In this document: positions 1 to 29,589 of the stretch, piece by piece | Layout: every line of letters starts with the position of its first letter | Position numbering within the stretch: the first letter of the stretch is position 1 | DNA from: a virus | Reading direction: 5' to 3' (one strand) | Virus record (IMG/VR): IMGVR_UViG_3300007735_000584 | Coordinates: 1 to 29,589 of that record | Length of the DNA: 29,589 nt | Notes under the pieces: model-generated | The model's input: only the letters and a program-made list of their open reading frames with translations | What the model was told of the DNA's origin: nothing | Databases searched by the model: none | Made by a program: the position numbers and the translations under genes

Positions 1-77
1 GTTTCCGTGCAGAGTTCAAAGTAGGTGTTGATGTAGCCTACGTTTCAGAGTGCGTTAAGTTTATGTCTGCTATCTAA
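1..77 (+). CDS. C-terminal end of a virion protein, probably the major capsid protein (partial)
   Basis: The first 77 bases are open in one frame and encode 24 residues ending in KFMSAI before a TAA stop at 75-77; the rest of the gene lies outside the window. The piece is too short to identify by sequence. The major capsid assignment is inferred from context: a strong intrinsic terminator follows, the next gene looks like a tail-tube protein, and a head-maturation protease runs off the other end of the window, where the capsid gene would be expected if the map is circular. It could be any other structural protein. Confidence 0.45.
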   Translation, partial: FRAEFKVGVDVAYVSECVKFMSAI

Positions 78-104
78 TTTTAAAATAAATTTACTAATCA
101 AAAG

Positions 105-132
105 GGTGGTGCAATAAACACCACCTTTTTTT
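105..132 (+). terminator. Intrinsic terminator after the capsid-like gene
   Basis: A perfect 7-bp stem, GGTGGTG (105-111) and CACCACC (119-125), closes a 7-nt loop and is followed by seven T (126-132). Only 13 bases separate it from the ATG at 146, so the next gene probably depends on read-through from the unit upstream. Confidence 0.85.
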
Positions 133-145
133 AAAACTAATAATT

Positions 146-685
146 ATGCCGTGTGCTTTATCAAGTGGTTACACTATAGATTGTAGGGAATCAATCGGTG
201 GAATCCAAGCAATTTGGTTGATAGAAAATTCAGCCCTTTATGATGCTTCAGGAAATTCAAGAGTTTCCGAATCTTCAGGAACTGTTACAGGAATGACAAA
301 GTCAACAGGAAAGAAGTTCTATAAATTTGAAGTTCCAAGAGCAACTGCTTCTGCTTCATCTAACCTAACAGGTTCACAAGAGAACGGAACTATCTTCTTT
401 ACACATCAAGTAATGTTCCCAATCAATTCAAGAACTGCTTCTATCCGTAACATCATTACAACTTTAGCGAAAAATCGTTTAACGTTTGTTACTTTGGATA
501 TGGATGGAGTTTATCGTATGTATGGTAAGAGTTTCGGTTTGTTCCTTGATACAACAGAATCAGGAAGCGGAACAGCACCTGGCGATAGGCAGGGTTCAAT
601 GTTAACTTTCACAAGTCAAGAAACTGATGATTTCTTGGTAGTTAACTCAAGCGTTGCTGCTGCGTTGGAAACACCTGGTAGCTAA
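146..685 (+). CDS. Putative virion protein, tail-tube-like
   Basis: This 179-aa protein has no signal peptide or membrane segment and is rich in Ser, Thr and beta-prone stretches, as expected of a major tail-tube or similar repeated virion protein. I recognise no diagnostic motif. The assignment rests on size, composition and position between the capsid end and the portal. Its own terminators lie directly upstream and downstream, an arrangement that would suit a product needed in high copy. The ATG at 146 is the natural start because the terminator of the previous unit occupies the space before it. Another head or neck protein is possible. Confidence 0.45.
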   Translation: MPCALSSGYTIDCRESIGGIQAIWLIENSALYDASGNSRVSESSGTVTGMTKSTGKKFYKFEVPRATASASSNLTGSQENGTIFFTHQVMFPINSRTASIRNIITTLAKNRLTFVTLDMDGVYRMYGKSFGLFLDTTESGSGTAPGDRQGSMLTFTSQETDDFLVVNSSVAAALETPGS

Positions 686-707
686 TAGTAAATAATAAAA
701 ACGTGAG

Positions 708-739
708 AAAGCCGACCGATTAAAAAGTCGGCTTTTTTT
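708..739 (+). terminator. Intrinsic terminator after the tail-tube-like gene
   Basis: A GCCGAC stem (711-716) pairs with GTCGGC (727-732) around a 10-nt loop, extended by an A-tract before and seven T after. The next start codon is at 745, about 6 bases past the T-tract, leaving no room for a separate promoter. This suggests partial termination to set expression levels. Confidence 0.85.
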
Positions 740-744
740 AGATT

Positions 745-1116
745 ATGATTATACTAACTAAAGGAGAAACAAAAAACATTTATTTTACAGGTTCTGAAAG
801 TGCAACACTTTCAAACCCGTATTTTTTATTTATATTTACTAATAGAATTACGCAAGAAGTTGTGAAGTTTGTTGTTACAAATGAAAGCACAACTTTAAGG
901 TATGATGTTTTTGAACTTGATGTAGACCAATATTTTGAAGATGCTGAAACAGGATTTTGGACATACCAAGTTTACGAACAAGCAAGTAGTTCTAACTTAA
1001 ATCCTGCAGGATTGAATGAGGTTGAGAATGGATATATGTATTTGAATAGTGCAATAGTATTTGAACCTACAACTTATGATGAACAAAATAATTCATTTAT
1101 AACTTACAATGGATAA
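745..1116 (+). CDS. Unrecognised phage protein upstream of the portal
   Basis: A 123-aa acidic protein with many aromatic and beta-prone segments and no signal peptide or membrane helix. I do not recognise the family. It starts just past a terminator and ends 8 bases inside the portal gene, so the two are probably translated together. Its place among head and tail genes suggests a virion or assembly role, for instance a small beta-sandwich structural protein, but nothing in the sequence proves this. Confidence 0.7.
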   Translation: MIILTKGETKNIYFTGSESATLSNPYFLFIFTNRITQEVVKFVVTNESTTLRYDVFELDVDQYFEDAETGFWTYQVYEQASSSNLNPAGLNEVENGYMYLNSAIVFEPTTYDEQNNSFITYNG

Positions 1117-3214
1117 TTACAAGCATATTGTTTTGGCTTTTGACCAAGCACAACAGCCAAAATTTACTGAAAAGAAAAATAAAGGTTATGTAGAATTTGG
1201 TAAGGATAATGATTATCCTTCTTATCTTTTAGACCTTTATTCTGAATCACCTAAACACGGAGCAATTGTAAAGGGTAAAAGCAATTACGTTTACGGAAAA
1301 GGGTTTGAGAATCCTGGAATTGCTAATGCTTTGGAAAGTTGGAATGACATTCTAAAGAAATGTATTAAGGATGATGAATTATTTAGGGGTTATTATTTAC
1401 AAGTAATTTGGAATAGAGCAAAGCAAGTAAGCGAAGTTTACCATATTGATTTTGCGAAGGTTAGGGTTAGTAAAGATTTGCAGACGTTTTATGTGAAGAA
1501 CGATTGGACTGATATGAAAGAAAAGGTAAGGGAATATCCTGCTTTCAATGTTAATAATCCTTATGGAAGTCAAATATTCTACTACAAAGAATATAACCCT
1601 ATTAGCGAAGTTTACCCTTTGCCTTCTTATTATCAAGGGTTAAATTATATAGAATCGGATATTAAAGTTAGTAGGCACATTTTAGGAAATGCTAATCAAG
1701 GTTGGGTTGGAACTAAACTTGTAAATCTTAACAATGGCGACCCAATAGGTGAGGAAATTAAAGGAGAAGTTGAAAGGGATTTATTGAAGAAGTTTACAGG
1801 TTCTGAAGGTAAGCGAGTGGTAATAATGTTCAATAAGTCAAAGGATAACGCAGCAGATATTCTTGATTTAGGAACTACGATGTTAACAAAAGAAGATTTC
1901 ACGAATGTGAATAATCTTATTCAGCAAGAAATATTTGCTTCGCATCAGGTTACAAGCCCTGTTTTATTTGGTATTAAAACCGAAAGTCAATTAGGAGCAA
2001 GAAACGAAATTAGGGATGCTTACGAAATCTTTAATAACACTTACGTTCAGGAAAGACAAGGTGAACTTGAAACTATTTTCACGAAGTTTAGGAATCTAAA
2101 AGGTGAACAAGGTGATTTTGTTATTCAACCTGTAGAACCTTTGAAGTTTGAATTTACTGAAACTATTGTTTCGCAGAATTTAACGCAGGATGAAATAAGG
2201 GGATTGATGGGTAGAGAACCAATAGATAATGCAATTAAAACACAAGCACAAATTATTTCCGATAATATCAATGCTTTAAGTCCGTTAGTTGCTAACAAGG
2301 TTCTTGAATCAATGACACCTGACGAAATTAGAAGTTTGGCAGGGTTAGTTCCTGTTCAACAATCTAACGGAACTGCAGCACCTACGCAAGAACAACCTGC
2401 ACAAATGAATGATTCTATTAAGAATCTAACAGGCAGACAATACCAAAACGTTATGAGAATTGTTAGGCAGTTTGGTAATGGAAAGTTAAGCAAGGCACAG
2501 GCTTCTTTAATGCTGAAAAATGGATTTGGATTTACCGATGAAGATGTTAACACTTTTTTAGGTGTAGATGATGACCCTTTAACCGATGATGAAATAAGTA
2601 AATTCTCAATGGATGCAGATGAACTTTTGCTTCAAGAATTTGCGTCTTGTGGTTCTGAAAGGAGTTTATATTCAATAAGTGAAACAAGGTCTTTTAATGG
2701 CTTTGAAATGGCTTTAAATCAGCTTCAAGCTGACGTGCTTTCTTTGATTACAAAGCAACCATTAATTGCACCTGAAGTAATAGCCGAAACTTTGAATAAG
2801 TCGGTTAAAGATATTCAGGCAACTATTGATGAATTAGTAAGTAATAAAATTATTACTGAAAAAAAAACATTAATCGGTGAAGATGAAGTAATAAGAAGAT
2901 ACGTCAACAAACCTGTTTCAGAACTTCCTGGAAAGGATTCTAAAGTTAATGAAATTCTTATAATGTATTCTTATGATTGGCGTGTTCCTGCTTCGCAGCA
3001 AGATTACAACACTTCAAGACCATTTTGTCAAAAGCTAATGGATTTATCAAGAACAAGATTATGGTCAAGACAGGACATTGAAAATATCAGTAAAAGGGTT
3101 GGTTATTCAGTTTGGGATAGATGCGGTGGATGGTGGACAATGCCGAATGGCGAACATAGTTACCAATGTAGGCACGAATGGAAAACTAATTTAGTAACAA
3201 GAAAGAAAAAATAA
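1109..3214 (+). CDS. Portal protein with a long C-terminal extension
   Basis: A 701-aa protein whose first ~380 residues resemble siphovirus portal proteins: an N-terminal region with GKSNYVYGKG, then ILGNANQGWVG, and the segment SHQVTSPVLFGIKTESQLG near residues 280-300, followed by the helix that lines the portal. The portal forms the dodecameric ring through which DNA enters the head. After a Gln/Pro/Ala-rich linker (about 420-432) there is unusual extra sequence: a winged-helix-like segment (about 540-587), then a region with RPFCQKLM (Cys640) and a final CRHEW (Cys687, His689) that resembles the C-terminus of SPP1 gp7-type minor head proteins. It may therefore combine portal and minor-head functions. 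It overlaps its neighbours by 8 bases upstream and 1 base downstream. Confidence 0.8.
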   Translation: MDNYKHIVLAFDQAQQPKFTEKKNKGYVEFGKDNDYPSYLLDLYSESPKHGAIVKGKSNYVYGKGFENPGIANALESWNDILKKCIKDDELFRGYYLQVIWNRAKQVSEVYHIDFAKVRVSKDLQTFYVKNDWTDMKEKVREYPAFNVNNPYGSQIFYYKEYNPISEVYPLPSYYQGLNYIESDIKVSRHILGNANQGWVGTKLVNLNNGDPIGEEIKGEVERDLLKKFTGSEGKRVVIMFNKSKDNAADILDLGTTMLTKEDFTNVNNLIQQEIFASHQVTSPVLFGIKTESQLGARNEIRDAYEIFNNTYVQERQGELETIFTKFRNLKGEQGDFVIQPVEPLKFEFTETIVSQNLTQDEIRGLMGREPIDNAIKTQAQIISDNINALSPLVANKVLESMTPDEIRSLAGLVPVQQSNGTAAPTQEQPAQMNDSIKNLTGRQYQNVMRIVRQFGNGKLSKAQASLMLKNGFGFTDEDVNTFLGVDDDPLTDDEISKFSMDADELLLQEFASCGSERSLYSISETRSFNGFEMALNQLQADVLSLITKQPLIAPEVIAETLNKSVKDIQATIDELVSNKIITEKKTLIGEDEVIRRYVNKPVSELPGKDSKVNEILIMYSYDWRVPASQQDYNTSRPFCQKLMDLSRTRLWSRQDIENISKRVGYSVWDRCGGWWTMPNGEHSYQCRHEWKTNLVTRKKK

Positions 3215-4002
3215 TGAGCAAAAATATATTATTTCTAACTGAACAAACATTCAAGGAAAGAACAGGTGCTTCTAATGCTATTGATGGAAAGCAATTATTC
3301 CCAATGATTAAGGTTGCAGGTGATATGTTTATTCAACCTGTATTAGGTTCTACACTTTACAAAAGATTACAAACAGGAGTTGAAGATAATGATTTAAGTG
3401 TAGATGAAAAGACCTTAATAGATGACTATATTACCGATGCTTTGATTTGGTATACTATGAGTATGCTTCCAATGTCAATGGGTTACCAATTATTTTCTAA
3501 AGGATTTCTACAAAAGACAAGTGAAGAAAGCACACCACCGAGTAGAGCAGATTTGGAGTTAATAGAGCAGAAGTATAAATCAATGGCTGAATTTTATAAC
3601 AGCCGTTTGATTAGTTTTTTACAGGAAAATTATACTTTGTATTCTGAATACTTAAATGTTTCAATGGGATTAGATACAATCTTTCCAACTACAAAGGCTT
3701 ACACTTGTCCTATTTATTTAGGTGGTTTTGAACCTTGCGGAACGAAGTATATGAATAGTTCAAGCGGTTACGCTACGCCACAAGTTGTTTACTATACTGC
3801 TACAGGTGGAGAAACTAACTTTGAAATAATGGCTTTGAGTGGCAATAGAGTAATTTTTGCAAGTCGTTCAGGATTGGCTAAAACCATTACAACATTTGCA
3901 ACAAATGACACAGGATATCTTCAGATAGTCGGTGGAATGGTTACACTTCCTACAGGTGATGTTGCTTTAGCAGGTGAATTATTTACTTTCTTATATACTT
4001 AA
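3214..4002 (+). CDS. Putative head-tail connector (DUF6712-like)
   Basis: A 262-aa protein immediately after the portal (TAATGA overlap). The first ~150 residues are helical and resemble connector or adaptor proteins that dock under the portal: LTEQTFKERTG, then a segment with GSTLYKRL and DDYITDALIWYTMSMLP. The last ~75 residues look like a small beta domain (VVYYTATGGETNFEIMAL to the C-terminus), a tail I associate with several Bacteroidota phage virion proteins. The DUF6712 name is from memory of the family pattern. Function in head completion is inferred from position and fold type. Confidence 0.55.
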   Translation: MSKNILFLTEQTFKERTGASNAIDGKQLFPMIKVAGDMFIQPVLGSTLYKRLQTGVEDNDLSVDEKTLIDDYITDALIWYTMSMLPMSMGYQLFSKGFLQKTSEESTPPSRADLELIEQKYKSMAEFYNSRLISFLQENYTLYSEYLNVSMGLDTIFPTTKAYTCPIYLGGFEPCGTKYMNSSSGYATPQVVYYTATGGETNFEIMALSGNRVIFASRSGLAKTITTFATNDTGYLQIVGGMVTLPTGDVALAGELFTFLYT

Positions 4003-4005
4003 TTT

Positions 4006-4164
4006 ATGAGTAAAGGCTACAAAAAAGAATACATAGACAAAGTAAAACAAAAGTTCAATGACGTACAAGCAATTAGTAACGGAAATAACAAACCTGTTGG
4101 AAAGCCATGCAATGATTCACACAACAAAGTTTGCAAGTCCGATAGAGTGGTTAAATTGGGATGA
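4006..4164 (+). CDS. Possible small basic ORF overlapping the next gene
   Basis: A 52-codon frame begins with ATG 4 bases after the connector stop and encodes a Lys-rich protein with two Cys residues. Two thirds of it overlap the better-supported gene starting at 4058 in another frame. The start placement is good, but the composition may simply reflect the A-rich sequence. It may be spurious. Confidence 0.25.
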   Translation: MSKGYKKEYIDKVKQKFNDVQAISNGNNKPVGKPCNDSHNKVCKSDRVVKLG

Positions 4165-4492
4165 CCAACCCGTTTTTCCTTTGGCTTCCTTTGCTATAAA
4201 TTCAGGTTCTTTTAATCCTGGAAAACAACATTCCTACGATATTCAATTTTGGTTTATAGACAAGTCAGGTGCAGAAGGAGAATTTGAAACTGAAGTTGTT
4301 AACGATATGCACCAAATAGCAGGGGATATTATTTCTAAACTGCGAAATGGAGCAAATTCTTATATCATAGATGACAATATTCGCTATGATGTAATTAGTG
4401 AAAAATTTGAAGATTATTTAAGTGGAGTTCAATTAACAATTAGTTTAACAAGCACATCAAGTTTTGATGGGTGCGATATGCCAACAATATGA
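4058..4492 (+). CDS. Putative tail-terminator or tail-completion protein
   Basis: A 144-aa protein with no signal peptide. It has a helical N-terminus (MTYKQLVTEITNLLES), a central strand-rich part (SYDIQFWFIDKSG), a helix (VVNDMHQIAGDIISKLR) and a C-terminus containing YLSGVQLTISL and a late Cys-Asp-Met-Pro. This layout and length resemble tail-terminator proteins that cap the tail tube, and the position just after the connector fits. The stop overlaps the start of the tail-fibre gene (ATGA). Identification is by pattern and context only. Confidence 0.45.
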   Translation: MTYKQLVTEITNLLESHAMIHTTKFASPIEWLNWDDQPVFPLASFAINSGSFNPGKQHSYDIQFWFIDKSGAEGEFETEVVNDMHQIAGDIISKLRNGANSYIIDDNIRYDVISEKFEDYLSGVQLTISLTSTSSFDGCDMPTI

Positions 4493-6315
4493 GGAAATTA
4501 ATTACAATTTTATTAGTTGTTTTTTGTCAAGTCAGTTTTGGACAGGTTTATCAAATTATGCCACAATACGGATATTCAGCACCAAGATTTAATATTGATT
4601 CTACTTTAACCATTCCTACATTTAACGGAATGCCTACGTTGAAAAGTAATATAACAAGAAAAGGAGCAGTTGCTATAGATTCCACAAACGGAAGGTTTTA
4701 TTTCTACAATCCTAAAACATTAATTTGGGACACGATTAAAGGTGGTGGCGGAACAACTTCTGCAACAAAATTAGTTACGAGTGTTTATAATAACACAGGT
4801 AGCACAATTGCAAAAGGTTCTGTTGTTTATATTAGCGGAAGGCATTCAAGCAACTTGCCAACCATTGCACTTGCAGAAGGAAATAATGAAGCTAATTCTT
4901 ACAAAACATTTGCTTTAGTTCAAGATGACATTCCTACAAGTAATTCAGGATTAGTTATTCAAGCAGGTAGAATTGATAATCTTAATTTGCCTACATCAAG
5001 TTATACTGATGGCGACATAGTTTATTTAAGTCCTTCAGTTCCTGGAGGCATAACAACAACAAAGCCATTAGCACCAAACCATATCTGTAAGATAGGAAGC
5101 ATTGTTAGAGCACATCCTACATTTGGTGCAATAGAAATTAAAATAGAAAATGGATGGCAATTAGATGAATTAAGTGATGTACAAATTGCTGCTGTACCAA
5201 ATGATAGCGCAATTTTGCAATTTAGTAGAATTGATTCTTTATGGCACGATGTAAGTATAAATAATGCAATAGGAAGTAAATATTTAAAACCTTCCGATTC
5301 TACAACTTATCAAACTAAATTTAGGTCAGATAGTGCAAGGACAAATACTTATTCTGCCATTAATTCAAAGCTAAATTTGTCAGACAGCACAATATATCAA
5401 ACGAAATTTCGTTCCGATTCTGCAAGGACAAATACTTATACTTCATTAAATATAAAATTAAATGCTTCAGATTCATCAACTTACTACACTAAATTCCGTT
5501 CAGATACAAGCCGTTCAAATATCTATACTGCAATAGCAGGAAAATTCACTTTACCTTCATTAACAAGTGGTTCTATTCTTTTCTCAAATGGAACAACAAT
5601 AACGCAAAAGAATGCTAACTTATTTTGGGATAATACGAATAACAGATTAGGAATAGGTACAAATAGTCCTACAACATTAGTTCAATTAACAACAACTAAT
5701 ACAGATTACACAAATACAAATGGAGCAGGTAGCCACATTTATATGACAAATACTTCGGCAACAGGTCAAAATGTTGTAGCTTCTTTTGTTAATGGTTCTA
5801 TGGTTGCAAAATGGAGAACAGATTATCAGGGTAACATTTCTTGGGTTGCAGGTTCAACAGGTGCACATGATTTTTACACTAAAGGGGATTTTGGAACAGG
5901 GCAAATAATGATGAGGATTTTTAATGGTGGAAATGTTCAAATTGCTACATCTTCAGTAGGTGGTGGTAATTCAGATGCAGGTTTCAAATTAGACGTGCAA
6001 GGTACATTAAAATCAACAGGAAGATATACTGCCTATGTTTCAAAAACAGGAGCATATACTGCAACAACAACTGATGAGGTTATTTCTGCGGATGCAACTT
6101 CGGCTGCATTTCAAATTACTTTGCCAACTGCTGTAAGTAAGACAGGTCAAGTATACACAATAAAAAGAGCAAATTCAGGAGCAAATGCAGTAACTGTTGG
6201 AACTACATCTTCACAAACAATTGATGGTTCAACAACTTATTCTTTAAGTGCTCAATATAAATATGTTTCAGTTGTTAGTAATGGTGCGAATTGGTTAATA
6301 ATAGCAAATAATTAA
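4489..6315 (+). CDS. Tail fibre / receptor-binding-like protein with a signal peptide
   Basis: The best start is the ATG at 4489, giving 608 aa; an upstream in-frame ATG at 4471 would put six residues before the signal sequence. The N-terminus, MRKLITILLVVFCQVSFGQ, looks like a Sec signal peptide with probable cleavage after FG. The middle holds three 29-30-aa repeats (about residues 264-352). A segment with NRLGIGTNSPTT follows, a motif common in phage fibre and tail-spike proteins. The C-terminus (YTIKRANSGANAVTV to NWLIIANN) resembles trimeric fibre tips. It probably binds the host surface. A secretion signal on a virion protein is odd for a protein assembled in the cytoplasm. The gene overlaps the previous one by ATGA, and its small partner follows after 2 bases. 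Confidence 0.7.
   Translation: MRKLITILLVVFCQVSFGQVYQIMPQYGYSAPRFNIDSTLTIPTFNGMPTLKSNITRKGAVAIDSTNGRFYFYNPKTLIWDTIKGGGGTTSATKLVTSVYNNTGSTIAKGSVVYISGRHSSNLPTIALAEGNNEANSYKTFALVQDDIPTSNSGLVIQAGRIDNLNLPTSSYTDGDIVYLSPSVPGGITTTKPLAPNHICKIGSIVRAHPTFGAIEIKIENGWQLDELSDVQIAAVPNDSAILQFSRIDSLWHDVSINNAIGSKYLKPSDSTTYQTKFRSDSARTNTYSAINSKLNLSDSTIYQTKFRSDSARTNTYTSLNIKLNASDSSTYYTKFRSDTSRSNIYTAIAGKFTLPSLTSGSILFSNGTTITQKNANLFWDNTNNRLGIGTNSPTTLVQLTTTNTDYTNTNGAGSHIYMTNTSATGQNVVASFVNGSMVAKWRTDYQGNISWVAGSTGAHDFYTKGDFGTGQIMMRIFNGGNVQIATSSVGGGNSDAGFKLDVQGTLKSTGRYTAYVSKTGAYTATTTDEVISADATSAAFQITLPTAVSKTGQVYTIKRANSGANAVTVGTTSSQTIDGSTTYSLSAQYKYVSVVSNGANWLIIANN
5278..5544 (+). repeat. Three tandem 29-30-codon repeats in the tail fibre
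   Basis: The encoded units follow the pattern K-L-x-x-SDS-x-x-Y-x-TKFRSDSARTNTY-x-x-x-N. Units 1 and 2 share TKFRSDSARTNTY exactly; unit 3 has diverged to TKFRSDTSRSNIY. Synonymous differences between the DNA copies indicate an old duplication kept by protein-level selection. They probably form a repeating shaft segment. Confidence 0.85.
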
Positions 6316-6317
6316 AA

Positions 6318-6602
6318 ATGAAAAAGATACAGAATTTAACCCTTTGGGTAAATGGTCAAAATAAAACTGCTAATCTATTTTATTTAAGATTGATTAATGA
6401 CAATCTAAAAGATACTGCAGTTTTTAATTATCAATTATTTTATGAGTACACTGATTCAACTCAACATAATCAACAGGAATTATTGATAGATAATACCTTA
6501 ACAATTGATGGACAGGATTACATTGATTGGGGTTTAAGTTCAGACATCAATACAGATGCTTTCACAATATGTGCTAACAAATTAAATATCACTTTACTAT
6601 AA
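6318..6602 (+). CDS. Small tail-fibre-associated protein of unknown function
   Basis: A 94-aa acidic protein starting 2 bases after the fibre stop. It contains LTLWVNGQNKTAN near the N-terminus and LTIDGQDYIDWG near the C-terminus, a combination I associate with small proteins next to Bacteroidota phage fibre genes. It may be a fibre partner or chaperone, but that is inference from position. Its stop overlaps the start of the next gene. Confidence 0.65.
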   Translation: MKKIQNLTLWVNGQNKTANLFYLRLINDNLKDTAVFNYQLFYEYTDSTQHNQQELLIDNTLTIDGQDYIDWGLSSDINTDAFTICANKLNITLL

Positions 6603-6763
6603 TGAAACATTTTGACCTTTTAGGAGTTTGGTTTTTATCAATAGCCACCTTTTTAACTTCATCTGAAGTTCTTGGATTCTTTGCCATTACTGCGAGTATT
6701 TCAACAATAGTGAGCAATATGCCTGGAGTAATTAAATTTTTCAACAAATACCTTAAAAAATGA
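6602..6763 (+). CDS. Small membrane protein, holin candidate 1
   Basis: A 53-aa protein with two hydrophobic stretches (about residues 6-20 and 23-38) and a basic C-terminus (KFFNKYLKK). Size, two predicted membrane segments, basic tail and position before the lysis genes fit a small holin, which would make the inner-membrane hole that releases the endolysin. It overlaps the genes on both sides by 1-4 bases (ATGA downstream). I cannot tell which of the two adjacent membrane proteins is the holin; they may act as a pair. Confidence 0.5.
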   Translation: MKHFDLLGVWFLSIATFLTSSEVLGFFAITASISTIVSNMPGVIKFFNKYLKK

Positions 6764-6933
6764 AAAGTACAAAAACAACAATCTTCGGATTGATTTTGGC
6801 TACATTGGTAGCTGTTCAACCTATCATTGAGGGAACAGGTTACCATTTAGATGGAAGTTCAATAACCAAAATTTTACTTGCTGCTTCACTTGCTGCATTC
6901 GGTTATTTGGCTAAAGATTACGATGTTAAATAA
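6760..6933 (+). CDS. Small membrane protein, holin candidate 2
   Basis: A 57-aa protein with membrane segments at about residues 8-22 (FGLILATLVAVQPII) and 35-50 (ITKILLAASLAAFGYL), joined by a short polar loop, and a charged C-terminus (AKDYDVK). This resembles two-segment class II holins. Its start overlaps the previous gene (ATGA) and a terminator follows directly, so it closes the fibre-holin operon. Two adjacent small membrane proteins could be holin and antiholin (inference). Confidence 0.5.
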   Translation: MKSTKTTIFGLILATLVAVQPIIEGTGYHLDGSSITKILLAASLAAFGYLAKDYDVK

Positions 6934-6935
6934 AA

Positions 6936-6966
6936 AAAAGGGGTGGTAAAAACCATCCCTTTTAAC
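6936..6966 (+). terminator. Intrinsic terminator after the holin candidates
   Basis: The stem AAAAGGGGTGGT pairs with ACCATCCCTTTT (to 6963) with one G-U pair and a 4-nt loop. The 3' side ends in four T. It separates the fibre-holin genes from the spanin-endolysin group. Confidence 0.75.
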
Positions 6967-7006
6967 ATATCATTAAAGCAGAACTTTCACAAAATTAATT
7001 AAATGG

Positions 7007-7564
7007 ATGAAACTTTTCAAAAAACTTTTTTTATTGGTTGCGTTTTCTTGTTGTTTGCTATCCTGCTTTACAGAGCAAAAAGCGAATAAACAACTAAATA
7101 AAATTAGCGGTGAATATCCTGCTTTAATATCGCAAAAATGCGGCGAATTATTCAAGCCAATAGTTACTAAAGACACTCAAATAGTAACGGAATACATTAG
7201 TAAGATAGACACATTTTTAAGTAATAATACAGATACTTTAATAGTAACTGATACTATAAAAAAAGAATGTTCTAAAAGTGTAAAAGAATTAGTTTTAAAA
7301 TTGCAAAATGCAAACAGGTTTATTACTATTCTTAAAGATGATTTGCGTAAGAATCCGCCTTACATTGTTAAAAATATTATTGATACTTCAAAGGTATTTT
7401 CTTTAACAAAGCAATTAGAAAAAGCCAATAAAGAAAAAGAAGATTATAGGACACGGAATGAGGTAATGAATAAGGTTTGTATTTGGTTACTAATTATAAT
7501 AATAGTTTTAATATCTTATATCTACGTTAATGAAACCAAGCCAAAATTCTATAAATCTAATTAA
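7007..7564 (+). CDS. Putative unimolecular spanin (u-spanin)
   Basis: A 185-aa protein with the layout of a one-piece spanin. The N-terminus MKLFKKLFLLVAFSCCLLSC is a lipoprotein signal with lipobox L17-L18-S19-C20, so the mature protein would be anchored in the outer membrane. A polar, coiled-coil-prone periplasmic part follows (about 25-155). A C-terminal membrane helix (VCIWLLIIIIVLISYIYV, about 157-174) would sit in the inner membrane. Known u-spanins such as phage T1 gp11 have this topology and fuse the two membranes in the last step of lysis; this one is longer than T1 gp11. The gene overlaps the endolysin start by 35 bases, which supports a lysis role. Only the topology is used as evidence; sequence similarity was not tested. 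Confidence 0.68.
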   Translation: MKLFKKLFLLVAFSCCLLSCFTEQKANKQLNKISGEYPALISQKCGELFKPIVTKDTQIVTEYISKIDTFLSNNTDTLIVTDTIKKECSKSVKELVLKLQNANRFITILKDDLRKNPPYIVKNIIDTSKVFSLTKQLEKANKEKEDYRTRNEVMNKVCIWLLIIIIVLISYIYVNETKPKFYKSN

Positions 7565-7973
7565 GAAGTTTGAAGGATGTTATTTAAAAGCGTACAAATG
7601 CCCTGCAGGAGTGTGGACTATTGGATATGGAACAATTAAATATCCTGATGGAAAATCCGTTAAAGAAGGCGAAGAAATAAGTTTGTATAGAGCAGAAACT
7701 TTACTAACTAATGAGGTTGAAAATTTTGCTAAACAAATTAAATTAAACGTAAATCAAAATCAGTTTGATTCATTGGTTTCGTTTTGTTATAATCTTGGCA
7801 TTGGTGCGTTTAATTCAAGCACATTGAAAAAGAAAATAATTGCGAATCCTGGCGATTTATCTATAAGGGATGAATTTATGAAATGGAATAAAGCAAGGGT
7901 TAAAGGTGTATTAACTGAACTAAAAGGATTAACTAATAGAAGAAAGGCGGAAGCCGATTTATATTTCAAATAA
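7530..7973 (+). CDS. Endolysin, GH24 lysozyme (T4/P21 type)
   Basis: A 147-aa soluble lysozyme that cleaves the glycan strands of peptidoglycan. The catalytic pattern E-x8-(D/C)-x5-T of GH24 is intact as Glu15, Cys24 and Thr30, within KKFEGCYLKAYKCPAGVWTIGYGT-like spacing; Cys in the second position also occurs in P21-like enzymes. The segment QFDSLVSFCYNLGIGAF and the C-terminal LTNRRKAEADLY are further family hallmarks. There is no signal peptide or signal-anchor helix, so release should depend on a holin. The start overlaps the spanin gene by 35 bases. Length is normal for a single-domain enzyme. Confidence 0.93.
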   Translation: MKPSQNSINLIKKFEGCYLKAYKCPAGVWTIGYGTIKYPDGKSVKEGEEISLYRAETLLTNEVENFAKQIKLNVNQNQFDSLVSFCYNLGIGAFNSSTLKKKIIANPGDLSIRDEFMKWNKARVKGVLTELKGLTNRRKAEADLYFK

Positions 7974-7974
7974 T

Positions 7975-8094
7975 ATGGCAAAGACAATAAGCAGTAATAA
8001 ACTTTCATTTGGGAAAAGAAAAGGCGGTAAAGCAAGAAAGTCAAAAGGACCAAAAGATAAAAATGTATCTAAATATAAAGGTCAAGGAAAATGA
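7975..8094 (+). CDS. Very basic 39-aa phage protein
   Basis: The ATG follows the endolysin stop by one base and the stop overlaps the next start (ATGA). Of 39 residues, about a third are Lys or Arg and there are eight Gly, with the C-terminal pattern KYKGQGK. Small Lys/Gly-rich proteins like this are common beside lysis genes in Bacteroidota phages as I recall. It may bind nucleic acid, but no function can be assigned. Tight spacing on both sides supports it as a real gene. Confidence 0.6.
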   Translation: MAKTISSNKLSFGKRKGGKARKSKGPKDKNVSKYKGQGK

Positions 8095-9062
8095 ATAAAT
8101 CTGAAATATTAAGGGATTATTTAAGTAAGCATAATGATATGCCCTTAAAAAAGTTAGCACGGATAATCTATAATGATAATCCTTTATTATTTAAAGATGC
8201 CGAATACATTAGATTAAAACTGCGACAAATAGAAGAAGGTAAATTCAAACCTAATGTAGAGTTCAAAAGGACTGAACCAAGACCATACAACCCTTATAAA
8301 CTTCCTGAATCTTCAGAATCTACCTACGAACCTTATATAATCAAAGGTTATAAAAAAGTAGGTATTCTTTCAGATATACATTTACCTTACCACAATTTAG
8401 ATGCTTTAACCTGTGCTATTGATTTTCTAAAGAAAGAAAAGATAGACGCTTTACTTTTAAATGGCGACACGATAGATTGCCATTCCCTTTCAAGATTTAT
8501 GAAAGACCCAAAGAAAAGGGATTTTAAATACGAATTAGATACTTTAAAAGCGTTTGTTAATGTTCTGAAGAAGGAACTTAAATGTAAAATCTTTTTCAAA
8601 ATAGGCAACCACGAAAACAGGTATGAACATTTTTTATATCAAAAGGCAGGTGAACTTGTAGGCATAGAAGAATTTCAGTTTTCAAATATTATTAAAGCAC
8701 GTGCAGAAGGAATTGAAATAATAGAATCTAATAGGTTTATGAAGTTAAATGAATTAAACGGAATACACGGACACGAATACATTGGCGGAATTTCTGCACC
8801 TGTAAACGTTGCAAGGGGTTTATATCTACGAGGCAAAACAAGTGCTTTTCAAGGTCATAACCATTCCACAAGCGAACATTCAGAAACTGACATGAATGGA
8901 AAGATTACAACAACCTGGAGTATAGGTTGTTTATGCGAATTACACCCTGAATATATGCCATTAAATAAATGGAATTGGGGATGTGCGGTTGTCTATTTAG
9001 ATAGCAACGGAACTGATTACGAGTTTTTCAATAAGCGAATCTTTAAAGGTAAAATTCTATGA
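8091..9062 (+). CDS. Calcineurin-like metallophosphoesterase
   Basis: A 323-aa protein with the metal-binding motifs of the calcineurin-like superfamily in order: SDIHLPYHN (about residue 90), NGDTIDCHS (about 124), GNHENRYEHF (about 175), HGHEY (about 225) and GHNHSTSEH (about 256). The first ~80 residues are helical and basic and may be a small nucleic-acid-binding domain. The substrate is unknown; phage members include phosphodiesterases, protein phosphatases and nucleases. It is coupled by 4-base overlaps to the genes on both sides in the operon with the endolysin, although nothing suggests a direct role in lysis. Confidence 0.88.
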   Translation: MNKSEILRDYLSKHNDMPLKKLARIIYNDNPLLFKDAEYIRLKLRQIEEGKFKPNVEFKRTEPRPYNPYKLPESSESTYEPYIIKGYKKVGILSDIHLPYHNLDALTCAIDFLKKEKIDALLLNGDTIDCHSLSRFMKDPKKRDFKYELDTLKAFVNVLKKELKCKIFFKIGNHENRYEHFLYQKAGELVGIEEFQFSNIIKARAEGIEIIESNRFMKLNELNGIHGHEYIGGISAPVNVARGLYLRGKTSAFQGHNHSTSEHSETDMNGKITTTWSIGCLCELHPEYMPLNKWNWGCAVVYLDSNGTDYEFFNKRIFKGKIL

Positions 9063-9313
9063 GTGAAGAAAAAGAACCAACACCTGAAGAAATCAAAGAA
9101 ATAGAAGAAGAATTTGATTTTGAATATACCACACGAATGGATTATGTGAGTTGTGCTTACTATTCTATTTCTGCGGTTGAAGGGATTGATTTACTTTTGC
9201 TGACAAAGGATGAAGCCAAGAAGATAAAAAAGATAATTAAGAAGTCCATTAGAATAATTGAATCGTGTATAAATGAAATGCACGATGAATTATTTGAGGA
9301 TGAAGAAGATTAA
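9059..9313 (+). CDS. Small acidic protein of unknown function
   Basis: An 84-aa protein with acidic ends (SEEKEPTPEEIKEIEEEFDFE at the start, DELFEDEED at the end) around a helical core containing LTKDEAKKIKKIIKKSIRIIES. No signal peptide or membrane segment. It overlaps the phosphoesterase by ATGA and is the last gene before a terminator. It could be a partner of the phosphoesterase or a DNA mimic, but no evidence distinguishes these. Confidence 0.7.
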   Translation: MSEEKEPTPEEIKEIEEEFDFEYTTRMDYVSCAYYSISAVEGIDLLLLTKDEAKKIKKIIKKSIRIIESCINEMHDELFEDEED

Positions 9314-9352
9314 AGTTTTGTTTTTAGGATTTGGATTGTTTTTAGATTTGCG

Positions 9353-9378
9353 AGGGGTGTTTCTACACCCCTTTATTT
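9353..9378 (+). terminator. Intrinsic terminator ending the lysis-phosphoesterase operon
   Basis: A 7-bp GC-rich stem GGGGTGT (9354-9360) and ACACCCC (9365-9371) with TTCT loop, followed by TTTATTTAT. It lies about 40 bases after the last stop codon. Confidence 0.85.
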
Positions 9379-9436
9379 ATACCCTTTCGCATATAATTTC
9401 AGCAGAATTATTCATTTTATACCCTTTCGCATATAA
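9376..9436 (+). repeat. Pair of identical 21-bp direct repeats, 40 bp apart
   Basis: The 21-base sequence at 9376-9396 (core TATACCCTTTCGCATATAA) is repeated exactly at 9416-9436. Start-to-start distance is 40 bp, close to four helical turns. Each copy has its own dyad, TTATA and TATAA ten bases apart. This suggests two operator sites bound by a dimeric regulator on one face of the helix. Confidence 0.85.
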
Positions 9437-9570
9437 ATAACAGGCCATTAAAAGAACATTTTTGTAGGTTTTTGTTCCATTAATAACCCCTTATAACATA
9501 TATTTCTTTTATTAATAACTATTAATTCTATTGAGTTTCAGCGAATCGGAAAAATTATTTTAAAAAAAAA

Positions 9571-9602
9571 TTCTAAAATATTTCTTTTAGAACTCTAAAA
9601 GA
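9571..9602 (+). promoter_or_regulatory. Overlapping inverted repeats before the early operon
   Basis: TTCTAAAA (9571-9578) pairs with TTTTAGAA (9585-9592), and TCTTTTAG (9583-9590) pairs with CTAAAAGA (9595-9602). The middle arm is shared, so the two hairpins exclude each other, or the three alternating CTAAAA half-sites serve as protein binding sites. The first early gene starts 50 bases downstream. Confidence 0.6.
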
Positions 9603-9652
9603 TATAATTTAGCATTCAGAAACGAAACAATAACAATCTAAAAATAAAAACA

Positions 9653-9814
9653 ATGAAAAAGATTTATGCAAAAATCAACACAAAAAGCAACTTTAGAAGT
9701 TTAAATGGTATATGGTTAGAAGTAGAATCAATGAATGGGAAAAGAGTTACTTGTTATTTTGAAGATTTAAAAGTTGATTTTACTTTAAGTGAAATATCTG
9801 AATTTAAATATTAA
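9653..9814 (+). CDS. Small early protein, unknown function
   Basis: A 53-aa frame from ATG 9653 to TAA 9812-9814, the first gene after the control region. The protein is soluble and mixed-charge (MKKIYAKINTK at the start, LSEISEFKY at the end). The leader carries the TCTAAAAA motif seen before several neighbours. I do not recognise a family. Confidence 0.6.
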   Translation: MKKIYAKINTKSNFRSLNGIWLEVESMNGKRVTCYFEDLKVDFTLSEISEFKY

Positions 9815-9866
9815 TCTTATAGGGGTGCAGCATCCTATCAACTGCATAAATCTAAAAACTAAACAA

Positions 9867-9950
9867 ATGAAAAAATCAACAACCCTGGCAATCATTATTA
9901 TTGCTAACCTTATCTTCGCTTACATTATCTTTCAATTTCGTAATCTTTAA
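9867..9950 (+). CDS. 27-aa single-span membrane microprotein
   Basis: ATG at 9867, TAA at 9948-9950. After a basic start (MKKSTT) the rest is one membrane helix (LAIIIIANLIFAYIIF) with a short FRNL tail. The TCTAAAAACTAAACAA leader before it resembles those of neighbouring early genes, which supports translation. Function unknown; it may act at the inner membrane. Confidence 0.45.
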   Translation: MKKSTTLAIIIIANLIFAYIIFQFRNL

Positions 9951-9961
9951 ATCTAAAAACA

Positions 9962-10108
9962 ATGACAGAAAAAAACGCTTTTGAATTATTGCTTGAAGCA
10001 ATCAAATCTTCTTCAGCAACTCACGATGAAAAAATCAAAATTCTAAATGCTCTGAATGAGTATATAGAATACAAATATCAACAAACAATCAACCTTAAAA
10101 CATTCTAA
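9962..10108 (+). CDS. Small helical early protein, unknown function
   Basis: A 48-aa frame directly preceded by ATCTAAAAACAATG, the same 14 bases found before the gene at 11683. The protein is predicted helical (NAFELLLEAIKSS and KIKILNALNEYIEYKY). It ends one base before the next ATG. No family recognised. Confidence 0.55.
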   Translation: MTEKNAFELLLEAIKSSSATHDEKIKILNALNEYIEYKYQQTINLKTF

Positions 10109-10109
10109 A

Positions 10110-10220
10110 ATGTTACTTTCAATTTCAATTTTATACGTTTCATTTATAATCACATTATTAATCCTTCATAAAAAATTAGATGCCAAATTCAAAAAGGAAC
10201 TTGAAGAAGAAGAAATTTAG
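10110..10220 (+). CDS. 36-aa membrane microprotein with charged tail
   Basis: ATG at 10110, TAG at 10218-10220. The first 20 residues form a membrane helix (LLSISILYVSFIITLLILH) and the rest is a charged helix with Lys followed by Glu runs (KKELEEEEI). It begins one base after the previous stop. A small inner-membrane protein of unknown role. Confidence 0.5.
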   Translation: MLLSISILYVSFIITLLILHKKLDAKFKKELEEEEI

Positions 10221-10274
10221 TAAATTAGTAGAACTTTTAACAACCAAATTAGTAAAAACAAAACCTTTAAAACA

Positions 10275-10832
10275 ATGCAACAATCTAACACAATCGCAGA
10301 ATTAGCAAAAGCACTTGTTCTTTTCCACGTCAAAGTTGACACGATTAAGAAAGACGCAAAGAATCCTTTCTTTAAATCAACTTACGCTTCCCTTCCTAAC
10401 ATCCTGGAAGGAATTAATGAACCTTTAATTGAATGCGGTCTTTCAGTTTCTCAATTCCCTTCAGGCGAAAATGGTTTAACTTCTATTCTATTACACGAAT
10501 CAGGCGAATTTATTTCGGCAGAATATCAAATGCGACCTGTAAAGGATGACCCACAAGGTAGAGGTTCTTGCATAACATATCAAAGAAGATATGCTTTGGC
10601 TTCTATACTTGGTCTTAATATTGATGAAGATGATGACGGAAACACAGCCACATTTGGTGGAAAGAATCCACAAGAAGCAGAAGACAATTCTAAACAATGG
10701 TTAAACAAAGGAACTGACTTATTCAATAAGGCAAAAGCTAAACTTGATTCAGGCGAAACAACAATGGCTAAAATAAAAGCAGCGTTCAAGGTATCTAAAG
10801 AAGTAGAAACATTACTAATATCTAAAAACTAA
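10275..10832 (+). CDS. erf: ERF-family single-strand annealing protein
   Basis: A 185-aa protein with the ERF (essential recombination function, P22 Erf-like) signature: KNPFFKSTYASLPNILEGI (residues ~28-46), LIECGLSVSQFP, HESGEFISAEY and GSCITYQRRYALASILGLNIDEDDDGN (~95-122, given here only in part as the family hallmark). Such proteins bind single-stranded DNA and anneal complementary strands, promoting phage recombination and circularisation. The C-terminal ~50 residues are a Lys-rich helical tail. The start is preceded by AAAACA, like other early genes. NinG/Rap, a nuclease often linked to recombination, is encoded 5 kb downstream. Confidence 0.92.
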   Translation: MQQSNTIAELAKALVLFHVKVDTIKKDAKNPFFKSTYASLPNILEGINEPLIECGLSVSQFPSGENGLTSILLHESGEFISAEYQMRPVKDDPQGRGSCITYQRRYALASILGLNIDEDDDGNTATFGGKNPQEAEDNSKQWLNKGTDLFNKAKAKLDSGETTMAKIKAAFKVSKEVETLLISKN

Positions 10833-10835
10833 ATT

Positions 10836-11444
10836 ATGGTTGAATGTTATATTGATTCTCATAGTTGTGAATGTTTAAAACAAAACGAAAGATATGAATT
10901 ACTGAATGATAGAGTTAAAGAATATTCATTTAATGCTTATGATATTTGCAATAAGAATCCAAAACGATTTTTATTTTTCATCAAAAATAAATTTGTATTA
11001 ATAACCTATCATTCCTGTATTCATCCTGGACAAAGCCACATTGAATTTAAGCAAGATTTAATAAAAAAAATTATTGTTAATAACAAAGTTTATAATAAAT
11101 TTGATATTAGAAGAATACATCTTGATGTAGTTTTAAAAGAATATAGATTAAGAAATAAGAATCTAAAAAAATATCACGATGAAATAAATTACATCTATTC
11201 AGACAATGCAGGTAAACATTATGCTATTTATAATGAAATACCATTTATGGATTCAATTTGCAATCAAGATGAAATTTTAGAAAATTATAAAACTTCAAAA
11301 CAATATTTAATTAAAAATGGATTAGATTTTTTGCTTGAAGAACTTGAAGAATTATATAATTACAATCATCATTTTGAATTTGATAAAGTAGAAATATTTA
11401 AAACAATAGACCATTTAATAACCAATTTACAAAAACAAATCTAA
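10836..11444 (+). CDS. Unrecognised 202-aa early protein
   Basis: A soluble protein with several Cys and His residues near the N-terminus (MVECYIDSHSCECLKQNERYE) and later (ITYHSCIHPGQSH), which might bind metal. The rest is helical and rich in Lys, Asn, Ile and Tyr. The gene is more AT-rich than its neighbours, which may indicate a late arrival or weak constraint. It starts 3 bases after the ERF stop, so it is probably co-translated. No family recognised. Confidence 0.7.
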   Translation: MVECYIDSHSCECLKQNERYELLNDRVKEYSFNAYDICNKNPKRFLFFIKNKFVLITYHSCIHPGQSHIEFKQDLIKKIIVNNKVYNKFDIRRIHLDVVLKEYRLRNKNLKKYHDEINYIYSDNAGKHYAIYNEIPFMDSICNQDEILENYKTSKQYLIKNGLDFLLEELEELYNYNHHFEFDKVEIFKTIDHLITNLQKQI

Positions 11445-11448
11445 AACA

Positions 11449-11661
11449 ATGCAAACAAACAAATCAGTAAACTCTAAAGAGTTATTAAAAGAAACATTCA
11501 ATATGATGATGCTTTTAAAAGGGAAGGCTATTTCAGTTGAAGAAGCAAAAGCACAATCTAATTTAATTAAACAGGCTAACAATTTGCTTCGTTATGAATT
11601 AGATAGAGCAGTAGCGATTCAAAAATTTGAAAATATTGAAATAAGAAATATTGAAGATTAA
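11449..11661 (+). CDS. Small helical early protein, unknown function
   Basis: A 70-aa protein, almost entirely helix-prone (SKELLKETFNMMMLLKGK, EEAKAQSNLIKQANNLLRYELDRA). The leader ATCTAAAACAATG matches the recurrent early-gene motif. No membrane segment or signal. The repeated hydrophobic pattern suggests a small coiled coil or DNA-binding bundle, without firm evidence. Confidence 0.65.
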   Translation: MQTNKSVNSKELLKETFNMMMLLKGKAISVEEAKAQSNLIKQANNLLRYELDRAVAIQKFENIEIRNIED

Positions 11662-11682
11662 TAACATTAACATCTAAAAACA

Positions 11683-12144
11683 ATGCTACCACAAATCAGT
11701 GCAGGATTAACTAAAAACCAAATCAAAATCATTGCTCAAAATTCCATTAACGAACTGATGGATTCAGGGCGAATACTTGAAGCAGCAGAAGCACTTTCAA
11801 TAATGGAAAAGTTTATTGAAGAAGTAAGGAGTTCAAAAGCATTTACTGACTATGTAAGGGATGAAATAAGCAAGAACGGAAAAGAAATAACTAATGTTTC
11901 AGGTGCTAAATTAGAACTTTCAGAAGCAGGTGTTAAGTATGATTTCAGCCAATGTAATGACCCATTACTACCACAATTACAGGCAAGGTTTGAAACTGCA
12001 AAAGCAATGCTTGATGAACGCAAAAACTATCTTAAATCAATTCCTATTTCAGGTATTGAAGTTTTAATAGAAGATGAAATAGTAAAGATATTTCCACCAA
12101 GCAAAACAAGTTCTTCCACCTATAAAATAACTTTATCAAAATGA
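11683..12144 (+). CDS. Conserved-looking phage protein, helical, unknown function
   Basis: A 153-aa protein preceded by the exact ATCTAAAAACAATG leader. It is largely helical, with the segment VSGAKLELSEAGVKYDFSQCNDPLLPQL (residues ~72-99) followed by a long charged helix and an IPISGIEV/IFPPSKTSSSTYKITL tail. I recall similar proteins near recombination genes of Bacteroidota phages but cannot name the family. A role with the ERF protein or a host-nuclease inhibitor is possible. The stop overlaps the next start (ATGA). Confidence 0.65.
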   Translation: MLPQISAGLTKNQIKIIAQNSINELMDSGRILEAAEALSIMEKFIEEVRSSKAFTDYVRDEISKNGKEITNVSGAKLELSEAGVKYDFSQCNDPLLPQLQARFETAKAMLDERKNYLKSIPISGIEVLIEDEIVKIFPPSKTSSSTYKITLSK

Positions 12145-12260
12145 TAGGAATTTTATTTGCTTTATTTATTGCTACGATAGTTTCAATAATATGGGTTAAT
12201 AGTATTGATAAAATGAACAATAATTTTCCTGATTATGATGGAGAGGATTTTTTAAACTAA
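12141..12260 (+). CDS. 39-aa membrane microprotein with acidic tail
   Basis: ATG at 12141 overlaps the preceding stop; TAA at 12258-12260. Residues 2-19 are a membrane helix (IGILFALFIATIVSIIWV) and the C-terminus is acidic (DYDGEDFLN). It is the third single-helix microprotein of the early region. Function unknown. Confidence 0.5.
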   Translation: MIGILFALFIATIVSIIWVNSIDKMNNNFPDYDGEDFLN

Positions 12261-12273
12261 AAACAAAAACAAA

Positions 12274-12510
12274 ATGAAATACGAAACAGAAAATTATATA
12301 ACAACATTTGAAGTTGAATTAGATTTAACAGCACATTATTTAACAGATACAAGAACGGAAGAATGTCACGGATTCCATACGTTTGAAGATATAAACACTA
12401 ACTATGTTGTTAACTCAATCAAAATCCACATTGGTAATTCTTGCATTGATTTAACAGACAGGTTAACGGATGTAGAAAAAGAATTGCTAACTGAAAATCA
12501 AAATCTTTAA
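12274..12510 (+). CDS. Small early protein, unknown function
   Basis: A 78-aa acidic protein, beta-rich in the first two thirds (ITTFEVELDLTAHYL, YVVNSIKIHIG) and helical at the end (RLTDVEKELLTEN). The leader is CTAAAAACAAAAACAAA. No membrane segment and no recognised family. Confidence 0.65.
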   Translation: MKYETENYITTFEVELDLTAHYLTDTRTEECHGFHTFEDINTNYVVNSIKIHIGNSCIDLTDRLTDVEKELLTENQNL

Positions 12511-12513
12511 AGG

Positions 12514-12651
12514 ATGATTTGGCTAAACTTTAAAACCTGGTATAAATACAAAATCAAAAAAACAAAAAGAAAGATTTGGTATTGGGAAAGATACTATAAG
12601 AATGGTCATAGATGGACACCTTTAATAATCCTTAAAACTAAAAAGCTATGA
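12514..12651 (+). CDS. Small basic aromatic protein, unknown function
   Basis: A 45-aa frame starting 3 bases after the previous stop and overlapping the next start by ATGA. It is rich in Lys, Trp and Tyr (KTWYKYKIKKTKRKIWYWERYYKNGHRW). The coupling to both neighbours supports translation. Strong charge and aromatic content suggest nucleic-acid contact, but this is speculative. Confidence 0.5.
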   Translation: MIWLNFKTWYKYKIKKTKRKIWYWERYYKNGHRWTPLIILKTKKL

Positions 12652-12887
12652 AAATTTATTTAGCAATAGAAAATGGAATGTGCCTAAATTATATTAATTT
12701 GCATAACTCAAAATTAATGAGGTTAAGGGATACGGAATTAACAAATAATTCTTTAAGATTTGACACTATCCTTTATAATGATGAAGAAATTTTGACAATA
12801 AAAGCACTTCATCCAAATGCAGAAATAGTAAAATTCAACGGAATGGAACATTTTAAATACTTCAGAAATGCTTTGGTGCTATCTTAA
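12648..12887 (+). CDS. Small early protein, unknown function
   Basis: A 79-aa soluble protein with mixed strand and helix (MKIYLAIENGMC, EEILTIKALHPNAEIVKF). The ATG overlaps the previous stop and its end overlaps the next frame by 20 bases. Unrecognised. Confidence 0.6.
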   Translation: MKIYLAIENGMCLNYINLHNSKLMRLRDTELTNNSLRFDTILYNDEEILTIKALHPNAEIVKFNGMEHFKYFRNALVLS

Positions 12888-13101
12888 TTCAGATGTAATA
12901 GGTTCGTATAGTAGAATTACTTACGGACTGCAAGGGGATAAGATAGCCATAATAGGAAGGCATAATGAAATGCTTAAAGTCCTGCACGAAAACGGACAAG
13001 TTTTCTTCGTAAAAGAACATTTAATTTCAACAAATTTTATAACTAAAAATCAAAACAATGGAACAACAACAACAAAACCAAGAAACAAAAAAAGAGTTTA
13101 A
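12868..13101 (+). CDS. Small early protein, unknown function
   Basis: A 77-aa protein. The central part, ITYGLQGDKIAIIGRHNEMLKVLHENGQVFFVKEHL (residues ~17-52, shown to convey its beta-rich nature), looks like a compact conserved fold. The Asn/Thr/Lys tail overlaps the next gene and may be less constrained. The start may lie later than the ATG at 12868. No family named. Confidence 0.6.
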   Translation: MLWCYLNSDVIGSYSRITYGLQGDKIAIIGRHNEMLKVLHENGQVFFVKEHLISTNFITKNQNNGTTTTKPRNKKRV

Positions 13102-13225
13102 ACCTAAACCCTGGTTAAAGAAACCTGCTGAAGAAAAGAAGATTCAAGGTTATTACTACGTAAAAGCAAAGTACAAAGAAATTGCTCAACAAGAAATAGA
13201 TAAACTTACTGAACAATGGAGATAA
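13058..13225 (+). CDS. Small Gln/Lys-rich protein, unknown function
   Basis: A 55-aa frame with leader CTAAAAATCAAAACAATG. It begins MEQQQQNQETKKEFKPKPW and ends in a charged helix with YYYVKAKYKEIAQQEIDKLTEQW. It overlaps the preceding gene by 44 bases and the next by ATGG-type overlap of 10 bases. The start motif and good ending support it; function unknown. Confidence 0.5.
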   Translation: MEQQQQNQETKKEFKPKPWLKKPAEEKKIQGYYYVKAKYKEIAQQEIDKLTEQWR

Positions 13226-13524
13226 ACAAAACAACTAAAGACAAAGTAAAATCCTTATTAGTTCAATTTCCACATTTAAGGGATTCAGATGAAAGATTAA
13301 TTGCTACCTATTGGATGAAAGAAGCAGGTTCAAAAGATGCTTTGGATTCAATGTCTGCAACTCAATTTCTTTTGAATTTTGTTTCAGGTGCTTACACTAA
13401 TCCTGAATCTATCCGCAGAGTAAGACAAAAGATTCAAGAAGAAAACGAAGAATTAAGGGGTAAATCCTATTACAAAAGACAAAAATTAGAAATAAATGTT
13501 AGAAGCGAAATTAGAAACTTGTAG
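13216..13524 (+). CDS. Conserved-looking phage protein near the DnaA-like gene
   Basis: A 102-aa helical protein with the order RDSDERLIATYWMKEAG, FLLNFVSGAYTNPESIRRVRQKIQEENEELRG and YYKRQKLE. I recall this pattern (early ERLIA-x-YW, then PESI-RRxRxKxQE-x-PELRG-x-xY) from small proteins in replication regions of several phage groups. The basic helices suggest DNA binding. It overlaps the DnaA-like gene by 29 bases, so the two probably work together. Exact function unknown. Confidence 0.65.
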   Translation: MEINKTTKDKVKSLLVQFPHLRDSDERLIATYWMKEAGSKDALDSMSATQFLLNFVSGAYTNPESIRRVRQKIQEENEELRGKSYYKRQKLEINVRSEIRNL

Positions 13525-13888
13525 TCCTTGCGTTGAACATCCTTCGTTCTTTGTCATAAATACAATAAGCAAACGATTAAATTCAAATCAAATCCTGGAA
13601 GCAGTTTCTTCATTCTTTGAAATTCCTGTTTCTGAAATAGTAGGTAAAAAAAGATTTGGAAAGATTGTTGAAGCACGAATGGTTGCTGCTTATGTTTTAA
13701 GAAAAGACCGATATTTAAGTTTAGGATTAAAGCATATTGGTTCAATATTAGGCGGAAAAGACCATACTTCAGTTATGCACCACGTTAAAAGAATCGGTGA
13801 GTTAATAGAAATTGAACCTGAATTTAGAGAAAAAATAAAGGAATTATTTCTGCATACTTACGGAAGCATAACTTATTTTAACGATTGA
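13496..13888 (+). CDS. Free-standing DnaA domain IV-like protein
   Basis: A 130-aa protein; residues ~30-110 match the C-terminal DNA-binding domain of DnaA: ILEAVSSFFEIPVSEIVGKKR, then IVEARMVAAYVLRK, LGLKHIGSILGGKDHTSVMHHV. GGKDHTSV (86-93) corresponds to the DnaA signature GGRDHTTV that contacts the DnaA box. The AAA+ ATPase and other DnaA domains are absent, so it can bind DNA but not open an origin by itself. It may mark the phage origin, recruit host factors or compete with host DnaA. The replication initiator gene lies just downstream, across a structured leader. Confidence 0.85.
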   Translation: MLEAKLETCSPCVEHPSFFVINTISKRLNSNQILEAVSSFFEIPVSEIVGKKRFGKIVEARMVAAYVLRKDRYLSLGLKHIGSILGGKDHTSVMHHVKRIGELIEIEPEFREKIKELFLHTYGSITYFND

Positions 13889-13912
13889 TTTTTTCCCTAT
13901 TGAATAAAGGTT

Positions 13913-13920
13913 TATTTTTG
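13913..13920 (+). promoter_or_regulatory. Bacteroidota-type -7 promoter element
   Basis: TATTTTTG matches TAnnTTTG exactly. The predicted transcription start, 5-8 bases downstream, falls at the foot of the first hairpin of the leader RNA (13928). A -33 element is not clear: the nearest ATTG (13884-13887) leaves a 25-base spacer, longer than usual. Confidence 0.5.
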
Positions 13921-13927
13921 AGTAACG

Positions 13928-14020
13928 ATTTGTAAATGAAGTACGAACCATTTACAAATTAATTTTAGAGAAATCTAAATTAAAGCCCTGCAGTTCGTAC
14001 CTGTGGGGCAATTTTATTTT
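13928..14020 (+). ncRNA. Three-hairpin leader RNA with a loop-loop kissing interaction
   Basis: Hairpin 1: ATTTGTAAATG (13928-13938) pairs perfectly with CATTTACAAAT (13949-13959) around a 10-nt loop. Hairpin 2: AATTTTAGA (13961-13969) pairs with TCTAAATT (13974-13981), one bulged T and a GAAA tetraloop. Hairpin 3: GCCCTGCAG (13985-13993) pairs with CTGTGGGGC (14001-14009) with two adjacent G-U pairs, 7-nt loop TTCGTAC. The loop of hairpin 3 is fully complementary to GTACGAA (13941-13947) in loop 1. G-U pairs point to RNA of the + strand. AATTTTATTTT follows hairpin 3, so it could also end transcription. The ATG of the replication initiator is at 14021. Confidence 0.7.
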
Positions 14021-14752
14021 ATGGCAAAAGACCCTGCGTTATTATTTTACCCTAATGATTTTGATTCTGCAACAAAATTTCTTTCAGATGAACAGGTTGG
14101 TAAGTATTTAAGATTATTGATTGCTCAATTTCAACACGGAAGATTGAATCAAAAACAAGTGTTATTCATATGTAAATCATATGATGAAGATATAATGAAG
14201 AAGTTTACCAAAGATGAAAATAATTTATTTTATAATGAACGTTTAGAATTAGAGGTAAATAAAAGAAAATCTTATTGTGAAAGTAGAAGGAAAAATAAAA
14301 CATCAAAAAGTGAAGATAAGATAAACATATCTGAATCATATGATGAACATATGTATCAACATATGGAAAATGAAAATGTAAATGAAAATAAAAATGAAAA
14401 TAAAATAATAGTAAGAGGTAAAAAATTTTTAAGTTCAGATTTAAACGAACTTCCTGAACAATTTTTATTTAGTTCAATTCAATTAATTAAAATTCAAAAG
14501 AAAATTGATTTGACTAAAGATGAAGTTTTTAAATTGTGGGAAGTTTTTAAAACACAAAACTTGACAGGCGAAACGCATTACAATTCTGAAAACAAAGTTT
14601 ATCTTCATTTTACTAATTGGCTAAAAACACAAAAATTTGAAAATGGAAATTCAAAAACAAGACAACAAACAACTAACGAAGCAATTGACTACATCACAAG
14701 CAAAGGTGCTGAACTCTATGCCAAGCTATATGGCACCAATTCTGAAGGCTAA
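14021..14752 (+). CDS. Replication initiator, DUF1376/DnaD-like replisome organiser
   Basis: The ATG at 14021 gives 243 aa; a GTG at 14003 would lie inside the leader hairpin and is unlikely. The N-terminus MAKDPALLFYPNDFDSATKFLSDEQVGKYLRLLIAQFQHG and the later ENNLFYNERLELEVNKRKSYCESRRKNK are typical of the DUF1376 (YdaU-like) domain of phage replication proteins. A low-complexity Asn/Glu linker (about 110-127) joins it to a C-terminal helical domain resembling DnaD-like regions (KDEVFKLWEVFKTQNLTGE). Such proteins bind the origin and help load the helicase. Iteron-like DNA repeats lie inside this gene. The end overlaps the next gene by 116 bases. Confidence 0.75.
   Translation: MAKDPALLFYPNDFDSATKFLSDEQVGKYLRLLIAQFQHGRLNQKQVLFICKSYDEDIMKKFTKDENNLFYNERLELEVNKRKSYCESRRKNKTSKSEDKINISESYDEHMYQHMENENVNENKNENKIIVRGKKFLSSDLNELPEQFLFSSIQLIKIQKKIDLTKDEVFKLWEVFKTQNLTGETHYNSENKVYLHFTNWLKTQKFENGNSKTRQQTTNEAIDYITSKGAELYAKLYGTNSEG
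14167..14371. repeat. Iteron-like CATATG repeats inside the initiator gene, candidate origin
   Basis: CATATG occurs at 14167, 14178, 14337, 14348 and 14360, plus CATATC at 14326. Spacings within the clusters are 11, 11, 11 and 12 bp. The 12-mer TCATATGATGAA is repeated exactly (14177 and 14336). Since 11 is not a multiple of 3, the copies fall in different codon frames, which argues for DNA-level function. A C-free, very AT-rich stretch follows on the + strand (about 14361-14430), as in origins with iterons next to an unwinding region. Phage lambda also has its origin inside its initiator gene. Confidence 0.6.
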
Positions 14753-15470
14753 AGAATCAGGAATTCCATTCCGTCAAATGTCAAATGATGAACTTTTACT
14801 TTCTGCTTATTCGCTAATCGTAAAAATGAACGTTATCACAGGTTGGGCAATTTTGGACAAAAAACTCCTGGATGTATTCGCTGAACAACTTTCTTTGAAA
14901 CTTTCCGAAACTTATTCATTCTTAAACCAAAATGAAATAGAATATGCGTTCAGAACTTATTCCGTTAATGATTGGGGTAAAAACTTTAACCTAAACGCAT
15001 TAGATGAGGTTTTAAGACCTTATTTAACTTTAAGAAGGGAATTACACGTAAACGAAACAAAAGACGAAATTTCGCTTCCTATGGCTTCTAAAGAAATATC
15101 AAAAAAAGAAATGATAGAAGACGTTGAAGAATATCTTGCTAAAGATACTTTAGAAGTTAATTTAATACCAATTTACATTTATGAATATGCTGAAAAGTTA
15201 GGGTTGATAAATTTAAGCAGGGATGAAAAGTTAGCAATCTTTGAAGAAGCGAAAAGTTTTAGACAAAGAGAACTTTCAAACTCCGCCAAATCTAACCGAA
15301 TTGATGACATTATGGCGAACAATATGTTTTTTGAAATGGTAAAAAAGAATGAAATTACCGATGAAGAAAAGTTCAGATTGCAGAATCTTTCTAAAAAATT
15401 AGCATTTAAAAAGTACTATGAAAAAAATAGACCTACCGAAGTTAAAAAAGAAAGCACAGGAAACCTTTAA
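14637..15470 (+). CDS. Replication-region protein, possibly a helicase-loading factor
   Basis: A frame of 277 aa from ATG 14637; ATG 14643 and ATG 14718 are alternatives, the last reducing the overlap with the initiator from 116 to 35 bases. The protein is helical and contains DELLLSAYSLIVKMNVITGWAI, NEIEYAFRTYSVNDWGKNFNLNALDEVLRPYLTLRREL and a long charged C-terminal region. I know of similar proteins next to phage initiators but cannot name a family, and I see no Walker motif, so it is not a helicase. A role in replication is inferred from position. Confidence 0.65.
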   Translation: MKMEIQKQDNKQLTKQLTTSQAKVLNSMPSYMAPILKAKESGIPFRQMSNDELLLSAYSLIVKMNVITGWAILDKKLLDVFAEQLSLKLSETYSFLNQNEIEYAFRTYSVNDWGKNFNLNALDEVLRPYLTLRRELHVNETKDEISLPMASKEISKKEMIEDVEEYLAKDTLEVNLIPIYIYEYAEKLGLINLSRDEKLAIFEEAKSFRQRELSNSAKSNRIDDIMANNMFFEMVKKNEITDEEKFRLQNLSKKLAFKKYYEKNRPTEVKKESTGNL

Positions 15471-15777
15471 CAAATGGATTCGTGAAAGGGATAAAGAATT
15501 AGGGTGCATTTCTTGCGGTGCTAAAGTGGACCATGCAGGGCATTACTTCAGTTCAGGTCATTATTCTTTACTTACGTTTGACGAAATCAATGTTAATGGT
15601 CAATGCTTAAGATGCAATAACTTCTTACACGGAAATTTGATTCATTACAGGATGGGTTTAGTTGAAAGATACGGCGATAGAGTTGTAATAGAGTTAGAGA
15701 ATAAAAGCCGAAATAATGTCAAAAAATGGGATAGGGTGGAACTTGAAGACATAATTTTAAAATATAAAATAAAGTAA
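15418..15777 (+). CDS. ninG: NinG/Rap recombination nuclease
   Basis: A 119-aa protein matching the NinG (Rap) family: an N-terminal Lys-rich helix with TFNKWIRERDKE, then CISCG (Cys30, Cys33), AGHYFSSGHYS, FDEINVNGQCLRCN (Cys pair), and GNLIHYRMGLVERYG. In lambda, Rap is a Holliday-junction endonuclease that aids recombination; the Cys and His residues form the metal site of an HNH-like fold. It is shorter than lambda NinG, which has a longer N-terminus. It overlaps the upstream gene by 53 bases and probably works with the ERF protein. Confidence 0.88.
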   Translation: MKKIDLPKLKKKAQETFNKWIRERDKELGCISCGAKVDHAGHYFSSGHYSLLTFDEINVNGQCLRCNNFLHGNLIHYRMGLVERYGDRVVIELENKSRNNVKKWDRVELEDIILKYKIK

Positions 15778-15785
15778 TAAATTTG
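15778..15785 (+). promoter_or_regulatory. Possible -7 promoter element before the sigma-like gene
   Basis: TAAATTTG matches TAnnTTTG. The gap between NinG and the sigma-like gene is only 25 bases, and no good -33 element is seen (TTTTAA about 18 bases upstream). A transcript from here would begin very close to the TTG start at 15803. Confidence 0.35.
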
Positions 15786-15802
15786 TTAGGAATTCTTTTG
15801 AG

Positions 15803-16318
15803 TTGACTAACTGCCATAAATACATTTTAGAGATTTACCAATCTAAAAGGGTTAATGAAATCCTAAAGAAAATTTATCCTGAAGATTTAAGAGATGACCT
15901 GAAGCAGGAACTTGCACTTGCTTTGTTTAATATGGACTGCAAGAAAATAGTTAATCTAAATTTTAGAAATGAACTTCTTTCCTATTCAATAAAAACTTTG
16001 TGGCTTATGGCTACATCTTCAACAAGTCCTTTCTTCTATAAATACAAAAAAAACGATATTGACAAAGCTGTCAAATACCTAGAATCTTTACAGCAGAAAT
16101 CTTTAGGTGAAAGAGAAGCAAATATTGCAAAAAAGATTTTACTTCAGAAGATAGACAAGTCAGCAAATGACGCACACGAAGCAATTATATTTAACAAATA
16201 TGTTGAACTTAATTCTTGTGTAGAGGTTGCAAAATATTTTAACATTCCTAAAGACCATATCTATAAGGTAGTTAAGAACTGCAAAGAACAATTAAAAAAA
16301 GCAATCAATAATGATTAG
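15803..16318 (+). CDS. Sigma-70-like transcription regulator
   Basis: A 171-aa frame that must begin at a non-ATG codon; TTG at 15803 is the likeliest. The N-terminal half contains YPEDLRDDLKQELALAL, like the region-2 core of phage sigma-like proteins (usually D-x-x-QE-x-x-LAL). The C-terminal ~50 residues (NKYVELNSCVEVAKYFNIPKDHIYKVVKNCKEQLKKAI) resemble a region-4 helix-turn-helix. Such proteins may direct host RNA polymerase to phage late promoters. The gene follows NinG and its stop overlaps the next gene by 8 bases. Whether it is an active sigma factor cannot be told from sequence. Confidence 0.65.
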   Translation: MTNCHKYILEIYQSKRVNEILKKIYPEDLRDDLKQELALALFNMDCKKIVNLNFRNELLSYSIKTLWLMATSSTSPFFYKYKKNDIDKAVKYLESLQQKSLGEREANIAKKILLQKIDKSANDAHEAIIFNKYVELNSCVEVAKYFNIPKDHIYKVVKNCKEQLKKAINND

Positions 16319-16550
16319 TAATATTTTAGCAGGATTTCTTTTTAGTTATTACTTTGTTAATGTAGCAGGGATTCCGAATGCTATTAAGAAAGGATTTTCA
16401 ATGAAGCCACATCAAAGAATAAAGCCGTTTGATTGTGTTACTTGTCTTTCGGTTTGGAGTTCAGTTGTAATGTATTTCTTACCAACTCAATTAGTGGAGT
16501 TTATTTGTATCATATTTGCAGCAGGTTTTTTAGGAACTAAAATAAAATAA
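16311..16550 (+). CDS. Small membrane protein with a CxxC motif
   Basis: A 79-aa protein with hydrophobic segments at about residues 3-20 and 48-74 and a central KPFDCVTCLSVWSS containing Cys-x-x-Cys. The pattern K-P-F-D-C-x-x-C-x-x-x-W is one I have seen in phage membrane proteins of Bacteroidota, with no known function. It overlaps the sigma-like gene by 8 bases. Confidence 0.6.
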   Translation: MISNILAGFLFSYYFVNVAGIPNAIKKGFSMKPHQRIKPFDCVTCLSVWSSVVMYFLPTQLVEFICIIFAAGFLGTKIK

Positions 16551-16575
16551 TGTAAAACATTTAAAACTAAAACTT

Positions 16576-16944
16576 ATGACATCAGTAGAATGGTTGATTG
16601 AACAATTAACAATAAGAGACCGTTTTATACCCGACTTTTTAGAACAACAAGCCAAAGAAATGGAAAAGCAACAGATAATAGATGCTTATGACCAAGATTT
16701 ATATGGTGGGTTAAGTAAGGATAGAATTTTTAATGATGGTAATGATTACTACAATGAAACTTATGGAAGTAAGGGAAGTGATGAATTATCAAAAGTTGCA
16801 GAAAATACAAGTTTTGACACATCTTCCCAAACAGAAATATCAGATGAGGAGATAGAGGATGCAAAAGAATATCATTGGTCATATAAAAATGGATTTGTTG
16901 AAGGTGCTAAATGGTATAGAGAACAATTAAAAAAGAAACAATGA
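16576..16944 (+). CDS. Conserved-looking phage protein, unknown function
   Basis: A 122-aa acidic protein with MTSVEWLIEQL at the start, QQAKEMEKQQIIDAYDQDL after it, a low-complexity Ser/Glu middle and FVEGAKWYREQLKK at the end. The N-terminal VEWLxEQL together with AKEMEKxQI is a pattern I recall from many Bacteroidota phages and prophages. The leader is CTAAAACTT. It overlaps the next gene by ATGA. Function unknown. Confidence 0.7.
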   Translation: MTSVEWLIEQLTIRDRFIPDFLEQQAKEMEKQQIIDAYDQDLYGGLSKDRIFNDGNDYYNETYGSKGSDELSKVAENTSFDTSSQTEISDEEIEDAKEYHWSYKNGFVEGAKWYREQLKKKQ

Positions 16945-17141
16945 TAAAGATTACCGATATATTAGATAAGATGCTTTTAGAATTTAAAGAATCCGACAAC
17001 ACGGAATTTTTAATGTCTGAAGCAAACGTAATGAAACTATCTGAAGAACTTGGTGTTCCTGATTCAGTAGTAATTGATTACAAAGGAATGATTGTTACGG
17101 CTATGGAAGGATGCGATGAATTTAAAATCTATTTACGATGA
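16941..17141 (+). CDS. Small acidic protein, unknown function
   Basis: A 66-aa helical protein, ATGA-coupled to both neighbours. It contains KLSEELGVPDSVVIDY and has no signal or membrane segment. It sits directly before the glycosyltransferase set and could be part of that transcription unit by chance only. Unrecognised. Confidence 0.6.
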   Translation: MIKITDILDKMLLEFKESDNTEFLMSEANVMKLSEELGVPDSVVIDYKGMIVTAMEGCDEFKIYLR

Positions 17142-18148
17142 AAATATTAGGATTAGGTGGGCGAATGTCAGGATGTACTTTTCACAGAATTACACTTCCT
17201 TTAGCTTATATGAATGGAATTAAAGGAATGGTAACTGATATTCCTACCTATGAGGTTTTAGAACAGGGTTGGGATATTATTTTTTACAATCGTCTTTCTG
17301 CTTTAGACCAAGATTGGGTAGAAGTAAAAAAGCAAATGAATGTAAAGATAGTTATGGATATGGATGACGATTGGATTTTACCACCAAATCATTTGAACTT
17401 TGAAACCTATTTAGAAAAGAAACCTATAATAGAAAATAACTTAAGGGAAGCACACTTAATAACTTGCACAAATGAGAAACTTGCTGAAAAAATTTATCCG
17501 TTCAATAAGAATGTTTTGGTTATTCCTAACGCTTTACCTTACGGATACCATCAATTCACAGATGCGAAAAAAGAAGATGAAAGGATAAGAATATTTTGGG
17601 CAGGTGGTTGCACACATCAACAAGACCTTGAAATTCTTAAATATCCTTTACAAAGATTAAAGCCATTCAGCAATAAAATTAAAATGGTTTTAGGTGGCTA
17701 TACTGATTCAGACCCAACTTCAAAATATATTTGGGATAAGATGTTTAATTCATTTACCTGTAATGGTCAGTTACCCTGGACTAAATTAAGTGGATTAGAA
17801 CCTATTAACTATATGGCACTTTATGAATATGCTGATATTATGTTAGTACCTTTAGAACAAAGCGAATGGCATTCCTGCAAATCAAATCTGAAGTTATTAG
17901 AAGCAGCAGCAAAAAAAGTTCCTGTCATTTGTTCTAATGTAGAACCTTATTCAAGGGATAAAGACGCACCTGTTTTTTGGGTTAATAGCCAAAAGGATTG
18001 GTACATACATTTAAAAGATTTAATTTTGAATCCAAATAAACGTTTAGATTATGGCGAGAAAATCCACGAATGGGCAAAGTCAAAATTCAACCTTATCAAT
18101 ATCAACGAAGGAAGAAAAGCCACATTTGAAAATCTTATCAAAGCATAA
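17138..18148 (+). CDS. Glycosyltransferase, GT4-like (GT-B fold)
   Basis: A 336-aa protein with a GT-B layout: N-terminal domain starting MKILGLGGRMSGCTFHRITLPL, with KIVMDMDDDWILPP; linker VLVIPNALPYGY (about 130); C-terminal domain with RIFWAGGCTHQQDLE, then YADIMLVPLEQSEWHSCKSNLKLLEAAAKKVPVICSNV, the conserved sugar-nucleotide-binding region of GT4 enzymes. It would transfer a sugar from an activated nucleotide donor; donor and acceptor are unknown. It is ATGA-coupled to the preceding gene and lies in one run with an acyltransferase and a second glycosyltransferase, suggesting glycan modification of the virion or of the host surface. Confidence 0.82.
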   Translation: MKILGLGGRMSGCTFHRITLPLAYMNGIKGMVTDIPTYEVLEQGWDIIFYNRLSALDQDWVEVKKQMNVKIVMDMDDDWILPPNHLNFETYLEKKPIIENNLREAHLITCTNEKLAEKIYPFNKNVLVIPNALPYGYHQFTDAKKEDERIRIFWAGGCTHQQDLEILKYPLQRLKPFSNKIKMVLGGYTDSDPTSKYIWDKMFNSFTCNGQLPWTKLSGLEPINYMALYEYADIMLVPLEQSEWHSCKSNLKLLEAAAKKVPVICSNVEPYSRDKDAPVFWVNSQKDWYIHLKDLILNPNKRLDYGEKIHEWAKSKFNLININEGRKATFENLIKA

Positions 18149-18167
18149 GCATTATTATGATTTTTAT

Positions 18168-18332
18168 ATGCGAACAGGCGAAGTAGTAAACTTTTGGCAC
18201 GATGTTCAAAATGAAATTCTAAATGCTTTTAGAGTAGAGTTCCCACATTATCACTACCAAAGAACTTGTCCTGCTTGTGTAGCAGAATTTTTAGTTAGAG
18301 TTTATACCTGGTACGAAACGCAAATAAAATGA
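18168..18332 (+). CDS. Small protein with CPAC motif, unknown function
   Basis: From ATG 18168 this is a 54-aa protein with FWHDVQNEILNAFRVEF and RTCPACVAEFLVRVYTWYE. The frame is open further upstream, so the true start may be TTG 18126 (68 aa, overlapping the glycosyltransferase by 23 bases) or ATG 18051. The helix before the Cys pair (HKHYYDFYMRTGE) may belong to the protein, which favours 18126. The Cys-x-x-Cys suggests metal binding. It is ATGA-coupled to the acyltransferase gene. Confidence 0.55.
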   Translation: MRTGEVVNFWHDVQNEILNAFRVEFPHYHYQRTCPACVAEFLVRVYTWYETQIK

Positions 18333-18802
18333 TACATCCAACTGCTATAATTTATCCGAATGTCAAGATAGAAGAAAACGTTACTATAGGTCCTTATTGT
18401 ATTATTGGAAGTCCTGCCGAATGGAAATCTAATAATGAAGATATGGGAGTAGTAATAAGAAAAGGAACTATAATAACAGGAATGGTAACAATAGATTCAG
18501 GTGGTATTCATCCTACCTACATCGGTGAAAACTGCTACATAATGAAACACGCACACATAGGACACGATGCAATTATAGAAGATAATGTAACTTTAAGTTG
18601 TGGTGCTAAAATCGGTGGTCATTGTATAATAGGCGAAGGATGTAACATAGGATTAAATGCAGTTATTCATCAAAAGGTTTCAGTTCCTTATGGATGTATG
18701 ATTGGGGCTTCTTCTTTTGTAGGCAAGAAATCAAACCTAAAACATAATCATAAATACGCAGGAGTTCCTGTCAGGGAATTAGGCGAAAACATTAAGAAAT
18801 GA
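18329..18802 (+). CDS. Hexapeptide-repeat acyltransferase (LpxA/WbbJ-like)
   Basis: A 157-aa left-handed beta-helix protein. Hexapeptide repeats run through the sequence (MIHPTAIIYPNVKIEENVTIGPYCIIG, then VTLSCGAKIGGHCIIGEGCNIGLNAVI), and NCYIMKHAHIGHDAIIEDN aligns with the active-site histidine region of LpxA-type enzymes (HAHIGHD compared with AHIAHD). The C-terminus VPYGCMIGASSFVGKK and YAGVPVREL is typical of sugar O- or N-acyltransferases. It probably acetylates or acylates a sugar or sugar nucleotide. It overlaps both neighbours by 4 bases and forms part of the glycan gene set. Confidence 0.85.
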   Translation: MIHPTAIIYPNVKIEENVTIGPYCIIGSPAEWKSNNEDMGVVIRKGTIITGMVTIDSGGIHPTYIGENCYIMKHAHIGHDAIIEDNVTLSCGAKIGGHCIIGEGCNIGLNAVIHQKVSVPYGCMIGASSFVGKKSNLKHNHKYAGVPVRELGENIKK

Positions 18803-19392
18803 ATACTTTAGTTTGTCCTTTAGTTTACGGAACAAGACCTTTGGATATAATACATTCTAATTTAGAAACTACAGGGTTTCCTTTTAATGTAAAATTTATT
18901 AATACTGAAGGAATAGCAAACGCACTTAACGAAGGAATAAACGAGTTTAAACAAGGCAATTACGAAGCCATTACATTTTTAGCAAATGATATAATAGAAC
19001 CTAAAGATTGGTTGCTTAAAAAACTAATAGCTTTAGAAAGATATGAGAACGCAGGTATAATAGCAAGTCCTTTAGATTTTGAAAGGATAATACCTAACAA
19101 TGAACACATAATTAGTAATTGGATAATAAGAAAAGAAGTTATTGATTCAGTAGGTTATTTTAATGAATCAATGTTCCCTTACGGACCAATAGACCTGGAT
19201 TACTGCGAACGAGTTTGGTTAGCAGGATTTAAAACTTATTACGCTTGTAACTTCCTTGCTCAACATATAGGAAGCCACGCAGAAGGGAATGAATACGGAT
19301 ACGATAAAAAAGAAATGGTAAATAAATTTTGGTGGCAATTTACCCAAGACATTCAAGGATATAAAAACGGAACTAAAAGTTATAAGATATGA
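18799..19392 (+). CDS. Glycosyltransferase, GT2-like (GT-A fold)
   Basis: A 197-aa protein with ITFLANDIIEPKDWLLKKLI, where the aspartate of LANDI occupies the place of the DxD metal motif, then FNESMFPYGPIDLDYCERVWLAGFKTYY, which matches the acceptor-side D-x-D-x-x-x-R region of GT2 enzymes. It is shorter than the usual 250-300 aa and may be a minimal catalytic domain. It is ATGA-coupled to the acyltransferase upstream and to a conserved phage gene downstream, so the sugar genes are built into the phage operon. Confidence 0.75.
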   Translation: MNTLVCPLVYGTRPLDIIHSNLETTGFPFNVKFINTEGIANALNEGINEFKQGNYEAITFLANDIIEPKDWLLKKLIALERYENAGIIASPLDFERIIPNNEHIISNWIIRKEVIDSVGYFNESMFPYGPIDLDYCERVWLAGFKTYYACNFLAQHIGSHAEGNEYGYDKKEMVNKFWWQFTQDIQGYKNGTKSYKI

Positions 19393-19736
19393 TTTTACTT
19401 CCTGCACAAATAGAATCTATTGCTTCAAGAAAAGACAAGACAATAAGGTTAACAATAGGAACACAAGAATTAAACCCTAATACAGCAGCAGAACTATTCA
19501 CAATGAATCAGCAGTTTTGCTATTTTGCTATTAAAACCGAATCTTTCCTACAAAATGAAGTAGATTTAGTTAATGACCTAAAGGCAGGTATAAATGCAAA
19601 GACACCTTCACAAAGATTAAGGAACATTCTTTACATTAATTATCAGCAAAATAATGAGGGGTTCAAAGATTTTAACACATTTTATATATCTAAAATGGAA
19701 GCAATTTGCGAACACTATAAAAATAAAATAGATTAA
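19389..19736 (+). CDS. Conserved-looking phage protein before terminase
   Basis: A 115-aa protein with MILLPAQIESIASRKDKTIRLTIGTQELNP at the start, KAGINAKTPSQRLRNILYINYQQNNEGF in the middle and KMEAICEHYKNKI at the end. The combination of SRKDKTxRLxxGTQEL and SQRLRNxLY is one I recall just upstream of terminase genes in Bacteroidota phages. A DNA-binding or packaging-linked role is inferred from position only. Its start overlaps the GT2 stop. Confidence 0.7.
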   Translation: MILLPAQIESIASRKDKTIRLTIGTQELNPNTAAELFTMNQQFCYFAIKTESFLQNEVDLVNDLKAGINAKTPSQRLRNILYINYQQNNEGFKDFNTFYISKMEAICEHYKNKID

Positions 19737-19741
19737 AACCA

Positions 19742-20161
19742 ATGGGTAAACATAAATACATAGAAACACCTGAAAAGCTATTAGAGATGTTTTATGAGTA
19801 TAAGGATTTCACTAAAGCAAATCCACGTTTTAGGTATCAACTTTGCCAAAGAACGGCAGAAATGATTAAAGAACCTTTAGAAGTTCCTTTAACTTTAGAA
19901 GGATTTAAGAACTACGCATATAGAAAACATGGAGTTACAATACATCATTATTTTAATAATAGTGAGAATGCTTATGATGATTATCGTACTATCTGCCTAT
20001 ATATAAAGGATGAAATTAGAGAAGACCAAATTCAAGGTGGTATGGTTGGGCAGTATAATCCGAGCATTACGCAGCGTTTAAATGGATTGGTAGAGAAAAG
20101 CCAAGTAGAGCAGGATGGAAAAATTGAAGTAGTATTTGTTAAAGGCAAAACCATTTTATAA
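19742..20161 (+). CDS. terS: Terminase small subunit
   Basis: A 139-aa protein resembling small terminase subunits of Bacteroidota phages: KYIETPEKLLEMFYEYKDFTKANP near the start, EVPLTLEGFKNYAYRKHG, YFNNSENAYDDYRTICLYIKDEIREDQIQGGMVGQYNPSITQRLNGL to the C-terminal half. It binds the phage packaging site and hands the DNA to the large subunit encoded 138 bases downstream. It lies where the packaging module starts, and the helix-turn-helix-like N-terminus fits that role. Identification is by pattern plus context. Confidence 0.8.
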   Translation: MGKHKYIETPEKLLEMFYEYKDFTKANPRFRYQLCQRTAEMIKEPLEVPLTLEGFKNYAYRKHGVTIHHYFNNSENAYDDYRTICLYIKDEIREDQIQGGMVGQYNPSITQRLNGLVEKSQVEQDGKIEVVFVKGKTIL

Positions 20162-20202
20162 TGTGGAATCCTGCAGATGGTCCTGAAAGCGAAGATGAAT
20201 TA

Positions 20203-20274
20203 GGATAGGTTAATTCAATGAAAGAACGGACATCTTGTGTCTGAATGGGCGAATGAAAAGTAACCCACCTATCC
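20203..20274 (+). ncRNA. Structured element between the terminase genes
   Basis: GGATAGGT (20203-20210) pairs perfectly with ACCTATCC (20267-20274). Inside, CGGACA (20227-20232) pairs with TGTCTG (20238-20243), one G-U pair, 5-nt loop. TTC/GAA (20214-20216, 20224-20226) and GGG/CCC (20247-20249, 20264-20266) allow two further weak arms, giving a cloverleaf-like outline with a 17-nt middle arm. It is not a normal tRNA because no T-loop consensus is present. It could be an RNA that regulates terL or the cos/pac recognition site. The rest of 20162-20298 contains only a 15-codon frame overlapping the terS stop (ATG 20161). Confidence 0.45.
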
Positions 20275-20298
20275 ATTTTAATTTAAAATACTAACCCT

Positions 20299-21450
20299 TT
20301 GAGAATAGAACTTTCCGAACCACACATTAACCAACAAAGAATCCTTGATAGTTCAGCAAGGTTCAGAGTAGTTATGTGTGGGCGAAGGTTCGGTAAATCT
20401 GAATTAAGCCAAATAGAAATCATTACTAATGGCTTAATGGGAAAGAACGTAGCCTATATTACACCTACCTACAAACTTGCTAAAACATTTTTTGAGAAAC
20501 TTACGCAGGTTGTTCCATTTGAAAACAATAAGTCAGACCTAATAATGAACTTCCCTAATGGAGGTTCAGTTGAGTTTTTTACAGGCGAAAGATTGGATAA
20601 TTTAAGAGGTCGCAAATTTCACTTCGTAGTAATAGATGAAGCAAGTTTTATTCCGAACCTGGAAGATGGATGGTTAAACTCAATAAGACCTACCTTAACT
20701 GATTACAAAGGAAAGGCACTATTCGTTTCAACTCCTAAAGGGAAGAACTATTTCTATTCGCTATTTATGAACAATAGTAATGAATGGGAATCATTCAAGT
20801 TCAGCACTTACGATAATCCTTACATTGATAAGAACGAAATAGATGATGCAAGGCGTCAACTTCCTGAAGCCGTCTTTGAACAAGAATATATGGCTAACCC
20901 TATGGAAAACGCAGCCAATCCATTCGGAAGTCAACAAATCAATTCTTGCGTTAAACCTTTATCCACATTACCACCTTCTTACTACGGAATAGATTTGGCT
21001 AAATCATTTGACTATTCGGTTATTATCGGACTTGACAAGAACGGAGTAGTAAGTTATTTTAACCGATTCCAAAAGGATTGGAAGCATACAAGAGAAACCA
21101 TTCTTTCAATAGATAGAAGCAAACCTGTTTACATAGATAGCACAGGCGTAGGGGATGCAATAACTGAAGACCTGCAGAAGCATTTTAACTCAATGACAGG
21201 GTTTAAGTACACTGCACATTCAAAGCAGCAATTAATGGAACTATTGGCTTCTAAAATACATTCACAAGAAATAGGTTATCCTGAAGGTGAAATTAAAAAT
21301 GAATTAGAAATCTTTGAATACCAATACACTTCTACAGGGGTTAGATATAACGCACCTTCAGGGTACCACGATGACTGCGTCAATGCTTTGGCTTTAGCCA
21401 TTAAGTGCAAGAACGAAAATAAGCTAACAGGGGTTTATAGATATATTTAA
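20299..21450 (+). CDS. terL: Terminase large subunit
   Basis: A 383-aa protein with the ATPase and nuclease parts of the DNA-packaging motor. Walker A is CGRRFGKSE (about residues 27-35), Walker B with catalytic Glu is FVVIDEAS (about 108-115), coupling motif VSTPKGKNYF. The nuclease aspartates are in YYGIDLAKSFDYSV, VYIDSTGVGD and HDDCVNALALA. The start must be TTG at 20299, because the first ATG falls inside the Walker A region. It is somewhat shorter than many TerL proteins but has all key motifs. A structured element and a 138-base gap precede it. Confidence 0.95.
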   Translation: MRIELSEPHINQQRILDSSARFRVVMCGRRFGKSELSQIEIITNGLMGKNVAYITPTYKLAKTFFEKLTQVVPFENNKSDLIMNFPNGGSVEFFTGERLDNLRGRKFHFVVIDEASFIPNLEDGWLNSIRPTLTDYKGKALFVSTPKGKNYFYSLFMNNSNEWESFKFSTYDNPYIDKNEIDDARRQLPEAVFEQEYMANPMENAANPFGSQQINSCVKPLSTLPPSYYGIDLAKSFDYSVIIGLDKNGVVSYFNRFQKDWKHTRETILSIDRSKPVYIDSTGVGDAITEDLQKHFNSMTGFKYTAHSKQQLMELLASKIHSQEIGYPEGEIKNELEIFEYQYTSTGVRYNAPSGYHDDCVNALALAIKCKNENKLTGVYRYI

Positions 21451-21476
21451 AATCTTCATCTAAATAGTCAACAAAA

Positions 21477-21495
21477 TTTATATCATATATTATGA
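21477..21495 (+). promoter_or_regulatory. Shared TTTATATCATAT start-site motif (copy 1)
   Basis: TTTATATCATAT (21477-21488) lies directly before ATG 21492. The same 12 bases occur at 28947-28958 before ATG 28962. These are two of the few late genes that start after a real intergenic gap, so the motif may be part of a late promoter or a translation start signal. Confidence 0.4.
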
Positions 21496-22124
21496 GGTTA
21501 ACAATCAAACAATTTCAGGACATTATAGAAGTAAATAAAATGTCTTTAGATGACCTGGAAAAGTCAATTTTCTTTGTAATGATTCTTACAGGGAAAACTG
21601 AATTTGAAGTCAATAAAATGTCCGTAAAACGTTTTAATAAGCTATGTAAAAGGGTTTTAGATGAGTTTGAAATAATGGCTAAAGGATTAAATGACCAAAA
21701 GCCAACTAACTTAATTAAAGCAAATGGAACTTGGTATTGGTTGGACTACGATATTAAGAAAATGAACACAGGGCAATATGTGGAAACTGCTACATTCGGA
21801 GTTGATTTGTTGTCTAACCTTCACAAGTTGTTGGCGACAATGGCAACACCTATGAAATGGACTTGGAAAGGATTAAAGAAGATAAAAGAAAAAGACCACG
21901 AGAAGGTTGCAGAGGATATGCTTGATGCTGATTTTAGGCATTGTTACCATGCGGCGGTTTTTTTTTACGCAGTTTTCAAGGAATCAATTCTGAATTTAAA
22001 ACCTTATTTGGAAAATCAGACGGACAAGAAGAAGGAACTGAACGAAGCGTTGATTGGTTTCAGCAAAATTTCGGTTGGTTCTATAATGCCAAAATGGTTT
22101 CAAAATTTGAAAATATCAGTTTAG
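21492..22124 (+). CDS. Tail assembly chaperone-like protein, short form
   Basis: A 210-aa protein directly after terL and before the tail genes. It is helical, with MRLTIKQFQDIIEV, FFVMILTGKTEFEVNKMSVKRFNKLC and ADFRHCYHAAVFFYAVFKESILNL, and has no signal peptide. Position, helical nature and a -1 open frame continuing past its stop (to 22237) fit the G/GT type of tail chaperone, which keeps the tape measure soluble during tail assembly. It is longer than lambda gpG (140 aa). The nine-T run at 21958-21966 lies inside the gene. Identification is by context and frameshift, not by sequence similarity. Confidence 0.55.
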   Translation: MRLTIKQFQDIIEVNKMSLDDLEKSIFFVMILTGKTEFEVNKMSVKRFNKLCKRVLDEFEIMAKGLNDQKPTNLIKANGTWYWLDYDIKKMNTGQYVETATFGVDLLSNLHKLLATMATPMKWTWKGLKKIKEKDHEKVAEDMLDADFRHCYHAAVFFYAVFKESILNLKPYLENQTDKKKELNEALIGFSKISVGSIMPKWFQNLKISV

Positions 22125-22237
22125 GTGAAGTTTGGGAATTGCCACCAATGCAGTTTCTAAATGATTTAACTTATATAAAATTTAAAAACGATTGGGATGC
22201 CGAAGTCATTCGCAAAAGCACAAGCAGACGCACTTAA
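21492..22237 (+). CDS. Predicted -1 frameshift product of the tail chaperone-like gene (long form)
   Basis: In the zero frame, codons CAA AAT TTG contain A AAT TTG (22103-22109), an exact X XXY YYZ slippery heptamer. Slipping back one base after codon 206 leads into an open frame of 42 residues, ENISLGEVWELPPMQFLNDL then TYIKFKNDWDAEVIRKSTSR, ending at 22237. This 248-aa product corresponds to a gpGT-type fusion. The extension looks like real protein, has no good start of its own, and its end overlaps the next gene by 41 bases. No strong downstream pseudoknot is obvious. Confidence 0.6.
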
Positions 22238-22835
22238 TTTTTTAGGCGGTCAAGACAGAGATGAATTTGTTCCTTTTGTTGCTCGTACTATATTAGAGCA
22301 ATATGGAGCAGATTTCAAAATCCTTCTTGAAAAATATATTAATTCAAGGCAGGTTGTAGCAAGTGGAAAGTTAGCGGATTCAATAACATCTGAAGTTGAC
22401 AATGATGGCAATAGGTTAACAATTAAAATGTTAGATTATTTTGATTTCCCTAACGAAGGTGTTAGAGGTTGGGGTAGTTCAAAGAATGCTCCTGCAAGTC
22501 CTTACACATATAGAAGAAAAGCAAAGACAAATTCTAACGGACAATTCCAAGCATCCATAAAAGAATATATTTTAAGCGGTAAAGCAAAGGTTAAAAATAT
22601 CAAAGCACCTGTTGGATTAGAAAGGAAAGTAGATAGAGGCAAAAAGAAATCTTTAATAGATAAGCAAGTTGATAACTTGATTTATATGATTAAGAGATAC
22701 GGAATAAAACGAACTGAATATTTCAATGATGCTTTTGAAGAAGCGTTTAAAGATATTGATGTAGTAATGGGTGAAGCGTTGGGAATAGATATAGCGTTGA
22801 ACATTCAAACAATAAGCAGTAAAAAAGTAAAGTAA
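22197..22835 (+). CDS. Putative tail-completion or minor virion protein
   Basis: A 212-aa basic protein. It has an N-terminal helical region (DEFVPFVARTILEQYGADFKILLEKYI), a strand-rich middle (ASGKLADSITSEV, LTIKMLDYFDFPNEGVRGWG), and a C-terminal helical part with YMIKRYGIKRTEYFNDAF. The layout resembles HK97 gp10-type tail-completion proteins or related neck components. Its start overlaps the frameshifted frame by 41 bases and its stop overlaps the next start. Precise role uncertain. Confidence 0.5.
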   Translation: MPKSFAKAQADALNFLGGQDRDEFVPFVARTILEQYGADFKILLEKYINSRQVVASGKLADSITSEVDNDGNRLTIKMLDYFDFPNEGVRGWGSSKNAPASPYTYRRKAKTNSNGQFQASIKEYILSGKAKVKNIKAPVGLERKVDRGKKKSLIDKQVDNLIYMIKRYGIKRTEYFNDAFEEAFKDIDVVMGEALGIDIALNIQTISSKKVK

Positions 22836-23998
22836 TGGCGATTAGTAGTTTAATAAATCCTTCAGGAAAGCCAAGCGTACAAGATAATCTTTGGCATATA
22901 GCGACAAGCAGCAATTCAGGACAAACAGATTTTAAGTTTGTCTTTGATGTTTATAAAGGTAATGAGCAATTAATTAGAGCAAAGATTTATCCTAACCCTT
23001 CAAATGGCAAAGGTTATTTTGATGCAGGACCAATAGTGCGTAATGAAATGGATTATTCTTGGTTCAATCCTGATGGGGAGTTCTTTAGTGTTGAATTAAA
23101 TGAAAGCGGACAGATTGCAAGAACATATACTATAAAAGTAGGCGAGGATTATTCAGGTGTAACTAATTTGAATTTGGCTTCAGGTAATGTAACTGCTTAT
23201 AATTGGTCAGCACCTTTGTTTAAAAGAAGGATTAACGATTTATCAGTAAAGGATAATAAGTTTTTAACTGATAGGTTTTTAAATGCCTATTCTAATTTTG
23301 GTGAGGATTTATACATAGGAGTTCACGAGTTAACTAATGTAGTTATTCAAAAGTTTCAATCTAACGGAACAAATACAAATTCAAGCACTTTCACACCTTC
23401 ACCTGGTTCATCTGAATACTACCAAATAAATGCAAGTCCTGACGCTGTAAATGATTTAATAGGAAGTTCTTTTATAGATTCAAACACAAATTATTATTTA
23501 GTAAAGATTAACGCAGGTGGAAGCAATATTCAATTAAAAGTAAATGTTGTTTGCAATGGTAAGTTTACACCTATTCCACTTCATTTTATGAATGCTTATG
23601 GAGTTTTTGAAACTGCACGTTTTGAGTTAGTGAACAGATTAAGTAAAGATTTAGAACGAAAGACATTTGAAAAACGTGATTATGAGTTCGGCAGTTCTTC
23701 CGTGAATTATTATTCAACAAATGGAAGTAATAAAAAATATGTTGAAAGTAAAATCAATTACGGAAGTAAAATTAATTGGAACTATAAACTAACAATGTAT
23801 CCGCCTACAGATTCAGATTATCAATGGTTAGCACAGCTAATTGATAGTCCTATAATCTATGTTGAAATAGATTCTGAATACTATCCTGTAACGATTAAGG
23901 AAACGAACTACGAATATAGTAAGCACGATTTTAACGGATTAAGACCTTTAGAATTGAATATTGAAATGAACCAAAAAAGATTTGGATATAAACGATAA
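22835..23998 (+). CDS. Tail protein, Dit-like or baseplate component
   Basis: A 387-aa beta-rich protein without signal or membrane segment. It has an N-terminal part with GYFDAGPIVRNEMDY and a C-terminal part with SDYQWLAQLIDSPIIYVEIDSEYYPVTIKETNYEY, which resembles the way distal-tail (Dit) proteins end. It starts one base into the previous stop and is followed by the large tail-tip-like gene, also with a 1-base overlap. It is probably a tail-tip or baseplate hub component. The assignment comes from size, composition and order. Confidence 0.55.
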   Translation: MAISSLINPSGKPSVQDNLWHIATSSNSGQTDFKFVFDVYKGNEQLIRAKIYPNPSNGKGYFDAGPIVRNEMDYSWFNPDGEFFSVELNESGQIARTYTIKVGEDYSGVTNLNLASGNVTAYNWSAPLFKRRINDLSVKDNKFLTDRFLNAYSNFGEDLYIGVHELTNVVIQKFQSNGTNTNSSTFTPSPGSSEYYQINASPDAVNDLIGSSFIDSNTNYYLVKINAGGSNIQLKVNVVCNGKFTPIPLHFMNAYGVFETARFELVNRLSKDLERKTFEKRDYEFGSSSVNYYSTNGSNKKYVESKINYGSKINWNYKLTMYPPTDSDYQWLAQLIDSPIIYVEIDSEYYPVTIKETNYEYSKHDFNGLRPLELNIEMNQKRFGYKR

Positions 23999-26181
23999 TG
24001 GTAACAATATATTTAGAAGATAACGAGTTAGATGTAAAGGAAGGTTTTAGTCAACAGATAACCTACCAAATAGATGATATAAAGAATTTAGATTCTAAAA
24101 CTACATCATTTAGTAAAACTATTGTTCTTCCTGGAACTGCAAGGAATAACAGAATCTTTGGCAATATATTTGAGTTTAGCAATTCTAATTTTTACGATTC
24201 AGAGAATCCTAATTCATTTTATAATTTCAATGCTTCAAAATCTGCAGTTGCAAGATTAGATATAAACGGACTAACGATTATTAAAGGTGTTTTAAGATTA
24301 CTTCAGATAGTTGTTGACAATGGTAGCGTTGAATATGAAGTTGCAATCTTTGGCGAATTGGGTGGTTTTGTAAATTCTTTAGGTAATAGCAAGTTAGAAG
24401 ATTTAGATTTTTCAGAGTTTGACCAAGTATATTCTTTAACAAATATTGTGAATAGTTGGGATTCTTCAGGATGCGTTTTTCCTTTAATAGATTATGGGTT
24501 AGTAAGTACTAATAAAATAAATTACCAATATAAAGCATTTAGACCTGCTTTCTTTGTTCGTGATTATTTAGACAAAATAATTACAGATGCAGGTTATACT
24601 TATGAAAGTGCTTTCTTTAATACAAATTTTTTCAAATCATTAATAATACCTTATAATAGGAAAACATTAACAAGGCGTTCAAATTCAGGTTTTAATGTTG
24701 AAACAAAAAGACATACATACAATTCAGGAAATACACCTGGTATTTCAGAATTAAAAGAAATAAATATTCAGTATGACAAAAGCATTGCTTTAGGAAGTTT
24801 TACTGCTAATGTTGGATTCAATCAATTTACTTATTCAAGTGCTACAGCATTGGTTGGTAAATTAGAAGTCAATGTTAAATTTAGTTATACAAAACCAACT
24901 GCCGACCCTTTACAATATATTCTTTATTTGAACGGAAGTCCTATTGTTTCAGTTGAAATAGGTGACGGATTTAGTACAGGTGATGTTTCACAATTATTTA
25001 CTATTGATAGTATAACTATTAACAATGGTGATATTTTAAATGCAGTTATAAGGGGTTACACTTCAACTTCTGCAGGATTTACATTAAGATATGTTAATAC
25101 AAATATTGGAACAAATAACTTTTTAAAGATAACAGCTTTACAAGTTTTTGAAGTACCTGTTAATCTTAATGAGCAAATAATAGCAAATGATACTTTGCCA
25201 CAAAACATTTTCCAAAAGGATTTTTTTAGTTCTATTGTGAAGATGTTTTATTTAATGATTACAGAAGATAAATTCAAGGAGAAGCATTTAATCATTGAAC
25301 CCTGGATAGATTTTTATAATTTAGATACAACAACTTATTTAGATTGGTCAGATAAGATTGATAGAAGCCAACCGATTAAGATTAAGCCAATGTCTGAAAT
25401 TAATGCAAGGTTTTATAATCTTAATTACAAAACTGATAATGATTTTTATAATGAAGATTACAAAAAGAAATATAATGAAAATTATGGAAATGTAATCTTT
25501 GATAATCAATTAGATTTTGCAAAGGATAGTTCTACAACTGAAGTAATATTTTCAGCAACTCCATTAGTAGGTTATGCTGATAAAGATAAAGTTGTTTCTA
25601 CGATATTTAAACAGCAAAACAATTCAACAACAACTGCAGTAGAAGAACAAATAAGCGTAAATATTAGGATTCTACAATATAAAAAACTTACTAAACAAGG
25701 TGGTTATGATGATTGGAATATTTTGAATGGTGTAAGTAATTTGGGTACTTATGATGTTTTTCCTTATGCAGGTCATTTAGACAATCCAACAGAGCCTTTA
25801 ATAGATTTAAACTTTGGAGCAACTAAAGAACTTTACTTTGATTTAGTAGGTGGAACATTAAGCAATAATCTTTTTAATGTTTATTATTCATCTTATATGG
25901 CTGAAATAACCGATAAGGATTCAAGGTTAGTTTCTGCTAAAATAAAATTAACTGAAAACGATATTTATAACCTGGACTTTGGCAGGTTCATTTGGCTTGA
26001 TGGTGTGCTTTATAGATTATACAAAATAAATGATTATACAGAAGGAGAGATTTGCGAAGTGGAATTGTTAAGAGTTATTTATACTACCTATGAATTACCA
26101 ACTGAAGAAAATTGTATAGCAACTGAAAGCGGATTGTGTTTACAAACAGAAAATGAAAATATAATAATAACAGAAAATTAA
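23998..26181 (+). CDS. Large tail-tip / baseplate hub-like protein
   Basis: A 727-aa protein, beta-rich throughout. The N-terminus VTIYLEDNELDVKEGFSQQITYQI is followed by KTTSFSKTIVLPGTARNNRIFG, a stretch I recognise from big tail proteins of Bacteroidota phages, then YLDKIITDAGYTYES and a long C-terminal region with WIDFYNLDTTTYLDW. Size and place fit a tail-tip hub (Tal-like) protein that contacts the host. It starts right at the stop of the Dit-like gene. I see no peptidase or lysozyme motif. Confidence 0.6.
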   Translation: MVTIYLEDNELDVKEGFSQQITYQIDDIKNLDSKTTSFSKTIVLPGTARNNRIFGNIFEFSNSNFYDSENPNSFYNFNASKSAVARLDINGLTIIKGVLRLLQIVVDNGSVEYEVAIFGELGGFVNSLGNSKLEDLDFSEFDQVYSLTNIVNSWDSSGCVFPLIDYGLVSTNKINYQYKAFRPAFFVRDYLDKIITDAGYTYESAFFNTNFFKSLIIPYNRKTLTRRSNSGFNVETKRHTYNSGNTPGISELKEINIQYDKSIALGSFTANVGFNQFTYSSATALVGKLEVNVKFSYTKPTADPLQYILYLNGSPIVSVEIGDGFSTGDVSQLFTIDSITINNGDILNAVIRGYTSTSAGFTLRYVNTNIGTNNFLKITALQVFEVPVNLNEQIIANDTLPQNIFQKDFFSSIVKMFYLMITEDKFKEKHLIIEPWIDFYNLDTTTYLDWSDKIDRSQPIKIKPMSEINARFYNLNYKTDNDFYNEDYKKKYNENYGNVIFDNQLDFAKDSSTTEVIFSATPLVGYADKDKVVSTIFKQQNNSTTTAVEEQISVNIRILQYKKLTKQGGYDDWNILNGVSNLGTYDVFPYAGHLDNPTEPLIDLNFGATKELYFDLVGGTLSNNLFNVYYSSYMAEITDKDSRLVSAKIKLTENDIYNLDFGRFIWLDGVLYRLYKINDYTEGEICEVELLRVIYTTYELPTEENCIATESGLCLQTENENIIITEN

Positions 26182-26186
26182 AAACT

Positions 26187-26648
26187 ATGGCTATTAAAAT
26201 AAGCGAATTAACATCAGTAACGAGTATAGCAGGAACGGAGGTTATTCCTGTTGTTCAAAGTGCAACAACAAAGAAAGCTACTATTGATGATTTATTAGGG
26301 TACAAAGTATTTATAGCGAATTTAACTTATGATACTTTGAATGCTGAATTTAATAATGATGTCTTTAAAGATACAATTACAGGACTATCATTTAGTAGAA
26401 CTTCTGCAGGACAATATACAATAGATAGTGCAGGTTCATTATTTACTGCAAATAAAACCTATGTAATGATAAATCAAAACAATTATTCAGGTGCAGGTGG
26501 TGCAGGTAATTTTACTTATAATATGGCTTGGAGAAGCAATACTTCTACAATAGTAATACAAACTGCAGATGTTGATGTTGAAGGTGCGAATGTTACATAT
26601 GATGATTTATTAAGCAACTTATCTATAGAAATCCGTGTTTACCCTTAA
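26187..26648 (+). CDS. Small tail or head-fibre-like protein
   Basis: A 153-aa protein starting 5 bases after the previous stop. The N-terminus MAIKISELTSVTSIAGTEVIPVVQSATTKKATIDDLLGY is a pattern typical of fibre-type virion proteins (KISELT, then GTEVIPVVQ, then T-x-x-DL). The remainder is beta-rich with Gly/Ala-rich turns (NYSGAGGAGNF) and ends in SIEIRVYP. It is likely a minor virion protein displayed on tail or head. The leader TTAAAAACTATG resembles the A-rich leaders of other genes. Confidence 0.6.
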   Translation: MAIKISELTSVTSIAGTEVIPVVQSATTKKATIDDLLGYKVFIANLTYDTLNAEFNNDVFKDTITGLSFSRTSAGQYTIDSAGSLFTANKTYVMINQNNYSGAGGAGNFTYNMAWRSNTSTIVIQTADVDVEGANVTYDDLLSNLSIEIRVYP

Positions 26649-26658
26649 AAATTAAGAG

Positions 26659-28881
26659 ATGGCAAAACAAGTAATTGCTTTAGAAGCAACATTAAATAGT
26701 AGTCCTGCCGAAGGTTCGGTAAAAAGTTTAAAAGCACAATTAAGGGAAGCACAGGCAGAGGTTGTTAATATGTCTGAAAAGTTTGGTGAAACATCAATAC
26801 AGGCAGCAAATGCAGCAAGAAAGGCAGCAGAACTTAAAGATAAAATTGGAGATGCTAAAGGATTAACAGACGCATTCAATCCTGATAGAAAATTCAATGC
26901 TTTTGCAGGTGCTTTGCAAGGTGTTGTTGGTGGATTTACTGCGGTTCAGGGAGCAATGGGTTTAGTGGGTTCTGAATCTAAAGATGTAGAAAAAATATTG
27001 TTGAAGGTTCAATCAGCTATGGCTTTAAGTCAGGGGATAAATGCTGTTACAGAATCAATAAATGCATTTAAAAGTTTAAGAACTCTTTTAATAACTATAC
27101 CTATAGTTCAAAAAGCTATAACTGCAGCTCAATGGTTATGGAATGCTGCAATGAATGCCAATCCTATTGGTGCTATAATAATAACTATAACAGCATTAAT
27201 AGCAGGAATATCAGCATTGACATCCTGGTTATCAGATAGTGCAGAAGCTGAAAAAGAACAAGCAGAAGAAACAGAAAAAGCAACTAAAGCACTTGAAGAC
27301 CAAAAATATGCATATGAAAAAAACAATAAAGAATTAGAAAAAAATCAACAATATACTATTGATTTAGCAAAAGCTAAAAGTGCGAGTACGAAAGAAATAA
27401 GAGAATTAGAAAAAAAATTGATTGATGAAAAAATTGCACATCTTAAAAATGCTCAACAGATAGCATGGGCAACATATGAAACAAATAAAAACACTTTAGC
27501 AAAAAGAATAAATGCAGACGCATCAGATGAAATGATAGCAAAGGCAGGAGATTTGATGAATGCATCATTTGAACAGGTTGCTAATGTTACAAAAGATTTA
27601 TCTAACGCATTAACGGAAAGAGAAGATTTACAAAAAAAGCATAACGTAGAAATTGAATCAGAAAATACACAAGCTAATGAAAAAGCAAAGGAACAAAGAA
27701 AAAAGAATAATGAAGAATTATTACAAGAAAATGAAAAACAAAATGAATTACAAAGACAATTAACCCAAAAAAATTATTTAGATTCAATTAAGGATGCTGA
27801 ATTTAAAGCAAAGGAAGAATTAAGAATAAACTTTGAAAATAAGAAAAAAGAAATTGAAGATTCTAAAGCATCAACAAAAGAAAAAAACGAATCAATAGTT
27901 TTATTAGAACAGGAATATAATAATGCAAAACAAAAATTAGATGAAGATTCAGCAAAGAAAAGAGCAGAGCAAAGAAAGGCAACTGATGAATTAATAAAAA
28001 GGAATCGTTTAGAATCTATAAAGGATGAAAATCTAAAAGCACAGGAGCAAATAGAAAACAGCAGAAAGGATGAACTTGCTGCTAATTTAGAAAAGCTAAA
28101 TCAAAAGCTAATAGATGAACAGCAATTCCTTCAAAATAAGGAGTTAATAAATGTTTATTATGATGGGTTGCAAAAAAATAGGATAGATAAACATAATGAA
28201 GATTTAAAAGAAAAAGAAAGAAAGCAAAATGAGGAATTATTAAAAGCGAGAAAAGCAGCAGCCGATGCTTCAGTAGAAATAACACAAGCTGAAACAGAGG
28301 CAAAGCAAAAACTTCAGGATTCTTACTTAAATGCTATTGGTGCAGGATTAGGAATCCTTAAAATGTTTGGTGAAAAGAATAAGGGGTTGCAAAAAGCATT
28401 GTTGATTGCTGAAAATGGATTGACTATTGCAAGAATTATATTGGATACTCAAAGAGGTATAGTAGCAGCTAAAGCAACACTTTTAGGAATACCACCTTTT
28501 TTACCTGGTCCTTTGCCATTGCCTAACCCTAAATATATTAAAGCTGCTGTTCTTGCTAATGCTTCAGTAGCACAAGCAAAAATAAATGCAGGAATAGGTA
28601 TTGCACAGGCATTGGCAGCAACTGCAAAAGGTCTTTCTTCAATCGGTGGTGGTGGTTCTGCAGGTGGTGGCGGTTCAGTTAATGCAGGTGGTGGTGTTGG
28701 TGGCGGTGCTACAGGTGGAGTTACTGCTCCTGTTGCTCCGCAACTTTCAAATACTATTCTAAATCAACAGGCAATAAATCAGCAAGGTAATGCAGCTATT
28801 AGAACCTATGTTGTAGAATCTGACGTAGCAGGAAACCAAGAAAGGATTGAAAGATTAAACAGGGCAGCAAGAATAAATTAA
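26659..28881 (+). CDS. Tape measure protein
   Basis: A 740-aa protein whose length sets tail length. It starts with a helical part (ATLNSSPAEGSVKSLKAQLREAQAEV), has a strongly hydrophobic segment at about 135-190 (LLITIPIVQKAITAAQWLW, NPIGAIIITITALIAGISAL), a long Lys/Glu coiled-coil-prone region (about 195-560), a second hydrophobic part (LLGIPPFLPGPLPLPNP) and a Gly-rich stretch (about 665-690) before the end. At about 0.15 nm per residue the tail would be near 110 nm (rule of thumb). It is placed after the tail-tip genes, unlike the usual order with the chaperone directly before it. Confidence 0.85.
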   Translation: MAKQVIALEATLNSSPAEGSVKSLKAQLREAQAEVVNMSEKFGETSIQAANAARKAAELKDKIGDAKGLTDAFNPDRKFNAFAGALQGVVGGFTAVQGAMGLVGSESKDVEKILLKVQSAMALSQGINAVTESINAFKSLRTLLITIPIVQKAITAAQWLWNAAMNANPIGAIIITITALIAGISALTSWLSDSAEAEKEQAEETEKATKALEDQKYAYEKNNKELEKNQQYTIDLAKAKSASTKEIRELEKKLIDEKIAHLKNAQQIAWATYETNKNTLAKRINADASDEMIAKAGDLMNASFEQVANVTKDLSNALTEREDLQKKHNVEIESENTQANEKAKEQRKKNNEELLQENEKQNELQRQLTQKNYLDSIKDAEFKAKEELRINFENKKKEIEDSKASTKEKNESIVLLEQEYNNAKQKLDEDSAKKRAEQRKATDELIKRNRLESIKDENLKAQEQIENSRKDELAANLEKLNQKLIDEQQFLQNKELINVYYDGLQKNRIDKHNEDLKEKERKQNEELLKARKAAADASVEITQAETEAKQKLQDSYLNAIGAGLGILKMFGEKNKGLQKALLIAENGLTIARIILDTQRGIVAAKATLLGIPPFLPGPLPLPNPKYIKAAVLANASVAQAKINAGIGIAQALAATAKGLSSIGGGGSAGGGGSVNAGGGVGGGATGGVTAPVAPQLSNTILNQQAINQQGNAAIRTYVVESDVAGNQERIERLNRAARIN

Positions 28882-28884
28882 TGT

Positions 28885-28925
28885 ACTTGTTAGCATACCA
28901 TAAGAACTGCTAACAAGTCCCTTTT
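28885..28925 (+). terminator. Terminator after the tape measure gene
   Basis: A perfect 10-bp inverted repeat, ACTTGTTAGC (28885-28894) and GCTAACAAGT (28909-28918), with a 14-nt loop, is followed by CCCTTTTAT. The T-tract is short and offset by three C, so termination may be weak. Confidence 0.65.
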
Positions 28926-28946
28926 ATAACTGAATTTCAAAAACTT

Positions 28947-28965
28947 TTTATATCATATTATATGA
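28947..28965 (+). promoter_or_regulatory. Shared TTTATATCATAT start-site motif (copy 2)
   Basis: TTTATATCATAT (28947-28958) directly before ATG 28962, identical to the 12 bases before ATG 21492. It follows a terminator, so a promoter is expected in this gap. Confidence 0.4.
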
Positions 28966-29589
28966 ACTACCCAATTTACGAGTTAAAAATAAACGAATCT
29001 TTGAATGATGAAAGCGAGGTTTCTTATGTGGCTTTGGTAGATGCACCTGCTATTCAAAAAGATTTCCTGGCATTTAATGACCAATTTATTGAGCCTTCTA
29101 AAGGTGAACACGAAACGGAGTTTATCCCACGTTGTGTTAAATATGTAGTAGATGAAGGTAAAAGCACGGAACAGGCAGTAGCTATTTGCTATTCAATTTG
29201 GGAAGAACATTTTAAACAGGACTTTGAAGAAACCTATAATGACTATCCTAAAGCAGCAAGTGAGAACGCAAAGATTGCTTTAAGATGGGCTGAAGAAAAT
29301 GGTTGGGGTGATTGTGGAGAGGCAACAGGAAAAAAAAGAGCCAACCAATTAGCCAATTTTGAACCCATCAGCCGTGAAACTATTGCTCGTATGTCATCAT
29401 TTGAAAGACATAGGCAGAATTCAAAAAAGGAATTAGGCGACGGATGTGGTCGCTTGATGTGGTTAGCTTGGGGTGGCGATGAGGGAATAGAATGGGCAAA
29501 AAGGAAATTAGAGCAAATTGATACTAAAATGGAAGGCGAAAAGGTTTCGCTTGATTATGACGATACCTTAAGCACGGAAAGAGGAAAGG
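28962..29589 (+). CDS. Prohead protease / XkdF-like protein fused to a HAD-like domain (partial)
   Basis: 209 codons are visible and the frame is still open at the window end. The N-terminus MNYPIYELKINES and EVSYVALVDAPAIQKDFLAFN match the start of XkdF-like capsid maturation proteins. A Cys-containing segment, RCVKYVVDEGKSTEQAVAICYSIWEEH, follows (about 67-93), then AKIALRWAEENGWGDCGEATGKKRANQL and ELGDGCGRLMWLAWGGDEGIEWA. The last visible residues, VSLDYDDTLSTERGK, match motif I of HAD hydrolases (DxDxT). So a HAD domain seems fused downstream. It probably cuts the scaffold or capsid protein, whose gene should follow outside the window. Confidence 0.75.
   Translation, partial: MNYPIYELKINESLNDESEVSYVALVDAPAIQKDFLAFNDQFIEPSKGEHETEFIPRCVKYVVDEGKSTEQAVAICYSIWEEHFKQDFEETYNDYPKAASENAKIALRWAEENGWGDCGEATGKKRANQLANFEPISRETIARMSSFERHRQNSKKELGDGCGRLMWLAWGGDEGIEWAKRKLEQIDTKMEGEKVSLDYDDTLSTERGK

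Follow-up and report, generated by a model that had tools for sequence, protein, structure and literature searches.

Two kissing hairpins ahead of the replication-initiation operon of uncultured tailed phages: a candidate new RNA family

In a large group of uncultured tailed phages with probable Bacteroidota hosts, the replication-initiation operon is headed by a leader in which the loop of a first hairpin is perfectly complementary to the loop of a last, terminator-like hairpin. This arrangement is shared by at least 71 distinct IMG/VR sequences, among which 35 different loop words occur. The element is real and conserved, apparently undescribed so far, and its sequence features mark it as a new RNA family, i.e., a 5' leader of the replication-initiation operon in a tailed-phage lineage. 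The tips of the two hairpins always match and yet keep changing, which hints at a switch that recognises itself and acts on phage replication. As to how such a switch would work, it is judged probable, though only just, that the last hairpin of this leader of about 95 nt is a regulated intrinsic terminator, read-through of which would be set by the loop-loop contact in cis and/or in trans.

Architecture of the leader

The window, namely the whole stretch of DNA that was analysed, comprises the 29,589 bases of an IMG/VR virus record, and the element occupies positions 13927-14020 of its + strand, between the stop of a gene for a DnaA domain-IV protein (13888) and the ATG at 14021 (Table 1). The arms of the first hairpin, H1 (13927-13938 and 13949-13960), form 11 Watson-Crick pairs and an outer G-T, hence 12 bp in total, and those of the last hairpin, H3 (13985-13993 and 14001-14009), form 9 bp including a tandem U-G/G-U. 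Between them, H2 is small and AU-rich, with 6 bp closed by a GAAA loop, or 8 bp with one bulged T when extended. The fold reaches -30.5 kcal/mol (z = -4.2), and none of 200 shuffles was equally good. All three hairpins of the original prediction were thus recovered by reading and by folding, although the unit proved to be the two kissing hairpins, H2 being optional; the predicted 7-nt complement between loop 3 and loop 1 was found as described and extends to 8 perfect nucleotides once the closing G of H3 opens (GTACGAAC/GTTCGTAC), a word with only these two occurrences within the 29.6 kb.

Table 1. Features of the leader and its flanking genes in the window
Feature	Positions	Strand	Evidence or remark
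Upstream gene, stand-alone DnaA domain-IV (DNA-binding HTH) protein	13496..13888	+	Bac_DnaA_C 2.5e-18
-7 box, TATTTTTG	13913..13920	+	matches Bacteroidota TAnnTTTG; 6 nt before H1
Hairpin H1, loop AAGTACGAAC	13927..13960	+	read directly and folded; compensatory change in the window's group and in A8
Kissing word 1, GTACGAAC	13941..13948	+	complement kept in all relatives despite word changes
Hairpin H2, TTTAGA-GAAA-TCTAAA, optional	13964..13979	+	identical in 5 relatives
Hairpin H3, loop TTCGTAC, terminator-like	13985..14009	+	fold, terminator scan, pair counts
Kissing word 2, GTTCGTAC	13993..14000	+	reverse complement of word 1
T-rich tract, AATTTTATTTT	14010..14020	+	fills the gap from H3 to the ATG
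First downstream gene, DUF1376-like, probable replication-initiation/primosomal protein	14021..14752	+	relatives, PHROGs, fold matches

Across members the layout is (i) the -7 box, (ii) H1, (iii) a short A/U-rich linker that may contain H2, (iv) H3, (v) the T-run, and (vi) the start codon. The features by which the family is recognised are all found in the window, i.e., H1 and H3 with a perfect loop complement of 6-8 nt, a TAnnTTTG box just 5' of H1, at 13913, and H3 with a T-run abutting the ATG of a gene of the replication operon. By a crude geometry, which depends on how the stems are called, the linker could span a straight coaxial stack in only 45 of the 71 members, so that pairing in cis would be feasible in many members and tight in others. 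Elsewhere in the window, the interval 9314-9650 is poor in ORFs and holds a terminator-like hairpin (GGGGTGTTTCTACACCCC) near 9353 as well as two perfect copies, at 9376 and 9416, of a 21-nt direct repeat (TTTATACCCTTTCGCATATAA).

Occurrence and gene context

The family was gathered by several routes. When the leaders of DUF1376-like genes were scanned for kissing hairpins, 36 of the 67 distinct leaders reached E<=-37. Among dinucleotide shuffles this score was reached by 1 of 1340, and among other tiles from these contigs by 8 of 1344; the scanner worked without a strict closing-pair rule for data and controls alike. Once closing pairs were enforced and chance matches dropped, 46 distinct members were left; L066, L093, L098, L159, L161, L167 and L030 were set aside as chance or doubtful matches. 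Loci chosen by their upstream gene alone gave 25 further members. Patterns built on the H1 stem with the loop left free returned 20 loci, some of them already met in the other searches, and loop 3 matched loop 1 in all 20. L002, L006 and L007 have stems near-identical to those of the window and the words GGACAAGC or GAGCGAAC, with loop 3 matching each time, and the layout recurs, with the words GTAGCAG/CTGCTAC, in L004, a relative at 70% protein identity. The element is not universal, being absent from about a third of the DUF1376-like leaders sampled and from the single protein relative found in the scan of one genome. Among the named phages examined, one weak initiator relative was seen and the family was not found; regions taken from seven records (L098 and L199-L204, including a Porphyromonas phage and EF62phi) showed nothing at the right place. 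Weaker candidates for kissing hairpins were noted outside replication operons at L093:1055-1180 (TGTGCGAG) and L086:3161-3260 (GTTTCGGGA).

The gene upstream of the RNA usually encodes a small DnaA-domain-IV protein, replaced in other lineages by other small proteins; the one in the window has no AAA+ domain, and such a protein is common 5' of the RNA. As for the first downstream gene, its product in the window has by itself no Pfam match above threshold, but DUF1376 is matched by 15 of its 21 aligned relatives, among which primosomal and replication-initiation PHROGs also occur. Its predicted model (pLDDT 75, pTM 0.40) has fold matches among DUF1376, Lin1244 and "Replication protein" phage proteins, and a PDB fold search for this protein gave no significant match. 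In the family at large this first gene varies, and may be DUF1376-like, Lin1244-like, DUF6291-like, a small ORF or an HNH endonuclease gene. HNH genes sit exactly between the T-run and the DUF1376-like gene in L013 (2175-2498), L022 (2026-2508) and L069 (2094-2501), the RNA staying in front in all three. In L002 (2536-3351) the initiator has a DnaD-like N-terminal half, its C-terminal part being 85% identical to the DUF1376-like protein of the window, i.e., a domain swap. Because the first gene varies and HNH insertions leave the RNA in front, the RNA goes with the start of the operon and not with any single protein. As such, the original placement directly before a replication initiator stands as far as the head of a replication-initiation operon is concerned, but not for a DUF1376-like gene in every case.

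Covariation and evolution of the kissing loops

The pairing of the two loops was examined in a swap test on 49 leaders, where H3 was picked by stability and nearness to the ATG alone and a complement of at least 6 nt was sought in the upstream 90 nt. A match was found in the leader's own sequence in 46 of 49 cases, as compared with 10.8% of swapped pairs, and none of 10,000 permutations gave more than 15 matches. In three alignments (of 19, 14 and 5 sequences) every cell of the kiss helix is paired (100%), always Watson-Crick, with the reservation that sequences inside groups are related and the cells are thus not independent events. Both sides have changed in 5 of 7, 5 of 7 and 4 of 8 pairs, respectively, one-sided changes number zero, and slid controls of the same alignments collapse. 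The compensatory changes by which the original prediction was to be judged are therefore present, and complementarity is never lost in these alignments. Compensatory change also occurs in H1 (Table 1). H2 is missing from many members and never varies in the window's group, so that it is without covariation support. Since the matching in the members surveyed extends no further than the loops plus one or two closing bases at most, it points to a loop-loop contact and not to a linear antiterminator.

The loops change faster than the stems. Among relatives at least 90% identical outside the kiss, both sides have changed in 9.1% of kiss pairs vs 1.4% of stem pairs, and the corresponding figures are 22% vs 5.7% at 85-90% identity and 26% vs 6.6% at 80-85% identity; between L006 and L007, 4 of 8 kiss pairs differ and 0 of 27 stem pairs. 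Loops that change quickly and are strictly matched can mean either that the letters themselves are indifferent or that new specificities are selected. The kiss words are also richer in G+C than the window (57% vs 32%). The window's own word GTACGAAC is carried at 2093-2146 of L013 on stems unlike those of the window, and the words GTGGTAG and GTAGCCG recur on unrelated backbones. The matched words constitute a natural library of kissing pairs for RNA engineering.

Strand, promoter box and 3' end

The element behaves as RNA of the + strand. It is the better-folding strand in 42 of 46 members, and the stems hold 64 G-T vs 11 A-C, a count in which G-T is favoured by the calling of stems under RNA rules; the earlier view of an RNA rather than a DNA cruciform is upheld on both counts. 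A perfect TAnnTTTG is present in 54 of 70 members vs at 51 of 2000 control positions (2.6%), and across members this -7 box sits just 5' of H1, so that transcription is expected to begin at the foot of H1, some 7 nt downstream of the box. The conserved box thereby backs the 5' end as it had been placed from the window alone. Further upstream, no clear -33 TTG is seen at the right spacing in the window, and the member consensus has a weak TTTG about 20 nt further up from the -7 box.

At the other end, the bases from -9 to -1 are 76% T in members, whereas before 153 other genes T makes up 25% and A 52%, and position -3 holds T in 49 of 59 members, compared with A in 111 of 188 controls; both traits are the opposite of what other genes of these phages show. 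In Flavobacterium, initiation is favoured by A at -3 and by a structure-free region from -20 to +20 (PMC6847099), and strong initiation is therefore not what the leader is built for. The interval 12-16 kb of the window holds just two terminator-like sites, where shuffling predicts 1.4. One of the two is H3 with AATTTTATTT; its U-tract begins with AA and is interrupted, and its likeness to a terminator taken alone is near chance.

Proposed mechanism and alternatives

Taken together, these features suggest transcription, termination and a role for the kiss along the following lines. Transcription would start at the foot of H1, and H3 with its U-run would act as an intrinsic terminator, giving as default product an RNA of about 75-100 nt made of these hairpins only, with the initiator gene made by read-through past H3. 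The loop of H1 would kiss the terminator loop, whether within the nascent RNA itself (in cis), between it and finished copies (in trans) or both, and so set the level of read-through. The supply of initiator would then follow the number of RNAs and hence of templates, in the logic of plasmid loop-loop attenuators, the two partners here sharing one transcript. This regulated termination, cis and/or trans, is the preferred reading, somewhat favoured overall. It overlaps with the tentative proposal of an explicit self-recognition in trans, where the terminated RNA acts on other copies, loop 1 on loop 3, in dimers or ring-like oligomers, and the words would be akin to incompatibility groups of co-infecting phages. 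The rapid and nearly always compensated change of the kiss relative to the stems in close relatives, most plainly between L006 and L007, speaks for such a trans action, as do the findings that loop changes alone can render ColE1 origins compatible (PMC9458437) and that the phage-associated GOLLD and ROOL RNAs multimerise via kissing loops (PMC12286853). Quick change could, however, mean that pairing alone matters; members were partly selected for intact pairing, some words recur on unrelated backbones, and no excess of different words per sample is seen (6 of 8 vs 199 of 223), on too few cases. More speculative is an RNA-only sensor of replication number, in which copies of the leader of about 95 nt would recognise each other through their loops and set read-through, the words diversifying as phages with the same word interfere and so giving rise to incompatibility-type groups. 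With loop words that change rapidly yet always match, interference between phages, perhaps as incompatibility groups among co-infecting phages, becomes testable by reading 7 letters.

Control of translation rather than of termination appears rather unlikely. Here a kissing pseudoknot within the ribosome footprint, ending 7-15 nt before the start codon, would repress initiation until opened, in line with the position of H3 within -20 of the ATG, a region whose structure reduces initiation in Flavobacterium (PMC6847099), and with the T at -3 instead of the favoured A; yet the ATG itself is unpaired, and the T-run and a promoter starting the RNA at H1 are left without explanation. The exact bracketing of the element by a promoter box and a terminator-like end would equally suit a stand-alone phage small RNA with other targets, merely sited before the operon. 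This is regarded as unlikely given the constant place before the operon, the lack of room for a separate promoter of the next gene, and the fact that the loop word is found nowhere else in the window and that both loops bind each other. The site, between the gene for a DnaA-like DNA-binding protein and the replication genes, would also be apt for a DNA-level origin element, be it single-strand hairpins, a primer or a protein-binding inverted repeat. Such an origin is very improbable, and was rejected on the strand bias of the fold and the wobbles as well as on the scarcity of DnaA boxes in the window (2 vs 5.9 expected); in addition, there is no GC-skew turn at the element, both half-sites would need to change together, and the consistent -7 box and T-run would have no part in it.

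Comparison with known systems

As to known RNA families, no Rfam family reaches its gathering score in the window or in 20 relatives, so that for the window the original expectation of no known class is borne out; searches of the open-licence literature turned up no account of a phage RNA of this kind. As such, the element amounts to a structured RNA at one fixed place in phage genomes and not in Rfam. The best sub-threshold match, the trpB motif (RF04312; 28.6 bits vs 59 needed, E 0.016-0.024), was set aside as a generic likeness, since it shares the hairpin, A/U linker, terminator hairpin and U-run but belongs to amino-acid genes of Firmicutes/Fusobacteria and has no kissing pair described (PMC11109978). 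Another comparable case is the candidate fhsA motif, whose terminator loop has been proposed to base-pair with the hairpin before it and thereby block termination (Narunsky et al., 2024; PMC11109978); it differs in being a candidate only, before a cellular one-carbon metabolism gene, and is absent from the Rfam matches of the window even at a relaxed E-value.

Among phage RNAs, likeness is limited to the use of loop-loop contacts. The phi29-type pRNA uses them in packaging. Such contacts are also found in GOLLD and ROOL (PMC12286853), and all three differ from the present element in being larger and/or having packaging or unassigned roles, none being a leader of replication genes.

Parallels also lie in plasmid copy control. 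In IncI plasmids, loop pairing likewise occurs ahead of the replication initiator gene repZ, where a leader peptide is needed, a pseudoknot activates translation and an antisense RNA takes part. The window has no listed ORF of at least 60 aa in 13888-14003, and the leader is not conserved as a protein, its loops and stems diverging freely; control of the IncI repZ type is only an analogy. In ColE1, RNAI is antisense to the primer precursor, and a full duplex follows. The resemblance lies in a three-hairpin RNA of about 100 nt with loops of about 7 nt fixing specificity (PMC9458437); the difference is that ColE1 has a primer-forming antisense pair, whereas the phage element precedes a protein operon.

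In pT181 and pIP501, antisense attenuation acts on the plasmid rep leader, where a kissing hairpin and an intrinsic terminator stand before the initiator gene. The phage leader likewise has a kissing hairpin and a terminator-like hairpin ahead of a replication initiator, the hairpin with a U-run directly before the gene being present in sequence form. In both plasmids the partner is a separate antisense RNA made from the other strand and hence complementary from the outset. In the phage leader, the loop complement lies on the same strand, so that two matched changes are needed; no separate antisense strand was found, and no antisense promoter was seen in a sigma-70 scan, which does not cover Bacteroidota promoters. 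The kissing hairpin of pT181 is described (PMC3753616). If control of the operon by the kiss is true, phages would thus use the loop-loop logic of plasmid copy control with sensor and target on one transcript.
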